The notes below the pieces were generated by a model. That model searched no databases. It was given only the letters and a program-made list of their open reading frames with translations, and was not told the origin of the DNA. A program made the translations under genes and the position numbers. From the NCBI GenBank assembly GCA_040877935.1, contig JBBDNB010000012.1:1-64000 (forward strand): a stretch of 64,000 bases of DNA, written 5' to 3'. Origin of the DNA: Chitinophagales bacterium (lineage in GTDB: Bacteria; Bacteroidota; Bacteroidia; Chitinophagales; CAIOSU01). Positions 1-64,000 of this stretch are shown piece after piece; position 1 is the first letter of the stretch; every line of letters begins with the position of its first letter.

Positions 1-49
1 TGCCGGGTGGTGTGGGGGGACAGCGGTGAAAGCCGCTTCCTACCCGATT
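1..49 (+). mobile_element. Probable 3' end of a group II intron (partial)
   Basis: The first 49 bases contain a GGTGTGGGGGGA stretch, a compact hairpin (AGCGG at 22-26 pairing with the complement at 33-37) and end in CTACCCGATT. This is the kind of sequence found at the 3' terminus (domain VI region) of bacterial group II introns, which commonly end CTACYCGATT. The intron body and any reverse transcriptase would lie to the left, outside the window. The call rests on remembered consensus, so it is moderate. A degenerate palindromic repeat is the main alternative. Confidence 0.4.
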
Positions 50-183
50 AAAAAAAACGAGAACTAACAACAAACCTTGACCCCAGCGGGGTCTTACCTG
101 AAGCTAAAATGTTTTAAAAATGTTTGGATGCAATGTGCTAAAATGAGTTATGCATATTCCGGGTTAAATCAAAGCTTCACCAA

Positions 184-2370
184 ATGTCATTTCTATTTTT
201 TATATTAGAAAGCAAATTAGGAAAAGTGAAAAGACTGTTTTTATTCTTATTTGGCCTGTACACTATTCAGGTTTCGGCTCAAAGTATATGTGGGCAAAAT
301 CGTTATTTAGAAGAAACTTTTTCCAATGTAGAGCTCACTACGGGGATTGAATATGGCAGTGCCGACCCTTATGGACTGATCAACAACCAGACCTTGCGGC
401 TGGATATCTACGAGCCGCAAGGAGACACCCTGGAAAAACGTCCTTTTTTGATCCATGCTTTTGGCGGTGGTTTTTTAATTGGTGCCAGGAATGAACCGGA
501 TATTCCCAACTGGGGAACCCAGTACGCTAAAAGAGGTTTTGTGTTTGTTTCCATTGATTACCGGTTGGGATTCAATGTCACTGATCAAAACAGTGCAGTT
601 CGTGCGGCATATAGAGCAGCCCAGGATATGCGTGCAGCTTTGCGTTTTCTGGCCGACAGTGCAGAGGTCTATCGCCTGGATATGGACAATGTATTTCTTA
701 CCGGAAGCAGTGCCGGGTGCTTTGCTGCATTGATACAGACTTTTATGAAGGAAAGCGACCGTCCGGCTTCTACCTATGGGACACTGCTGGAACCACAAGA
801 TCTTGGCTGTGCCAATTGTTCGGGCAATAATAACAACAACAACCAGGAAGTCCCCGTACACGGCATTGTTAATAATTGGGGGGCATTGCTCGATACTGCA
901 TTTATTAACCTGGCTACCGATCCGGCAGATGATGTGCCGGTAATTTCGTTTCACGGTACAAATGACTTGATAGTGCCTTATAGCTCGGGTTATCCTTTTA
1001 GTGTGCCAGTTTTTCCTGTTGTGCATGGCAGCGAACTGATACATCATCGGCTCGATGAACAGGGCATATATAATCGCCTGTATCCTCTAATTGGCCTGGG
1101 TCATGAGCCTGAACTCACCAATCCCTGGGTGACGGATACCATTGTAGAAAATGCTGCTGCTTTTTTATATGAATTGATGCGACCGCAAACGGATACCATA
1201 ATTGGAAAAAAATCAGCTTGCCAGGGCGATGTGGAAACATACAGTGTCTCAGCTCATCCAAACAGTCATTATTGCTGGGAAATTGTGGGAGCTAATTTGC
1301 TGAATGAAAACCACAATTCAATTGAGGTAGAGTGGCTTTCAGTAGGGCAGGGCAGTATTTCCGTGGTGGAATACAATGCTATCCACGCCAAAACAAATCA
1401 GGAAATTGAAGTGAGTGTAGGTCTTGAGCCCAATGCTGATTTCAACTACAATAGCACAGATGGCTTGTTTGATTTTAGTGCTTCGGACAGCAGCGGACAA
1501 AATTATTTTTGGGATTTTGGAGATGGGAATTCAAGTCTGCTTGAAAATCCACAGCATCAATACAGTGACACGGGGAGTTTTGTAGTAGAATATTTGATTT
1601 CAAATGCTTATTGCAGCAGGTCAAAAAGTGATACGCTTGTTTCGGATTTATGTCCTGAAGCTGATTTCACTGTAGAAGCTATTGATAGCCATGCCTATAT
1701 TAGCAATCATTCGCAGTTTGGAACTGATGCTTTGTGGGATTTTGGAAATGGACTAACATATAGTGGCTTTGAGCCCCATGCACTTTATGATGAAAATGGC
1801 AATTATCCCATTCAATTGATATTGAGCAATGCTTTTTGCAGCGATACATTTTCTACTGTGGTAGAGATTGTGCATTGTCCCATTGCAGATTTTGAGATTT
1901 CATCAAATGCTTTGGAAATAGAAATTTACAACCATAGCAGCAACAACTTTTTAAATTATTGGGATTTTGGAAATGGTAATGCTTCACGACAGGAAAACCC
2001 TGTGCAGCTATTCGATTCAGCTGGCATTTATGAAATTAGCCTGATCGTTTTCAATTCAAAAAACTGTAGTGATACCCTAAGTAAATTGATTTATCTGGAA
2101 GAAGATACTGCAACAGTAGGAATACATGAAATTCAGGATTATGTGCTTGAAATATATCCTGTGCCTTCATCCGGGCTATTGAATATTGATTTAGGGCAAG
2201 GTGCTTCAGCCTTTGTTTCACTGAGTATTTGGAACTTGGCTGGAAGCCAAATTTATTACAGCGAATCCATTGACAATCAATTGAATATTGCACATATGGC
2301 TGATGGTGTTTATTTGCTGAAAATCAAAATGAAAAATCAGGTATTGATCAGGAAAATAGTAAAAACCTAA
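184..2370 (+). CDS. Secreted carboxylesterase-like alpha/beta hydrolase with PKD repeats and T9SS tail
   Basis: This 728-residue protein has a hydrophobic leader ending around QVSAQ. An alpha/beta hydrolase (type B carboxylesterase or carbohydrate-esterase-like) domain follows: an oxyanion motif of the HGGG class (AFGGGF near residue 94), the nucleophile elbow GSSAG near 174, HGTND near 258 and a histidine in GLGHEPE near 303. A poly-Asn linker sits near residue 214. Three PKD-like beta domains follow (WDFGDG near 442, WDFGNG near 520 and 598), and the end is a T9SS type A sorting domain (YPVPSSG near 656). It is probably exported by T9SS and anchored or released at the cell surface. The true start may be the in-frame GTG at 226, which gives a more typical signal peptide (VKRLFLFLFG). 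The substrate is unknown. Confidence 0.75.
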   Translation: MSFLFFILESKLGKVKRLFLFLFGLYTIQVSAQSICGQNRYLEETFSNVELTTGIEYGSADPYGLINNQTLRLDIYEPQGDTLEKRPFLIHAFGGGFLIGARNEPDIPNWGTQYAKRGFVFVSIDYRLGFNVTDQNSAVRAAYRAAQDMRAALRFLADSAEVYRLDMDNVFLTGSSAGCFAALIQTFMKESDRPASTYGTLLEPQDLGCANCSGNNNNNNQEVPVHGIVNNWGALLDTAFINLATDPADDVPVISFHGTNDLIVPYSSGYPFSVPVFPVVHGSELIHHRLDEQGIYNRLYPLIGLGHEPELTNPWVTDTIVENAAAFLYELMRPQTDTIIGKKSACQGDVETYSVSAHPNSHYCWEIVGANLLNENHNSIEVEWLSVGQGSISVVEYNAIHAKTNQEIEVSVGLEPNADFNYNSTDGLFDFSASDSSGQNYFWDFGDGNSSLLENPQHQYSDTGSFVVEYLISNAYCSRSKSDTLVSDLCPEADFTVEAIDSHAYISNHSQFGTDALWDFGNGLTYSGFEPHALYDENGNYPIQLILSNAFCSDTFSTVVEIVHCPIADFEISSNALEIEIYNHSSNNFLNYWDFGNGNASRQENPVQLFDSAGIYEISLIVFNSKNCSDTLSKLIYLEEDTATVGIHEIQDYVLEIYPVPSSGLLNIDLGQGASAFVSLSIWNLAGSQIYYSESIDNQLNIAHMADGVYLLKIKMKNQVLIRKIVKT

Positions 2371-2712
2371 GTTCGGAAATTATTTATTGCTCAGAATGCC
2401 AGAAAATAGTGAGATTCGACTGGAAATATTGATGGAATAGCGGGCTATTTTGAGATATTTCCGGGAAGAAGATTGCTGTTTTCTGGCATTTGAAATCCAT
2501 AAAACGCAATTTGCAGCGTTGCATTCCCGTCCGCATGGAGCATCCGGGCGGATGCTTGGTTTATCCCGATAGACCTTCACAAATGCGCCTTGCCTACCTG
2601 GCTGCCTATGGCAGCTTACGTTTTAATGAATTTCCCCGCCTGTCCGCCCGGCCAAACCATTCGGACGGGCATGAAGCATTCGGGCAGGTGAGCTTTTAAA
2701 TAATTATCGAAC
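2371..2712. repeat. MITE-like element with imperfect terminal inverted repeats
   Basis: This gene-free segment starts directly after the preceding stop codon with GTTCGGAAATTATTTA and ends with the near-complement TAAATAATTATCGAAC, giving 16-bp terminal inverted repeats with two mismatches. The first 33 bp (2371-2403) recur exactly, inverted, at 31929-31961. The sequence CGAACTCAGGTTA at 2708-2720 also recurs at 31957-31969. The interior holds GC-rich palindromic blocks (CCGCCTGTCCGCCCGG and CGGACGGGC around 2638-2690). No credible coding region is present. It looks like a non-autonomous dispersed repeat. Confidence 0.55.
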
Positions 2713-2738
2713 TCAGGTTAAAACAAGAGTAATGTTTT

Positions 2739-3665
2739 TCAGACTGCTTTAAGTTTGTATTCATTCAACACAAAATCAATATCTACAGAGAAGCCTCTTT
2801 CTTTTTCTTCAAAGTTGATGGTTCCAGACAACATTTCTACACGTTCTTTAATATTGCTCATTCCCTGACCGTTGTTTAGGGTGTCTTTGATATTGCTAAT
2901 GCCCACCCCATCATCAGAATAGGAAATTTTAAGTTTGTTGTTTTCGTGCCAAATATGTAAATCTATATTTTTGGCAGAGGCATGTTTTATGGTATTGGTA
3001 ATCAACTCCTGTACTATTCGGTAGATGTTGTTTTTAAGAATGTAGGAAATGATTTCTTCTTCAAAATAGCAGTCTAAATATAAGTTCAGTTTTCCCAGGC
3101 TGTTAATATTGTGTTCAATTTTTTTAAGGCTAAGCTTTAGGCCTTTTCTTTCCACTAATGAAGAATTTAAATTGAAGGAGATGTTTCTGGTTTCTTGCAT
3201 TGATTCCTGAATCAGTGATTTAATGATTTTGAGGTGTTTGTCAAAATTTTTTCCCGGATTTAGTGATTCTGCAAATAAATTAAGACCGGCAAGTTTTTGC
3301 TGTAAACCATCGTGTAGGTCTTTTGCTATTCTGTTGCGCTCCCTTTCTTCACTTTGCACTATGCGCATTTGCAGTTCCTTTTCTTTCAATAGCATTTTTT
3401 CTTCAATTTTTTCCCTTTTGTCAATTTCATTTTTTGACAATAGATAAACAAATAATCCACTGAAAAAAATGAAAAAAATACCTTTATAAGATTGTAAACT
3501 GGCCAATTCTTCTTTATTTGTAGTTATTGTCTTTAAAAAATAATCAGAAAACAGTATCCATAAAACCCCCAAAACTATATAGCCAAAGGCAACCCGGATT
3601 TCTGGTCTTTTGCTGAGTTCAGTTAATTTTAGTTTTAGCATCATGTATTTATTATTAGTTTGCAA
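2739..3665 (-). CDS. Two-component sensor histidine kinase (HisKA_3/NarL-partner type)
   Basis: This 308-residue membrane kinase has two hydrophobic helices near residues 24-46 and 61-77, then a short coiled linker. The HisKA_3 dimerisation domain has the phospho-acceptor His in AKDLHDGLQQ (His118). The HATPase_c domain shows an N-box (QELITNTIKH near 219), a DDGVGI box (251-256) and a GQGMSNIKER box (266-275). This architecture normally phosphorylates a LuxR/NarL-type response regulator, but no such gene is adjacent, so it is an orphan here. There is almost no extracytoplasmic domain between the helices, which suggests it senses within the membrane or cytoplasm. An internal start at Met8 or Met9 is possible. 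Confidence 0.85.
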   Translation of the reverse strand: MQTNNKYMMLKLKLTELSKRPEIRVAFGYIVLGVLWILFSDYFLKTITTNKEELASLQSYKGIFFIFFSGLFVYLLSKNEIDKREKIEEKMLLKEKELQMRIVQSEERERNRIAKDLHDGLQQKLAGLNLFAESLNPGKNFDKHLKIIKSLIQESMQETRNISFNLNSSLVERKGLKLSLKKIEHNINSLGKLNLYLDCYFEEEIISYILKNNIYRIVQELITNTIKHASAKNIDLHIWHENNKLKISYSDDGVGISNIKDTLNNGQGMSNIKERVEMLSGTINFEEKERGFSVDIDFVLNEYKLKAV

Positions 3666-3735
3666 TTGAAGTTAACCTTTTTAGTAATTATGAATAATAT
3701 TTAAAGAATAAAATTGGGAAAAGCTAATAAGTGAC

Positions 3736-3766
3736 TTTGGCTGTGAGTCTTTTTAGGTTATTTTTG
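3736..3766 (+). promoter_or_regulatory. Bacteroidota promoter for HMG-CoA lyase gene
   Basis: TTTG at 3736-3739 and TATTTTTG at 3759-3766 are separated by 19 bases, matching the Bacteroidota consensus TTTG-N19-TAnnTTTG. The start codon at 3774 lies only 7 bases beyond the -7 element, so the transcript should have little or no leader. Confidence 0.6.
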
Positions 3767-3773
3767 CAATGCA

Positions 3774-4637
3774 ATGACAAAAGAACAGATTAAAATTATT
3801 GAGTGTCCGAGAGACGCGATGCAGGGTTTGAAGGAATTTATTCCAACAGAAAAGAAAATTGCGTATTTACAGGCATTATTAAAAGTGGGTTACGATACCA
3901 TTGACTGTGGCAGTTTTGTATCACCCAAAGCCATTCCCCAGATGGCCGATACTGCTGAAGTTATTCGCAGTCTTGATCTTTCTGAAACCCAAACAAAACT
4001 CTCTGTAATCGTTGCCAATAAAAGGGGAGCGCTTGAAGCTTCTGAATTTCCGCAGGTCAATTGCCTCGGTTTTCCTTTTTCAATATCAGAAACCTTTCAA
4101 CTGAGAAATACAAACTCTACAATTGAAAAAGCCCTGGACAGGGTTAAGGCTATTCGTGAAATTACAGCCCGTAAAAACAAGGAATTTGTGGTTTACCTGT
4201 CAATGGCGTTTGGCAACCCCTACAATGACCCCTGGAGCCTGGATATTATAGAACATTGGATATCAGAACTCAGCAAACTGGGTATACGGCACATTTCACT
4301 TTCCGATACCATAGGCGTGGCCGGCCCAGATGAATTGACTTATTGTTTCGAGGAGCTTTGTCCTGTTTTTGAAGAAATAGAATTTGGTGCTCATTTGCAC
4401 ACACATCCGCACAATTGGCGTCCAAAGGTGGAGGCATCATTTAAAAATGGTTGCAAGCGATTCGATGGAGCCATCAGGGGCTTTGGCGGTTGCCCAATGG
4501 CCAAGGACGAACTGGTGGGAAACATGCCAACTGAAAACCTGATTGCGTATTTTGAAGAGAATAATATTCCGACAGGCTTGGACAAAGCAGCTTTTGCAGA
4601 AGCACAAAAAATGGCATTAGAGGTTTTCCCGGTTTAG
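3774..4637 (+). CDS. mvaB: Hydroxymethylglutaryl-CoA lyase
   Basis: This 287-residue TIM-barrel enzyme of the HMGL-like family cleaves 3-hydroxy-3-methylglutaryl-CoA to acetoacetate and acetyl-CoA, the last step of leucine catabolism. Visible features are ECPRDAMQG near residues 10-17 (the family's substrate-binding Arg-Asp pair), DCGSFVSP, SDTIGVAGP near 177, the metal-binding HLHTHP near 206-211 and GFGGCPMAKD near 238, where the catalytic Cys of the signature loop sits. Length is normal. It is monocistronic, divergent from the kinase gene, and driven by a promoter that leaves almost no 5' leader. Other HMGL-family lyases are a minor alternative. Confidence 0.85.
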   Translation: MTKEQIKIIECPRDAMQGLKEFIPTEKKIAYLQALLKVGYDTIDCGSFVSPKAIPQMADTAEVIRSLDLSETQTKLSVIVANKRGALEASEFPQVNCLGFPFSISETFQLRNTNSTIEKALDRVKAIREITARKNKEFVVYLSMAFGNPYNDPWSLDIIEHWISELSKLGIRHISLSDTIGVAGPDELTYCFEELCPVFEEIEFGAHLHTHPHNWRPKVEASFKNGCKRFDGAIRGFGGCPMAKDELVGNMPTENLIAYFEENNIPTGLDKAAFAEAQKMALEVFPV

Positions 4638-4942
4638 TTTTGTGAAAAATCAAACAGATAATCGGAAATAAACCGATTAAGTTGCCTGAAATTTACATTT
4701 TTTTGATGGCGTATTACCAAAAAGCCATTTCGATTAGTGGCTGGGCTTCTTGTCTGAACATTTAAGTTGTCTAAAAAGTCATTGCTAACGATGTCTTTGT
4801 AAGTCGTTCTCCAACTATCAATATGCACGAGCGCAATTTGCTCCGCATCTCTCGGTGTAGCTGTCCTGATATTGATTGTTGAATTTGTCACGCTACTAAA
4901 TGTAAAAAATTGTGTTTGCCTTGCATGGTAAATATAGTTCAT
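4634..4942 (-). pseudogene. Truncated GNAT acetyltransferase fragment
   Basis: Residues about 23-64 of this 102-residue frame (INIRTATPRDAEQIALVHID, then SWRTTYKDIVSND) match the N-terminal strand and helices of a GNAT N-acetyltransferase. The rest (after NVQTR) has no GNAT character, and the acetyl-CoA-binding V/I-x-x-x-x-R/Q-G-x-G/A loop is missing. The frame is therefore an N-terminal remnant with an unrelated tail. It overlaps the 3' end of the convergent HMG-CoA lyase gene by 4 bases and lies next to a block of nested palindromes, which suggests that recombination trimmed it. Confidence 0.55.
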
Positions 4943-5013
4943 TAAAGTAAACGTCCCAAAGGGTGAGTTTTACCCTTAAACCAAATGTAGAGAATGATAT
5001 AGGCACAAGAAAG

Positions 5014-5092
5014 CCAACGCACATTGCCAGCTCACAATTCTCGATAGGGAGTTAATCCGTAGCGAGGGCGCTACTGATAGGAGGTGCGTTGG
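5014..5092. repeat. Nested inverted repeats, recombination-site-like
   Basis: CCAACGCAC at 5014-5022 is the exact complement of GTGCGTTGG at 5084-5092. Between them sits a perfect hairpin, GTAGCG-AGGG-CGCTAC (5059-5074). An outer palindrome with an inner hairpin, located between a gene fragment and a small operon of unfamiliar genes, resembles the layout of cassette recombination sites. No canonical attC core triplet set could be assigned. Confidence 0.45.
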
Positions 5093-5138
5093 TGGTCATT
5101 TGACCGTCAGCCGTCTCGATTAGCAGTTTGTGCTTTAT

Positions 5139-5172
5139 TTTGTCAGTCGCTACGGTTTGTCAGTCGCTACGG
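5139..5172. repeat. Tandem 17-bp repeat (two exact copies)
   Basis: TTTGTCAGTCGCTACGG occurs at 5139-5155 and again at 5156-5172, abutting the stop codon of the minus-strand gene. Its last eight bases (CGCTACGG) are complementary to CCGTAGCG at 5057-5064 in the neighbouring hairpin, so the RNA or single strand could form alternative pairings. Confidence 0.7.
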
Positions 5173-5952
5173 TTATTTGAAAAGTTTTTGCCACCATTTT
5201 AATTGTTTCTTCTGTTTTGTCGTTGATTTATTTTCTGTTTTGTCTTTACTTGAGTAAATCACCTTTCCATTATCATCTTTAACGGTAATTTTTATTAAAC
5301 TCCTTATCTTCTTCTGTCTTTCGGTCAGTGGTTTATCTTCGGTTTTGTAGCAACCTTCTTCTTCGTCCCATACTTCCCATTCAGATTTTGTCGAAAGAGA
5401 AGTATTGTCGTAGTAATGTTCAATTTCTTCCCATTCGCGGTTATCATATGGATGGTATTTGCGTAATCCAAAATCAGTTACTCCTATAACTGGCTTCCAA
5501 TCCTTTTTCTCTTTACCAAGGTTGCTTCCGTTTTCAATAAGTTCTGAAAGTGTAAAAATTTTCGGTTCACTTTTCCTATTACTGCTATCGGTGAGATATA
5601 ATTCTAAACAATCCGGGCTGTGTGAGTTATCTATTGATTTGTAAACTTGGCTGTTAGAGCCGAACATTTTTCTAATCGTCTGTGCTTGCTTTATATTGTA
5701 ATAATCCCAAGTGATATGGTGTGCTATCCAATGCCAATCAATATTCCAAGTCTTTGTATAATGTCCGAAACTGCTGGCTAAGTTTTGAGATGATTTCGTG
5801 TTTTCAAGAGTATCCTGTATAATATCAGCAAGTTGCTTTAAGTCGAACTCGTCCAATTGTAGATGACCGTATGAAACGATAGGTTTGACTATAAGTTTGT
5901 TTACATAGTCCAATGCCCTGTCGTTCAACTTTAAGTCAAGTGCGCTCATCAT
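5173..5952 (-). CDS. Uncharacterised protein with weak resemblance to phage minor head proteins
   Basis: About 259 residues, charged, with no signal peptide and a Lys-rich C-terminus ending KWWQKLFK. I chose ATG at 5952, just after the upstream stop, rather than the TTG at 5958. The middle carries HSPDCLELYLT, then PKIFTLSELIENGSN, then a segment reading DWKPVIGVT. That spacing resembles the C-terminal part of Mu gpF-like minor head proteins (Cys-x-x-x-LYL, then F-x-L-x-E-L, then W-x-P-V-x-G-V), but the usual final HPxCRC is replaced by DFGLRKYHP. The resemblance is inferred by eye and may be misleading. It is co-transcribed with the exported protein encoded just upstream (6467-5955). Function unknown. 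Confidence 0.5.
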   Translation of the reverse strand: MMSALDLKLNDRALDYVNKLIVKPIVSYGHLQLDEFDLKQLADIIQDTLENTKSSQNLASSFGHYTKTWNIDWHWIAHHITWDYYNIKQAQTIRKMFGSNSQVYKSIDNSHSPDCLELYLTDSSNRKSEPKIFTLSELIENGSNLGKEKKDWKPVIGVTDFGLRKYHPYDNREWEEIEHYYDNTSLSTKSEWEVWDEEEGCYKTEDKPLTERQKKIRSLIKITVKDDNGKVIYSSKDKTENKSTTKQKKQLKWWQKLFK

Positions 5953-5954
5953 TT

Positions 5955-6467
5955 TCAATTTTCTTCGTCAAGAACATACCATTTAGTAGAGTTCATGCCT
6001 GTATCTTTAGCAATGTGAACGACTTTTACATTTTCATATTTACTGCTCACAAACTTTACTGCAATTTCGTTAGGAAGAACATTTTGCGCATCGAACTGTG
6101 CTTTAAACGCACCTTGCCGTCCAAACATTTTCATTGAAGGTTCATCATAGGATACTTCTTGAGTGCTAATGTGTCCACCGACTTTAACGGTAATATCATC
6201 TATATCCACAACAACTCTTTTTTCTGATTTGTAATGAGTGGCAGTAATATTCAGATAATAACCGTTTCTACTTGAATAAATCTTATAGATAGTAGTATAC
6301 GTGTCGCCTTCTTCTTTATACTCCCGTGTATATTGAATGGGGCTAAATTCATTAACACCGGTACAGAAGTATCCTTTATATTTTGTCTGAGAGTAGGCGT
6401 TACTCATTAATAGAATTAATGTCAGTGTCATTAATCCTTTAAAAGTCTTTGTCATTAAGTTTTTCAT
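5955..6467 (-). CDS. Exported protein of unknown function
   Basis: 170 residues with a clear signal peptide (MKNLMTKTFKGLMTLTLILL, cleavage near NAYSQ). The mature part is rich in Tyr, Thr and Val with alternating polar patterns, consistent with a small beta-rich periplasmic or surface protein. No family was recognised. The stop codon lies two bases before the ATG of the downstream gene, so the pair is very likely one transcript. It belongs to the accessory patch bounded by palindromes on one side and a REP-like repeat on the other. Confidence 0.6.
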   Translation of the reverse strand: MKNLMTKTFKGLMTLTLILLMSNAYSQTKYKGYFCTGVNEFSPIQYTREYKEEGDTYTTIYKIYSSRNGYYLNITATHYKSEKRVVVDIDDITVKVGGHISTQEVSYDEPSMKMFGRQGAFKAQFDAQNVLPNEIAVKFVSSKYENVKVVHIAKDTGMNSTKWYVLDEEN

Positions 6468-6906
6468 TTTCTTGATTTTTTTTAATTTTCGCCTACTCTA
6501 ATCGGTTTTCGGCTGACCCGTTTTTGGTCTGCTGTGTCGTTTTTCAGCATAACCGCTAACTCGTTTATAAAACTCAATTTATGACACAAAGCCAGCTATT
6601 TTTGCTTGTATTAGGTGTCATAAATGCTTTTTTTATTTTTTTAAGATTGATAAAGATAAAAAATATTATAAGCCATCAAACGGACTTTGAATAATGCTGC
6701 TTAAATTCTGGCTTCAAAATATAGGCTGTTGAGTTTTTCCTTGAGAAACAAAGAGCACCGTTGACTGGTGGGAGATTGCCACATCCTTAGCAACTGCACA
6801 AAGCTGCACGCAAAGGATTCGCAATGAACGATTTCATTTAGAGGTTTTTTGCTGCTGTCAAATCCGGATAGTTAAAAACTATTCTACAAATTTCCCGTTA
6901 TTTGCT
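6468..6906. other. Gene-free region with a REP-like palindrome
   Basis: No coding sequence seen. A repeat-like block at 6771-6830 begins GGAGATTGCC and ends GCAATGAACG, with partly complementary inner arms (ATCCTTAGC and GCAAAGGAT). This is the general form of the dispersed CATTGCGA/GCAATCTCC palindromes common in bacteria. A second notable string is CATAACCGCTAAC around 6547-6560, of the kind that can mark cassette boundaries. Neither assignment is certain. Confidence 0.35.
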
Positions 6907-7506
6907 ATGATGAAGTCATTAATGTTTTTCATATTATTTTCAATCACAACAACCCAATATTCTATGGCACAGCAAACCGAACAAGCCACCTTTGGAGCAG
7001 GCTGCTTCTGGTGCGTGGAGGCAATTTTTGAAAGATTAAAAGGCGTGAGTGAAGTGGAGGCAGGTTATTCAGGAGGAGCGGTAAAAAACCCTTCTTACAA
7101 AGAAGTGTGCCGTGGTACTACCGGCCATGCGGAAGTGGCAAGGATTACTTTTAACCCAGAAGTGATCTCTTTTGAAACCCTGGCAGAAGTATTCTTTTAC
7201 ACGCATGATCCCACCACATTGAACCAACAAGGCAATGATGTGGGTACACAATACCGTTCGGCCATTTTTTATCACACCGAGCAGCAAAAACAGGTAGCGG
7301 AGAAAGTAAAAGATAAGGTAGAAGCTGAAGGTTATTACAGTGATCCTGTGGTTACAGAAATTTCACCACTGGAAAATTATTATGCGGCAGAAAACTACCA
7401 CCAGAATTATTTTGAGAACAATCCCAACCAAGGCTATTGCGCTGCGGTAATCCGACCCAAGCTGCAAAAATTTATGCAGCAGTATTCAGATTTGCTGAAA
7501 GAGTAA
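6907..7506 (+). CDS. msrA: Peptide methionine-S-sulfoxide reductase, exported
   Basis: 199 residues. The N-terminal signal peptide (MMKSLMFFILFSITTTQYSM, cleavage near SMAQQ) is followed by the MsrA domain with catalytic motif GCFWCVE (Cys33). Conserved family segments follow: GYSGG, VCRGTTGHAEVARI, FYTHDPTTLNQQGNDVGTQY and the C-terminal AENYHQNYFENNP. It reduces methionine-S-sulfoxide in oxidised proteins, here probably in the periplasm. The last 34 bases of the gene are duplicated downstream at 7766-7799, so the 3' end has been the target of an insertion or duplication. The present stop leaves the C-terminus only about one residue shorter than the duplicate would encode. Confidence 0.95.
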   Translation: MMKSLMFFILFSITTTQYSMAQQTEQATFGAGCFWCVEAIFERLKGVSEVEAGYSGGAVKNPSYKEVCRGTTGHAEVARITFNPEVISFETLAEVFFYTHDPTTLNQQGNDVGTQYRSAIFYHTEQQKQVAEKVKDKVEAEGYYSDPVVTEISPLENYYAAENYHQNYFENNPNQGYCAAVIRPKLQKFMQQYSDLLKE

Positions 7507-7799
7507 ACAAAATGCAAATCCTAAGTACTAAGCTTAAAATCCCTATTTTTTTGCTTCAAAAATATTTAAAACCTTTTTTGTCTTAGCTTAAATTCCTAAA
7601 AAAAAGAAACTGTCAGACGGTTAGTGTATTTAAACGGCTTATGCCGCTTAACAAGCTCCAAACATTTGTGTAAAACATAATGCTATTAAGTAAAAAACCG
7701 TCAGACAGTTTGCTCAATTGTTTATTTTGATTGCACGAAATATAATCCGATAGCCATCGGAATCCAATTTATGCAGCAGTATTCAGATTTGCTGAAAGA
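7469..7799. repeat. 34-bp direct repeat flanking a ~263-bp insert with an inverted repeat
   Basis: A 34-bp sequence from the end of msrA (7469-7502) recurs exactly at 7766-7799. The duplicate is followed by GAATAG, which would end the reading frame one residue later. The 263 bp between holds a near-perfect inverted pair, AAACTGTCAGACGGTT (about 7609-7624) and AACCGTCAGACAGTTT (about 7697-7712), and a small palindrome TCCGATAGCCATCGGA (7747-7762). No ORF is visible inside. It looks like a small non-autonomous element whose insertion duplicated its target. Confidence 0.7.
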
Positions 7800-7810
7800 A
7801 GAATAGCATG

Positions 7811-8254
7811 TTATAATTTCTCATCAAAATAATAAAGATACTCGTCTGTTAGATGCATTTGGCTGAGCCATAGCTCATCATTTGTCAATTTAACGATGTC
7901 GTACAATTCTGCATCTTTTTGTCCCAGACTGTCTGTGTATATAACCACAATGCTTAGGCCTTCATTGTCAAATGTCCATTTGCCTTCTTGCACAACGGTG
8001 CTGTCCCCAATGCTCGTATTGGTAAATGTGGTTTCAAGACGAACATTATCATCTTTATCAAATATAATTTCAGTAGGATTGAAAAGCGCCACAGTATCTG
8101 TGCGGTTTAGCACAATTTGCTTCAACTCCCATTCATTGGTCAATCTTCCTTTTTTGGTGCGCAGCGAAACATTGGGCCCGTACTCGTATTTATTGCAGGC
8201 AAATGTTGCTAAAAGAAAGAGTATTATAAGTATTCCTGATGTTTTTTTCATCAT
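7811..8254 (-). CDS. Lipocalin-like lipoprotein
   Basis: 147 residues with a lipoprotein signal: a hydrophobic stretch after MMKK ending in the lipobox LATFAC. The mature part has alternating beta strands, with WELKQI early and GKWTF in the middle, resembling the small lipocalin-like lipoproteins common in Bacteroidota (which typically contain a W-x-L opening strand and a G-x-W-x-F strand). Probably outer-membrane attached, facing the periplasm. The ligand is unknown. Its 3' end is just downstream of the msrA-derived duplication. Confidence 0.6.
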   Translation of the reverse strand: MMKKTSGILIILFLLATFACNKYEYGPNVSLRTKKGRLTNEWELKQIVLNRTDTVALFNPTEIIFDKDDNVRLETTFTNTSIGDSTVVQEGKWTFDNEGLSIVVIYTDSLGQKDAELYDIVKLTNDELWLSQMHLTDEYLYYFDEKL

Positions 8255-8332
8255 TTATTGATTTATGAACTAAAGATAACATAGAAATGTAAAACAGAAG
8301 GTCACTATGACTAATAAATCATGTTAAATTTA

Positions 8333-9637
8333 TCATTGCTTATCCGCAATTAATTCCTCTGAACGGTACGGAATATGATCGAGGGCATTTCTGTTTTCCT
8401 TCACTATTTCAAAATATTGGTCAAAATATTTTGAAGCTACAGGTTTGGATGGCGGAATTTTTTCTTTCAAAGGATCCACCTGTGCACCGTTTTTCCAAAA
8501 GCGATAGCAGACATGCGGGCCGGTTGCCAATCCTGTACTGCCCACATAGCCTATTACTTGTCCCTGCTTTACTTTAGCTCCTGATTTGATGCCTTTTCCA
8601 AATTTAGACATGTGCAGATATTGCGTAGTGTAGGTGCTGTTGTGCCTGATTTTTACATAATTGCCATTGCCTCTTTTATACTGTGCCTCTATTACAAGAC
8701 CATCGCCAACTGACATAATAGGCGTACCGTGAGGTGCAGCATAATCAGTTCCCAGGTGTGCTTTTCTGCGCTTTAGAATAGGGTGAAAGCGATTTTTATT
8801 ATAGCGCGAACTGATTCGGCCAAATTTTAGTGGCGATTTTAAAAGTGCTTTGCGCAGGCTGCTTCCGCATTCGTCAAAGAAGTCGCCAATTATAGTACTA
8901 TCGGGATTAAAATAGAAAGCGTAATATGCTTCACGTGTATGCTCAAACAAACTGCTTTCAATATGGTCAATGCCCACCCGCTGTCCGTCTATGTAATTGT
9001 CGTAATAAATCACTTTAAAACGGTCGCCCTTTTGCAAATGATAAAAATCTATGGTCCAGGCATAAATTTCTGACAGTTCTATTGCCAATACAGGACTTAG
9101 GTTTTCTTTCATTAGTGTTTCGTAGAGCGAAGAAGTGATTATACCTGATGCTGTTCTGCGAATTTTATAGGTCTCTTTTTTTCCGGTATAGATGCTGTCT
9201 TCCCTTAAACTATAAACTGCGAAATTGATGGGGTCAATTTCATATACCATATATACGGGCGTATTGAGCGAATCTTTCTCAAAATACAATTGATAATTTT
9301 TTCCGGCTTTTAGATTTCTTGTTGGAAAAATATTTTTTGAACCGCTTTCAATATTTACAATTTTCTGATAGGGAACTCCGACCGGCAATAAAAGATCTGC
9401 AAGGTATTCGTTGCGTCCGATTTTGGCTTCTTTCACATTGTATTTCTGCATATTGAAACCATAGATCCATTCTTCTTTCAGGCACAGGCTGTCAACTTTT
9501 GTTGCGGCAGTGAGTTCTTCAGCTTCTATTTGGGGCGCTTCAACAGGAACATCGCTCCAATTTTTGTAGAATAAAACCGAAATTAAGATAAGAAAAGGAA
9601 GGAGCAAGAGGGCTCCAATTTTTTTAGATTGACTCAT
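8333..9637 (-). CDS. M23 family metallopeptidase (peptidoglycan endopeptidase)
   Basis: 434 residues. An N-terminal membrane anchor or signal (about residues 8-26) precedes a long N-terminal region and a C-terminal LytM/M23 domain. The domain shows the zinc ligands His and Asp in HLGTDYAAPHG near residue 292, GDGLVIEAQYKRGNGNYVKI, the catalytic-strand motif YLHMSKF and GPHVCYRFWKNG. Family members cut peptide crosslinks in the cell wall during growth or division. The extended N-terminal part is like the OapA/LysM-less M23 proteins seen in Bacteroidota. It is transcribed divergently from the aminotransferase gene. Confidence 0.88.
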   Translation of the reverse strand: MSQSKKIGALLLLPFLILISVLFYKNWSDVPVEAPQIEAEELTAATKVDSLCLKEEWIYGFNMQKYNVKEAKIGRNEYLADLLLPVGVPYQKIVNIESGSKNIFPTRNLKAGKNYQLYFEKDSLNTPVYMVYEIDPINFAVYSLREDSIYTGKKETYKIRRTASGIITSSLYETLMKENLSPVLAIELSEIYAWTIDFYHLQKGDRFKVIYYDNYIDGQRVGIDHIESSLFEHTREAYYAFYFNPDSTIIGDFFDECGSSLRKALLKSPLKFGRISSRYNKNRFHPILKRRKAHLGTDYAAPHGTPIMSVGDGLVIEAQYKRGNGNYVKIRHNSTYTTQYLHMSKFGKGIKSGAKVKQGQVIGYVGSTGLATGPHVCYRFWKNGAQVDPLKEKIPPSKPVASKYFDQYFEIVKENRNALDHIPYRSEELIADKQ

Positions 9638-9736
9638 TAAGTCATTATTTTTTTAGAATCTGGTTAAAACCGCGTCCGGCAATAGTATTCTCAGTGTGCA
9701 ATTTCCTATTTTCGCAGCAAAAATAACGTAAAATTG

Positions 9737-10930
9737 ATGGAAAACTTATCAAGACGAATCAGTGAATTGCACGAATCTGCTACAATAAAAATGGCGCAGT
9801 TGGCACGGGAATTAAAAACGCAGGGCAAAGATATTATCAGCCTGAGTTTGGGTGAACCCGATTTTGATACCCCGCAGCACATCAAGGATGCCGCAAAAAA
9901 AGCCATTGATGATGGTTACACATCCTATCCACCTGTTCCCGGATATACAGAGTTAAGACAAGCCATAAGTGAAAAGTTCAAAAGAGAAAACAAGCTCGAT
10001 TATGCAGCGGAACAAATTGTGGTTTCTACCGGAGCCAAGCAATCGCTGATCAATGTGGTGCTTTGTCTTGCGAATCCCGGTGATGAAATTATAATTCCCG
10101 AACCCTATTGGGTCAGTTATGCTGCGATGGCGCAATTGGCGGAAGCCAAAATGGTGAATATTTCCACCAATATTGATGCGGATTTTAAAATCACAGCCGA
10201 GCAATTGGAAAATGCAATTACAGACAAAAGCAAGCTGTTTATGTTCAGCTCGCCTTGTAATCCTACGGGTTCAGTTTATAGCCGCAATGAATTGGCCGCA
10301 CTGGTTGAAGTCTTTAAAAAGTATCCCCAACTTTATATTATTTCTGATGAAATTTATGAGTACATCAATTTTGAAGCAGGTCATGAAAGTATTGGTACTT
10401 TTCCTGAAATAGCCGATCGGGTAATTACCGTGAATGGTTTTTCAAAAGGCTTTGCCATGACCGGCTGGCGCGTGGGTTATATAGGAGCGCCATTGTGGAT
10501 TGCCAAAGCCTGTACAAAAATGCAGGGGCAATATACTTCAGGAGCTTGTTCTATTGCCCAAAAAGCTGCTGAAGCTGCCATTAAAAGCGGTGCAGATGCC
10601 TCAAAGGAAATGAAAGCTGCCTTTCAGCGTAGAAGGGATATGCTGATTGAATTGCTGGAAGCAATGCCCGGCTTGAAAGTCAATCGTCCCAAAGGTGCAT
10701 TTTATATATTCCCGGATGTAAGTGCTTTTTTCGGTAAATCGTATGATGGCGAAAAAATAAAAGATGCCGATGATTTGTGCATGTACCTGTTGAAGGAAGC
10801 CAATGTTTCACTTGTAACAGGCTCTGCATTTGGCGCGCCCAATTGTTTAAGAATATCCTATGCCGCATCTGAGCAAGATTTACGCAAGGCAATGTCGTTA
10901 ATTAAAGATGCTTTAGGTAAATTAGCCTGA
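9737..10930 (+). CDS. aspC: Aspartate aminotransferase-type class I aminotransferase
   Basis: About 397 residues from the ATG at 9737; a TTG three bases upstream is a less likely start. It is a PLP-dependent fold-type I enzyme: SLGEPDFDTP near the N-terminus, YTSYPPVPGYTELRQA, CNPTGSVYS, SDEIYEYI, and the PLP Schiff-base lysine in NGFSKGFAMTGWRVGY near residue 237. It transfers amino groups between aspartate (or related amino acids) and 2-oxoglutarate. A weak -7-like TATTTTCG lies at 9707-9714. It is followed after one base by the heptose kinase-like gene, so they are co-transcribed. Aromatic or prephenate specificity cannot be excluded. Confidence 0.87.
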   Translation: MENLSRRISELHESATIKMAQLARELKTQGKDIISLSLGEPDFDTPQHIKDAAKKAIDDGYTSYPPVPGYTELRQAISEKFKRENKLDYAAEQIVVSTGAKQSLINVVLCLANPGDEIIIPEPYWVSYAAMAQLAEAKMVNISTNIDADFKITAEQLENAITDKSKLFMFSSPCNPTGSVYSRNELAALVEVFKKYPQLYIISDEIYEYINFEAGHESIGTFPEIADRVITVNGFSKGFAMTGWRVGYIGAPLWIAKACTKMQGQYTSGACSIAQKAAEAAIKSGADASKEMKAAFQRRRDMLIELLEAMPGLKVNRPKGAFYIFPDVSAFFGKSYDGEKIKDADDLCMYLLKEANVSLVTGSAFGAPNCLRISYAASEQDLRKAMSLIKDALGKLA

Positions 10931-10931
10931 T

Positions 10932-11912
10932 ATGCCATATATCAAAAATTTATTTGAGCAATTTTCTAAGACCAAAGTGCTTGTGCTGGGCGATATAATG
11001 CTCGATCATTATTTGTCGGGAGATGTAGATAGAATATCACCTGAAGCGCCTGTACCAGTTGTAGTTGCCAAAGATGAGTATTACAGACTTGGTGGTGCAG
11101 GCAATGTAGCGCTGAATTTAAAAGCCCTGGGGCTTTCACCCCTTATTTGTGCTGTTGCCGGAAAAGATAGTGCAGCCGGACAATTGCAGGAAGTATTGAA
11201 AGCCGAGGCCATCAGTGCTGATTATTTGCTTTATTCTGAAAAGCGGCCAACCACAGTAAAGACCCGGGTTTTGAGCAAAAGCCAGCAATTGCTGCGCATC
11301 GACAGTGAAAATTCTGCTGATTTAGAGGCAGGTGAAGAAAATGCTTTATTGGATAAAATCAGGGATATATTTGAGCAAAATAAGCCCGAAATATTGATCT
11401 TGCAGGATTATGACAAAGGAGTTTTGACAAAGCATGTGATTGAATCTGTTACTGAAATGGCATTAAAGCAAGGGACATTCATTGCTGTGGATCCCAAATT
11501 CAGACATTTTTTCAATTTTGAATATGCCGATTTATTCAAACCAAACTTAGCTGAACTCCGCAAAGCATTCTCAATGGAAAGCTTATCAGTCAAGCAATTG
11601 GATGAATATTGCTTACCATTGTTAAAACAGCAAAAGCACAAGAATTTAATGGTAACGCTTTCGGAAAAAGGCATTTATTGGAACAATGGAAAATCGGGTC
11701 AGCAATTTCCTGCAAAAGTCAGGAATATAGCCGATGTGTCGGGGGCAGGAGATACCGTAATTGCTGTTGCAGCGCTTGCTTTGTATCATGGTTTGAGCGA
11801 TAAAGACATTTGCAGATTGAGCAATCTGGCAGGAGGGATTGTGTGTGAATCACTGGGGGTGGTACCGGTAGATCCCCGGAAATTAGTGGACGAATGGCAG
11901 CATAATGATTAA
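10932..11912 (+). CDS. hldA: PfkB-family heptose-7-phosphate kinase (HldA/RfaE domain I)
   Basis: 326 residues matching the kinase half of HldE: VLVLGDIMLDHYLSGDVDRI, SPEAPVPVV, GGAGNVALNL near the N-terminus, DYDKGVLT mid-protein and the PfkB signature with catalytic Asp in DVSGAGDTV near residue 272. It phosphorylates D-glycero-beta-D-manno-heptose 7-phosphate at C1 for ADP-heptose and lipopolysaccharide core synthesis. The adenylyltransferase domain is absent, so a separate partner is expected elsewhere. It overlaps ktrB by 8 bases, indicating translational coupling. Confidence 0.85.
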   Translation: MPYIKNLFEQFSKTKVLVLGDIMLDHYLSGDVDRISPEAPVPVVVAKDEYYRLGGAGNVALNLKALGLSPLICAVAGKDSAAGQLQEVLKAEAISADYLLYSEKRPTTVKTRVLSKSQQLLRIDSENSADLEAGEENALLDKIRDIFEQNKPEILILQDYDKGVLTKHVIESVTEMALKQGTFIAVDPKFRHFFNFEYADLFKPNLAELRKAFSMESLSVKQLDEYCLPLLKQQKHKNLMVTLSEKGIYWNNGKSGQQFPAKVRNIADVSGAGDTVIAVAALALYHGLSDKDICRLSNLAGGIVCESLGVVPVDPRKLVDEWQHND

Positions 11913-13719
11913 TATTTTCAAAAGACTCAAAGAAGGGTTTAATATATTTCTTTTCGACAACCAGAAAAGAGTAAAGGAAATTTTCTTCTACTTCACTTTG
12001 CTGGCTTGTGTAGTTGTTTCTGCGTGCATTGTTGTTTATTATGGCTTTGAGCACAGTCCTGAACGCTTAGAATTGTTGCAAGATATAATTAAGGTAAACT
12101 TTCTGATTTTTTTGAGCAATTACCTGATACGCCTTTTCTTTTCTTTTGAGCGCCTGAATTTTTTGCGTACTACTAAGTTTGAAGGTTTTTTAATGCTGCT
12201 GCTGTTTTACGAATTGCTCAGTCAATTTTTTTACGAAAAACCTTTGCTTGATCATGTTTTCCAGCGGCTGAATATTGAGGCCTATGAAAGTTTTTATGTG
12301 GTCTTTACACAGTTGTATATCCTGCTATTTATAGCCATCCAATTGATAAAATATTTGCGTTCAGCAGTCAATCTCAATATCAAGCCATCTTTGCTTTTTG
12401 TATTGTCATTTTTGGGGGTGATCTTTATTGGCAGTGCTTTGCTGATGTTGCCCGAGATGACTGTCCAGGAAGGGTCTATGCGCTATGTGGATGCTTTTTT
12501 TACTTCTGTTAGCGCCACTTGCATTACCGGACTGGTGGTGGTGGATACGGCAACATTTTTTACGGTAAAAGGCCAGGCCGTGATATTGCTGCTGATGCAA
12601 TTGGGTGGAATTGGCATTATTTCATTTGCTTCCTTTTTTGCTTTTTTTCTGAAAAAAGGATTGAGCTTTCGCCATCAGACAGTGTTGCAGGATTTTTTTA
12701 GCGAAGATTCGCTGGATAATTCCAAATCGCTTATTCGCCAGATTTTCTTTTTCACATTTTCAATAGAAGCACTTGGCATCTTTTTAATCTATTTTTTATG
12801 GAGTGCAGATATGGCTTTCAGTAGTGTAGGGGAAAAAGTGTTTTTCTCAGTATTTCACGGTGTCTCAGCTTTTTGTAATTCTGGTTTTGTAATTCTCGAA
12901 AACGGTTTGATGGCAGAGCATGTTGCCAATAATTATATTTTACACATTGTACTTGGTGTACTGATTTTCATGGGGGCACTGGGCTTTCCGGCTATGCGGG
13001 ATATTTTAAGCATACAGAATTTGAGGGCACGACTGAAAATGCCCTGGAAGCAGTGGAAATTAAGTACTACGGTAGCCGTTTATGCTTCTGTGATTTTGGT
13101 GGCTTTCGGCATGCTGTTTTTTTGGGCACTTGAGAAAGACGCTGCCATGAAAGGGATGAATTTTTTTGAGATGTTTGTCACTTCATTTTTTCAATCTGTA
13201 ACTACTCGTTCTGGGGGCTTGAATACAGTAAATATTGCAGCATTGTCGGTTCCTACCCTAGTGATTTTTATATTTCTGATGTTTGTTGGTGGGTCTTCCG
13301 GGGGCACAGGCGGAGGAATTAAAACTTCTACTTTCTTTCTGATTATGCTGTCAGTAAGAAATACCATTACAGGAAGGAATCAATTGCAATTCAAGCGTAG
13401 AAATATTTCCTACAGTCTGCTGAATCGCGCTTATGCACTGTTTATTTTCTCTTCCTTCTCTATCTTGTTCGGAATATTTGTGTTGACCTTAACTGAGGAT
13501 GCCGATATTTTGGCCATCACTTTTGAAGCGGTGTCGGCCTTTGCTACTGTGGGGCTGAGCATGGGGCTTACTCCCGATTTAAGTGATGTGGGTAAGATTG
13601 TGATTTCACTGGGGATGTTTTCCGGCAGGGTAGGACTGCTGACCTTTGCTTTTGCGCTGAGCACAAGAGTAAAATCCAACAATTACCGCTATCCAAATAC
13701 CAATATGATGGTGGGCTAA
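11905..13719 (+). CDS. ktrB: KtrB/TrkH-type potassium transporter
   Basis: 604 residues, integral inner-membrane protein of the TrkH/KtrB superfamily. The four pore loops are visible: TSVSATCITG near 200, FHGVSAFCNSG near 318, SVTTRSGG near 431 and FEAVSAFATVG near 542, each supplying a selectivity-filter glycine. About 150 residues of extra hydrophobic N-terminal sequence precede the core, making it longer than classical KtrB. It imports K+ (or Na+-coupled K+), normally gated by a KtrA/TrkA ring. The only such partner here lies about 32 kb away at 45156-45848. Confidence 0.88.
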   Translation: MINIFKRLKEGFNIFLFDNQKRVKEIFFYFTLLACVVVSACIVVYYGFEHSPERLELLQDIIKVNFLIFLSNYLIRLFFSFERLNFLRTTKFEGFLMLLLFYELLSQFFYEKPLLDHVFQRLNIEAYESFYVVFTQLYILLFIAIQLIKYLRSAVNLNIKPSLLFVLSFLGVIFIGSALLMLPEMTVQEGSMRYVDAFFTSVSATCITGLVVVDTATFFTVKGQAVILLLMQLGGIGIISFASFFAFFLKKGLSFRHQTVLQDFFSEDSLDNSKSLIRQIFFFTFSIEALGIFLIYFLWSADMAFSSVGEKVFFSVFHGVSAFCNSGFVILENGLMAEHVANNYILHIVLGVLIFMGALGFPAMRDILSIQNLRARLKMPWKQWKLSTTVAVYASVILVAFGMLFFWALEKDAAMKGMNFFEMFVTSFFQSVTTRSGGLNTVNIAALSVPTLVIFIFLMFVGGSSGGTGGGIKTSTFFLIMLSVRNTITGRNQLQFKRRNISYSLLNRAYALFIFSSFSILFGIFVLTLTEDADILAITFEAVSAFATVGLSMGLTPDLSDVGKIVISLGMFSGRVGLLTFAFALSTRVKSNNYRYPNTNMMVG

Positions 13720-13802
13720 GCCGCTGTTCTGGTTTTTTGCATCGAAAAATCAAGATTAAATCTGCATAATGCCATTGAGCCCAGGTAACTACATAAAATT
13801 TA

Positions 13803-15320
13803 TTAACCGATCATTGTATCTTTTTGCTGTAATCGATATAAGTCGCTGTATTTTTTGATGGCATATTGCATAAAATAGCGGAAATTAAGTTTTTCACCTG
13901 TTACTTTTTCACAAAGTGCATCTGCGCTGTATTGCCTGCCATATTGATGGATATTGCTGCGCAACCAGTCCAAAGCAATCTTGCAATTTCCATTTTCCAA
14001 TTCTTGTTCCAGGTTGGGGAGGTCTTTTTTCATTTGCGCATAATATTGGGCTGCATAAAAACTTCCCAATGAATAGGTGGGGAAATAACCAAAACCACCA
14101 TGCGACCAATGAATATCCTGTAGCACACCTTGTGCATCAGAGGGCACATCTACTTTCAGGTACTCCTTGTATTTGCTGTTCCAGAATTCAGGCAATTCTT
14201 TGATTTTAATATCTCCTGAGATCAGGGCTTTTTCAACTTCGTAGCGCACCAATATATGAAAATGATAAGTCAGTTCATCTGCGTTGGTTCTGATAAGAGA
14301 GGGCTTTACCAAGTTCATTGCTTTGTAAAAGTCTTCCACATTTACCTGCATCAACTGATCGGGAAAATAAGCTTGGATACTTTTGTAAAAAGCTTTCCAG
14401 AAAGGCAAACCGCGACCGATATTGTTTTCCCAAATCCGAGATTGAGACTCATGTACTCCCAGTGAAATTGCTTCACCTGCAGGCATTCCATATTCCTCCG
14501 AAGGCAAACCCTGTTCATAAAGTGCATGTCCGCCCTCGTGAATACAGCTCCAAAGCATTTCACTCAGATTCTTTTCATCTACCCGTGTAGTAACGCGTAC
14601 ATCCTGAGCAGAAAAACTGGTAGTGAAAGGATGGGTAGAAAGATCTTGTCGTCCGGATTGCATGTCGTATCCCATTGCTTTGAGGATGTAAATCCCAAAA
14701 TCCCATTGCTTGTTTTTATCAAAATGCTGAAACATAAATGCATCATTGTTTTGTGGTGTATTGAAAATATGTTCCACAAAACCCACCAATTCACTGCGTA
14801 CATCAGAGAAAAGCTGATCCAGGTCTTTGACAGTAGCACCCGGTTCGTAGTCTTCGAGTAAGGCATCATATGCCTGGCCTTCATAACCCACCAGGTCGGC
14901 TTCCTGTTTTTTCAGGTCCACTAGCTCAGAGAGCTTTGGAGCAAATATGCTGAAGTCATCTTCTTTCCTTGCCTTTTGCTATGAAGAGAAACTTTGCGAT
15001 ATTGTTTGGCTCATTTTTTCCACAAAATCACGGCTGTATTTTTTCTTGCGTTCGTAATCTTTCTTGATCTCAGCAACATTGCGCTGTTCTTTAAAATCGA
15101 GGGAAGTTGTTTCACTGAGCGTCTTGAGCAAATCGCCCATTTTCTGGTCGGTGAAAAACTCGTGGGCAATGCCCGATAGTGTTGAAAGTTGACGCGAACG
15201 AAAGGAAGCACTGTTTTCAGGCATAAAAATTTCCTGGTCCCAATTGAGTAAAGCAGCAGAATATTCCACATCAGCTATGCGCTGCATTTTATCTTTTAAT
15301 TCCTGGTATGTTTTATTCAT
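13803..15320 (-). pseudogene. M32 (Taq-type) carboxypeptidase interrupted by one in-frame amber codon
   Basis: Read through as one frame, this is a 505-codon gene, the normal length of a thermostable M32 metallocarboxypeptidase, with zinc motif HEGGH near codon 260. Codon 114 (14979-14981) is TAG. Reading continues without a frame change into QKARKEDDFSIFAPKL and then YEGQAYDALLEDYEPG, both standard M32 sequence. The interrupted residue lies where family members usually have Trp (F-x-x-W-x-x-A-R), so a TGG to TAG change explains it. As it stands, translation yields a 113-residue N-terminal stub. The downstream part could restart at 14921 but would lack the N-terminal helices. Other genes here use TAG as a normal stop, so recoding is unlikely. 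The options are a recent nonsense mutation or a sequence error. Confidence 0.85.
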
Positions 15321-15532
15321 TGTTTAAAGCTTCTTGTGTTGTTTAAAATCGCCCCAAGTTATCAATACTAAAGCATTTGGCAAAAAACAGTGAGAGTTGG
15401 TAAGCTGAATTATTTAAACTCTTCCCCAACTATTTCAAATTTTATTGGTTAATTATCATCGGTATTTATGTAAATCCTGCATCACATTCTAAATTTATCT
15501 TTCATTTCAATCTGAAAAAACGTATTTTTGCA

Positions 15533-15540
15533 TTCTGTAA
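15533..15540 (+). promoter_or_regulatory. -7 element upstream of ahcY
   Basis: TATTTTTG fits TAnnTTTG and lies 18 bases before the ahcY start codon. No good -33 TTTG is seen at the usual spacing, so only the -7 half is supported. Confidence 0.4.
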
Positions 15541-15557
15541 AAAAATAAAACACAATT

Positions 15558-16865
15558 ATGATTACTGAAAAAACAAATTACAAAGTAAAAGACATCAATT
15601 TGGCCGAATGGGGCAGAAAAGAAATAGAATTGGCCGAGGCGGAAATGCCTGGTTTGATGGCATTACGTGAAGAGTTTGGAAAAGAAAAACCTTTGAAAGG
15701 TGCGCGTATTGCAGGTTGTCTGCATATGACCATCCAAACTGCCGTATTGATTGAAACGCTTACTGTATTGGGGGCTGAAGTGACCTGGTCTTCTTGCAAT
15801 ATTTTCTCCACACAAGATCAGGCTGCTGCTGCTATTGCTGCCACAGGCGTTCCTGTTTTTGCCTGGAAAGGAATGAATGCAGAAGAATTTGACTGGTGTA
15901 TTGAGCAAACCCTATTTGCTTTTGAAGGCGGCAAGCCTTTGAATATGATTTTGGACGATGGTGGCGATTTGACCAATATGGTTTTTGACAACTATCCAGA
16001 ATTGGCAAAAGATATCAAAGGATTGTCAGAGGAAACCACCACTGGTGTACATCGCCTGTACGAGCGCATGAGAAACGGAACACTTGTAATGCCCGCCATC
16101 AATGTGAACGATTCTGTGACTAAATCTAAATTTGACAACAAATACGGCTGTAAAGAATCATTGGTAGATGCTATTCGCAGAGCTACGGATGTAATGATGG
16201 CTGGAAAAGTAGCCGTGGTTGCAGGATATGGCGATGTTGGAAAAGGTTCTGCTGCTTCACTGAGAGGTGCAGGTGCCCGGGTAATTGTTACTGAAATCGA
16301 TCCTATTTGCGCACTTCAAGCTGCAATGGATGGTTTTGAAGTAAAGAAAATGATCAATGCTGCTCCCGAGGGTGATATTATTGTTACGGCTACCGGAAAC
16401 AAAGATATTTTGGGTGCTGAGCATTTTAAAGCAATGAAAGACAAAGTAATTGTGTGTAATATTGGTCACTTCGACAATGAAATTGATGTTGCCTGGTTGA
16501 ACAAAAATTCTGAGGAAGGCAAAATCGAAATCAAGCCGCAAGTTGATAAATACAAAATCAATGGCAAGGACATCATCTTATTGGCAGAAGGTCGTTTGGT
16601 GAATTTAGGATGTGCAACAGGACACCCTTCATTTGTAATGTCCAACTCTTTTACCAATCAGACATTGGCACAAATTGAACTTTGGACCAATACCGATAAG
16701 TATGAAAACAAAGTGTATGTGCTGCCGAAGCATTTGGATGAAAAAGTAGCCAAATTGCACCTGGAAAAAATCGGTGTTGAATTGGATGAGCTCAGACCAG
16801 ATCAGGCTGAATATATTGGCGTAACTGTAGATGGTCCATACAAACCTGAGCATTACCGCTATTAA
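15558..16865 (+). CDS. ahcY: Adenosylhomocysteinase
   Basis: 435 residues, full length. It hydrolyses S-adenosylhomocysteine to adenosine and homocysteine, clearing the product inhibitor of methyltransferases. Recognised segments are [28 protein letters not shown], the NAD-binding glycine loop [10 protein letters not shown] near residue 223, [18 protein letters not shown], and the C-terminal end PYKPEHYRY, where Lys and Tyr complete the cofactor site. It is monocistronic with its own terminator. No SAH riboswitch-like structure was seen in the short leader. Confidence 0.97.
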
Positions 16866-16868
16866 TAA

Positions 16869-17618
16869 TTAGCTTATTCTATTAAATTTAGAAGCCGTCT
16901 CATTATCAATATGGGGCGGTTTTTTTGTTGTGCAACAATTCAACTTAGCCTTTAGCCATTCATAAAAATGCGTGGTCATGAGCAGCATAATCATGGAGTA
17001 GATAGTATCTTCTACAGGAATTGTTCCTAATCTATATCCAATATTTTCAGCGTCATTGTACCAGACAATAGGCTCTGTCAATGCTGTTCCGGTAAGAATG
17101 CCATTAACTATAAAAAAGGGAATCAAAGAGACAGCGTAGGCCAGATAAAAACGTCCCAGGTATCCATCCTTGCCGGATATTAAGAGATAAAGCAAAAAAA
17201 TGGATGTCAAAGTAAAAGTTACAACAGTGTACAAACGATCGTGAAAAGCAATTGCAAGTAGAACAAGGAGTAGGAGTAAAAACACACTAATGCTTTTTCG
17301 ATATTTTTTAAGAATATCATCGGGATTGTAGTAGTTCAGCACTTCATAAATAAACAAACATGAGTAGGGAATACAGAAGAAAAACAAGTATTCCTCAAGG
17401 GGTAAATTAGCGAGATAAATACCGGACAAATATTTCGGATTAAATCCCCAGATACCAATATGAGTGAAATAAATATCCCAGGTAATGAATACAAATGCCA
17501 TTAGTGCAATGGCAGGAATGAGTGCTTTCCATTTTTTGTAATAGGCCACTCTTTTTTCAAAACTGAGCAATAGCGGAATGGCAATGGAAGCACAATTGAT
17601 CAGTAAATAACTGTACAT
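16869..17618 (-). CDS. Lycopene cyclase (heterodimer-type CrtYcd-like domains, fused)
   Basis: About 249 residues with six or seven transmembrane helices. I favour the ATG at 17618 (MYSYLLINC), which matches how this family begins, over the GTG at 17648. Two related halves carry the family's short motifs: WDIYFTHIGIWGFNP with PLEEYLFFFCIP in the first, and WYNDAENIGYRLGTIPVEDT with YSMIMLLM in the second. The P-x-E-E/D pairs are the catalytic signature of the non-CrtY, non-CrtL lycopene cyclases found in Actinobacteria, archaea, fungi and many Bacteroidota. It cyclises lycopene ends toward beta-carotene. The upstream gene is an acyltransferase, a pairing that suggests carotenoid or membrane-lipid modification. 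Confidence 0.85.
   Translation of the reverse strand: MYSYLLINCASIAIPLLLSFEKRVAYYKKWKALIPAIALMAFVFITWDIYFTHIGIWGFNPKYLSGIYLANLPLEEYLFFFCIPYSCLFIYEVLNYYNPDDILKKYRKSISVFLLLLLVLLAIAFHDRLYTVVTFTLTSIFLLYLLISGKDGYLGRFYLAYAVSLIPFFIVNGILTGTALTEPIVWYNDAENIGYRLGTIPVEDTIYSMIMLLMTTHFYEWLKAKLNCCTTKKPPHIDNETASKFNRIS
16894..16926 (+). terminator. Terminator after ahcY
   Basis: A GC-rich stem (GCCGTCTCAT pairing with ATGGGGCGGT, with some G-T pairs) is followed by seven T residues. It lies inside the C-terminal coding end of the convergent lycopene cyclase gene. Confidence 0.65.
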
Positions 17619-17648
17619 AAATAGGGATTGCTGTTCCAAAATAGGCAC

Positions 17649-18506
17649 TTATATTCCTTCAAGAAATCTTCTGAGCGGACTTTTGTCTTTATCAACTTTT
17701 CTAATGGCAAACAACTCTTCAAACTGTTCATTCATAGCATCTTCCACTTTATTTCTCAAAGACCAAAGTACATCCTTATCGTCTTCTTTGCCTTGCAATG
17801 CTTTGGTTGAAATTCGCTTGCCGTATTTAATATAGAGTTTTACAGGTTTGGGAAGTGATGTAATGCCAATTCCGGTTGCAATTGGAGGTATTTCCTCCCC
17901 GTTTTTAAAGAATCTTTTTGCCAGGCCTGTCAGCTCCAGAAATTTACCTGCCGGAGAACTCATAATATCCTCTGAATCGTAGTGAATATCATAGGCATCA
18001 TCTCCTCCAATACTTGTGACAGGAACAATGTCATAGCCAAATTCAATCGCCATTCGGGCAAAGCCAGTGCGTTTTTTCCAGGTAAGTTTGTATTTCTCTC
18101 CTTTTAGTTTGCAGGTTTCCCTTGCTCCTCCGGGATAAACCAGGATGTTTTTCTTTTGGCGCATTAATTCAGCGCATGCTTCTCTCGATCCGTTGATAAA
18201 TCCAATTTTGGGAATTATATCTCGCCAAAAAGGAACATTGAAATGCGCTTTGTCAACCAGCGACATCAGGAAAATATCTTTTTTAAGGTACATTTCTGCA
18301 CCAAATAAAGTGCCGTCTGTTACTCCAAAAACGGTGTGATTGGTAATATAAAGTGCAGGTCGTGTACTGTCTAAATTGTCCATTCCATAAAAGGAAGGTG
18401 AAAAATAGAATTTCAAAGGAGCGATAAGTTTTTTGACAAATTCCTTTGAAGGGGGAGTGAAATTTACTAAAGGGTTTGCTTTTTTAGGGTCGGGTTTTTG
18501 AGACAT
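17649..18506 (-). CDS. Lysophospholipid acyltransferase family protein
   Basis: 285 residues of the PlsC/diacylglycerol acyltransferase-like superfamily. The NHTVFGVTDG block stands where the NHxxxxD catalytic motif is expected; here the Asp is displaced, as in the DAGAT-type subfamily. A YPGGARE motif follows, with the substrate-site Arg, then IVPVTSIGGDDAYD. It probably transfers an acyl chain to a glycerolipid or hydroxylated isoprenoid at the inner membrane. It sits 30 bases upstream of the lycopene cyclase start on the same strand, so the two are co-transcribed. A role in making acylated carotenoids is an inference from that pairing. Confidence 0.75.
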   Translation of the reverse strand: MSQKPDPKKANPLVNFTPPSKEFVKKLIAPLKFYFSPSFYGMDNLDSTRPALYITNHTVFGVTDGTLFGAEMYLKKDIFLMSLVDKAHFNVPFWRDIIPKIGFINGSREACAELMRQKKNILVYPGGARETCKLKGEKYKLTWKKRTGFARMAIEFGYDIVPVTSIGGDDAYDIHYDSEDIMSSPAGKFLELTGLAKRFFKNGEEIPPIATGIGITSLPKPVKLYIKYGKRISTKALQGKEDDKDVLWSLRNKVEDAMNEQFEELFAIRKVDKDKSPLRRFLEGI

Positions 18507-18583
18507 TTATCCGGGTTTGAATGGGGATTAATTGTAAAGTTAACCATTTTGCGAATTATTCGTAGAAATAAGAAAAACAGAAA

Positions 18584-19312
18584 ATGAACCGAACCATATA
18601 TCTGATTCCCGGAGTAGGAGCTGATGAAACAGTTTTTCAAAATTTGAGGTTTCCGCCAAATTATGAAATCAGACATATACAATGGATAAAACCGGAAAAT
18701 GGTGAGGATGTAGAAGCTTATGCCAAAAGGCTTTTGCCGCAAATTGACCCGAATACACAACCTGTTTTTGTAGGACTTTCTTTCGGGGGAATTGTGTCTA
18801 TAGAACTTGCAAAACTGACCAGTGCTGCCAGAACAATATTGATTTCAAGCATCAAAACTGCAAGCGAAAAACCTCTTAAAGTTTCTTTATTGTCAATGTT
18901 GGAATTTTACCGCTGGTTTCCTGCCCGTGTTTTAACTTATTTTGATTTTTGGCATGGCTGGGCATTTGGAAAACTGAGTAGCGAAGAACACGATATGATA
19001 AAAAAGATGATCTCCAATATTGATATTGAATTCAATGAATGGGCCGTGCATCAAGCCATCAATTGGCGTAATATGGAAAGGTTGGAAAATGTAATTCATA
19101 TTCACGGAGACCGGGACAATATTTTTCCTTCTATTCACTTGAGAAATTATATAAAAATCAAAGGGGGCACGCATTTTATGATTGTTCGCAGGGCGGAGGA
19201 AATCAACCGGATACTCAATATTGTATTGAAATATGAAAACCTTTACAACAAAAAATCCGCCCAGGAAGTAGCGAGCGGATTCAAAATAAAGAGGAAGGAA
19301 ATCATAAAATAA
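18584..19312 (+). CDS. Alpha/beta hydrolase
   Basis: 242 residues, cytoplasmic, compact alpha/beta hydrolase fold. The oxyanion region is LIPGVGADETVF, the nucleophile elbow is VGLSFGGIVS (Ser near residue 67), the acid is HGDRDNIFP and the catalytic His is in KGGTHFMIV near residue 196. This layout is common in small thioesterases and carboxylesterases of Bacteroidota. It is divergent from the acyltransferase gene with a short spacer. The substrate cannot be told from sequence. Confidence 0.75.
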   Translation: MNRTIYLIPGVGADETVFQNLRFPPNYEIRHIQWIKPENGEDVEAYAKRLLPQIDPNTQPVFVGLSFGGIVSIELAKLTSAARTILISSIKTASEKPLKVSLLSMLEFYRWFPARVLTYFDFWHGWAFGKLSSEEHDMIKKMISNIDIEFNEWAVHQAINWRNMERLENVIHIHGDRDNIFPSIHLRNYIKIKGGTHFMIVRRAEEINRILNIVLKYENLYNKKSAQEVASGFKIKRKEIIK

Positions 19313-19323
19313 AAGCTGCTGCT

Positions 19324-19557
19324 TTATGCCGAAACTCTGTTACTTGCCCCGGCATCCATTTTCTCAAGCAGATTGATATTAATAGCCAATTCACTATTAT
19401 TTCCTTCAATAAGGTCGAAGCTTACTAAATCATTTTCTTTAGGAAGCTCGTATTCAATGTCCTCAAACTTGCAAAATAAGTCTTTGCCTGATTTTGAACA
19501 TTTAATATATCCATAACCAAATCCGTGATTTAATTCTATGAGTATACCTTTGTTCAT
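19324..19557 (-). CDS. Small cold-shock-domain-like protein
   Basis: 77 residues. The pattern GILIELNHGFGYGYI, then KDLFCKFEDIE, then a segment with DLVSFDLIEGNNSELAINI matches the beta-barrel of cold-shock domain proteins: G-x-I/V, then G-F-G-Y/F-I as the RNP1-like strand, D-L-F-x-x-x as RNP2-like, and V-x-F-x-x-x-x-x-x-x-x-x-A. It probably binds single-stranded RNA or DNA. The long AT-rich leader upstream (19558-19850) contains no other gene and could carry the cold-responsive 5' UTR typical of csp genes, though no specific element is recognised. Confidence 0.65.
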   Translation of the reverse strand: MNKGILIELNHGFGYGYIKCSKSGKDLFCKFEDIEYELPKENDLVSFDLIEGNNSELAININLLEKMDAGASNRVSA

Positions 19558-19850
19558 AATGTGTAGGTTTGGTAGCTGTTAATTTAAGTGAATATGTTTG
19601 TAAAAAGTTCACTGGGACTCGATTTTTTAGATAAGTTAAAGATAAATCGAATACAGTACCTTGAATTTAATAAATAAAGTCTACAAATACTAAATATATC
19701 GAACAAAAGTATTGCCTTTAATAGATTAGTACAATACAACAAAAAACAATTATTGTTTAAAACACGCTGGTTATCAGCTTTTTATGAAAACGAAAAGGGC
19801 GTTGAAATTAATTGCAGAGAAAATGAAAATAAGCTATTGAATTCAATCTA

Positions 19851-20561
19851 TTATTGAATATTGGTATAAACAGCCTGCACATCATCGTCATCTTCGATTT
19901 TGTCCAGCATTTTTTCAATATCTGCCATTTGCTCTTCGCTAAATTCTACGGGAGTGTTAGGAAAGCGTTCCAGGGTGGCTTTTTTAACCTCAATACCTTT
20001 ATCTTCGAGGGCTTTGGACAGGGTTCCGAAATTGGTGTAATCTCCATAAACCACTACCAAATCATCCTGAAGTTCAATTTCATCCAGTCCGGCATCAATT
20101 AATTCCAGTTCCAGCTCTTCGATGTCCATGTCATCCAGTTTTTCAAATTCAAAAACAGCTTTGCGATCGAACATAAATTCCAGGGAGCCTGAAGGGACAA
20201 GCCCACCACCGGCTTTGCTGAAATATGCTTTTACATTGGCCACGGTTCGGGTTGTATTATCAGAGGCACATTCCACAAAAACCAAAACTCCGTGCGGCCC
20301 TTTGCCTTCATAACTGATCTCTACATAATTGGCTGCATCATTGCCTTCAGCACGTTTTATTGCCGCATCGATATTGTCTTTGGGCATATTTTCCGCTTTG
20401 GCATTCTGTATTGCAGTGCGCAGTTTTGAATTCATTTCAGGATCTATGCCTCCTTCCTTTGCTGCTACTGTAATTGCGCGAGCAAGTTTTGGAAAAATTC
20501 TCGACATTTTGCCCCAGCGTTTTTCCTTTGCTGCTTTTCTGTATTCAAATGCTCTTCCCAT
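19851..20561 (-). CDS. yebC: YebC/PmpR family protein
   Basis: 236 residues, full length. The N-terminal [20 protein letters not shown] is the Bacteroidota variant of the family start. Hallmarks are [41 protein letters not shown] and [14 protein letters not shown]. Members were first described as DNA-binding regulators; some have since been assigned to relieving ribosome stalling. It is monocistronic. A -7-like TAATTTTG is present on the minus strand (20584-20591). Confidence 0.93.
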
Positions 20562-20583
20562 TCTGTTGATTATTGACTTATTG

Positions 20584-20591
20584 CAAAATTA
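20584..20591 (-). promoter_or_regulatory. -7 element upstream of yebC
   Basis: On the minus strand the sequence reads TAATTTTG, fitting TAnnTTTG, 22 bases before the yebC start codon. The matching -33 element is not obvious. Confidence 0.4.
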
Positions 20592-20651
20592 AACATTGTC
20601 AGGTGTAAACTTCCATATTTGGCACTGAATAAAAAAGCGATTTGAATTGTC

Positions 20652-21392
20652 CTATTTATACAAGTTGGAATTAATCACTCCCCATTTTTGCAGGCGATGC
20701 TGAAAGCTTGTGAAAAGTACGCCCAAACCATACTTTACGCTTCTTTTAAAATTGATAGAAGAAGCTTCTTTAAAATATTTTGTAGGGCAGGTAATTTCAC
20801 CGATGGGGAATCCTTTGAAAATAATTTGACTCAACATTTGATTGTCGAATACAAAATCATCGGAATTGGCTTCTAAATTCAGACTTTGAAGTACTTCCTT
20901 AGAAAATGCCCGGTATCCGGTGTGGTATTCGCTTAATTTTTGTCCTCCCAGAATATTTTGAGTTAAAGTGAGGAAACGATTGGCCAGGTATTTATACAAG
21001 GGCATCCCCCCTTTTAAAGCGCCATTGCCCAAAATTCTGCTGCCCAAAACTACCGGGAACAGATCATTTGCAATTAGATGCGCCATTGATGGAATAAGTT
21101 TGGGCGTATATTGGTAATCGGGGTGCAGCATTATTACAATATCTGCATTGAGTGCTAATGCTTTTTGATAACAACTTTTTTGATTGCCGCCATAACCTTT
21201 ATTTTGTTCGTGACGAATAATGTGCTGAATTCCTAAATTTTTTCCCACTTCAATAGTGTTGTCTTTACTTGCATCATCTACCAAAACAACATCATCTACT
21301 ATTGTAAAATCAATCTCTTTGTAGGTTTTTTCAAGCGTTTGTGCAGCATTGTATGCCGGAAGTACTACTACTAACCTTTTGCCATTGATCAT
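20652..21392 (-). CDS. Family 2 glycosyltransferase
   Basis: 246 residues, GT-A fold, no membrane segments. Visible: VVVLPAYNAAQTLEKTYKEI at the N-terminus, VLVDDASKDNT (nucleotide-sugar-binding Asp pair), NKGYGGNQKSCYQKAL, the DxD-like HPDYQ near residue 100 and YHTGYRAFSKEVL. It resembles polyprenyl-phosphate or dolichol-phosphate glycosyltransferases that lack the C-terminal membrane anchor. The acceptor is unknown. No glycan genes are adjacent. Confidence 0.82.
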   Translation of the reverse strand: MINGKRLVVVLPAYNAAQTLEKTYKEIDFTIVDDVVLVDDASKDNTIEVGKNLGIQHIIRHEQNKGYGGNQKSCYQKALALNADIVIMLHPDYQYTPKLIPSMAHLIANDLFPVVLGSRILGNGALKGGMPLYKYLANRFLTLTQNILGGQKLSEYHTGYRAFSKEVLQSLNLEANSDDFVFDNQMLSQIIFKGFPIGEITCPTKYFKEASSINFKRSVKYGLGVLFTSFQHRLQKWGVINSNLYK

Positions 21393-21595
21393 AGCTGCAA
21401 AAATAAATCTTTTACGCTTTATTCCTATATAGGGAAATCAAAGATGAGGTTTTTAAACAATTAGGGATATCTATTAAAAAAGCAGGATATTTTAATATTT
21501 TTAAACTCGCAATATGCATTTTAATGTCTAATTTGGATAAACCTTATGCAGTTTAACTTGTTGCTTGGATTATATTTAACTATAAAAAAATCAAA

Positions 21596-22420
21596 ATGGA
21601 AGAAGCAAATGTTGAAGAATTAACACAACAAGGAATAGATTATCTTTTTGAAGTAGGGCCAAGTATTTTATTGGCAATAATCACACTTTTTGTAGGGCTC
21701 AAGGTGATTAACCTGCTGGTAAAATTTTTAAGAAAAACACTGGAAAAATCCAGCGCTGAAGAATCCCTCAATTCGTTTTTGACCAAACTGGTATCGGTAC
21801 TGCTCAAAGTGATGTTGGTTATCAGTGTAGTTTCAATGCTTGGGGTTGATACCACTTCTTTCATAGCCGTACTTGGTGCTGCTGGTCTTGCTGTTGGCCT
21901 GGCATTGCAGGGTAGCCTTGCAAATTTTGCAGGTGGGGTTTTGATTTTACTGTTCAAACCATTTAAACTGGGTGAATTTATAGAAGGCCAGGGAAATATG
22001 GGCACTGTAGAAAGAATAGATATCTTGCATACTGTATTAAATACCCCTGACAATAAAGTAGTGGTAATTCCCAATGGGCAATTGGCCAATTCACCTGTTA
22101 CCAACTATTCCAGAAAAGAAACCCGTAGGGTCGACTTTCCGGTAGGCATCAGCTATGGTTCTGATATCAAAAAAGCCAGGGAAGTAATTCTGCGTGTAAT
22201 CAGTGCTGATGAGCGTGTATTGCAGGATCCGGCTCCTATGGTTGTGCTTACAGAGTTGGCTGACAGTTCCCTGAACCTTTCTGCAAGAGCCTGGACAAAA
22301 GTAGCTGATTATTGGGGCGTTTTCTGGGACAATCTCGAGAAAATAAAAGAGGAACTTGATAAAGAAGGTATTGAAATTCCTTTCCCACAAAGAGATGTGC
22401 ATATGTTTAATGAGAAGTAG
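21596..22420 (+). CDS. mscS: Small-conductance mechanosensitive channel
   Basis: 274 residues, close to E. coli MscS in length. Three N-terminal transmembrane helices end in the pore-lining TM3, rich in Gly and Ala (VLGAAGLAVGLALQGSLAN), then the beta domain (KPFKLGEFIEG, VVIPNGQLANSPVTNYS) and a C-terminal alpha/beta portal domain ending in IPFPQRDVHMF. It opens under membrane tension to release osmolytes during hypo-osmotic shock. Monocistronic, followed by a strong terminator. Confidence 0.95.
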   Translation: MEEANVEELTQQGIDYLFEVGPSILLAIITLFVGLKVINLLVKFLRKTLEKSSAEESLNSFLTKLVSVLLKVMLVISVVSMLGVDTTSFIAVLGAAGLAVGLALQGSLANFAGGVLILLFKPFKLGEFIEGQGNMGTVERIDILHTVLNTPDNKVVVIPNGQLANSPVTNYSRKETRRVDFPVGISYGSDIKKAREVILRVISADERVLQDPAPMVVLTELADSSLNLSARAWTKVADYWGVFWDNLEKIKEELDKEGIEIPFPQRDVHMFNEK

Positions 22421-22443
22421 TTTTGCGTAAAATACTTTTAAAG

Positions 22444-22477
22444 AGCCTGTTTTTCCAATTGAGAAACGGGCTTTTTT
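22444..22477 (+). terminator. Terminator after mscS
   Basis: AGCCTGTTT pairs with AAACGGGCT across a short loop and is followed by TTTTTT. It lies between the convergent mscS and dgt genes. Confidence 0.75.
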
Positions 22478-22480
22478 CAT

Positions 22481-23854
22481 TTATATATTTGGTATATCAA
22501 TCCCTCTCAGGTTTTTGTACAGCTCAAGCGCATAAACATCTGTCATTCCGGAAATAAAATCGAGCACACTCATTACTTTTTCATAATCGCTGTCATTTTC
22601 ATCAAAATGATATTGTAGTGGTATAAGCAGTAGAAGTTTTTCGTGGCGGCTTAATCTTTCAGATTCAGGAGTTAATGCAGCTTCTGTAAAATCCTCAATC
22701 AGGCCGGACATAATCCTGAAACCCGCCATTTCAATCTTGATCACACTTTTATAATTGTAAATGCGATGGATTGATGTCTTTTCAATGTCTTTTAGCACGT
22801 TCCTTGCTATTTCTATTCCATCCATCAGGGAAGTATTAAATTGCCCTTTAAGGATTTTATCAGCATTGTTTTGAAAAACTTCACAAACCATTTGCACCAG
22901 GGTGCTGATGGATTTTGCGCGCAAATAGGCAATTTGTTCGTTTTTGTCGGCTTCTAAAACTCTCAACCTGCTTTGTAGTTTATCTTGGTCTTCATTTTTG
23001 TTCAAGCTGATGAGAGCTGTAAAAGCATTGATGACTTCTGCTGTACTTAAAATGCCAAGTCGGTGCGCGTCTTCAAAGTCAATAATGCTGTAACAAATAT
23101 CATCGGCAGCCTCTACAAGAAAGACAAATGGATGCCGTAAAAATGCGCCTTTGTTTTCCGGGTCTGGAATCATATTTAATTCCCGGCATATATTGCTGAA
23201 AATTTCTTTGTCTGATTGAAAGTAACCGTATTTCTTCAGATGAAGCTTTTTTTTATCTCTCTGATAAGCAGCGCAGGGATATTTTAAAATACTGGCCATA
23301 GTAGGGTAGGTGAGTTGATAACCTCCGGGCATACGGCCTTTGAATTGTTTGCTAAGTATTCTCAGCGCATTGGCATTGCCTTCAAATTTTATAAGATCAG
23401 CCCATTGTTTTTCAGTAAATCGCTTTTTGAATTTTTTATCCTTTTCACCTCTTTCAATAAAATATTTTGAAATGGCTTCTTCTCCAGAGTGTCCAAATGC
23501 AGGATTGCCCAGATCATGTGCCAAACAGGCAGCGGCAACAACACTTTTTAAATGGTTTTGATAAAAATCCACTGCTTTTTTATCTTTTTTCACTTCGGGT
23601 AGTGAACTGATGTATTTTCCGGTAATTTCCCCAAGGGAACGGCCTACACTTGCCACTTCCAGAGAATGGGTCAGGCGGTTGTGTACAAATACATGTTCGG
23701 GCAAGGGGAAAACCTGTGTTTTATTTTGCAGCCTTCTGAATGCTGATGAAAAAATAATCCGGTCGTAATCGCGCTCATAATCAGAGCGGTCGCTTTGGCT
23801 GTTCTCAGCTTGTCCCAGTCTTTTATTGGTAAAACAATTGTTCCAGTGCATCAT
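22481..23854 (-). CDS. dgt: Deoxyguanosinetriphosphate triphosphohydrolase
   Basis: 457 residues of the HD-domain dGTPase family. Seen: RSDYERDYDRIIFSSAFRRL near the N-terminus, THSLEVASVGRSLG (first metal-ligand His), AACLAHDLGNPAFGHSGE (the HD pair) and DDICYSIIDFEDAHRLG (later metal-binding Asp). It hydrolyses dGTP to deoxyguanosine and triphosphate, shaping dNTP pools; some members limit phage replication. Length fits the long dGTPase type, not SAMHD1-like forms. Confidence 0.93.
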   Translation of the reverse strand: MMHWNNCFTNKRLGQAENSQSDRSDYERDYDRIIFSSAFRRLQNKTQVFPLPEHVFVHNRLTHSLEVASVGRSLGEITGKYISSLPEVKKDKKAVDFYQNHLKSVVAAACLAHDLGNPAFGHSGEEAISKYFIERGEKDKKFKKRFTEKQWADLIKFEGNANALRILSKQFKGRMPGGYQLTYPTMASILKYPCAAYQRDKKKLHLKKYGYFQSDKEIFSNICRELNMIPDPENKGAFLRHPFVFLVEAADDICYSIIDFEDAHRLGILSTAEVINAFTALISLNKNEDQDKLQSRLRVLEADKNEQIAYLRAKSISTLVQMVCEVFQNNADKILKGQFNTSLMDGIEIARNVLKDIEKTSIHRIYNYKSVIKIEMAGFRIMSGLIEDFTEAALTPESERLSRHEKLLLLIPLQYHFDENDSDYEKVMSVLDFISGMTDVYALELYKNLRGIDIPNI

Positions 23855-23920
23855 TTAATCTTGCTGATTTGCTTGTTTGAAGGCTCTAAAATAAGCATCT
23901 AATTTAAGTATGAATCCATT

Positions 23921-24691
23921 TTAATTTAAGCGTTTCCCATATCCTGCAAACATCAATAGTAGTCCCAAAAATAAAAATGGAATGGAGAGCAATTGACTGG
24001 TATTAAGCCCCCAAAAAACTGAATCGGATGCTTTGAAAAATTCCAGTGCAATGCGCAGTATGTTGATGCTTGTCAGCATTAATCCTGTGTAGATGCCCAA
24101 ATGCGTGATTTTCCATTTTTTGAAATACAAGGTATATAGTATAAGGCCAAGCAAAAGATATGCAGCTGCCTCCATTAATTGAACAGGGTAGCGAGGTAAA
24201 GAACCGGCATTTTCAAATACAATACAAAATGCGCAGTTGCTTATTTTCCCGTAGAGTTCACTATTGGCAAAATTTCCCAGCCGAATAATGGCTGCACCAA
24301 AAGGAATGGCAATGGCCATGCGGTCGAAAATCCACCAGTACCAGATATTGCCCCAAAACCGGGTGTGAAATACAACTCCAAAGATAAAGCCTATTGCAGC
24401 GCCATGACTGGCAAGTCCACCTTCCCAAACCATTGGGATTTCCCATAAATTGGTTTTGAAATAATTCCAGTCGTATAAAAACACATGTGCGAAGCGGGCA
24501 AAGACTAAACTGCTGACAATAGAGCAAATCAGCAGACCACTCATTTTATCGGTAGGTGCATTTTCCCTGTAGGCAAAAAAGTAAAGTGCAAAACTGCCAT
24601 AGAGTAAAGCAATGGCTAAAAGCAAGCTGTAAACCGGAATTTGAAAAAATCCCAGATCGATCGATTCCATGCCCGGCCAGCTTGGATACAT
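23921..24691 (-). CDS. lgt: Prolipoprotein diacylglyceryl transferase
   Basis: 256 residues, about seven transmembrane helices. The Lgt signature region reads GRLGNF-type (IRLGNFANSELYGKI) near residue 145 and is preceded by WEGGLASHGAAIG, which carries the essential HG. It transfers diacylglyceryl from phosphatidylglycerol to the lipobox Cys of prelipoproteins at the inner membrane, serving the many lipoproteins encoded nearby. It starts 2 bases after the stop of the upstream M42 peptidase gene, so the two are co-transcribed. Confidence 0.93.
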   Translation of the reverse strand: MYPSWPGMESIDLGFFQIPVYSLLLAIALLYGSFALYFFAYRENAPTDKMSGLLICSIVSSLVFARFAHVFLYDWNYFKTNLWEIPMVWEGGLASHGAAIGFIFGVVFHTRFWGNIWYWWIFDRMAIAIPFGAAIIRLGNFANSELYGKISNCAFCIVFENAGSLPRYPVQLMEAAAYLLLGLILYTLYFKKWKITHLGIYTGLMLTSINILRIALEFFKASDSVFWGLNTSQLLSIPFLFLGLLLMFAGYGKRLN

Positions 24692-24693
24692 GG

Positions 24694-25707
24694 TCAGTTG
24701 CCAAAACGGCTTTTAATGTATGCTTCGCAGAGTTCAATACTTGCCTGGATGCCTTTTTTATGTGTGCGCTCAATACCATGAGATGCCGATACTCCTGGGC
24801 CAATAAGTCCTACGCGCAAATCATTGCCCGCTCGCAAAGCAGCAGATCCATCTGATCCGTAAAAAGGGTAAACATCAACCCGGTGGGGAATTTTGTTTTT
24901 TTGGGCCAGTTGGGTGAGTTTCTTTCTGAATTCATAATCATAGGGGCCACTGGAATCTTTGGCACAAATAGAGCAGGTGGTTTCCAGCCCGGAACAGGCT
25001 TCTCCAATCACGCCCATGTCAATGACCAATAATTCATCAACCTCACTTCCATAACCAACTGTACCGCCATGCCCCACTTCTTCATAATTTGAAAAGAAAA
25101 TTTCTACTGGATAGCTTTTACCAGATGCTTTGATATTTTTCGCCAATTCCATCAATACAAAACAACCGGCTTTGTTGTCCATAAACTTAGATTTGATAAA
25201 ACCGCTGTCTAGCTCAGTATAATAAGGTTCAAAACAAATGAAATCGCCCTGGCTGACTCCAAGCTTTTCAACGGATTCTTTTGAATCCACCTCTTCATCA
25301 ATTCTGATGCACATGTTCTCTTCACTTCTTTCTGTTTTGCCCTGTTTGTTATTGGCATGCACAGCAGGGTCTTTGAGCAAAAGTGTGCCCTCATAGCACT
25401 TGTCTTCCAAGGTTCTAATGCGTACGTAACTTCCTTCATAAGCATTGAGCGAAGGGCCGCCCACTTTGCTGAAGCGCAGTGTGCCATCGCTGTTGATGCC
25501 ACTTACCACTGCACCCAATGTATCAACATGTGCTGCTATGGACAATTTTGCTTCTTGTCCGAAATTGCATTTCACAGCACCTTTGTTGGTGAATTCAGGA
25601 TTCCAGCCCATGTTTTTTAAATAATCAAATACGTATTGGCTTGCTTCACGGGTATATCCGCTTGGTGAATCGATTGCTATTAATTCTTTTAATGCTTTGG
25701 TATTCAT
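24694..25707 (-). CDS. M42 family aminopeptidase
   Basis: 337 residues, a cocatalytic-zinc peptidase of the M42 family (glutamyl aminopeptidase, or the endoglucanase-M-like group). Metal ligands can be placed: AAHVDTLG (His), KFMDNKAG (bridging Asp), SNYEEVGHGGT (catalytic Glu and zinc Glu), VIDMGVIG (Asp) and HGIERTHKKG near the C-terminus (His). The inserted TET-dimerisation beta domain lies between about residues 75 and 165. It likely trims peptides in the cytoplasm as a large oligomer. It lies directly upstream of lgt. Confidence 0.88.
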   Translation of the reverse strand: MNTKALKELIAIDSPSGYTREASQYVFDYLKNMGWNPEFTNKGAVKCNFGQEAKLSIAAHVDTLGAVVSGINSDGTLRFSKVGGPSLNAYEGSYVRIRTLEDKCYEGTLLLKDPAVHANNKQGKTERSEENMCIRIDEEVDSKESVEKLGVSQGDFICFEPYYTELDSGFIKSKFMDNKAGCFVLMELAKNIKASGKSYPVEIFFSNYEEVGHGGTVGYGSEVDELLVIDMGVIGEACSGLETTCSICAKDSSGPYDYEFRKKLTQLAQKNKIPHRVDVYPFYGSDGSAALRAGNDLRVGLIGPGVSASHGIERTHKKGIQASIELCEAYIKSRFGN

Positions 25708-25888
25708 TTATAGTGTGTGATTTTTGGCGAATTTACGGATTGTTGAGGGGTTTAGCTATACATCTTTCCGTTGGAAGTGCATTCTAAAAAAATAAGCCTG
25801 TATTTTAAAGTGATTTTCCTCCTTATCATACAACTTTTTCCTTTTCAGCTTGTTGTAAAGTCATAAACAAAAATTAAAATACTACGCC

Positions 25889-26659
25889 ATGAAAAAATTA
25901 ATTTTATTCCTAAGCGCATTTGTCTTTATTAATCTCAGCATTTCAGCACAGGGTTCATACGGACATGCTTTAACTATTTCAAAAGGTTATTCTTTTATTA
26001 ACAGCAATGGATTGAGCAATATAACACCCATTGGAGCAGATCCTATTACTGATCATTTTATTTCAAGCAGCATTAATTTACGCAGTCATTTCAAAGGATT
26101 TATAATTGGGGCTGAAGGTAATATGGCCAGAAACTCAAATTCTTATGGCAGCATTTTCAGGAAAAATTCTGATCCAATTACTATTGATGCTCGTTTGTAC
26201 AGTGGATTGGCACAATTTGGGTATGCAGTGCTGGACAAGTCGAAATTTAAATTGTACCCAATGGTAGGAGTTGGAGCAAATCGCACTAAAATTCAAATTG
26301 ACAGACAACAAGATATTGATGCTTCTCAAATTGTAGATGGAGAATCAATGGGAACGACTTTTGACCTGGTACAGCGCAATTTCCTAATGGATTTTGGTTT
26401 AGGCTTTGACTATATTCTCGATTGTGGAAAAAAGATGGACAAAGATGGTGCTGATGAGAGTAAAATGAAAAGTAAAGGTTTATTGATGGGAGTGAAGGTA
26501 GGTTATCAACTGGCACTTGAAAATGACAATTGGAGACACAATGGAGGTGATGTAAATAATGGACCGAATTATGCTCCTTCAGGATTTTATGCTAAGCTCA
26601 CTTTAGGTTTGGCTAGTTTTTCAGATCAGAAGAAATTCTGGAAAGGCGATAAAAAATAA
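25889..26659 (+). CDS. Exported beta-rich protein, probable outer-membrane protein
   Basis: 256 residues with a clean signal peptide (MKKLILFLSAFVFINLSISA, cleavage after SAQG). The mature chain has repeated amphipathic beta-strand patterns (LRSHFKGFIIGAEGN, GLAQFGYAVL, FKLYPMVGVGA, LMGVKVGYQLAL, GFYAKLTLGLASF), consistent with an 8- to 10-strand barrel. No named family was recognised. It is monocistronic and ends at a terminator shared with the convergent regulator gene. Confidence 0.55.
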   Translation: MKKLILFLSAFVFINLSISAQGSYGHALTISKGYSFINSNGLSNITPIGADPITDHFISSSINLRSHFKGFIIGAEGNMARNSNSYGSIFRKNSDPITIDARLYSGLAQFGYAVLDKSKFKLYPMVGVGANRTKIQIDRQQDIDASQIVDGESMGTTFDLVQRNFLMDFGLGFDYILDCGKKMDKDGADESKMKSKGLLMGVKVGYQLALENDNWRHNGGDVNNGPNYAPSGFYAKLTLGLASFSDQKKFWKGDKK

Positions 26660-26684
26660 TTAATTGTGAATGATTGATTTGATG

Positions 26685-26716
26685 AAAAGGGAGTTGTTAA
26701 TTTAGCTCCCTTTTTT
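26685..26716 (+). terminator. Terminator after the exported beta-rich protein gene
   Basis: AAAAGGGAG (26685-26693) pairs with CTCCCTTTT (26706-26714) and T residues follow. The right arm overlaps the last codons of the convergent XRE regulator gene. Confidence 0.8.
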
Positions 26717-27190
26717 GTTTTTTACCAGAGCATTACTCTTTTCAAGTAGAAAATCCATTAGGTCAATGAGTTTTTCATATTCCTGAATTAGGGCACTCAT
26801 TTCTGGATCGGGATTGTTCCATTTCTTTTTCTTAAACTGCAAAAATTGTTTCATGCCCTGTTGGATGGATTCAATTTCAGCGCAATCTGATTGAAACTCC
26901 CGAATTGATTTTTCCCAGTGTTCTGGAATTTCTTCATGGTCTTTAATTGGCTTTTCTTTCAGGCGATTGTCAAACATTGCTTTTTCTATATTGCTGCCCA
27001 GCAATGCATCCAAACTAACATCAAAAAAACGGCTGATTTCCTGCAGCCTTTTGATATTCGGCTCAGAACCTCCAAATTCATAAGAAGCAATATTGCTGCG
27101 TGTATAATTTAAAGCATTAGCCAAAGCTGACTGACTGAGTTGCTTTCGCTTTCTTAAAAAGCTTAAATTTTTAGAAAAAAGGGGTTTCAT
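26702..27190 (-). CDS. XRE-family transcriptional regulator
   Basis: 162 residues. An N-terminal helix-turn-helix of the Cro/C1 type spans about residues 7-62: LRKRKQLSQSALANALNY is the first half, TRSNIASYEFGGSEPNI the recognition helix, and FFDVSLDALLG the closing part. The C-terminal half is a charged, probably coiled, effector or dimerisation region without a known domain. It is transcribed divergently from the small membrane protein gene with 83 bases between, so autoregulation and control of that gene is likely. Confidence 0.8.
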   Translation of the reverse strand: MKPLFSKNLSFLRKRKQLSQSALANALNYTRSNIASYEFGGSEPNIKRLQEISRFFDVSLDALLGSNIEKAMFDNRLKEKPIKDHEEIPEHWEKSIREFQSDCAEIESIQQGMKQFLQFKKKKWNNPDPEMSALIQEYEKLIDLMDFLLEKSNALVKNKKGS

Positions 27191-27273
27191 ATTTGAAAAA
27201 TAAGATGAATTGCTTATTTTATGAACAATTAAAACAAGGTAGTGTTTATTAATTAAACAAAAAGACGATTACT

Positions 27274-27717
27274 ATGAATGATTTTAGCATTTTAAAAAAA
27301 GGAATTTTAACAGGACTATTTTCTGCATTATTAATGGCGGCTTATTTTTTGACATTAGGCTCTATGGGAAAGAATACCTTGATGCTCCACAATATTGGAA
27401 AGACTATTTTAATTGTAATCCCGGTGTTTTTGTTATTTAGAAGTCATTTTCACCAGCGAGGCAAATTAAAATTAACTGAAACCTTAATGCTTGGAGGTGT
27501 ATTTGCACTTACGGCCTCGATCGTTTTGGTTATTAGTGAGTTAATATTACACAGTTTGTTTTCCGCTCCACTTACACCTGTAGAATTTCAGGATAGCGAA
27601 ATAGGTGCTGCAACACTGTATTTTCTTCTTACCTTGGAATTGTTTGGATATTCATTGTTGAGCTTGTTCCTTGGTTTTCAATTTTATAAAAACCGAAAAT
27701 ATGTGAAGCCAAAATAA
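27274..27717 (+). CDS. Small four-helix membrane protein (DUF4199-like)
   Basis: 147 residues with four predicted transmembrane helices (about 9-30, 36-53, 68-92 and 108-134), a cytoplasmic Lys/Arg-rich tail and no enzymatic motif. Topology and length are like the DUF4199 membrane proteins of Bacteroidota, but I do not see a decisive signature. The divergent XRE regulator suggests conditional expression. Confidence 0.5.
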   Translation: MNDFSILKKGILTGLFSALLMAAYFLTLGSMGKNTLMLHNIGKTILIVIPVFLLFRSHFHQRGKLKLTETLMLGGVFALTASIVLVISELILHSLFSAPLTPVEFQDSEIGAATLYFLLTLELFGYSLLSLFLGFQFYKNRKYVKPK

Positions 27718-27777
27718 ACCCATAGGAAAAGAGCTGCTTTGGTGGTGATTCATATGGCTATAATGTAAATTCATCAA

Positions 27778-30555
27778 ATGTATATCACTGTATTTTATTT
27801 GAAAAGGCGACTGATTATATTGCTCAGTTGCCTTTTGTTTTTTGTTTCTACCTCAATTGGGGCAGATAATAAAGCTGTATTGGACTTGAGAGACCATGAT
27901 TTTCAAAATGATGAAGAAGTGGTACTTGATGGAGAATGGGGTTTTTACTGGATGCAATTGCTTAATCCAACACAACTAAGTGCTGATCCTGAACCCGATT
28001 ATTATACAGAGCTGACAAAAACATGGGAACACCACAAGCAACTTGATTTTTCATTTAGCGCATATGGTTATGCTACCTATACTTTGGATGTATATATTGA
28101 TCATGGTAATGCCCCGTTGCTGGCATTTTCTCTACCTCCCACATATTGTAGTTACAGACTGTTTATAAACGATCAAGTTTTTGCTGAAAATGGTGAAGTT
28201 GGAAAAGATAAAAAAGACTATGAGCCCCATTGGTTGCCCCAAAACAAATCATTTTTTGCTGATACTGATACACTAAAACTGGTTTTGCAGATTTCCAATT
28301 TTGATCATTTCAGAGGTGGAATTTCAAAACCGATTATTTTGGGCAATGCTGCATATATTTCCGATCACAGGGAATTGATCGTAAGTCTTAATTTATTATT
28401 GACAGGTATTCTCTTAATGTGCGGGTTCTTTTTTTTAGCGCTTTATGTATTGAAACAGCACGAAAAAGAAATTTTATACTTCTCAATATTTTGTATTGTG
28501 TTTATATACAGGGTATTGGCTTCAGATCCACAGTATCACCTACACCATTTGCTTCCGGATATTAATTGGCGGATAACTGTACATATGGAGTATTTCACGC
28601 TTTTTTTCCTGGTGTTTATATTCACCCGATTTATAAATGCATTGTATCCAAAGGAAAATAAAAAATGGTTTATCAGGGGATTTGCTGCTATTAGCTTGGC
28701 TTTTTGTGGGATTGTGATTTTCACACCGGTTTGGTTTTTTAGCTGGGCTGGGCAGTATTTCCTATTCGTTATTTTGTTTTTTGTAATATATTGTATTTAT
28801 GTGTACTCAAGAGCTGTGTATAATAAAAGATCAGGAGCTGTTTATGCACTGTTGAGTATTGCAGTTCTTGGAATTGCTGTATGGTTAAATATATTGGGTT
28901 TTCGAAACATTATACAAACTTCACCGCTGTATATTTTCCTGGGTTTTTCCGGTTTTATCTCTTTTCAATCATTGATATTGACTTTTCGTTTTGCACTTTC
29001 CCTGCGCAAAGCAAAAGAACAGGCCGAGGAAGCAGCCCGTGCCAAATCTGATTTTTTGGCTACAATGAGCCATGAAATCCGAACCCCTTTGAATGGTGTG
29101 CTTGGAATGGCTGATTTGCTAGAAACAACAAGACTAAACCAAACACAAAAAGAGTATCTGAATACCATTAAAATTTCAGGCAAAAATCTTCTGGCTGTTA
29201 TTAATGATATATTGAATTTTTCTAAAATTGAGTCCGGAAAGCTAAGTATAGAGAACAGTGAAGTTAATATTTACGAAGTAATAGATGATGTGTTTGCTAT
29301 TACTTCTGCGCTTTCTAATAAAAAGGGCATAGATATGTTTTATCATATTGAAGATGATGTTCCTGAACATATAATGTCTGATGGAGGGCGTTTGAAACAG
29401 GTTTTAGTAAACCTGGTAAATAATGCTCTTAAATTCACAAAAGAGGGGTACATATATATTCGTGTAAGCAATAATGAAATAAATGGAGCAACTTGTGATC
29501 TTAAATTTGAAGTGGAAGATACCGGAATTGGGATCCCTGAATCAAAGCGTGTTAAGTTATTTAAGGCTTTTTCTCAAGTAGACACAGGTACTTCAAGGCG
29601 TTTTGGAGGTACAGGTCTTGGGTTGGTGATTTGCAAGCGCATAGTGCATTTAATGGATGGAGCAATAGGTGTTGAGAGTGAGCTTGGCAGCGGTTCTGTA
29701 TTTTATTTTAACATTATCACCCGGAAAATAGATAAAGACAGCCGCTTTTCAGAATTTGATTTTAGCAAAAAATCCATGCTCATTGGGATGAAGAGAAATG
29801 AGGTGGCAGAAGCTTTGTCCACTTTTCTACAAAAGAATTTTGATTTCAAGGTTGAGATTACAAGCAATGTAAGTGACTTTTTAAAAATTGAGCAAAGTCA
29901 AAGTTTTGATGTGTCAGTGTTTGATATTGATATGTTAGATCACATAGATAAACTGGATAGTGTTTTGAAAAATGTGCATCATTTGAATGCTATGCTAATT
30001 CTTGCAAGGCCACAATACAAATTGAAGAAAAATCAACAAAATGACCTATTAAGAATTATCAATAAGCCCTTGCGCAATATTGTTTTACTGGAGCATTTAA
30101 GAGAATTATTTACACCCTCTGAAAAACCAACTATCGATCAGGTAAAAACAAATTTTGAGTCAAAGCCTTTGCAATCAGAATTTAAGGCTGACTTAAAAAT
30201 CCTGCTTGCTGAAGACAATGCCATTAATCAAAAAGTGATGCAAAAAATGGTAGAAAACCTGGGTTATAAAATAGATATTGTTGAAGATGGTGTGGAAGTG
30301 ATTTCTGCAATTAAGAATAAAGATTATGACCTGATTTTTATGGATATGCAAATGCCGCAAAAAGACGGAGTTCAAACTTCAATGGAAATTCGTCAGCTGA
30401 AATTGGAAAATGAGCCACTGATAATAGCCCTAACAGCTAATGTAATGCCTGAAGACAAACAAAAATGCCTGGATGCAGGTATGAATGATTTTCTTGCAAA
30501 ACCTGTAAGCCGGGTAAATCTGCAGGATATATTTAAAAAGTATTTTGGAAGATGA
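27778..30555 (+). CDS. Hybrid sensor histidine kinase with 7TM-DISM sensor and two receiver domains
   Basis: 925 residues. A signal peptide is followed by an extracytoplasmic beta-jelly-roll 7TMR-DISMED2-type domain (about 30-195), seven transmembrane helices (about 200-405), a short coiled linker and HisKA with [11 protein letters not shown] (His near residue 432). HATPase_c carries an N-box near [18 protein letters not shown], and a [14 protein letters not shown]-box. A first receiver-like domain (about 665-785) lacks the acidic pair, starting SMLIGMKR, but keeps a phospho-acceptor-like Asp and a Lys. A second, complete receiver (about 805-925) has [15 protein letters not shown] (Asp near 855) and a Lys in LAKPVS. 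It likely senses a carbohydrate or envelope cue; the DNA-binding output partner is not nearby. Confidence 0.9.
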
Positions 30556-30634
30556 CCAACTTCAGCATTCTTTGTCAATATCTAATCTGGACAAGCCAGA
30601 ACCAAAGAGGCAATGTCAACCATAACCCCTCAGT

Positions 30635-30676
30635 AGCCAATGTAGCCACAAGGCATGCCTTGTGGCTACATTGGCT
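30635..30676. repeat. Perfect 42-bp palindrome
   Basis: Bases 30635-30655 are the exact reverse complement of 30656-30676 (arms start AGCCAATGTAGCC and end GGCTACATTGGCT), with no loop. It lies 80 bases downstream of the sensor kinase gene. It can extrude as a cruciform or form an RNA hairpin, but the T tract of an intrinsic terminator is missing. Confidence 0.9.
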
Positions 30677-30706
30677 TCCTCAACAGACCTGAATAAATTT
30701 GGTAAA

Positions 30707-30800
30707 CCCTGACAATGAAAATTACCATTTTGGTTTTCTCCATTTCATGATAAGTTATTGATTTTCATTCGTCAAATTATGCAATTGCATAATGCGGGAT
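30707..30800. repeat. Dispersed ~95-bp repeat, copy 1
   Basis: The sequence from CCCTGACAATG to GCGGG recurs in inverted orientation at 36170-36272 with few changes; the second copy has about 11 extra bases near one end. An 18-bp perfect palindrome, ATTATGCAATTGCATAAT, is embedded at 30776-30793. No coding potential. Together the copies bracket the tRNA-like RNA, leuS and toxin-antitoxin genes. Confidence 0.85.
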
Positions 30801-30896
30801 AAAATAATTTCCTTCTGAACGACCAATGTTTACAAGGCTTTTCATGGGCATGAAAAATATTCTGCCAAAAAATGATTGAAGTTGAACCCTAGGGTA

Positions 30897-31373
30897 CTAA
30901 TCCTCCGACAAGTCTGGGCTTATTTGCCTGTTGATACTTCTTTCCAAGGAAATAAATGTCTCAGTGCGATCAATCCCACTGAGCTCCTGTAGTTTATCGT
31001 GCAATACTGCTTTTAAGTGATTGGTATCACGACACAGTATTTTTACAAACATGCTGTAGTTGCCGGTCGTATAATGGCAGCTCACCACTTCGGGAATTTC
31101 TTTCATTCCTTTGAGCACTTCTTGGTAAAGCGAACTCTTTTTGAGGTAAACACCGATAAATGCAGTAATGTCAAATCCGAGTTTTTCTGGGTCAACAATT
31201 AATTGATTGCCACTAATCACCCCTGAATTTGTCATTTTTTTAAGCCTTACATGGACAGTTCCACTTGAAACGTGTATTTTTTTCGCAATTTCCGAATAAG
31301 GCATAAGCCCATTTTGCATCAGTAAATGTAAAATTTGCCGGTCAACATTATCAATTGTATAATTTTTCCCCAT
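30897..31373 (-). CDS. Lrp/AsnC family transcriptional regulator
   Basis: 158 residues. The N-terminal winged helix-turn-helix (DRQILHLLMQNGLMPYSEIA, then VSSGTVHVRLKKM) is followed by the RAM/AsnC ligand-binding domain (DITAFIGVYLK, VVSCHYTTGNYSMFVKILCR, GIDRTETFISLE). Members form octamers that sense amino acids and control amino-acid metabolism or transport. The promoter region it shares with the divergent tRNA-like RNA (31374-31500) raises the possibility of linked control. Confidence 0.93.
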   Translation of the reverse strand: MGKNYTIDNVDRQILHLLMQNGLMPYSEIAKKIHVSSGTVHVRLKKMTNSGVISGNQLIVDPEKLGFDITAFIGVYLKKSSLYQEVLKGMKEIPEVVSCHYTTGNYSMFVKILCRDTNHLKAVLHDKLQELSGIDRTETFISLERSINRQISPDLSED

Positions 31374-31458
31374 TTTGAAAGTGCAGTTTTTGATAAAATT
31401 TAAAGTTAAGCTAAAAAACTAAACAAAAACGAAATTTTTTATGAATTTAATAAATTAG

Positions 31459-31489
31459 TTTCAATAATACACGCTATTTACTACATTTG
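31459..31489 (+). promoter_or_regulatory. Promoter for the tRNA-like RNA
   Basis: TACATTTG at 31482-31489 matches TAnnTTTG exactly, with TTTC (one mismatch to TTTG) at 31459-31462 and a 19-base spacer. Expected transcription start is about 31496, only a few bases before the acceptor stem, so the primary transcript would have almost no leader. Confidence 0.55.
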
Positions 31490-31500
31490 TGTTTAATAAT

Positions 31501-31616
31501 TGTTGGGTGATGAAACAGGCAGCCATGCCCTTCGGTCTCAGGGGTGAGGATTACGGGATAAACATCGGTTTACCGAAGCTAACCGCCTCATGAAGGTTCG
31601 AACCCTTCCCCAACAG
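31501..31616 (+). ncRNA. Class II tRNA-like RNA with non-canonical anticodon loop and oversized variable region
   Basis: Acceptor stem: TGTTGGG (31501-31507) pairs perfectly with CCCAACA (31609-31615), and base 31616 (G) is the discriminator; no CCA is encoded. The T arm abuts it with canonical geometry: GAAGG, loop TTCGAAC, CCTTC (31592-31608). D arm: ATG/CAT stem with an 11-base loop holding A14, G18G19 and A21. Anticodon arm: CCCTT/AGGGG with 7-base loop CGGTCTC, giving GTC at positions 34-36 but G instead of U at 33. The variable region (31545-31591) is about 47 bases, with stem TGAGG/CCTCA and inner hairpins, far longer than in Leu, Ser or Tyr tRNAs. It has its own promoter and terminator. 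It could be a decoding tRNA of unusual type, a tRNA mimic or a degenerate gene. The perfect stems argue against decay. Confidence 0.7.
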
Positions 31617-31640
31617 CGATATTTTGGTTCATTTTTCCCT

Positions 31641-31675
31641 GGGCTTCGAGGTTAACGCTTCGGAGCCCTTTTTTT
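31641..31675 (+). terminator. Intrinsic terminator after the tRNA-like RNA
   Basis: GGGCTTCGAG (31641-31650) pairs with TTCGGAGCCC (31659-31668), with two G-T pairs and an 8-base loop, and is followed by seven T residues. It begins 25 bases beyond the tRNA-like body, defining a transcript of roughly 175 nt. Confidence 0.85.
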
Positions 31676-31714
31676 ATCATGAAGAGTGGGGAAGGAGCGG
31701 TTTTGGAGTTGGTT

Positions 31715-31922
31715 TTAACCCGAAATATGCATTAGGAAATCTATTGCAGCATGAAATCACTTCAAAATCAGACACTTCGTTGCTGTTTTCAATTTCACCA
31801 TAGCGATGCTATGCTAAAATTTCCAAACAGCCTGATTTTATTGTGCTTTCAAGCTTCCTGCCCGTACCGAAATGGTACGTTCGGGCGGGCATGACAAAGT
31901 CCCAAAGCATAATTCGGGTTTA
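31715..31922. repeat. 208-bp hairpin-rich element with terminal inverted repeats
   Basis: The ends TTAACCCGAAATATGC (31715-31730) and GCATAATTCGGGTTTA (31907-31922) are inverted repeats with three mismatches. Inside are a long hairpin (GCTGTTT pairing with AAACAGC, with CATAG-CGATG-CTATG at its tip, about 31779-31833) and a GTACC/GGTAC hairpin framed by GCCCG/CGGGC (about 31860-31889). No coding sequence. The end motif recurs at 152-167 and 58569-58584. A non-autonomous MITE-like repeat is the simplest reading. Confidence 0.55.
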
Positions 31923-31928
31923 AAATTA

Positions 31929-31961
31929 TCTGGCATTCTGAGCAATAAATAATTTCCGAAC
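31929..31961. repeat. 33-bp repeat, inverted copy of 2371-2403
   Basis: Exact reverse complement of the first 33 bases of the element that follows the esterase gene at the left of the window. Here it is followed by CTCAGGTTA, which also borders the other end of that element (2712-2720). Confidence 0.85.
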
Positions 31962-32037
31962 TCAGGTTATAATATAAGAAGCTGGAATTTCGAGCGATGG
32001 CGAAATTGCCGTATTACAAGCATTCCACAAAACATTC

Positions 32038-32067
32038 TTGTTTTTAGCGGATAGCAGCTTAACTTTG
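32038..32067 (+). promoter_or_regulatory. Promoter for leuS
   Basis: TTG at 32038-32040, a 19-base spacer and TAACTTTG at 32060-32067 match the Bacteroidota promoter consensus. The start codon at 32099 lies 32 bases further on. Confidence 0.6.
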
Positions 32068-32098
32068 AAGCTCTAAAATTTACCCCAAAAGAAAAAGC

Positions 32099-35014
32099 AT
32101 GGAATACCAAAGTGCCGCTTTAGAGCAATTCAGTAAAGATTATTGGTCAAAAAACAATACCTACCGAGTAGAAAACAATACGGAAAAACCCAAGTATTAC
32201 GTACTCGATATGTTTCCCTATCCTTCGGGTTCCGGGCTGCACGTGGGGCATCCGCTGGGCTATATCGCCTCTGATATTTATGCGCGATACAAAAGGCAAA
32301 GTGGCTTTAATGTATTGCACCCGATGGGCTACGATGCTTTTGGTTTGCCTGCTGAACAATATGCCATTCAAACGGGTCAGCACCCGGCCAAGACAACGGA
32401 AGACAATATAGCGAGGTACAAAAAGCAGTTGGATTCCATTGGCTTTAGCTTTGATTGGGACAGAATGGTGAAAACCAGCGACCCCGAGTATTACAAATGG
32501 ACACAGTGGATTTTTATTCAATTGTTTAATTCGTGGTATGCAAAAGACGAAAACAAGGCACAGCCCATAGAAAAATTGAAACAGATTTTTGAATCGGAAG
32601 GAAACAAAGGGCTGAATGCGGCCACTGCCTGCGAGCAAACTTTTGGGGCAGATGAATGGAACAATTACAGCGAAAAACAACAGGCCGATATTTTAATGCA
32701 ATACCGTTTGGCATTTCAGGCGGAGGCCATGGTCAATTGGTGCCCGGCACTGGGAACGGTACTGGCGAATGACGAAGTAGTGAATGGTGTTTCCGAGCGG
32801 GGTGGACATCCGGTAATGCGCAAATCCATGCGACAGTGGTTTTTGAGGATTACTGCCTATACCGAGCGATTGCTGAATGGGCTGGATCAACTCGATTGGC
32901 CGGAAAGCCTGAAAGAGCAACAACGCAATTGGATCGGCCGCAGTGAAGGTGCACAGGCATTTTTTCATTTGGCAAATTCCAATGAAAAAATCGAGGTTTT
33001 CACTACTCGCCCCGATACCATTTTCGGGGTAACTTTTATGGTGCTGGCGCCCGAACATCCTTTGGTAAAGGAAATCACAAGGCCCGATCAGCAAAAGGAA
33101 GTGGGCGAATATTTGGAATACGTATCTTCCCGTTCAGATTTGGAACGCCAATCGGAAGTGAAAAAAGTAACCGGGGCTTTTACCGGGGCTTATGCGGTGC
33201 ATCCCTTTACCGATGAAAAAATCCCGGTGTGGATTGGCGAATACGTTTTGATGGGCTACGGCACCGGAGCCATAATGGCCGTGCCTTCCGATGATGACAG
33301 AGACAAAGCTTTTGCCGAGAAATTTGGAATAGAGATCATTCCTGTGGTCGATAAATCTGAATATCCCGATGCGAGCAGTGCGGATAAAGTGGGCAAAATT
33401 ATCCATTCTGATTTTTTGAACGGAATGGAAGTTCCCGCTGCCATTGACAAAGCCATTTCTGTTTTAGAGGAAAAAGCTTTGGGAGAAAGAAAAATAAATT
33501 ACCGCCTGAAAGATGCCAATTTCAGCCGCCAACGCTATTGGGGCGAACCTTTTCCGGTGTATTATGAAAATGGCATTGCCAAAACCCTGCCCGAATCGGA
33601 ATTGCCTTTGGAATTGCCCAAAATTGAAAACTACAAACCCACCGAAACGGGCGAACCGCCTTTGGGTCGGGCCAAAGATTGGACTTATGAAGGCCATCCG
33701 TTGGATTTGAACACCATGCCCGGTTATGCAGGTTCGAGCTGGTATTTTTTGCGCTATATGAATCCTGATTTTACAGAAGGCCCTGTAGATCCTAAAGCAG
33801 AGCAATATTGGAAACAAGTGGATTTTTATATTGGCGGGGCAGAACATGCCGTAGGCCATTTGATGTATGCCCGTTTTTGGCAAATGTTTTTGTATGATAT
33901 TGGCAAAGTCAGCATACAGGAGCCTTTTAAGAAACTGATCAATCAAGGGATGATTCAGGGGATGAGTGCTTTAATTAGGTCTATTAATACTGTATCAGGA
34001 GTTACTAGAGCAGGAAAAGATGTTGATTTGGTTTTAGCTTTTTCTCATGATGAGTTTAATGAAAATAAGAAGCCTGATATTGACAATGTGAAAAAATGGA
34101 TTGAAAGTAAAGGCTATGAAGTTGTTAACCTTTCATCTTCAGTGAAAATTGGCGATTATCCATTTGAGAGTATCTCTAGGGTTAGAGTTGATATTTGTTA
34201 TCTTAATTCAGATAGCTCTATTAATGATTTAGTATCATTTGAAGAATATTTGACTAAACTTCAAGGAAAAAAAGTAATCTGTATACCAAATTCAGAAGGC
34301 AAATTTATTTGTGAAAGAGAAGTAGAAAAAATGTCCAAGTCTAAGTTCAATGTGGTGAACCCGGACGATATCATTGAGCAATACGGAGCGGATGTGTTTC
34401 GCATGTACGAAATGTTTTTGGGGCCCATAGATGTACACAAACCCTGGAATACACAGGGCATAGATGGCGTGGCGAAGTTTATGCGCAAATTCTGGCGATT
34501 GATTTTTCAAGATGAAAAATTAATCCTTTCGGACGGGGAGGCTTCCGAGGAATCATTAAAAACACTGCACAAAACCATTAAGAAAGTGCGGGAAGATGTG
34601 GAGCGCTTGTCCTTCAATACTTGCGTGAGTGCCTTTATGGTTTGTGTGAACGAACTCAACGATCAAAACTGCCACAAGCGGGAAATATTGAAAACCCTAA
34701 GCCAACTGATAGCACCTTTTGCACCGCATACATCGGAATATTTGTGGCAGGAAGTTTTTGCGGAAAGCGGCTCGGTAACGGATGCGCCTTTTTCTGATTT
34801 TGAGGAAAAATACCTGAAAGAGGACAGCTACGCATATCCCATTAATATTGGCAAAAAGGTAAGGGCCAAAGTGGAATTGCCACTGGATATGGGCAAGGAG
34901 GCAGCCGAAAAAATTGTGCTCGAAAATCCGGATGTGCAAAAATGGACGGAAGGCAAAGAGATCAAGCGATTCGTATTTGTCCCCGGCAGGATTGTGAATA
35001 TTGTGGTTGGATAG
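32099..35014 (+). CDS. leuS: Leucyl-tRNA synthetase
   Basis: 971 residues, charging tRNA-Leu with leucine. The class I HIGH motif appears as HVGHPLGY near residue 48. The editing (CP1) domain carries TTRPDTIFGVTFMVLAPEHP and GYGTGAIMAVPSDDDRD, and EKMSKSKFNVVNPDDI holds KMSKS near 744. A leucine-specific domain normally precedes KMSKS. Here residues about 622-740 (nucleotides ~33960-34325) are strikingly AT-rich, use different codons from the flanks and match the usual Bacteroidota sequence only weakly, adding roughly 30 residues. The frame is intact, so the enzyme is probably functional. The segment looks like an imported or fast-evolving module. Transcribed from its own promoter next to the tRNA-like RNA. 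Confidence 0.95.
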   Translation: MEYQSAALEQFSKDYWSKNNTYRVENNTEKPKYYVLDMFPYPSGSGLHVGHPLGYIASDIYARYKRQSGFNVLHPMGYDAFGLPAEQYAIQTGQHPAKTTEDNIARYKKQLDSIGFSFDWDRMVKTSDPEYYKWTQWIFIQLFNSWYAKDENKAQPIEKLKQIFESEGNKGLNAATACEQTFGADEWNNYSEKQQADILMQYRLAFQAEAMVNWCPALGTVLANDEVVNGVSERGGHPVMRKSMRQWFLRITAYTERLLNGLDQLDWPESLKEQQRNWIGRSEGAQAFFHLANSNEKIEVFTTRPDTIFGVTFMVLAPEHPLVKEITRPDQQKEVGEYLEYVSSRSDLERQSEVKKVTGAFTGAYAVHPFTDEKIPVWIGEYVLMGYGTGAIMAVPSDDDRDKAFAEKFGIEIIPVVDKSEYPDASSADKVGKIIHSDFLNGMEVPAAIDKAISVLEEKALGERKINYRLKDANFSRQRYWGEPFPVYYENGIAKTLPESELPLELPKIENYKPTETGEPPLGRAKDWTYEGHPLDLNTMPGYAGSSWYFLRYMNPDFTEGPVDPKAEQYWKQVDFYIGGAEHAVGHLMYARFWQMFLYDIGKVSIQEPFKKLINQGMIQGMSALIRSINTVSGVTRAGKDVDLVLAFSHDEFNENKKPDIDNVKKWIESKGYEVVNLSSSVKIGDYPFESISRVRVDICYLNSDSSINDLVSFEEYLTKLQGKKVICIPNSEGKFICEREVEKMSKSKFNVVNPDDIIEQYGADVFRMYEMFLGPIDVHKPWNTQGIDGVAKFMRKFWRLIFQDEKLILSDGEASEESLKTLHKTIKKVREDVERLSFNTCVSAFMVCVNELNDQNCHKREILKTLSQLIAPFAPHTSEYLWQEVFAESGSVTDAPFSDFEEKYLKEDSYAYPINIGKKVRAKVELPLDMGKEAAEKIVLENPDVQKWTEGKEIKRFVFVPGRIVNIVVG

Positions 35015-35143
35015 AACACACCTGCCTACGGTAAAGGCAGGGATAAGGCTGATTGTGCAGATAATCGCTGATTTTTTTTCAGACTTTGTAATACAAAACA
35101 AACTATTTTTCATTTTTCTTAATTTTAAGGAAAATTCAATGTT

Positions 35144-35278
35144 TTGCCAGATAAAGAATTTATTAAATTTCTTGAGGAGGCTGGGAACGAATGTCTTAGA
35201 ATAAAGATTAAGACAGAGAATGTAGAAATCAATGATATTGTTGTTCAATATGAATCAATCCTTCATAAAACAAAATGA
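35144..35278 (+). CDS. Tiny protein gene (possibly frameshifted) ahead of the toxin-antitoxin module
   Basis: An open frame of 44 codons from TTG at 35144 (LPDKEFIKFLEEAGNE at the N-terminus) ends at a TGA that overlaps the next ATG (ATGA at 35275-35278), a classic coupling arrangement. No ATG exists in this frame. An ATG at 35139 sits in a different frame just before TTTT, and one additional T there would join it to this frame, so a single-base deletion in a T run may have removed the original start. No family recognised. A leucine-rich helix followed by a beta pair is suggested by the sequence. Confidence 0.35.
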   Translation: MPDKEFIKFLEEAGNECLRIKIKTENVEINDIVVQYESILHKTK

Positions 35279-35499
35279 AAACTAAAGACATCAACCGCAA
35301 TATTTCTTTAACATTTGATTTTATAAGGGAAGTTGTAAAAGACCCTTCTCAAATTCACAGTATTCCTGATAATTCTACTATAGAGTTCATCGAAAAAGGC
35401 TTTCCTATTCCTGAAACCAACAAGAAAACCCAACCCGATAAATATTTCAGGGTAGAGCACCGCTTTAAAAACATTTCAGACAAAAAATTATCGGCTTAA
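35275..35499 (+). CDS. Small protein resembling DUF5647
   Basis: 74 residues. The pattern NISLTFDFIREVVKDPSQIH, then SIPDNSTIEFI, is similar to small DUF5647-type proteins (N-x-x-L-x-x-x-F-x-x-x-x-x-x-x-P, then IPD-x-[SA]-x-[IV]). The C-terminal half is polar and unlike it. It overlaps the preceding tiny frame by four bases and precedes the DUF433 gene by 17 bases, so three or four genes form one operon. An antitoxin or accessory role is inferred from position only. Confidence 0.45.
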   Translation: MKTKDINRNISLTFDFIREVVKDPSQIHSIPDNSTIEFIEKGFPIPETNKKTQPDKYFRVEHRFKNISDKKLSA

Positions 35500-35516
35500 T
35501 TCAAAGAAACCAGATT

Positions 35517-35780
35517 ATGAGTGTATTGTCATATAATAAAAATATTCCTGAAAAATTTATAATTTCCAATAAGGAAATACAGAATGGTCAGCCTGTCTTT
35601 AAAGGCACAAGAGTACCTGTGCAAACATTATTTTGGCATTTGGAAAAAGGTATAAGTATTGCTGATTTTTTAAAAGACTATCCAAGTGTAAAAAAAGCTC
35701 AGGTTTTAGGTGTATTGAAAATGGCCAATAAAATTTTCAGTTCTGAAAAATTGAACAATATTTATGAAAATATTGATTGA
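35517..35780 (+). CDS. DUF433 antitoxin-like protein (VapB45 type)
   Basis: 87 residues. The central block IQNGQPVFKGTRVPVQTLFW, followed by GISIADFLKDYPSVKKAQ and VLGVLKMAN, is the DUF433 signature (G-x-P-V-x-x-G-T-R-V-P-V followed by L-x-x-[FY]-P-x-[VL]). DUF433 proteins are winged-helix-like antitoxins that usually pair with a PIN-like DUF5615 toxin. That partner starts 17 bases before this gene's end, so the two are overlapping and coupled. Confidence 0.85.
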   Translation: MSVLSYNKNIPEKFIISNKEIQNGQPVFKGTRVPVQTLFWHLEKGISIADFLKDYPSVKKAQVLGVLKMANKIFSSEKLNNIYENID

Positions 35781-36084
35781 TGAAAACTTGCCAAAAAGAT
35801 TAAAAACAGATTTTCATGACCATGAAATCTATACAGTAAGTGATAAAAAGTGGAATGGAAAAAAGAACGGGGAACTACTTCAGCTAATGATAAAAGAAGG
35901 ATTTGATGTGCTGCTTACTTTTAATAAAAATCTTCAATACCAGCAAAATTTCATTAAATATCCAATATCTGTCATCCTGATTGATGCCAGCGACAATACT
36001 TATTTTACCTTGAAAGCCTTTACTCCCAAAATTTTGAACCTTATCAAAAAAGGATTAAAAAATGGTGCTAATATTGTTAAGTAA
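35764..36084 (+). CDS. PIN-like toxin, DUF5615/VapC45 type
   Basis: 106 residues. MKILIDENLPKRLKTDF at the N-terminus holds the first acidic residues of the Mut7-C/PIN-like fold. The family pattern continues with WNGKKNGELLQLMIKEGFDV, LLTFNKNLQYQQN (in place of the usual L-x-T-x-D-x-x-F) and PISVILI. The commonly acidic position after LLT is Asn here, so nuclease activity may be reduced. As part of a DUF433 pair it is expected to be an RNA-cleaving toxin neutralised by the upstream protein. Confidence 0.8.
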   Translation: MKILIDENLPKRLKTDFHDHEIYTVSDKKWNGKKNGELLQLMIKEGFDVLLTFNKNLQYQQNFIKYPISVILIDASDNTYFTLKAFTPKILNLIKKGLKNGANIVK

Positions 36085-36169
36085 TCTGAATAAATGAAAT
36101 TTTCTAATGCATCTCCCAGATTGAAGCCTACTCTATTATAACAATCAATGTCATCTGCGTTCTATTAAA

Positions 36170-36272
36170 CCCGCATTATGCAATTGAAAAGTAATTACAT
36201 AATTTGACGAATGAAAATCAATATCTTATCATGAAATGGAGAATACCAAAATGGTGATTTTCATTGTCAGGG
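36170..36272. repeat. Dispersed ~100-bp repeat, copy 2 (inverted)
   Basis: Reverse-complement copy of 30707-30800, running here from CCCGCATTATG to GTCAGGG, with about 11 extra bases (AAAAGTAATTA) after CAATTG. It ends about 18 bases before the next gene, so it may form part of that gene's leader. Confidence 0.85.
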
Positions 36273-36290
36273 TAAAATAAAAAGTAAACT

Positions 36291-36824
36291 ATGCGAATTT
36301 TATACCTGTTTTCACTCTCTTTTTGTTTGAATTTTCTGATTCATCCACAACTGCAAGCCCAATCTACCCAAGAATACAGCAGCGATTACGACCTGAAATG
36401 GAAGAAATATAAATCGAAGGAATTTAGCTTTAAATGTAAATTGCCCCTTGAACACCAGGTGAAAATCACGGAAGATATATTTGGTAAAGAACTGCAGCTT
36501 TCCAGCGAACACAATTTTCTTTCCTTTTTTATTTATGCGCGAAAACACAAAAATGACTTATCAGAAGAAGATCCCGAAGATATGAGTATTGATGCCACCT
36601 ATAATTTTTCGAATGCCATGGAAGGTGAACTGGTCTATATGCGGGGTACTGAACATTCTGGTGTGGTTGGCCATGAATCACGCATGAAATTGGAAAATGA
36701 TATGCAGGCGCGCTATGCTGTTTTTTTTAAAGATCAGATGCAATACCAATTGGTAATGGTTTTTCTGAGTGATGAATCTGAGAAATATTTTCACAAAATG
36801 CTGAAGAAACTGAAATTTAAGTAA
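36291..36824 (+). CDS. Exported protein of unknown function
   Basis: 177 residues with a signal peptide (MRILYLFSLSFCLNFLIHPQ, cleavage near LQAQS). The mature part contains KEFSFKCKLPLEHQVKI and HSGVVGHESRMKLE, an arrangement of strands followed by a C-terminal helix (SEKYFHKMLKKLKFK) that is frequent in small periplasmic proteins of Bacteroidota (PsbP-like or DUF-type). No specific family assigned. The repeat copy immediately upstream may overlap its promoter. Confidence 0.5.
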   Translation: MRILYLFSLSFCLNFLIHPQLQAQSTQEYSSDYDLKWKKYKSKEFSFKCKLPLEHQVKITEDIFGKELQLSSEHNFLSFFIYARKHKNDLSEEDPEDMSIDATYNFSNAMEGELVYMRGTEHSGVVGHESRMKLENDMQARYAVFFKDQMQYQLVMVFLSDESEKYFHKMLKKLKFK

Positions 36825-36908
36825 TTGAGAAGCATTCTGCTCAAAAAAGATACCTTTAGAACATATTTAAAGCTGCGTAAATTATTCCTGTAGAGTGGAT
36901 TGAATCCT

Positions 36909-36916
36909 TATATTTG
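36909..36916 (+). promoter_or_regulatory. -7 element upstream of fbaB
   Basis: TATATTTG fits TAnnTTTG and lies 38 bases before the aldolase start codon. No convincing -33 element is seen. Confidence 0.4.
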
Positions 36917-36953
36917 CGCATAATTTTACAAAAACCAGCTAAAATCGAAAAAC

Positions 36954-38012
36954 ATGTCAGCAGATCGCATTAGACAATTATTGGGGAAAGAGGCTGATAC
37001 TCTTCTAAATCACGAATGTAAGACCATAGATAAATCCTTACTACACTTGCCAGGTCCAGACTTTGTAGATCAAAGCTTTGCATTGAGCAATCGCAATACA
37101 CAGGTGCTGAGAAATATGCAGGAGATATATAACCACGGTCGTCTGGCAAAAACCGGTTATGTCTCTATATTACCTGTTGACCAGGGAATAGAACATTCAG
37201 CAGGTGCTTCATTTGCGCCCAATCCAATTTATTTCGATCCTGAAAATATTGTAAAACTTGCCATTGAAGGAGGTTGTAATGCCGTAGCTTCTACATTTGG
37301 GGTTTTAGCAGCTAATTCAAGAAAATATGCCCATAAAATCCCTTTTATTGTAAAGCTCAATCACAATGAATTGCTGACTTATCCCAATACTTTTGATCAG
37401 ATTTCATTTGGCAGTGTTAGGGAAGCATGGAATCTTGGAGCAGCAGCAGTTGGTGCTACTATTTATTTTGGTTCTGAAGAATCCAATCGCCAAATACAGG
37501 AAGTCGCACAGGCTTTTGAATACGCACATGAACTCGGCATGGTGACCATACTTTGGTGTTACCTGCGCAACAGTGACTTCAAAAAAGATGGAAAAGACTA
37601 CCATGTGGCTACCGATATTACCGGACAAGCCAATCATATTGGTGTAACCATTCAGGCAGATATAATCAAGCAAAAAATGCCTGAAAACAATGGTGGATAT
37701 AAAGCTGTCGGTTTTGGAAAAACACACGATAAAGTTTATTCAGAACTCAGTTCTGATCATCCGATTGATTTGTGTCGCTACCAGGTGACCAATTGTTATA
37801 TGGGGCGCAATGGTTTAATCAATTCTGGTGGTGCTTCAGGAGGTGCTTCCGATCTGAAAGATGCTGTAACTACAGCAGTAATCAACAAGAGGGCAGGAGG
37901 AATGGGATTGATTTCAGGAAGGAAGGCTTTTCAACGCCCAATGAAAGAAGGTGTGGAGCTGCTCAATGCCATACAGGACGTGTACCTGGAAAAGAAAATC
38001 ACAATAGCATAA
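36954..38012 (+). CDS. fbaB: Class I fructose-bisphosphate aldolase (DhnA/FbaB type)
   Basis: 352 residues. Archaeal-type class I aldolase: [59 protein letters not shown] (Schiff-base region) and [12 protein letters not shown] near the C-terminus (phosphate-binding glycines). It interconverts fructose 1,6-bisphosphate with the two triose phosphates in glycolysis and gluconeogenesis. It stands upstream of accD on the same strand, separated by 212 bases. Confidence 0.93.
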
Positions 38013-38224
38013 AACCAGCAAGCTTGGCTTGTTGATAATTAATTGGTTAAATCTAAAGAAGAATAGCTTATCTTAATATTTCAGCTTTGAATGGTGCGGA
38101 TATAAATTTGTTCGAACAAGCTGATGAACAATATTTTTAACAAAGTTTGAACTATAAATAACAGCTGTTTTAAAAATTGCGGTTTATTTTTTTGAAATTA
38201 GCCCCATAAAGTAGCGGGAAAAAT

Positions 38225-39070
38225 ATGAGCTGGTTTAAACGAATTAAAGAAGGGATTACTACATCTACACGAGAGAAAAAGGAAGCTCCCGATGGATTGT
38301 GGTATCAATGTCCAGGATGTAAAGCTACTTTTACGCAAAAAGAACTCAAAGAAAACTTTCATGTTTGCACACAATGCGGCCATCATGAGCGCATAGCTTC
38401 TTCCGAATATTTTGAGCTTTTATTTGATAACGGCAAATACAAGTTGCATTTTCAAAACTTGAAATCAAAAGACTTTCTAGATTTCACCGATCTTAAGTCT
38501 TATAAAGACCGGCTTAAAGATGTGGAGGAAAAATCAGGACTGAATGATGCTATACAAGTTGCGTATGGAAAAGTAGAAAAGCAAAAACTGATAGTAGCGG
38601 CCATGGATTTTAGCTTTATTGGCGGATCTATGGGTTCAGTAGTAGGAGAGAAGATTGCCAGATCTGTAGATTACTGCATCAAACACGAAATTCCACTTAT
38701 GATTATTTCTAAATCCGGTGGGGCGCGCATGATGGAATCTGCATTTTCATTGATGCAAATGGCAAAAACCAGTGCAAAACTCACTCAACTCTCAAAAGCC
38801 GGATTGCCCTATATATCACTTCTTACAGACCCTACGACAGGTGGTGTAACAGCATCATTTGCAAGCCTTGGAGATATAATTATTGCAGAACCCGGAGCTT
38901 TGATCGGATTTGCCGGTCCCAGGGTAATCAGAGAAACTATTAAAAAAGAATTGCCCGAAGGATTTCAGCGCTCTGAATTTCTTATAGAGCACGGCTTCAT
39001 TGATTTTATTGTTACGCGTAAAACACTCAAGCACAAAATTTCTGATCTCTTATTTTTCTTTTCTCATTAA
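38225..39070 (+). CDS. accD: Acetyl-CoA carboxylase carboxyltransferase subunit beta
   Basis: 281 residues. The N-terminal zinc ribbon has four cysteines (CPGCKATF near residue 28 and CTQCGHHER near residue 47). The crotonase-like carboxyltransferase core shows AVMDF-like AAMDFSFIGGSMGSVVGEK, SGGARMMESAFSLMQMAKT, LTDPTTGGVTASFA and IGFAGPRVIRETI. With AccA it transfers the carboxyl group from biotin to acetyl-CoA to form malonyl-CoA for fatty acid synthesis. Start choice agrees with the family. Confidence 0.97.
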   Translation: MSWFKRIKEGITTSTREKKEAPDGLWYQCPGCKATFTQKELKENFHVCTQCGHHERIASSEYFELLFDNGKYKLHFQNLKSKDFLDFTDLKSYKDRLKDVEEKSGLNDAIQVAYGKVEKQKLIVAAMDFSFIGGSMGSVVGEKIARSVDYCIKHEIPLMIISKSGGARMMESAFSLMQMAKTSAKLTQLSKAGLPYISLLTDPTTGGVTASFASLGDIIIAEPGALIGFAGPRVIRETIKKELPEGFQRSEFLIEHGFIDFIVTRKTLKHKISDLLFFFSH

Positions 39071-39095
39071 TTTTTCATTTGAATAGAATAATGGC

Positions 39096-39103
39096 TACCT
39101 TTG
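39096..39103 (+). promoter_or_regulatory. -7 element upstream of rpsO
   Basis: TACCTTTG fits TAnnTTTG, 32 bases before the rpsO start codon. A TTTG lies at 39078-39081 but the spacing (14) is short of the usual 19. Confidence 0.4.
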
Positions 39104-39135
39104 CAGCTTATACAGTAAATAGTAATTAATAGAAG

Positions 39136-39402
39136 ATGATAACAGCAGAAAAGAAAAAAGAAATTTTTAAAAAATTTGGGGCCAATGAAAAAGACACCGG
39201 CTCTACCAAAGCCCAAATCACACTTTTTACGGAAAGAATCAAAGAAATCACTGGGCATTTGAAAAACAACAAAAAAGATTTCTCATCTACCCGCTCATTG
39301 ATCAACATGGTAGGAAAGAGAAAAAAATTATTAAAATATCTTGCTAAAAAAGATTTGGAAGGTTACAGAGCCCTGATCAAAGAATTAAACTTAAGGAAGT
39401 AA
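39136..39402 (+). CDS. rpsO: Ribosomal protein S15
   Basis: 88 residues, normal length. [20 protein letters not shown] near residue 24, [20 protein letters not shown] near residue 50 and [15 protein letters not shown] at the end are the conserved S15 segments that contact 16S rRNA helices 20-22. The rpsO-pnp order is conserved across bacteria; a terminator between the two here would separate or attenuate their expression. Confidence 0.98.
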
Positions 39403-39409
39403 TACCTGA

Positions 39410-39438
39410 AAAGAGTCTTATTTTTATAAGGCTCTTTT
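39410..39438 (+). terminator. Terminator between rpsO and pnp
   Basis: AAGAGTCTTA pairs with TAAGGCTCTT across a T-rich loop, followed by TT-rich sequence. It probably gives partial readthrough into pnp. Confidence 0.65.
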
Positions 39439-39481
39439 GTCTTTGTGCTACCAAATTTTTATTTACAATTAAATTAAGCTT

Positions 39482-41611
39482 ATGTCTATTAATCCAATAA
39501 CCAAGTCCGTTGATTTAGGCAACGGAAAACCAATTAGTATTGAAACCGGAAAACTCGCTAAACAAGCCGATGGCTCGGTTGTAGTACGCCAGGGCAACAC
39601 CATGTTGCTCGCCACTGTAGTTTCTGCAAAAGAAGCAAGAGAGGGAATGAATTTCCTTCCTTTAACAGTAGAATATCTTGAAAAATATGCTTCTGCCGGA
39701 AAATTTCCAGGAGGTTTCTTTAAAAGAGAGGCACGTCCCTCAGAACATGAAATATTGATAGCCCGTCTTGTTGACCGTGCACTCAGGCCGCTTTTTCCGG
39801 ATGATTACCGCTCTGAAACACAGGTGATTATTTCCCTGATCTCTGCCGAGAAAAACACTCCCCCAGATGCACTGGCCTGCCTTGCTGCATCTGCTGCAAT
39901 TGCAGTTTCTGATATACCGTTTAATGGCCCCGTTGCTGAAGCACGCGTGGTTCGCATCAACGGAGAATTTCAAATTAATCCATCATTGGATTTGCTTGAA
40001 AGTGCAGATTTAGATTTACTCGTTGCCGCCAACAAAGACAACGTAATCATGGTGGAAGGAGAAATGAATGAAGTTTCAGAAAAAGAAATGGTTGAAGCCA
40101 TTGCATTTGCACATGAAGCCATTAAAAAAGCCTGTGAAGTTCAATTGGAATTAGCTGAAGCTAAGGGAACAAAAGACGTTTACAGAGAATACAGTCAAGA
40201 AGAAAAAGATGAAGCATTTGAAAAACGTGTTTGGGATGCAACATTTGAAAAGTGTAAAGAAATTGCACTTCAAGGACTTGCCGATAAACACAAGCGCTCT
40301 GAGTTGCTCAAAGCAGTAAAGGAAGAATTTAAAGAAAGCCTTTCTGAAGAAGAGTTGGAAGAAAAAGGTGATTTAATAGGAGGTTATTTTCACAATGCTG
40401 AAAAGGAAGCCATTCGTTCAGTAGTATTAGATAAACGTGTTCGCTTAGATGGCAGGAAACTGGATGAAGTTCGTCCAATATGGTCGGAAGTGAATTATTT
40501 GCCTTCAGCACATGGTTCTGCAATATTTACGCGTGGAGAAACCCAGTCTTTAACAACAGTTACACTGGGTACCAAATTAGATGCACAAACTATTGATGGC
40601 GCACTTATAGAAGGCTCACATGAATTTATGTTGCACTACAATTTCCCTCCATTTTGTACAGGTGAAGCCAAATTTTTGCGCAGTACTTCCAGAAGAGAAA
40701 TTGGACACGGAAACCTAGCACTGAGAGCTTTAAAAAGAGTAATTCCATCTGATAATCCATACACTATCAGAGTGGTTTCTGATGTATTGGAATCAAATGG
40801 TTCATCTTCAATGGCTACAGTATGTGCAGGAACCCTGGCATTGATGGATGCCGGAGTGAAAATCAAAAAACCCGTTTCCGGAATTGCAATGGGATTGATC
40901 ACTGATAAAAGTGGGAAATTTGCTGTATTATCCGATATCCTTGGCGATGAAGATCACCTGGGTGATATGGATTTTAAAATAACAGGTACCAAAGATGGTA
41001 TCACAGCCTGCCAGATGGATATTAAAGTCGATGGACTTCCATATGAAGTTTTGACACAAGCATTGGAACAGGCAAAAGCCGGTAGAGCACATATCATGAA
41101 TGAAATGTTGAAAACAATTGATGCTCCAAGAGAAGATTTTAAACCACATGCTCCGAGAATAGTGACATTGACTGTTGAAAAAGATTTGATTGGCGCGATA
41201 ATCGGGCCTGGAGGAAAAATTATTCAGGAAATTCAAAACAGCAGTGGAGCCAAAGTTTCTATTGAAGAGGTTGATGGCAAAGGCTATGTAGAGATTTTCT
41301 CAGAAAATAAAGAATCCATTGATCAGGCTTTGGCCAAAATCAAAGGAATTATTTCTGTTCCAGAACCCGGAGAGGTTTATGAAGGTGTTGTAAAATCAAT
41401 TATGCCTTATGGCGCATTTGTAGAGTTTTTGCCCGGAAAACAAGGGTTATTGCACATCTCTGAAATTTCATGGACACGAATAGAGAATTTGGACGGTGTA
41501 TTCAGCGAAGGAGATACTGTAAAGGTTAAACTACTCGAAGTAGATAAAAAGACAGGAAAATACAGATTGTCGAGAAAAGTTTTGTTGCCAAAAGAAGCTG
41601 AGGAAGCTTAA
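39482..41611 (+). CDS. pnp: Polynucleotide phosphorylase
   Basis: 709 residues: two RNase PH-like domains ([20 protein letters not shown] in the first; [20 protein letters not shown] and FPPFCTGE in the second), an intervening helical domain, a KH domain ([17 protein letters not shown] near residue 563) and an S1 domain ([20 protein letters not shown] near 626, then LLHISEI). It is a trimeric phosphorolytic 3'-5' exoribonuclease in mRNA turnover. The active-site segment [15 protein letters not shown], with its essential Asp residues, is intact. Confidence 0.98.
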
Positions 41612-41640
41612 TTTTCTTAAGCTGGAATTATTTAAAATTA

Positions 41641-41675
41641 AAGGGGGTTAAGTTAATTGACTCCCTTTTTTATTT
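41641..41675 (+). terminator. Terminator after pnp
   Basis: AAGGGGGTTAA pairs with TTGACTCCCTT (with G-T pairs) and a T-rich run follows. Confidence 0.75.
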
Positions 41676-41734
41676 TAGAGTCGTAACAATGGAGTCGGTT
41701 CTCCGTAAAAGAGGGCAAACAAACCACTTACACC

Positions 41735-42598
41735 ATGCGGCAATTAAAGATAAGCAACAAGATTACTCAGCGTGACAGTATTGCTCTGGATCGCTATTTA
41801 CAGGAAATTGCCAAAGTAAATCTCCTTACTGCCGAGGAGGAAGTAGAACTTGCACAGAAAATTAAAAAAGGCGATAACGCTGCCTTAGAAAAATTGGTGA
41901 AATCCAATTTGCGATTTGTAGTATCAGTAGCCAAGCAATATCAAAACCAAGGTCTTGCCCTTAGTGATTTGGTTAATGAAGGAAATCTCGGTTTAATCAA
42001 AGCAGCAGAAAGATTTGATGAGACTAAAGGCTTTAAATTTATCTCATATGCTGTTTGGTGGATCCGTCAATCTATAATGCAGTCCCTGGTTGAACACTCA
42101 AGAATTATTCGTCTGCCTGTTAACAAAGTTGGCTGTTTTAATCAGATCAACAAAGCAATGGCCGATTTTGAGCAGGAATATCAAAGAGAACCTACGGATG
42201 ATGAATTGGAGAAGCTCTTAAAGATGAATATCAGTGAAATCAATGCAATTATTGCTAGCGCCAATAAGCCTATGTCTATGGATGCACCTCTTGGTTTTGA
42301 GGGCGGTGGCAACATGTATGATATCATTAACAGTGATGAGCTCAGCGAAACTGAAAAACAAATTGTATCAGAATCCCTGAAAAAAGAAATCAAAAAAGCA
42401 ATGTCTGTACTTCCCGAAAGAGATGCTGAAATTCTTTCTTATTATTTTGGCCTGAAAGGTGAAATTTGCATGACACTAGAGGAAATCGGAAATATATTTG
42501 GACTTACACGCGAACGGGTAAGGCAAATTAAAGAGCGTGCCTTAAGGAGAATCCGTAAAACTTCTTCTTGTTCAAGTCTTAAATCTTATCTGGATTAA
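41735..42598 (+). CDS. rpoD: Primary RNA polymerase sigma factor
   Basis: 287 residues, the short housekeeping sigma typical of Bacteroidota, lacking region 1.1. Region 1.2 is DSIALDRYLQEIAKVNLLTA. Region 2 has NEGNLGLIKAAERFDETKGF, with the -10 reading helix YAVWWIRQSIMQSLVEHSR. Region 4.2 has LEEIGNIFGLTRERVRQIKE. It directs transcription from TTTG-N19-TAnnTTTG promoters such as those noted in this window. Located after pnp with its own spacer. Confidence 0.96.
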   Translation: MRQLKISNKITQRDSIALDRYLQEIAKVNLLTAEEEVELAQKIKKGDNAALEKLVKSNLRFVVSVAKQYQNQGLALSDLVNEGNLGLIKAAERFDETKGFKFISYAVWWIRQSIMQSLVEHSRIIRLPVNKVGCFNQINKAMADFEQEYQREPTDDELEKLLKMNISEINAIIASANKPMSMDAPLGFEGGGNMYDIINSDELSETEKQIVSESLKKEIKKAMSVLPERDAEILSYYFGLKGEICMTLEEIGNIFGLTRERVRQIKERALRRIRKTSSCSSLKSYLD

Positions 42599-42659
42599 AA
42601 ACATGCATTATTAATATGTTAAGCAAATCATAGTGTTCCTGGGTAAGTGTATAAAATTA

Positions 42660-42694
42660 AAAAAGGCTGGATTCAACTGAATACAGCCTTTTTT
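42660..42694. terminator. Bidirectional terminator between rpoD and hppA
   Basis: AAAAGGCTG pairs with CAGCCTTTT, with an inner ATTC/GAAT extension. A residues on the left and T residues on the right let it act for both converging genes. Confidence 0.85.
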
Positions 42695-42712
42695 AAATAT
42701 GATATTTATTTG

Positions 42713-44968
42713 TCAGTTGATACTTTTGATTAGCACTGCCTCTTCTTTAGCAATATCGTTTTCACCCAGCAGCACCTCTTTTTCAGGAGCTTTTTCCTTC
42801 TGACTGTGAGCCCCGGTTCCCTGCACTTGTCCCAAAATAGGCGCAATCACCAATCCAATCAGGCATGTCAATTTGATAAGAATGTTCATTGAAGGGCCTG
42901 AAGTGTCTTTAAAGGGATCTCCAACTGTATCTCCGGTAACAGCAGCTTTATGTGCTTCAGAGCCTTTATAAGTCATTTCACCATCGATCATTACTCCTGA
43001 TTCAAAAGATTTTTTAGCATTGTCCCAGGCACCTCCTGCATTGTTTTGGAAAATGGCCCAAAGCACACCTGAAACAGTAACCCCTGCCATGTAAGCCCCA
43101 AGTGATTCAGCACCCATAGCAAAACCTACAATAATAGGGGATACTATAGTTATTGCTCCTGGAAGCATCATTTCACGAATGGCTGCATTGGTAGAGATTT
43201 CAACGCATTTGCCGTATTCCGGTTTTCCTGTTCCTTCCAGAATTCCGGGTATTTCCTTGAATTGTCTTCTCACTTCTTTTACCATTTCCATAGCGGCTCT
43301 ACCAACAGCATTCATGGCTAATGCAGAAAATACTACGGGAATCATTCCTCCTATAAATAAAGCAGATAGAACTTTTGCCTTAAAGATATTAATACCGTCA
43401 ATTCCCGTGAAGGTGACATACGCTGCAAAAAGTGCCAAAGCTGTTAAAGCAGCTGAAGCAATGGCAAAACCTTTACCTATTGCTGCAGTTGTATTTCCCA
43501 CAGAATCGAGGATATCTGTTTTTTCTCTTACATCGGCAGGCAATTCGCTCATTTCTGCAATTCCACCTGCATTGTCAGCAATAGGACCAAAAGCATCAAT
43601 GGCCAACTGCATGGCAGTTGTAGCCATCATAGCCGAAGCGGCAATGGAAACGCCATAAAACCCTGCAAATGAATAAGCGCCCCAGATTGCTCCTGCAAAC
43701 AGCAAAATTGGCAATGCCGTAGAGATCATTCCCACACCAAGACCTGCAATGATATTTGTTGCGGCACCTGTTGATGAGTTTTGAACTATGCTCATTACAG
43801 GGCCTTTATTCATTGCTGTATAATGTTCAGTGAAGTATGAAATAGCTGCACCTACAAACAATCCGATTACAACAGAACCAAATACATGGTTGGGAGTAAC
43901 ACCTACAGAGCCTTCTCCGAAAAATTCCATTTGCATTTGTGCTGGCAACATCCAGTGGATTAAGAAGTAAGCTGCAATACCGGTGAGTATAATTGAAGCC
44001 CAGTTGCCTATATTCAAGGCTTTCTGAACAGAAGCTTCACTGGCATTTTCTTCTTTTACTTTAACCATCATAGTGCCAATAATAGAAAAGATAATTCCTA
44101 TGCCTGCGATAACAAGCGGTAACAAAATTGGGCCGATTCCTCCAAACTGATCGCTTATAGAACCACCCATATCTGTTATAACATAATTTCCCAATACCAT
44201 AGCAGCCAATACCGTAGCAACATAAGAACCGAATAAATCAGCGCCCATTCCGGCCACATCACCAACATTGTCACCAACATTATCTGCAATTGTTGCAGGG
44301 TTTCTCGGGTCATCTTCCGGAATTCCTGCTTCAACTTTTCCAACAAGATCGGCACCTACATCAGCAGCTTTAGTATATATACCGCCACCTACACGGGCAA
44401 AAAGGGCAATAGACTCAGCACCAAGTGAAAAACCTGCCAATGCCTCCAAAACTACAGTCATGTCGTGGGTACCATTCTCTGTCCATTGACCACCCATAAA
44501 ATATTGATAAAGCAATATAAACAACATAGAAAGACCGAATACAGCCAAGCCTGCAACGCCCAGTCCCATTACGGCACCTCCGTTGAAAGACACATTCAAT
44601 GCTTTAGAAAGACTGCTTCTTGCTGCCTGGGTTGTGCGCACATTGGCTTCAGTAGCTATACGCATTCCTATATTGCCTGCTACTGCAGAAAATACAGCAC
44701 CAATGACAAAGGCAACCACAATAAACCAGTGTGTAGATTCTACAAAGGCAGAAACTACACCCAGTAGAACTCCTGCTACAACTACAAATATGGCGAGTAC
44801 ACGATATTCCGCATTCAAAAATGCAAGGGCACCTTCTTTGATATGAGTGGCCAGTTCCTGCATTTTAGGAGTGCCGGCATCTTGTTTTTTAACCCACATT
44901 GATTTGTAAGCCATTACTATAAGGCCAATAATGGCCAAAGCGGGTACTAGATAGATTGTATTTTCCAT
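42713..44968 (-). CDS. hppA: Membrane-bound ion-translocating pyrophosphatase, predicted K+-dependent
   Basis: 751 residues, about 16 transmembrane helices. The catalytic loops show [20 protein letters not shown] and [20 protein letters not shown] near residue 230, and a second acidic cluster [14 protein letters not shown]. It couples hydrolysis of pyrophosphate to H+ or Na+ export. The diagnostic stretch [16 protein letters not shown] near residue 489 has Ala and Gly where K+-independent enzymes carry Lys and Thr, so K+ dependence is predicted. The gene just upstream encodes a K+-channel regulatory subunit, which suits that need. The C-terminal tail is longer than the family core and charged. 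Confidence 0.95.
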
Positions 44969-45155
44969 GAAATCTCTAAATTGTGTATTGGTTTATTAAA
45001 TGGTTTGCAATATTAAGCTTTAAAAGAAAAAGGAGCAATATTTCTGTCAATTATAGCTCCGTTTAGATTGGAATTTATCCACATTTTCAGCACGACTATG
45101 TGTTTTATGACTGAATTTAAGACAGTTTATGTGTTGCACTACTTAATAAATAGTA

Positions 45156-45848
45156 TTATTGATTCACTTCAATAAAGCGATTGATGTCTTTGTTAATACC
45201 CAGGAGTAGGAGAGTATCAGTTTCTAATATCTCCGTTTCGGGATCTGGCACACCAATTACATGGCTGACTTCCTTTTCCTTATTTGATATTTTAAGTTCT
45301 TTACGTTTAATTGTAATGAGATTGATCTGGTATTTTTTACGCAGATCGAGCTCGCGAAGTGTCCTGCCTACGCAATTTACAGGTGCTTCAACTTCTACAA
45401 TTTCATAGTCATCCGGTAATTGCAAAAAAGTTAAAATTCCCGGGTTCAACAATTTTTCAGCCAGGGATACACCAACTTCCACTTCAGGAGAAACAATTTC
45501 TTTGACGCCTATTTTTTCAAGGATCATTTTTTGAGTGGGGTTCATTGCTCTGGCAATAATCCTTTTCACTTTGAGCTCTAGCAAATTTGCAGTGATCAGC
45601 AATTCGCTTTCAAAATTGGTGCCAATGGCGACTATAGCTACATCTACATCTTCTATGCTTTGAGCTTTCAGTGCTTTGATATCGGTTGCATCCATAGTTA
45701 CGGGGTAGGCTACATCATCTCTAAGTACATCTACAAATTCCTCATTTACATCAATGGCTACAACTTCAGCACCTTTTTTGGAAAGGGTTTTGGCAATGGC
45801 AGTGCCAAATCTACCAAGACCAATTATAGCAAATCGAGAATCCTTCAT
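45156..45848 (-). CDS. ktrA: KtrA/TrkA-type potassium uptake regulatory subunit
   Basis: 230 residues. RCK N-terminal Rossmann domain (FAIIGLGRFGTAIAKTLSKK, then VVAIDVNEEFVDVL) is followed by the RCK-C (TrkA-C) domain with LPDDYEIVEVEAPVNCVGRT and DTLLLLGINKDINRFIE. It forms the nucleotide-binding octameric ring that gates KtrB. The transporter itself is encoded at 11905-13719. It starts one base after the stop of the upstream T9SS gene and sits 187 bases before hppA, all on the same strand. Confidence 0.92.
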   Translation of the reverse strand: MKDSRFAIIGLGRFGTAIAKTLSKKGAEVVAIDVNEEFVDVLRDDVAYPVTMDATDIKALKAQSIEDVDVAIVAIGTNFESELLITANLLELKVKRIIARAMNPTQKMILEKIGVKEIVSPEVEVGVSLAEKLLNPGILTFLQLPDDYEIVEVEAPVNCVGRTLRELDLRKKYQINLITIKRKELKISNKEKEVSHVIGVPDPETEILETDTLLLLGINKDINRFIEVNQ

Positions 45849-45849
45849 A

Positions 45850-47436
45850 TTACAGCTTTTGTATTTTTTGGATTATTTTTTCATTGTCTGAAAGCAATAC
45901 TGCAAGATAAAAACCCGGAGCCCAGTTTTCTCCAATTATTACCTGTCCTGACTCTGTGTTTAAATCAAGGGATTTTAATACTCTGCCTGCAAGGTCAAAG
46001 ATTTGTAATTGACCTGATTCACGTTTTAATCCTTTAAAATGTAATTCTGTTTGATTGTTGAAAGCACTTGGCTGGGCTTTTAATTCAAGTGTTGCTGGTT
46101 CGTTTATCTCGTCTGTATTTGCAACTATACATTCAAATTCAATATCGAGCACCGTAACCTGCCCATTTGAAAGTTGAACATCGGTAATGATCTTAGAAAA
46201 ACAACCCTGAAAATGAACACGAACATCGTACATGCCGCTCTCTGCTATTCCTGTTTTGTATTCGCCAAGGATATCACTTTTTGTTTCGGCTCCAGTGCTG
46301 ATTAATTCTACATTGACACCATTTAAAAATGTACCACTAAAGCTATCGGTGATAGTTCCTTCCAGGTAACAAGCGCGTGTATAAGTAGGCGTAAAAACAA
46401 AAAGTCCTTCCTGAATATCACTAGCCAGAATATTACCGGAAGGTAAATAAGGATAGGTTCCCCAGCATCCATCATAAGTTCCTCGCGAAGGAAAAGGGGA
46501 AGTATCATATCTGCCAGTTTCTACAAGATTATCAGGACGTGTGGCATCTACGAGGTTTACACCATAGGTATAATAGGAATTCCAAAGGTAATTGCCCAAA
46601 GCATGAGTATTGTGCGGTATAAGGCCGGTGCCAACTGCTTCCCGGTAGCGTGTGAGTTCAGTGATATTGTTTAGATCAGAAACATCATAAGCACCAAAAT
46701 AACCACCTTCAATTTCATCAGTGGTAAATAGGGTCTTGCCATCATCAGACAGCCATACATTGTGCGTGAATCGCCCAGGAGTTTCAGCACTTGCCAGCAC
46801 CTGCAAATTGTTTTTATCGCTGACATCTACCACCGAAAAAAATCCTGCGGAAATTTCTCCCAACCACATGGTATCACCACGAACATAACCATCATGCACA
46901 TAATTTTCAGAATAGATATTGATCAAGTCAGGGTTTTTAGGATCATTGTTCAAGTCAGCAATGATGACTCCGCGATTGTTGTATGGTATCTGCTCGTTCA
47001 GACTGTTAAAACCAAAAATATAGGCATAGCCATTTTCGTCAATCCAGATATTGTGGGCTGATTTTAAAAGTGTATCTGCTGTCCAGCTTGTTGCAGAAAT
47101 ACTGTCGGGCAAATTGGACATATCTACAATTAATAATCCTCCATCTTTTTCATTGGTGACATAAGCATGGTCATTCCAGGTATGAATATCGCGCCAGTCA
47201 CTGGAATAGCCCGGTACTGAAAACAATGGATCGGGTTGTTCAGGATCGGTAACATCTACTATAGCAAAAGCGTTGTTCAGCCCTACAAGTGCATATTCCC
47301 TACCGTTTGAAGCATATCCCCAAACATCACTCAAAGTGCTGTTAAATAATTGAACACTTCTAAGTTCCATATTTTTTTGAGCTGAGCCTGGCAAAAAAGT
47401 GATGCTGCACAGAAGCAGGATAATGAGTTTCTTCAT
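45850..47436 (-). CDS. Choice-of-anchor B family secreted protein with T9SS tail
   Basis: 528 residues with signal peptide [20 protein letters not shown]. The central part is a beta-propeller of LVIVD-like repeats (AFAIVDVTDPEQPDP, GGLLIVDMSNLPDS, YFGAYDVSDLNNITE, YGVNLVDATRPDNL) of the choice-of-anchor B type. A carboxypeptidase-regulatory-like beta domain follows (CYLEGTITDSFSGTFLNGVN), then a T9SS sorting domain (LQIFDLAGRVLKSLDL). It is probably presented at the cell surface. It overlaps the upstream lipoprotein gene by four bases. Its role beside potassium and nucleotide genes is unexplained. Confidence 0.83.
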   Translation of the reverse strand: MKKLIILLLCSITFLPGSAQKNMELRSVQLFNSTLSDVWGYASNGREYALVGLNNAFAIVDVTDPEQPDPLFSVPGYSSDWRDIHTWNDHAYVTNEKDGGLLIVDMSNLPDSISATSWTADTLLKSAHNIWIDENGYAYIFGFNSLNEQIPYNNRGVIIADLNNDPKNPDLINIYSENYVHDGYVRGDTMWLGEISAGFFSVVDVSDKNNLQVLASAETPGRFTHNVWLSDDGKTLFTTDEIEGGYFGAYDVSDLNNITELTRYREAVGTGLIPHNTHALGNYLWNSYYTYGVNLVDATRPDNLVETGRYDTSPFPSRGTYDGCWGTYPYLPSGNILASDIQEGLFVFTPTYTRACYLEGTITDSFSGTFLNGVNVELISTGAETKSDILGEYKTGIAESGMYDVRVHFQGCFSKIITDVQLSNGQVTVLDIEFECIVANTDEINEPATLELKAQPSAFNNQTELHFKGLKRESGQLQIFDLAGRVLKSLDLNTESGQVIIGENWAPGFYLAVLLSDNEKIIQKIQKL

Positions 47437-48950
47437 TCTTTTTCTTTAATTGGTTTTCGGGCATTCTTGATTTGATAACCTGAAATATACAGCAGGTGAA
47501 CATAACTGTTTTCCAAATAATTCACCCTATTGCTTGTGTCAGCAGGGTCTGTAAAATTGCTTTTAAGCCTAAACTTGTTGTGAAAACCATCAAGTTTATC
47601 CTTGTGAAGCTCAGTTTTCAAATCAAGACCGTATTGCATTAATCCTTGCCCCATCCACATTGTAATATCAAATCCCTTAATAAAAAACGCTCCTGGATTT
47701 ATATAAAGACTGTCTAATGCAAATTGATAAACACTGCTTTTGTAAAAATTAGTATCAATATGGTAATCGCTGCTATAGTGCAATTGAAATCGTTCAACAT
47801 AATCGAGCCGGAAGTCTTCCAAAGCATTCCAAACAGGAAGCCCTACTACAAGTATTTCATAATTCTCGCTGAGTTTGTATAAATTTCTATTGAGTTTGCT
47901 AATAAATGCTCGATCTATTGTGTTCAATATCAATATGTTGAGACTATCTTCCTGAAGTAAATTTACAAATATGGAATCTTCTTCCAGTTGATTTTTTCTT
48001 ATCATTTTATCGTCTTCCTCAGTGATAATAAAATGTTTAAGCTTAACGCTATCAAGTGGAAACTTAGGAAACTCAACTGCTTTCTTAATAGAGTCTGCAA
48101 TTGTATTGTGCTGAACTGCGAGCTTTTCCCATAATTCCCTGTAATTCAGTTCATTTGTTATAGGTCTGTTGATCAGGATTTTATTCTCTTTGGGAAATTT
48201 AAAACGAAGCAATTCAAATAGGTTCTCTATATGTGTGTTGATTGAAGGGTTGATCTGTATAAACCAGGGGTTGTCTTTTGTAAGATCAGCCGTAGGAGAA
48301 AGTGGGTTGATAATTATTTTTTTGTTTTGCCTGGCCCATTTTGCCATATAGCGGACATTGCTGTTGTAAACAGGGCCAATAATTAAATCCATGGAATCCA
48401 GGGCACCGGTTTTTTTAAGTTGTACGAGTTGTCCCAAATTGTTTTTACTGTCAAAGACATGAACATCTGCATTTAGCCCCATATTTTTCAGGGAATCTAA
48501 TGCAAGTGTAGCACCGAGATAAAAATTTAGTGACATAGAAGCATCATCAAAAAAATAATGCGCTTGCTTTTTCAAAGAGTCGCTTTTTAGGGAATCTAAG
48601 AAAAAGGGAAGTACAAAAGCAATATTGTAGCGGTCTTTGGTTTCAAAGCTGTCGATATCACTCAGGAGGCTGTCGATAAGTATCTCGGGCAATTTAATGG
48701 TATCGGGTAGCAAAACTGTTTCCTTGCTGGTAATATCCTCTTTTTGAACTTTCTTGGTTTTACAAGAGGGTACAAGAAGGAGAGTTACCAGAAGTGGAAT
48801 TAGTAAGAATTTACTCGATAATCGAGATTTAAATACTCCGAGGCTTGCCTCGTAATTAAAAGTATTTTTTCCAAATAAATGCCTCGTGGGCTTGCCCCGA
48901 GGTTGTTTACTCCCATTCAATTGTAGAAGGTGGTTTGGAACTGATGTCAT
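47433..48950 (-). CDS. Periplasmic-binding-protein-like (PBP1-fold) lipoprotein
   Basis: The frame is 505 residues, but the real start is unclear. A lipoprotein signal lies inside it ([19 protein letters not shown], lipobox Cys near residue 63), preceded by about 40 residues encoded by palindromic repeat DNA and by the end of guaA. The mature part resembles type 1 periplasmic binding folds found in Bacteroidota lipoproteins that often carry LysM domains, which are absent here: [53 protein letters not shown] and [14 protein letters not shown]. It may sense or bind a cell-wall or peptide ligand. A start at the TTG near 48920 or an alternative codon is possible. Confidence 0.7.
48839..48902. repeat. 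Pair of GC-rich palindromes at a gene start
   Basis: CGAGGCTTGCCTCG (48839-48852) is a perfect hairpin. CCTCG-TGGGCTTGCC-CCGAGG (48882-48902) forms a second with an inner GGG/CCC. Both share the CTTGCC core. They lie exactly where the start codon of the lipoprotein gene should be, between guaA and the signal peptide codons. Confidence 0.75.
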
Positions 48951-50451
48951 AAACTACGCGGTTAATTCCTCTTACTTGATTAATGATTTCATTGGAAGTG
49001 AGTGCCAAAAATTCATAGGGCAAATGACACCAGTCAGCAGTCATGCCATCTACAGAACTCACTGCCCTCAAAGCTACTACATTTTCATAAGTTCTTTCGT
49101 CTCCCATTACTCCTACACTTTGAACTGGCAGCAGCATTACCCCGGCCTGCCACACTTCATTGTATAAATTGTGCTTTTTAAGGTTCTCTATGAAAATATG
49201 ATCTGCTTCCTGAAGCATGCGTACTTTATCCCGATGAATTTCGCCAATAATACGAATGGAAAGACCAGGGCCGGGAAAGGGGTGCCTTCCTATTATAAAT
49301 TCAGGCAGTCCGAGCTGACGGCCTACATTGCGGACTTCATCTTTAAACAAAAAGCGCAATGGTTCTATTACTTTCAGGTGCAATTTTTCAGGCAATCCAC
49401 CGACATTGTGATGCGATTTGATGGTAACAGAAGGGCCATTTACAGAAACGGATTCTATAACATCGGGATAAATGGTGCCCTGCCCTAGCCACTCTACATC
49501 TTCAATTTTCTTTGCCTCTGCCTGGAATACATTAATAAATGTTTTTCCGATGATCTTGCGTTTTTTTTCGGGATCACTAACACCATCAAGTGCATCGAGA
49601 AATTCATCAGAACTGTCAACGCCTATTACATTTAGCCCTAGGTCTTTATAGGAATGCAATACATCATCAAATTCATTTTTGCGCAAGAGGCCATTGTTCA
49701 CAAATACACAATACAGCTTTTTGCCAATAGCCTGATGCAAAAGCATGGCAGCTACAGAAGAATCTACGCCACCTGAAAGCCCCAACACGACTTTTCCGTC
49801 CTTTACCTGGTTTCTGATATCTTCAACAGTTTCTTCAATAAATGCTGCCGGTGTCCAGTCTCCTGTGCATCCGCATATATCTGTCACAAAGTTTTTCAGA
49901 ATGCTTTTGCCCTCATCAGTATGCGTGACTTCGGGATGGAATTGAAGGCAATAAACAGGCGGTTCATCATTGTTTTTTCTGATTTTGTTGAAAGCAGCAA
50001 CTTTCACGCTCGCAGTTCCGGCAAGCAATTCAAAATCGGGAGGCAATTCAATAATAGTATCCCCATGCGACATCCATACTTGGCTGTCTTCACTTACATC
50101 TTTGAAAAGCCCTTCCTTGGAAAGGATATTGCTCAGCTTTGCACGGCCGTATTCCCTGCTGTCGGAGCGACTGACTTTTCCGCCCAGCTGCTCGGCCAGC
50201 ATTTGCGCACCAAAACAGATGGCAAGAATGGGCTTTTTACCCAATAGCCTTTCGATGTCTATCGTTGGGGCATTTTCATCTTTTACTGAAAAAGGACTTC
50301 CAGAAAGGATTATTCCTTTAATATCTGGACTGTCTTCCGGAATTTTATTAAAAGGGACAATGTCACTATAAACATTGAGTTCTCTTACTCTTCGGGCGAT
50401 CAACTGGGTGTATTGCGAGCCGAAGTCTATAATTAGGATTCTTTCGTTCAT
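48907..50451 (-). CDS. guaA: GMP synthase (glutamine-hydrolysing)
   Basis: About 514 residues from ATG at 50451 ([20 protein letters not shown]), chosen because the family begins there; upstream in-frame codons are not conserved. Class I glutamine amidotransferase domain: Cys in [10 protein letters not shown] near residue 77, His-Glu in [13 protein letters not shown] near 171. The ATP-pyrophosphatase domain has the P-loop [11 protein letters not shown] near 222, and the C-terminal dimerisation domain ends STIEWE. It converts XMP to GMP in purine synthesis. First gene of a minus-strand run through hppA. Confidence 0.97.
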
Positions 50452-50601
50452 CCCCGCAAAAATAAATTTAAATGCTGCTTTAGACAATTCCTTTTTCCAC
50501 AATTCAATGGAATTGATTTATTTCAGTAATTATTTTTGGGTTTGTGATGTTCTATGGCTTAAAGTGAATGATTTAGCAATTCAATTTCTAATTGATTAAT
50601 T

Positions 50602-50609
50602 TATCTTTG
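50602..50609 (+). promoter_or_regulatory. -7 element upstream of the carrier-protein gene
   Basis: TATCTTTG fits TAnnTTTG, 26 bases before the start codon. The -33 half is not evident. Confidence 0.4.
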
Positions 50610-50635
50610 ACAATCTTTAGAAAAGCAAGTATATT

Positions 50636-50884
50636 ATGGATATGGATTTAAAGGTTTTTATCGATTCTCTGAAAGTAGAGTTTGAAAAAGAAGAAAAGGA
50701 AAATGTGGCTGCCGATGTTGTTTTCAGGGATTTAGATTCCTGGAATTCTATGATGGCACTAATCATTATTGCTAAAATCGACAATGATTTTGACGTAACC
50801 CTGAGCGCTGATGAATTGGCTGGGTCAAAAACATTCAAAGACCTTTACAAACTTGTTTGTTTAAAAAAAACTAAAGTCAATTAA
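50636..50884 (+). CDS. Acyl carrier protein-like protein
   Basis: 82 residues. Four-helix carrier fold with the phosphopantetheine serine in FRDLDSWNSMMALIII (W-N-S-M rather than the fatty-acid ACP D-S-L). This form is common in carrier proteins from surface-polysaccharide and specialised acyl pathways. The second half, DFDVTLSADELAGSKTFKDL, is typical of the helix III-IV region. Its stop overlaps the start of the ketoacyl synthase gene (TAATG), so the two are translationally coupled and presumably work together. Confidence 0.82.
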   Translation: MDMDLKVFIDSLKVEFEKEEKENVAADVVFRDLDSWNSMMALIIIAKIDNDFDVTLSADELAGSKTFKDLYKLVCLKKTKVN

Positions 50885-51945
50885 TGGCTTTTCTACAAAT
50901 TAAAAATGTGGCAATAAGCGGCATTGCAGCATCTGTGCCGGAAAATACAATTTCTAATTCCGATTATCCTTTTGCCAACGAGCGCGAACGCGATCTTTTT
51001 ATCAAAAGCACAGGAATTGAGCAGCGAAGGATAATCGATCAAGCATACACTGCCGCTGATCTTTGTGCCCAAGCTGCATTGAAGTTAATGAAAGACATGC
51101 AGCTCAAGCATTCTGATATTAAACTCCTGATTTTCGTAACACAAACTCCTGATTATATCACTCCTGCTACTGCTGTTAAATTGCAACATGAACTTGGATT
51201 GAATGAAGATTGTCTTGCTTTTGATATTAACCTTGGTTGTTCAGGCTATGTTTATGGACTTTCAGTAGCTGCTTCATTGCTTTCTAATATTCCAAACCCA
51301 GAAGCAAAAGCACTTCTATTGGTGGGAGATACTTCCTCTGCTTGTATTTCCGAAGCAGATAAAAGTACAGCTCCACTCTTTTCTGATGCAGGTTCAGCAA
51401 CAGTTTTGAATAAAAGCGAAGGGGAGCACATGGATTTTCTAATGTCGTCTGATGGATCGGGTTATGAGAGCATAATTATTCCTGATGGAGGATACCGCAA
51501 TCCTTTTAGTGAAAGCTCATTGGAAATGAAAGAAGAATCTGAGGGTATCAATCGCAATGCTACACATTTGATTTTGAAAGGTATTGATATTTTTAATTTC
51601 TCGGTAAAACGCGTGCCTGCTCAAATTAATGAGTTGTTAAACCTGGAAAACAAAAAGGTTGAGGATGTGAATTACTATGTTTTTCATCAGGCCAATAAAT
51701 TGATCAATGACACCATTGCTAAAAAACTAAAACTCAGTAGAGATCAGGCGCCACTTTCTCTTAAAAAATTTGGAAACACAAGTTCAGCTTCAATTCCTAT
51801 TACAATGGTATATTGTCTGAGAGCTGTGCTTTCGGAAAATAAAGCCACTGATTTAATACTCTCGGGTTTTGGTGTTGGCTTGTCTTGGGCAAGTGTGTAT
51901 TTGAAGACCAAAAAACTATATTGCCCGAAACTGGTAGAAGTATAG
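50884..51945 (+). CDS. 3-oxoacyl-ACP synthase III-like (FabH-type) enzyme
   Basis: 353 residues, thiolase fold. The catalytic triad is visible: Cys in INLGCSGYVYGL near residue 119, His in VFHQANKLIND near 260 and Asn in KKFGNTSSASIP near 292. FabH-like enzymes condense an acyl-CoA with malonyl-ACP. The neighbouring dedicated carrier protein and downstream GT and GNAT genes suggest it builds a short acyl group for a sugar or surface glycan rather than serving bulk fatty acid synthesis. That role is inferred from context. Confidence 0.85.
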   Translation: MAFLQIKNVAISGIAASVPENTISNSDYPFANERERDLFIKSTGIEQRRIIDQAYTAADLCAQAALKLMKDMQLKHSDIKLLIFVTQTPDYITPATAVKLQHELGLNEDCLAFDINLGCSGYVYGLSVAASLLSNIPNPEAKALLLVGDTSSACISEADKSTAPLFSDAGSATVLNKSEGEHMDFLMSSDGSGYESIIIPDGGYRNPFSESSLEMKEESEGINRNATHLILKGIDIFNFSVKRVPAQINELLNLENKKVEDVNYYVFHQANKLINDTIAKKLKLSRDQAPLSLKKFGNTSSASIPITMVYCLRAVLSENKATDLILSGFGVGLSWASVYLKTKKLYCPKLVEV

Positions 51946-51994
51946 TGACTATTGAATTCTATCAATCACAATAAATTTTATATTTTGCAGTCAA

Positions 51995-52915
51995 ATGAGT
52001 ACTGATTTTTCAGTTGTTGTTCCCGTCTATAATTCCGCAGAAACCCTGCGCGAATTGTATGTGCGTATTGCTGCTTTATTTCAGCAAATGCACAAAAGCT
52101 TTGAGGTAGTATTTGTTGACGATAAAAGCCTGGATAACAGTTGGGAAGTGATATGTGAGTTAAAGCAAGAGTTTAAATATAAAGTGAGGGCAATACACCT
52201 GGCCAAAAATGCCGGACAGCAGAATGCCACCTTATGCGGAATTCAAAATTGTTCCGGTAATTTGATAGTAACAATAGATGACGATCTACAGGTACCTCCA
52301 GAAGAGATTCCCAAGCTTGTAGAATGTATGGAGAAAACAGATGCTGATTTTGTTTACGGTATTTTTGATGCCAAAAGACACAGCTTAATTCGCAATATAG
52401 GCAGTCGTTTTTTTAATGCTTTCTTTAAACTTATTGCATCCACAAGCGGAAAAGGGTCTTCATTTCGCTTATTAAAGCGCAGTCTTACAGAAAAAATAAA
52501 AGATGTAGGACACGACTATTTTCTTTTAGATGAAGTTCTGAGCTGGTACACACTTGATATAGAGCAACAATTGGTAGATCACCATCAGCGCGGAACTGGA
52601 AGTTCTGGTTACAACACCATACGCCTGATTAAGATGAGTATGAATTATACCTTCAATTATTCTGCTTTTCCACTGCGCATGATGACCTATTTTGGGTTTT
52701 TTGTATCCTTGATTTTTTTTGGAATTGGCCTGTATTTTATTTACCAGAAATTTTATGAGGATGTCGAATTGGGTTTTACTTCCATTATTGTTTCTATTTT
52801 CTTATCAGCAGGTATTATTTTGTTTTGCATGGGTATCATAGGAGAGTATATCAGTAGAATCTATCTGAAAGAGCACAAAAGACCTCCTTATGTGATTAAA
52901 AAGTTTCTGGAATGA
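51995..52915 (+). CDS. GT2 polyprenyl-phosphate glycosyltransferase with two membrane helices
   Basis: 306 residues. The GT-A catalytic domain has FSVVVPVYNSAETLRELYVR, VFVDDKSLDNSW, the DxD-type TIDDDLQVPPEEIP near residue 90 and a RHSLIRNIGSRFFNAF segment; two transmembrane helices lie near 235-255 and 270-290. This is the GtrB/DPM1 arrangement that loads a sugar onto undecaprenyl phosphate at the inner face of the membrane. It ends with an ATGA overlap to the GNAT gene, so they are coupled. Confidence 0.85.
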   Translation: MSTDFSVVVPVYNSAETLRELYVRIAALFQQMHKSFEVVFVDDKSLDNSWEVICELKQEFKYKVRAIHLAKNAGQQNATLCGIQNCSGNLIVTIDDDLQVPPEEIPKLVECMEKTDADFVYGIFDAKRHSLIRNIGSRFFNAFFKLIASTSGKGSSFRLLKRSLTEKIKDVGHDYFLLDEVLSWYTLDIEQQLVDHHQRGTGSSGYNTIRLIKMSMNYTFNYSAFPLRMMTYFGFFVSLIFFGIGLYFIYQKFYEDVELGFTSIIVSIFLSAGIILFCMGIIGEYISRIYLKEHKRPPYVIKKFLE

Positions 52916-53556
52916 AGGTGAAAGGACTTGGTGTAGAGTTGATTCGACTGAGGAAGGAACATATAGAATTATTGCGTTACTGGCGCAATCATCCTGATAT
53001 TGCGGTTTTTATGGATTATCAGACATTCATTACTGAAGAAATGCAGATGAAATGGTATAAAAGCTTGGATGTTGCAAAAGACTTCTATTTCATAATAGCT
53101 TATCAGAATAAGGACATTGGCCTGATTCACGTTTCGGATATTTCCTGGAATAAAAAATCCGGACAAGCGGGACTTTTTATCTGGGATCAAAAATACTGGA
53201 AAACTCAGGTTCCTGTGTTTGCTTCTCTGAACCTCATTGCTTTTGCTTTCGGTTTTCTTGGACTAAATAAACTCATTGCAAAAGTTATGGACAACAATAA
53301 AGCTGCTATAATTTATAATCTCCGTCTTGGTTTTAAGGTATTTGACGATTCACCTAAAGACTATAGCTTATATCGCCTGGCGAAGGATGATAAGGACTTG
53401 CTTCAACTCAGAAGTAAATTAGAGCGATTGTTGACCAGAAATCCACAGCATTTTGAAATCGGCAGGCAGGAGTATAGTATCTTACAGGCATTGCCAGGTG
53501 TTGCTGATCAAATGGCTGCACTCATTAAATCTGAAGCACTTAGTTTGAAGAACTGA
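52912..53556 (+). CDS. GNAT-family N-acetyltransferase (RimJ/RimL-like)
   Basis: 214 residues. The acetyl-CoA fold is seen in LIRLRKEHIELLRYWRNHPD at the N-terminus, AGLFIWDQKYWKTQ, ASLNLIAFAFGFLGLNKLIA and KVMDNNKAAIIYNLRLGFK, the latter typical of the RimJ/L-type motif A/B region. It follows a GT2 gene with a 4-base overlap, so the acceptor is likely an amino sugar or lipid-linked sugar. A C-terminal extension of about 50 residues past the GNAT core is of unknown function. Its 3' end overlaps the convergent gene by 17 bases. Confidence 0.8.
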   Translation: MKVKGLGVELIRLRKEHIELLRYWRNHPDIAVFMDYQTFITEEMQMKWYKSLDVAKDFYFIIAYQNKDIGLIHVSDISWNKKSGQAGLFIWDQKYWKTQVPVFASLNLIAFAFGFLGLNKLIAKVMDNNKAAIIYNLRLGFKVFDDSPKDYSLYRLAKDDKDLLQLRSKLERLLTRNPQHFEIGRQEYSILQALPGVADQMAALIKSEALSLKN

Positions 53557-54451
53557 CCCGTTCCAGGATTTTAAAGCGCAATTCATTCCAGAAAAAGTAC
53601 AGTTTATTGAAAAGTCCTTTTCCCTCAATTTCCATGTTGAGTAAAATTGGTGTACTTGGGTTCAGCCCCCAGGATAAAATGCGCTTGTAGAATGGGAGCT
53701 CGCTAAATGGAAGGTTTTCTCTTTTTAAGTGTGGCTTTAATTGGCTGCGTATTTTTTGAAATGCCGCATAATTGTGTTTGTAATAGGGTTTCAATATTCC
53801 TCCCATTACTTGTAGTCCCACGTGGGCGGTCAGGTGGTGGTGACTGATGATCTTGTAGGGTTTTACAAAACTAAAAATATTGTGGGCAAGACATACTCCT
53901 ATAAATGGAATACCTACACAAATATCTTTGAGCAGAAATTGTTGCAAATATGTTTTTTTGATTACAAAACAATCATATCCAGGATGGTATTTTCCCGGAT
54001 CGGCCAGTATTTCAGGCAGTTCGGAGTTTTTCAGATGTTTTAAACTCACCCTTCTTCGATTGATGAGTAAAGCTTCATAGCCCTTATCGAGCTCATTGCT
54101 CACAAAATCATAGAAATAGGGCTGAAGGATAATGTCCATGTTTGTATAAATAACATATTCGCAATCAATATTCCAGATTAGTTTTAAAATATCTTCAATT
54201 AGAGGAAAGGGAATTTTTTTTTCAAAAGTAGCTATATCCAGGACTGATCTTTCAATTGGTAAAGTTTGTTTGAAATTATCTGGCAACTCAGCATATGTTT
54301 CATTCTTATGAACGGCTGCATAAAGCTTTACTTCGGCATTTTGAGTGAACTTCTGTGCTTCAGACATAGAGCGCAGAGTAAGCTCCTGTATTTTTAGTGC
54401 TTCGGGATTTTTAGTCTCGTAAGGGTTGACGATATGTGTCAGTTTGACCAT
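53540..54451 (-). CDS. Glycosyltransferase-like protein of unknown specificity
   Basis: 303 residues, no signal peptide. The N-terminal part (LTHIVNPYETKNPEALKIQE), DCEYVIYTNMDIILQPYFYD near residue 98 (a D-x-D-like YTNMDI) and YHPGYDCFVIKKTYLQQF near 152 have the layout of GT-A-type transferases that copy-read a terminal sugar site. No named GT family was recognised. It is convergent with the GNAT gene, and its location supports a surface-glycan function. Confidence 0.55.
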   Translation of the reverse strand: MVKLTHIVNPYETKNPEALKIQELTLRSMSEAQKFTQNAEVKLYAAVHKNETYAELPDNFKQTLPIERSVLDIATFEKKIPFPLIEDILKLIWNIDCEYVIYTNMDIILQPYFYDFVSNELDKGYEALLINRRRVSLKHLKNSELPEILADPGKYHPGYDCFVIKKTYLQQFLLKDICVGIPFIGVCLAHNIFSFVKPYKIISHHHLTAHVGLQVMGGILKPYYKHNYAAFQKIRSQLKPHLKRENLPFSELPFYKRILSWGLNPSTPILLNMEIEGKGLFNKLYFFWNELRFKILERVSSSN

Positions 54452-54489
54452 AAGCTGTATTACAAAATTAAGCAGAAAACTTGCTAAAC

Positions 54490-55914
54490 TTACTTCAAAA
54501 ATTCTTTAAACCACAAACCGGAATCTTTGATAATGCGCTTTTGTGTTTCAAAATCTACATGAACCAGTCCAAAGCGTGCGTGATAACCTTCTGCCCATTC
54601 AAAATTATCCAGCAGACTCCAGGCAAAATAGCCTTTTACATTTACACCTTCATGTTTTGCGCGCAGCACATTTCTTAAATAATCTTTATAAAACTGTACA
54701 CGTTTGTGATCATGTACTGCATTGTTCTCAACTACATCGGGAAAGGCAGCGCCATTTTCGGTGACTATTATCTCTTTAATGCCTTTGTATTCCTGAAAGC
54801 GCCTGAGCATTTTATAAATCCCCTCGGGATATATTTCCCATTTCATATCTGTTAGCTCTGTACCTAATTTTTCGGGCTTAACACGATTGGCCCAAATAAT
54901 TGGTGGCCACAGTGCTTTACGCGCAATCATTCTGGTATAGTTTTGCAAACCGATAAAATCGAAATCAAAAGCCAATTTGTTTTCATCTTCAGGGCGCATC
55001 CATTTGTGAATGCGCTCCAGTGCTTTCCACCCGTCTGTTGGATAGCCAAGTCCCAAAACCGGGTCTAAAAACAAGCGATTGAGCAATGCATCCATAGTGT
55101 GGGCAGCTTTTATATGTTTGGGTTTTTGTTTTTTGGGTTCGATATAAGAGCAGGAAAAAGTAGATCCCACATTGGAATTTGGTACTTCATTTCGGATAAT
55201 ACGTCCACCTTCAGCCTGGCAAAGTGCAGCATGATGTGTGGCCTGGGTGAAATTTTTAAACCCCCATTTTCCAGGAGCATGCATGCCCAGAAAATATCCC
55301 ACAGCTATAAAAGCCATTGGTTCGTTCAGTACCATCCAGTTTTTTACTTTATCGCCATAAGCGCGGCTGATAATATAAATGTATTCACTAAACCAATCTA
55401 CTATATCCCTGTTTGTCCACCCCCCTTTGTCCTCCAGTGCCTGTGGCAAATCCCAGTGGTAGCATGTGAGCCAGGGTTCAATATCTTTTTCTAAACAAGT
55501 GTCTATCACACGGTGATAAAAATCAATACCTTTTTGATTGATTTGCCCACTTCCTTTTGGCAGAATGCGTGGCCAGGAAACTGAAAAACGAAAAACGTCC
55601 ATATTCATTTGCCTTACAAAGTCGATATCCTGCTTGTAGTTATTATAAAAATCACAAGCTACATCACCGTTGTCAAAATTCAGTACATTGCCTTTTTCGT
55701 GAGTAAAAGTATCCCAAATAGAGGGGCCTTTACCGTCTTTATCCCAGGCGCCTTCTATTTGATAAGCGGCAGTAGCAGTTCCCCATTTAAAATTTTTCCC
55801 GAAATCGGCAGCTCGAAATTCTTCACCAACTACCAGCTTTGCCAGATTGTCTGGAGCCATTAGCATCCCTGAGCTTCCAAGTATTGAATTTTTGAGCATT
55901 TCCCTTCTGTCCAT
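54490..55914 (-). CDS. GH1 family beta-glucosidase, exported
   Basis: 474 residues. The N-terminus MDRREMLKNSILGSSGMLMA has a Tat-like twin-Arg start, suggesting export as a folded enzyme. The GH1 barrel shows WGTATAAYQIEGAWDKDGKG, the acid/base Glu in MVLNEPMAF near residue 196, the nucleophile Glu in IIVTENGAAFPD near 384 and GYFAWSLLDNFEWAEGYHAR near the end. It hydrolyses beta-linked terminal glucose (or related sugars) from oligosaccharides. Tat export of a GH1 enzyme is less usual than a cytoplasmic location. Confidence 0.92.
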   Translation of the reverse strand: MDRREMLKNSILGSSGMLMAPDNLAKLVVGEEFRAADFGKNFKWGTATAAYQIEGAWDKDGKGPSIWDTFTHEKGNVLNFDNGDVACDFYNNYKQDIDFVRQMNMDVFRFSVSWPRILPKGSGQINQKGIDFYHRVIDTCLEKDIEPWLTCYHWDLPQALEDKGGWTNRDIVDWFSEYIYIISRAYGDKVKNWMVLNEPMAFIAVGYFLGMHAPGKWGFKNFTQATHHAALCQAEGGRIIRNEVPNSNVGSTFSCSYIEPKKQKPKHIKAAHTMDALLNRLFLDPVLGLGYPTDGWKALERIHKWMRPEDENKLAFDFDFIGLQNYTRMIARKALWPPIIWANRVKPEKLGTELTDMKWEIYPEGIYKMLRRFQEYKGIKEIIVTENGAAFPDVVENNAVHDHKRVQFYKDYLRNVLRAKHEGVNVKGYFAWSLLDNFEWAEGYHARFGLVHVDFETQKRIIKDSGLWFKEFLK

Positions 55915-55959
55915 TATTTTCTTATTTTTGGTATGAATGTATCACTAAAAAAATAAATT

Positions 55960-56856
55960 ATGTTAAGATTTCTAACTCTGCTATTGTTAATTTCTTTTTT
56001 CAACTATGAAAAAGTATTGGCACAATTGCCAATTGAGATTGATGAAAAAGTAATGCCTATGAGTCGAGGCAAACAACCTGGCCTTGAATTTATGATTCAT
56101 GAGGCAAATGTAAAAGAAGTTCAAAAAAACTGGGAAAGTAAAATGCGTTCTGCCAACCGACCGAGTATGAATACTGAGAGAGATGAGATACAAGCCATGA
56201 ATGCTACTGTGGAATCTATATCGAACCAGCCGGTAAATGTTTTTGCCAAATTCACTCAACTAAAAGAAGGTGTGTATGGACAGTTGTTTTTCCAGTTTGA
56301 AGATGATTTTTTATCGAGATCAGGTAATGCGTTGATTCTGGAATCAGCGAAAAAATATGCTTATGATTTTGCAATGCAAGAATACAAATATGCTCTTGAA
56401 GAAGAATTCGATGAAGCAGAAAGCAAATACAAAGACCTGGAAAAAGACAAAAAGAAGTTGGTAAAAACCAATGATGATATTCACAAGACAATAAGTGAAA
56501 GTGAAAGAGAGATCAGCCAGGTGAAAAATGATGTCAAAATAAATGAAGCTGATCAAAACAGACTGGTAAGTCAAATTGGCAATCAGAAAGAAATCATTTT
56601 AGATATACCTTCTAATAATCCTGATGCTTTAAAAGCTGCAGAAAAGGAATTGAGTAATTTGGAAAATGATTACAAAAAGCTTCAGAAAGAACATGAAAAG
56701 CTACACAAATCCATTGATGAAGCTGAAGCTGACATACGTGAAGCAGAGCGTCAGTTGAAATTAAACAAAGCTGATATGGACAGAAAACAGGACGAATTGC
56801 TTCAGCAAAAAGCTGTGTTGGAAGTGCTCAAAGAAAAAATTGACAATTTGAAATAA
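55960..56856 (+). CDS. Exported coiled-coil protein
   Basis: 298 residues with a signal peptide (MLRFLTLLLLISFFNYEKVL, cleavage near VLAQL). A short globular N-terminal half (to about residue 125, with FAKFTQLKEGVYGQLFFQFE) is followed by about 160 residues of uninterrupted heptad-like coiled coil rich in Glu, Lys, Asp and Gln. It probably forms a periplasmic rod or dimer. No family recognised. Divergent from the glucosidase gene. Confidence 0.6.
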   Translation: MLRFLTLLLLISFFNYEKVLAQLPIEIDEKVMPMSRGKQPGLEFMIHEANVKEVQKNWESKMRSANRPSMNTERDEIQAMNATVESISNQPVNVFAKFTQLKEGVYGQLFFQFEDDFLSRSGNALILESAKKYAYDFAMQEYKYALEEEFDEAESKYKDLEKDKKKLVKTNDDIHKTISESEREISQVKNDVKINEADQNRLVSQIGNQKEIILDIPSNNPDALKAAEKELSNLENDYKKLQKEHEKLHKSIDEAEADIREAERQLKLNKADMDRKQDELLQQKAVLEVLKEKIDNLK

Positions 56857-56883
56857 CAATAAGGTGAATTTTATGAAATTTTA

Positions 56884-56909
56884 AAGCTCGTTTTAAACGG
56901 GCTTTTTTT
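56884..56909 (+). terminator. Terminator after the coiled-coil protein gene
   Basis: AAAGCTCGTTT pairs with AAACGGGCTTT and is followed by a run of T residues. Confidence 0.8.
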
Positions 56910-56987
56910 ATGTGATTTTGTGGAATACAATGTGGTTAAAAATGGTTGGTAAATATCTTTGGAAAGCTTAACAGCAAAGGGCTATTT

Positions 56988-57023
56988 AAAAGTTTTATGA
57001 AACAGTTTTCATAAAACTTTTTT
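56988..57023. terminator. Strong AT-rich bidirectional hairpin
   Basis: AAAAGTTTTATGAAA (56988-57002) is the exact complement of TTTCATAAAACTTTT (57007-57021) across a CAGT loop, with T residues after. It lies between converging genes and duplicates the nearby terminator for the plus strand while also serving the minus strand. Confidence 0.75.
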
Positions 57024-57065
57024 CTTTGTAGAAAATTGCCAAATCTTCTACTTTGTGGTGAGGTA

Positions 57066-58535
57066 CTATTTATACTCTAAATAATTGTCGTTCACTGTAC
57101 CCATTTTCAGGGAAAGCAAATCGAGCACATAATTTTGGTAAACTTTCCATGGGTGCTTTGAGCCTTGTTTGGGCAAAATATCTGCTGCACGTAAAACATA
57201 ACCGGCATTGAAATCGAGAAGGGGTTCTGTTTTAAATGCTTTACTGTCAAAACGCGGTGTGCAAACACTATAGTTGTTTTGCTTCATGTAATTGAGCAAT
57301 TTAGTTACAAACTGACAACTCAAATCACATTTCAAGGTCCATGAGGCATTGGTATAACCTACGGTAAAAGCAAAATTAGGTACATCACTGAACATCACAC
57401 CTCTGTATGCGTGGGTGTCTGCAGAATTTATTGGTGTCCCATTGACATGAATACTCATTCCCCCCAACAACTGTACTTTCAATCCGGTGGCTGTAACTAT
57501 CATATCTGCCCGGAGCTCTTCACCTGATTTCAATAATACTCCATCTGTCGTAAATTTATCAATATGATCGGTTACAATATTAGCTGTTCCTTTTTTAATT
57601 GCCCTGAAAAAATCAGCATCGGGGACCAGGCAAAGCCGCTGATCCCATGGATTGTATGGTGGATCAAAATGCTTTATGTTAAAATCACTTCCAAGCTGTC
57701 TACGCACTCCTTTTTCAATGAACTTTCTAATGGTATTGGGCCATTTGCGCGCTGCTTTGTATAAGCCCAAACTGATTAAAATATTTTTCCAGCGAATAAT
57801 GTGATAAGCCAACTTTTCAGGTAAAATTTTTCTAATGAATATGGCGATTTTATCTACACTGGGCAGGGTTAAAATATAAGATGGTGAGCGTTGCAGCATG
57901 GTAACTTTTGCTGCTTTTTTCGCCAATTCAGGCACCAGGGTTATTGCAGTTGCGCCACTGCCAATTACAATTATTTTTTTGTTTTTATAGTCAATGTCCG
58001 ATGTCCATTTTTGCGGATGGATGACTTGTCCTTTAAAATTTTCTACTCCTGCAAAATCAGGCGTATAACCTTTTTTGTAATCGTAATATCCGCTGCACAT
58101 CAGTAAAAAATTACACTTCAGTTTTTTGTACGGAACAGTTTCATGGCTGGCAATTTCCAGTGTCCATGTTTTTTCCGCATCACTCCAGGAAGCATCTATT
58201 ACTTTGTGGTTGAATTGAATTTTTTTATCGATACCAAATTTTGCAGCAGTGTCTTTAATATATTTAAGTATAGATGGGCCATCTGCTATAGATTTTGGGT
58301 TTTCCCAGGGACTGAATGGAAATCCAAGCGTGTACATATCAGAATCGGAACGGATACCGGGGTATTTAAACAAATCCCAGGTGCCCCCCATATTTGCCCT
58401 GCCTTCTAATATAGTGAAACTTCTCTCCGGACAATTGGTTTGTAAATGATATGCGGCATCAATGCCTGATAGTCCTGCTCCTACTACAATTACATCATAG
58501 TGGGATGTGTTTTGGTTCTGTGCGTTATTTGACAT
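57066..58535 (-). CDS. Baeyer-Villiger-type flavin monooxygenase
   Basis: 489 residues. FAD Rossmann motif DVIVVGAGLSGIDAAYHL at the N-terminus, NADPH Rossmann motif IIVIGSGATAITLVPELA near residue 190, and the Baeyer-Villiger fingerprint F-x-G-x-x-x-H-x-x-x-W (FKGQVIHPQKW near 164) are present. Further marks are GGTWDLFKYPGIRSDSD and VTATGLKVQLLGG. These NADPH-dependent enzymes insert oxygen into ketones or oxidise S and N centres. Physiological substrate unknown. Monocistronic. Confidence 0.9.
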   Translation of the reverse strand: MSNNAQNQNTSHYDVIVVGAGLSGIDAAYHLQTNCPERSFTILEGRANMGGTWDLFKYPGIRSDSDMYTLGFPFSPWENPKSIADGPSILKYIKDTAAKFGIDKKIQFNHKVIDASWSDAEKTWTLEIASHETVPYKKLKCNFLLMCSGYYDYKKGYTPDFAGVENFKGQVIHPQKWTSDIDYKNKKIIVIGSGATAITLVPELAKKAAKVTMLQRSPSYILTLPSVDKIAIFIRKILPEKLAYHIIRWKNILISLGLYKAARKWPNTIRKFIEKGVRRQLGSDFNIKHFDPPYNPWDQRLCLVPDADFFRAIKKGTANIVTDHIDKFTTDGVLLKSGEELRADMIVTATGLKVQLLGGMSIHVNGTPINSADTHAYRGVMFSDVPNFAFTVGYTNASWTLKCDLSCQFVTKLLNYMKQNNYSVCTPRFDSKAFKTEPLLDFNAGYVLRAADILPKQGSKHPWKVYQNYVLDLLSLKMGTVNDNYLEYK

Positions 58536-58568
58536 ATTTTAATTTAATATTGAACCCATATAATTAAT

Positions 58569-58584
58569 GCATTTCCCGGGTTAA
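58569..58584. repeat. Copy of the 16-bp GCATAttTCGGGTTAA-type motif
   Basis: GCATTTCCCGGGTTAA here resembles GCATATTCCGGGTTAA at 152-167 and the terminal repeats of the element at 31715-31922. The rest of 58536-58824 holds no other feature I can support. Confidence 0.4.
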
Positions 58585-58824
58585 TTTGAAAGTCAATATT
58601 ACAAATATAGTGAACAGAGACTTTGTTTTTGGATTAATCCTATGATAACAGAGAGTAACAAATTATGGAGTCAAGTGAACATTTGCTATAAGTTGGCTAT
58701 ACAGAAATACTTGCCAGTGAGGGGTAATCCGAATAGTGAACTGGTATTTTCTGCTTGTGAAAAAGGGGATTTTTTATTCTGATTTTCATTTTATAAATTA
58801 TGGCAAATCAAAAAAAGTAAAGAA

Positions 58825-59247
58825 ATGATACAATTAATGAAAAGTGTATTTGGAATTTTTATTTTATCGGCCTTTCTTTTTTCTTGCGAAAAAGATGATG
58901 CAGACAACAATGGCACAGAAAGCGACCTTAGCTCAAGTGAGCAGCAATTATTGGGCACATGGAGACATGTTGAAACCGAAGGGGGCATCAGTCCCGGGCC
59001 AGTAGATTATGGTGTATTTGAATGGACTTTTAATGCAGATAGGAGCGGGGAGTACTATCAGAATCCCGACAATGCAGAAGAATCCACCAATGATTTCTTT
59101 TGGAAAGTAGAAGGTGACGATATCATTTTCACTGATTCCCCGGGAGGAGAAGGCGATCGGCAATACCGTATTGATGAATCTGGTGAAAACCGAATGGAAT
59201 GGTTTAATTATACGCTGGAGGATACCTACATTGTAGAGAAGCAATAA
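58825..59247 (+). CDS. Lipocalin-like lipoprotein
   Basis: 140 residues (or 136 from Met5). Lipoprotein signal FIFGIF-like VFGIFILSAFLFSC gives the lipobox Cys near residue 20, followed by an acidic Asp-rich linker. The mature domain has LLGTWRHVETEGG, FEWTFNADRSGEYYQ and DDFFWKVEGDDIIFT-like strands, the usual lipocalin-like pattern W-x-x-x...G-x-[YW]. Similar in form to the 147-residue lipoprotein at 7811-8254, but the sequences are not close. Followed by a strong terminator. Confidence 0.65.
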   Translation: MIQLMKSVFGIFILSAFLFSCEKDDADNNGTESDLSSSEQQLLGTWRHVETEGGISPGPVDYGVFEWTFNADRSGEYYQNPDNAEESTNDFFWKVEGDDIIFTDSPGGEGDRQYRIDESGENRMEWFNYTLEDTYIVEKQ

Positions 59248-59291
59248 TTTAATTGCTGCGGTTCAATTATCTTTAGGATCATTTTGAATAG

Positions 59292-59336
59292 ACCCGCCTG
59301 CCCAATGTTTGAAATGATTGGCAGGTGGGTTTTATT
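59292..59336 (+). terminator. Long GC-rich terminator
   Basis: ACCCGCCTGCC pairs with GGCAGGTGGGT, extended by AAT/ATT with one bulged base, followed by TTTATT. The arms are of the same CCCGCCTG type as blocks near 2640 and 61512, so it may be a repeat used as a terminator. Confidence 0.8.
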
Positions 59337-59387
59337 ATACGCTGGCTGTGCTGCAAATACTTGCCAGTTTTTGTAGGTCGTATTATA

Positions 59388-59705
59388 TCATGCCCTCTCA
59401 AATCCATATTCCCGCTCAACCTTTGCAATCCTTACATTATAGGATTGATACCATTGTTTTCTTCCCATGCTGATGGCCAGTTGGTGCTCAGCATTTTCTT
59501 TCCATTTTTTGATGGATTCCAGATCTTTCCAATAAGAAACAGAGACACCAATTTCAGAACGAGCGGTATCCTGGCCTAAAAATCCTTCCTGTTGTTCGGC
59601 CAGGGCATCCATTTTTTCGGACATTTCACTGTATCCCTTATTGTTGTCAGACATTGTGCTTGTGAAAATAACTGCATAGTAGGGTGGTTGCGGGGTTTGT
59701 GACAT
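59388..59705 (-). CDS. Antibiotic biosynthesis monooxygenase (ABM)-domain protein
   Basis: About 105 residues from ATG at 59705 (MSQTPQPPYYAVIFTS). The upstream TTG start would add residues not expected in the family. It is a single ferredoxin-like ABM domain: YYAVIFTSTMSDN as strand 1, EQQEGFLGQDTARSE, VSVSYWKDLESIKKW and QWYQSYNVRIAKVEREYG. Such small dimeric proteins act as cofactor-free monooxygenases or haem-degrading enzymes; specificity is not predictable. Confidence 0.85.
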   Translation of the reverse strand: MSQTPQPPYYAVIFTSTMSDNNKGYSEMSEKMDALAEQQEGFLGQDTARSEIGVSVSYWKDLESIKKWKENAEHQLAISMGRKQWYQSYNVRIAKVEREYGFERA

Positions 59706-59790
59706 CATGGCTTGAACTGAAAAAGTGGTTAACAATCTATATTCTGTCTCAATATATCGAATAAGAATGAAAATTCTTTATATTGTAGAT

Positions 59791-61410
59791 ATGAAAACAA
59801 CACTTTTAATATTAATCAGTTTCTGGCTTTTAATAGTAAAAGCCGAAAAAATTACAGTTGATTCTGATGGTAATGTTTATCTATGTGGAGTCGTACAAGA
59901 CACTTTAACTTTTAGTGATTCAACTATGATTACAACTAATCCTTGGAATCGAAAATCTTATTTAGCCAAATTAGATTCGGTTGGAGATGTTCTCTGGTTA
60001 AAAGTTTTTGATAATGAGTTTGGATTTAACTCTAATTTAAAGATTGACAATTCAAATAACTTGTTATTGATTACAAAGTTTTCTGGAATATTAGAGCTTG
60101 ATACTAATAATATAGTGTCTGGAAGCTCGTGTCTTCTAATTATAAAATATGATTCATATGGAGAATTACTCTGGTATAGTATATCCTCTGAAAGGTCTAT
60201 TTCTTCCTCTGCGGATGGTTCTTTTGGTATTGATTCCCGAAATAATATATATACAATAGGTAAATTAAATGGGTTATTTATTCTAAATGGGGTTGATACA
60301 TTAATCAATACTACAGATAATTTATTAGTAAAATACATAGCAAAATTTGATTCAACAGGAGCTAATATTTGGTTAAATAAATTATTTGGTGATAATGCAT
60401 CTATATATGAAATTGATACAGATGAGGAGGGAAATTCTGTTATTGTTGGAAATTTCTATGATACTTTAAGTTACCAAGGCAACATATTAATTTCACCAGG
60501 TAGTTTCGGTAGTTTCGATGGGTTTTGGTTAAAAATTGATTCCAACGGTGATTTAATATCAATGAAAAAAATTAGTAGTAGTAGGTTCAATAGAATTTAT
60601 TCAGTCGGTCTAAGCATAAATGGTATTTTTTCTTACTCGGGAAAATATCTGGGTGATGGTGATACTTTGTTCATTGATAACTTTCCTCTTGTTGTAGATG
60701 TTACAGATTATGCATATACTGATGGGAATTTTTTTGTTCAAGTTAATAATCAAAATACTGTGAACTGGCTGATAAATTTTAATAGTGAATATGGTGGTTA
60801 TAAGTATCATGGAGTTGATATGGATAATTTAGGCTATTCATATTTATATACACTTTATGATGAGTGGAGATATAACACCTCGCTGAACTCATTTGTTGGT
60901 TCCGACATCAGCAACTCTAACTATGTAATAAAGATTGACTCAAACGGAAATTTCGCATGTTTAATCCACGTGGAAAATGGACGAATTTCAGATATAGAAG
61001 TCACTGATGACGGAGAAGTGTTTATTGTTGGGAATTTCCAAAATACATTATCTCTTAACGGTATTTCGTACTCTCAAAATGATAATAACATTTTTGTATC
61101 AAGGTTTGATTCCAATTGCAACAATACTTCAACAACTTTAATCTCTAATCCAATTACTGGAATAAATGAAAAATATTCTAAAATAGAATTAAAAGTCTAC
61201 CCCAATCCCACACAAAATATACTCAACATAGAAACATCCTCCCAAAATCATCAAATCAATAACATTCAAATCATTGACATAAACGGTAGAAATGTAGTCC
61301 ATGCCAATCAAAGCCCCATCAATACTTCAGAATTGACACAGGGCATTTACTTTTATCAGGTAGAAATGAGGAGTGGAGAGTTGGTTAGAGGGAAGTTTGT
61401 GAAGCAGTAA
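59791..61410 (+). CDS. Secreted beta-propeller-like protein with T9SS tail
   Basis: About 539 residues from ATG at 59791 (MKTTLLILISFWLLIVKAEK), which gives a normal signal peptide; ATG at 59767 and GTG at 59725 are upstream alternatives. The body is SBBP-like repeats in which KIDSNG or KFDSTG-type turns alternate with W-L/W-Y strands (AKLDSVGDVLWLKV, IKYDSYGELLWYSI, AKFDSTGANIWLNK, LKIDSNGDLISMKK). It ends with a T9SS type A domain (ELKVYPNPTQNILNIE). The gene is notably AT-rich compared with its neighbours. Function likely surface adhesion or display. Confidence 0.8.
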   Translation: MKTTLLILISFWLLIVKAEKITVDSDGNVYLCGVVQDTLTFSDSTMITTNPWNRKSYLAKLDSVGDVLWLKVFDNEFGFNSNLKIDNSNNLLLITKFSGILELDTNNIVSGSSCLLIIKYDSYGELLWYSISSERSISSSADGSFGIDSRNNIYTIGKLNGLFILNGVDTLINTTDNLLVKYIAKFDSTGANIWLNKLFGDNASIYEIDTDEEGNSVIVGNFYDTLSYQGNILISPGSFGSFDGFWLKIDSNGDLISMKKISSSRFNRIYSVGLSINGIFSYSGKYLGDGDTLFIDNFPLVVDVTDYAYTDGNFFVQVNNQNTVNWLINFNSEYGGYKYHGVDMDNLGYSYLYTLYDEWRYNTSLNSFVGSDISNSNYVIKIDSNGNFACLIHVENGRISDIEVTDDGEVFIVGNFQNTLSLNGISYSQNDNNIFVSRFDSNCNNTSTTLISNPITGINEKYSKIELKVYPNPTQNILNIETSSQNHQINNIQIIDINGRNVVHANQSPINTSELTQGIYFYQVEMRSGELVRGKFVKQ

Positions 61411-61604
61411 ATATAGTCTTAATCGCAGATTAGGCGGATGATAGGATTGCGCGGATTTTTGTGAAAATTATCAAATGAATATCAGCGAAATCCTTGAATC
61501 CATAAAATCCCCGCCTGTTCTCCCGGCCTTCCCCTGTCCAACTATAGCCGTTCAGGCGGGCATTCTGACGGGAATGAATTATTCGGGCATGAGTGACCAG
61601 ACAT
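61411..61604. repeat. Gene-free region with GC-rich palindromic repeat
   Basis: Contains CCCCGCCTGTTCTCCCGG (about 61508) and TTCAGGCGGGCATTCTGACG (about 61551), the same kind of GCCTG/CAGGCGGGC palindrome as at 2638-2690 and 31860-31889, with ATTCGGGCAT also shared. No coding sequence supported. Confidence 0.5.
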
Positions 61605-61638
61605 AAAATAAGAGCTGCCCGCAACCGGACAGCCCTCT
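61605..61638 (-). terminator. Terminator for the 744-residue T9SS protein gene
   Basis: On the minus strand AGAGGGCTGTCCGG pairs with CCGGGCAGCTCT-like sequence (AGAGCTGCCCG on the plus strand), with a two-base bulge, followed by TTATTTTA. It starts 30 bases beyond the stop codon. Confidence 0.65.
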
Positions 61639-61669
61639 TTCCAAACTAATAATGAAAACAAAGGAATCA

Positions 61670-63904
61670 CTATTCTTTAAAAACACGGCTTACTTTCAGC
61701 AGTGCCTCATCAGCATAAAAATTCAGGAAGAAAACACCCGGTTGCAATCCGGGAACATCCATATTGATGCGATGTGAACCGCTCGGGTTTTCCCCTATTC
61801 TTTTTCTGATCAATTCCCTGCCCAACAGATCGGTAATACTGAGTTCAATATCCGCTGCATTCTGCAATGCATATTCAATCACAATATTGTTTTGCACCGG
61901 GTTGGGGTAGAGGTTCCAATTGCGGAGTTCCACCACATTTTTATCACTTGAAGTAATTACTTTCTGGCCTTCAATAATCAACTCTACATTTTCAACGCTT
62001 TCATTGTCAGGGCCAATCGTAATGATAGCCGGTTCGGTTTCCTTGTTCAACACTTCTGCATAGAGTTGATATGTACCATAGGCAATATCGTCAAATTCAA
62101 AATAGCCGGATGCATCGCTGTAGGTGTACTGAATCGGATTGTCATTCATATCGAGCAGCAAAATAGGAATATTGGGTGCGGCATCTGCCCCCGCTACCTT
62201 TCCGGCACCCTGTGAAATATAGCCGCTTACAAATCCCGGTCCTCCGGTATTGTTGCCGGCCACAAGTGCAATGTTTATATTGTTGTTATTGCCATTTACA
62301 TGGAGTGCTGTGGCATAGCCCCAAAACAAAGATACATCGTAGTATGTGGGCAGGTAACCGTGATAATCCGGATCGTTGGCAGTCAGGGCCGCTTTCAGGT
62401 AGTATTGTCCTGGTGTGACATTTGCAAAATTATAATAGCCCTGTGGTGAGGTGTATTGTGAATCAACCAAAGTCAGCAATACATCTCCGCTACTTGTAGA
62501 ATCAGCTGAAATCAGGTAAACAAGGGCATTTTGGGCTACATTATTCAAGCCTTTTGTTACTAGTCCAGAAAGGCTAAAGTTGTTGTTTCCACAAGCACCA
62601 TTTGTCCAGGAAGTAACGCCATAAAAATAATAGGCTTCACAGCTATTGCCATAAGTATTTCCATCGCAGCCGCATACCGGATCGTAAATGGCTGGGCAAG
62701 CCAGGTTAGAGTCAATTACACTTGTGTCAATGCAATTACCGCTAACAGTAGTTACCACAAAAATACTGTCGCAATAAGTATTGGTACAGCCCTGGTCGCT
62801 GATGGTCAAACAAACATTGTAATACCCGGAAGAAGCATAATGATGAACAGGGGTCGCGGCAGTAGAAGTATCACCATCGCCCAGATTCCAGTGGTATGAT
62901 GCTGTATTGGTTCCGTGGATTGCATTGAATGCATAAGCGCCATTGGGCGTTCTGTGGGCAGTCCACTCTGCATCACAATTGGGGTTGCTGCTGTTAGGAA
63001 CAGTTACGGTATTGCAGGTTCTTTCAAAGCATAGCGTACCGCTGTTGTTGATGATAATGGTCAGGCAAACCTGATAATCGCTTAAAACGGTATTGATGGG
63101 GGTAGAATAAGTATGTACAGGGTTTGCAGCATTGGAGGCATGTCCGTCACCAAAATCCCAGAAATAATACGAGTGATTGGGGGGGAGCAAGGAATCTGAA
63201 CTGAAATCAACTGTATAATTATTCGCTTGGTAGGAAAAACCTGCATGGCCATTGAAGCAGCCACTGTCCACTACAGATGGTACATAGGCTGAATCACAAA
63301 AGCTGCTTGTACAGCCCATGCCGTCTTCTATCGTCAGGCAGGCATAATAGACACCTGTATCGGCATAAAAATGTTCCGGACTGATCAGGGAAGAACTGTT
63401 GCCATCCCCAAAATCCCAGTGATAACTCCAGGAGCTGTCGTTTGGAGAAGGATTAAACTTCATACCGCCAAAAGCACCGGTAATAAATGATTGAAAGCCA
63501 ACACCGCAGTTGTTGTTATTGCTGCTGCAATCCATGGTGAAATCTACCCGTGCATAATTGATACTGCCTTGTGCGTTTTGTACCGTATCCTTCAAATATA
63601 CATTTTTACAAGAATCCAGTGTACTGACGAAATACCTGATATTAGGGCCTGTCATAGCACCGTCAACTATGGTGTCGATGTAATACCCATTGGAATTGGT
63701 GTAAACCGTAATCACGCGGTTTGGTGCAGCGGGATTGCTGAATGAATCTGTTACAATGGTAACAGGATGCCCCACTTTGGCCAAATTCCCGGGCGCAATA
63801 GTTACATATCCTTCTATTACAAAATCATTTTGTGCCTGTATAGCTGAAGGCAGCATAAAGCCCAGCAAGGCGATTGTAAGTAAAATTGTTTTCAGGGTTT
63901 TCAT
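61670..63904 (-). CDS. Large secreted PKD/Kazal-like protein with T9SS tail
   Basis: 744 residues. Signal peptide MKTLKTILLTIALLGFMLPS (cleavage near IQAQN). A transthyretin-like beta domain comes first (residues about 28-125), then three PKD repeats (HWDFGDGNSS near 162, YFWDFGDGHAS near 247, YHWNLGDGDTS near 337). A Cys-rich Kazal-like module follows (ACPAIYDPVCGCDGNTYGNS near 405, ending TNGACG), then two carboxypeptidase-regulatory-like beta domains (FSLSGLVTKGLNN and GYFEFDDIAYGTYQLYAEV). The end is a T9SS type A sorting domain (WNLYPNPVQNNIVIE near 672). Probably an extracellular adhesin or matrix protein. Kazal modules inhibit serine proteases in known cases; here that is only a possibility. 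Confidence 0.85.
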   Translation of the reverse strand: MKTLKTILLTIALLGFMLPSAIQAQNDFVIEGYVTIAPGNLAKVGHPVTIVTDSFSNPAAPNRVITVYTNSNGYYIDTIVDGAMTGPNIRYFVSTLDSCKNVYLKDTVQNAQGSINYARVDFTMDCSSNNNNCGVGFQSFITGAFGGMKFNPSPNDSSWSYHWDFGDGNSSSLISPEHFYADTGVYYACLTIEDGMGCTSSFCDSAYVPSVVDSGCFNGHAGFSYQANNYTVDFSSDSLLPPNHSYYFWDFGDGHASNAANPVHTYSTPINTVLSDYQVCLTIIINNSGTLCFERTCNTVTVPNSSNPNCDAEWTAHRTPNGAYAFNAIHGTNTASYHWNLGDGDTSTAATPVHHYASSGYYNVCLTISDQGCTNTYCDSIFVVTTVSGNCIDTSVIDSNLACPAIYDPVCGCDGNTYGNSCEAYYFYGVTSWTNGACGNNNFSLSGLVTKGLNNVAQNALVYLISADSTSSGDVLLTLVDSQYTSPQGYYNFANVTPGQYYLKAALTANDPDYHGYLPTYYDVSLFWGYATALHVNGNNNNINIALVAGNNTGGPGFVSGYISQGAGKVAGADAAPNIPILLLDMNDNPIQYTYSDASGYFEFDDIAYGTYQLYAEVLNKETEPAIITIGPDNESVENVELIIEGQKVITSSDKNVVELRNWNLYPNPVQNNIVIEYALQNAADIELSITDLLGRELIRKRIGENPSGSHRINMDVPGLQPGVFFLNFYADEALLKVSRVFKE

Positions 63905-64000
63905 AACTGTAGTTTTTTAGGTTTTTTTAAATCTGATTGACTCAAAGCTATTGGCTTACTTTATTTAATACAATCACATTTTTTGGCATTTTTCAAAGCT

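Follow-up and report, generated by a model that had tools for sequence, protein, structure and literature searches.

A conserved tRNA-shaped RNA of Bacteroidota is a candidate aspartate carrier for asparagine synthesis

In Deinococcus, Thermus and Bdellovibrio, asparagine is synthesized on tRNA-Asn by the combined action of AspRS and GatCAB (PMC4206432), and a 2014 survey placed some Bacteroidetes among the genera that have AsnRS, GlnRS and GatCAB and lack an asparagine synthetase (PMC4206432). Bacterial aspartate identity resides in G73, G10, G34, U35, C36 and C38, and a G1-C72 pair has been reported to help bacterial AspRS (PMC9976931). Amidation of Asp-tRNA-Asn is determined by U1-A72 and prevented by G1-C72 (PMC9976931; PMC6523644), and the determinants of GluRS are G1-C72, U2-A71 and A37 (PMC6523644). 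The tRNA-like RNA described here shares with the pathway on tRNA-Asn its predicted enzymes, the U1-A72 determinant and the genomic setting, in which AsnRS and often GlnRS are present and AsnA and AsnB are absent. In the known pathway, a non-discriminating AspRS charges tRNA-Asn, which itself decodes, and the product passes straight into translation, whereas the carrier predicted here is an RNA of its own that apparently does not decode and that has an Asp-type loop, an extra domain and linkage to an AsnC-type regulator. Asparagine synthesis on tRNA-Asn being already known, the dedicated RNA appears to be the new element; in the open-licence part of the literature, which is the part searched, we found no earlier description of a tRNA-like RNA associated with AsnC or asparagine in Bacteroidetes.

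The RNA was found in a 64,000-nucleotide stretch of a Chitinophagales contig, which was analysed as a whole and is called the window below. The features of the locus are as follows.

30897 to 31373, minus strand: divergent Lrp/AsnC-family regulator, best match AsnC
31482 to 31489, plus strand: putative Bacteroidota-type -7 promoter box TACATTTG
31501 to 31616, plus strand: tRNA-like RNA; covariance model match of 125 bits, spanning 31501-31617
31501 to 31507, plus strand: acceptor stem 5' strand TGTTGGG (U1 and G2 conserved), partner 31609-31615
31510 to 31526, plus strand: D arm with a 3-bp stem and tRNA-Leu-like loop, GG at 31518-31519
31528 to 31544, plus strand: anticodon arm, loop CGGTCTC at 31533-31539 (G34, U35, C36, C38)
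31546 to 31589, plus strand: extended variable arm with stem 1 GAGG/CCTC, stem 2 CGG/CCG and an end hairpin
31592 to 31608, plus strand: T arm with TTCGAAC, stem 31592-31596/31604-31608
31609 to 31616, plus strand: acceptor stem 3' strand CCCAACA (A72) and discriminator G73 (31616)
31641 to 31675, plus strand: terminator-like hairpin followed by a T-run

The cloverleaf could be read directly from the sequence, and this reading confirmed the length of 116 nt (counting G73), the acceptor, T and anticodon stems, the TTCGAAC and CGGTCTC loops and the G73 proposed by an earlier sequence-only reading of this DNA. The 7-bp acceptor stem, starting with T1 at 31501, is perfect, the D stem consists of ATG/CAT in a tRNA-Leu-like layout, the anticodon stem is CCCTT/AGGGG, and the variable region of 47 bases contains a conserved internal loop, GATAAA (31557-31562) opposite CTAA (31579-31582). 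CCA is not encoded. ARAGORN called no tRNA in the window, and membership of a known Rfam family was rejected, as the Rfam covariance models gave no tRNA or other relevant match to the RNA up to E=10. Folded as a single sequence, the RNA is no more stable than its shuffles (z -0.36), so that its fold can be revealed and judged only by comparison between homologues. The sequence-only reading had proposed an own promoter, almost no leader and a strong terminator. In the window, TACATTTG, which we take to be a -7 box by the Bacteroidota consensus, implies a short leader, and the terminator-like hairpin with its T-run follows the RNA. Short leaders are not general, however, because a box 3-20 nt upstream was only modestly enriched, occurring at 9 of 156 loci. 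Terminator-like signals within 90 nt downstream were present at 97 of 156 cellular loci, compared with 2.9 in shuffles.

The sequence-only reading had allowed for a decaying pseudogene, which would be confined to this genome or altered at random in its stems; instead, covariance-model searches found homologues widely in Bacteroidota, and the stems covary. With the window RNA as query, blastn matched 21 of 61 related genomes, and some of the homologues lie in tandem pairs or triplets; loci L010, L078, L079 and L110 each carry three copies in tandem. In a first alignment of 15 sequences, the paired cells amount to 98.4%, and both partners have changed in 16 of 30 pairs (0 of 500 shuffles), a signal destroyed by sliding the structure along the alignment. 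A second alignment of 103 further distinct sequences, which leans towards the structure since it was fitted to the covariance model, contains double changes in 24 of 30 pairs. Covariation was seen in all seven stems, and the acceptor, D, anticodon and T stems of the cloverleaf are maintained by compensatory change. Searched against 395 genomes of the phylum, covariance model R1 separated the family (at least 85 bits and up to 140; 109-197 nt) from its next-best match, tRNA-Leu (~60 bits, 85 nt). The family extends over Chitinophagales, Cytophagales, Sphingobacteriales, Ignavibacteriales and ~78 viral contigs. Scanning named genomes for the pattern gave at least 120 stretches, and all 80 loci fetched from them had a confirmed copy; these include Chitinophaga, Hymenobacter, Pontibacter, Spirosoma, Dyadobacter, Cyclobacterium, Algoriphagus, Pedobacter, Mucilaginibacter, Saprospiraceae and an Ignavibacteriales MAG. 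Three stems make up the variable arm of the family, with a conserved internal loop of GAYAAA opposite CUAA and a freely variable end hairpin, and cellular copies range from 77 nt, without the variable region, to 197 nt; a variable region of ~47 bases is hence a property of the window copy and not a general trait. The 77-nt form, without a long variable arm and with the loop CTATCTC, lies at G127:C23:55337-55413 (L332), in a genome that has AsnA and no GlnRS. This conserved, phylum-wide family of tRNA-shaped RNAs has no Rfam entry and as a rule escapes ARAGORN.

We compared residues among 158 distinct cellular copies. All of them have U35, C36, C38 and G73, and the first pair is U1-A72 in 157 copies, as in GatCAB substrates, and not the G1-C72 of tRNA-Asp. 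G34 is present in 142; the remaining 16, mostly from relatives of Hymenobacter and Pontibacter, have A, C or U at this position. The bacterial aspartate set G34, U35, C36, C38 and G73 is complete in the former 142 and lacks G34 alone in the others, and G10 is not conserved. A decoding tRNA has U33 and a purine at position 37, but U33 was found in 124 of 158 copies, and position 37 is mostly a pyrimidine (U or C), rarely G and never A. Of the G33-GUC motif whose conservation had been put forward for checking, GUC stands with the above frequencies, and G33 proved to be a variant of the window copy. Among the tRNAs recovered from the window genome, an initial U occurs in tRNA-Asn and tRNA-Gln alone; tRNA-Asn has U1-A72 and G73, and tRNA-Asp is encoded by a separate gene ending ...CGGACC-G73, with C72 and A37. 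The RNA shares with tRNA-Asp(GUC) G73, G2-C71, U35, C36, C38 and usually G34; it differs in U1-A72, in the absence of A37, in a variable position 33, in a class II or larger variable arm and in its 3-bp Leu-like D stem. Its likeness to the class II tRNA-Leu lies in the layout of the D arm and the junction of variable arm and T stem, from which it departs by having G73 and not A73, U1-A72, another anticodon loop and a much longer, structured variable arm. Judged by these residues, the RNA looks to combine aspartate identity with the U1-A72 read by GatCAB, and to do so with an anticodon loop ill-suited to decoding. The comparison supports the suggestion of a non-decoding tRNA mimic with the aspartate identity set, which is key to the function proposed below, and makes a special Ser-acylated tRNA unlikely, given the invariant U35, C36 and C38 and an acceptor beginning U1-A72. 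The U1-A72 determinant, the AsnC linkage and the association with GatCAB and with a lack of asparagine synthetases had escaped the sequence-only reading.

A divergent Lrp/AsnC-family regulator adjoins the RNA in 84 of 127 fetched cellular loci; a few organisms among these are represented from two collections, and several loci are cut by contig ends. The window regulator matches AsnC (PRK11179), its best family, with 176 bits compared with 61 to Lrp; this score is under the curated AsnC cut-off of 227 bits, and we therefore call it AsnC-type only. AsnC controls asnA in E. coli. The arrangement here is similar in tying an AsnC-type regulator to asparagine supply, but the divergently oriented gene encodes an RNA and not a synthetase. 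Genes downstream of the RNA have no common theme across loci.

Among 98 sampled Bacteroidia, GatB was present in 38 of 38 genomes with the RNA and in 3 of 60 without it (Fisher 5e-24, a value that overstates independence because the genomes are phylogenetically clustered). Since the genomes are not statistically independent, contrasts within families carry the most weight. In f23, three genomes (G062, G177, G413) have retained the AsnC-type regulator (252-259 bits) and AsnB, and lack both the RNA and GatB; in f22, RNA, GatB and regulator are all absent from two genomes. G127 at first seemed to have GatB without the RNA, and the 77-nt form was then found there. The three GatB-positive Bacteroidia without the RNA are G097, which has no GlnRS, G209 and G256. 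The latter two (f25, Flavobacteriaceae-type) have a weaker GatB match (~1e-105) and none of AsnA, AsnB and the RNA, and have perhaps turned to tRNA-dependent asparagine synthesis independently. The family names attached to f-codes in this text derive from contig matches and lists of genomes.

Asparagine synthase B (AsnB) was found in 0 of 38 genomes with the RNA, compared with 34 of 42 Bacteroidia without it (two of the 34 just under the cut-off), and AsnA in 4 of 38 compared with 8 of 42. The gene pattern of the tRNA-dependent pathway, GatCAB without AsnA or AsnB, thus characterizes the RNA-containing genomes except the four with AsnA. AsnRS was present in all 40 genomes tested, and GlnRS in 16 of the 20 RNA-containing genomes first tested (16 of 21 counting G127), being absent from G000, G127, G220, G329 and G337. 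Where both enzymes are present, GatCAB is not required for charging tRNA-Gln or tRNA-Asn. The window genome is without GlnRS, and its GatCAB may serve Gln-tRNA formation. In the Hymenobacter-like f29, two of three genomes tested have AsnA, both without GlnRS; with the loss of G34 concentrated among Hymenobacter and Pontibacter relatives, this suggests that the role of the RNA may have shifted there. Many RNA-containing genomes also encode AsnB-like amidotransferases of 600-650 aa. The one examined scored best as an XrtA-type amidotransferase, below the cut-off; we assumed that these proteins do other work, though they might make asparagine.

We consider it probable that the RNA is a dedicated aspartate carrier for asparagine synthesis, charged by AspRS, amidated by GatCAB and controlled by the AsnC-type regulator. 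From the conserved residues and co-occurrences above we infer the following course of charging, amidation, release and regulation. AspRS would attach aspartate, recognising G34, U35, C36 and C38 together with G73. GatCAB would then amidate Asp-RNA to Asn-RNA, accepting it because of U1-A72, in contrast to tRNA-Asp with its G1-C72. In the least certain step, asparagine would be released, by an assumed hydrolysis of Asn-RNA, and feed the AsnRS of the host. The free position 33, the non-A residue at 37 and the large variable arm would exclude the RNA from decoding, since a GUC tRNA carrying asparagine would misread Asp codons. The divergent regulator probably sets expression of the RNA, as its conserved linkage suggests. 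Against the carrier reading count the 16 copies in which loss of G34 breaks one Asp determinant, the unconserved G10, the absence of the G1-C72 pair reported helpful to bacterial AspRS, the AsnA and AsnB-like genes described above, the possible service of GatCAB to Gln-tRNA in the window genome, and the phylogenetic clustering of the correlations. The chances are about even that the RNA is a non-decoding cofactor whose sole job is to hold aspartate for GatCAB, replacing asparagine synthetase in much of the phylum and carried by viruses. If so, asparagine in a large part of Bacteroidota would be made on a special-purpose RNA that no longer takes part in the genetic code. This would be a present-day case of amino-acid metabolism on RNA apart from decoding, and it would explain both the retention of GatCAB despite AsnRS and often GlnRS and life without asparagine synthetase.

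Several of the ~78 viral contigs carry the RNA inside arrays of 14-26 tRNAs, some with tmRNA; viruses with their own tRNA sets plausibly maintain asparagine supply by this copy. Five viral copies have A1-U72 in place of U1-A72. Among the viral loci L201-L280, some copies (for instance L202:2738-2907 and L233:4948-5118) are ~170 nt long with an additional D-loop hairpin, such as GTTGTCTCAGCATGAC, and others (L234, L280, L205, L246, L229, L213) have only 94-96 nt, being trimmed of the long variable arm. ARAGORN called the trimmed viral copies tested, and the G127 form, tRNA-Asp. The window RNA had no blastn match in phage and plasmid records; of three viral copies searched, one hit an unannotated 636-kb record of an uncultured phage, in which the copy lies at LR756504.1:133312-133457 (73% identity to a viral copy).

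Asparagine might instead be made on the ordinary tRNA-Asn by a relaxed AspRS and GatCAB, with the RNA acting as a regulator or sensor, for example of Asp/Asn charging for the AsnC-type circuit. Bdellovibrio, with a single non-discriminating AspRS and GatCAB, and the surveyed Bacteroidetes with AsnRS, GlnRS, GatCAB and no Asn synthetase (PMC4206432) offer precedents, the tRNA-Asn of the window likewise has U1-A72 and G73, and the RNA-regulator linkage is conserved. However, the RNA itself has everything required of the substrate, and G062, G177 and G413 lack it along with GatCAB yet keep the regulator. The AspRS anticodon domain, numbered by an E. coli row and compared as sequence only, has no feature separating Bacteroidia with the RNA from those without, which would fit an RNA tailored to ordinary AspRS. 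The histidine that we take to mark known non-discriminating enzymes is absent from AspRS of all RNA-containing Bacteroidia compared. We regard this alternative as unlikely. There is a small chance that, in C34 or U34 lineages without GlnRS at least, the RNA receives glutamate, which is then amidated to give Gln-RNA: U35 and C36 are common to Glu anticodons, C34 and U34 forms exist and five genomes lack GlnRS, but most copies have GUC, the RNA shows none of the GluRS determinants G1-C72, U2-A71 and A37, and it goes with an AsnC-like regulator and a lack of asparagine synthetase.

Non-decoding tRNAs serve cell-wall synthesis, a precedent for direct donation from Asn-RNA or Asp-RNA in a non-ribosomal ligation, e.g. 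to a peptide, lipid or cell-wall precursor. No linked ligase gene was seen, and the RNA tracks the absence of AsnA and AsnB, pointing to bulk asparagine supply, which leaves such a ligation very improbable. A translating tRNA for GAC/GAU, or a suppressor, could account for T and D loops of ordinary form, the GUC of most copies (142 of 158), the ARAGORN calls and the viral arrays; given any base at 34, a frequent non-U at 33, no A37 and an ordinary tRNA-Asp in the same genomes and arrays, it is highly improbable, and decoding was rejected on the anticodon-loop residues. Virtually no likelihood is left for a leuS regulator, as the sequence-only reading had also suggested, or a pseudogene. The leuS gene adjoins the window RNA and the D arm is tRNA-Leu-like, but the position upstream of leuS is not conserved across loci and its adjacency in the window is coincidental, which rules out leuS regulation of an RNA that has its own terminator, and covarying stems and distribution over many families rule out a pseudogene. 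The carrier reading thus remains the one we prefer.

Two further observations concern genes and genomes outside the family. G040 and G101 have none of AsnA, AsnB (NF006949), GatB and the RNA, G040 has no TIGR01536 match above the cut-off, and both are possible asparagine auxotrophs. LeuS of the window (32099-35014) contains an apparent insert of ~85 residues (RSINTVSGVTRAGKDVDLV...) shortly before the KMSKS motif.
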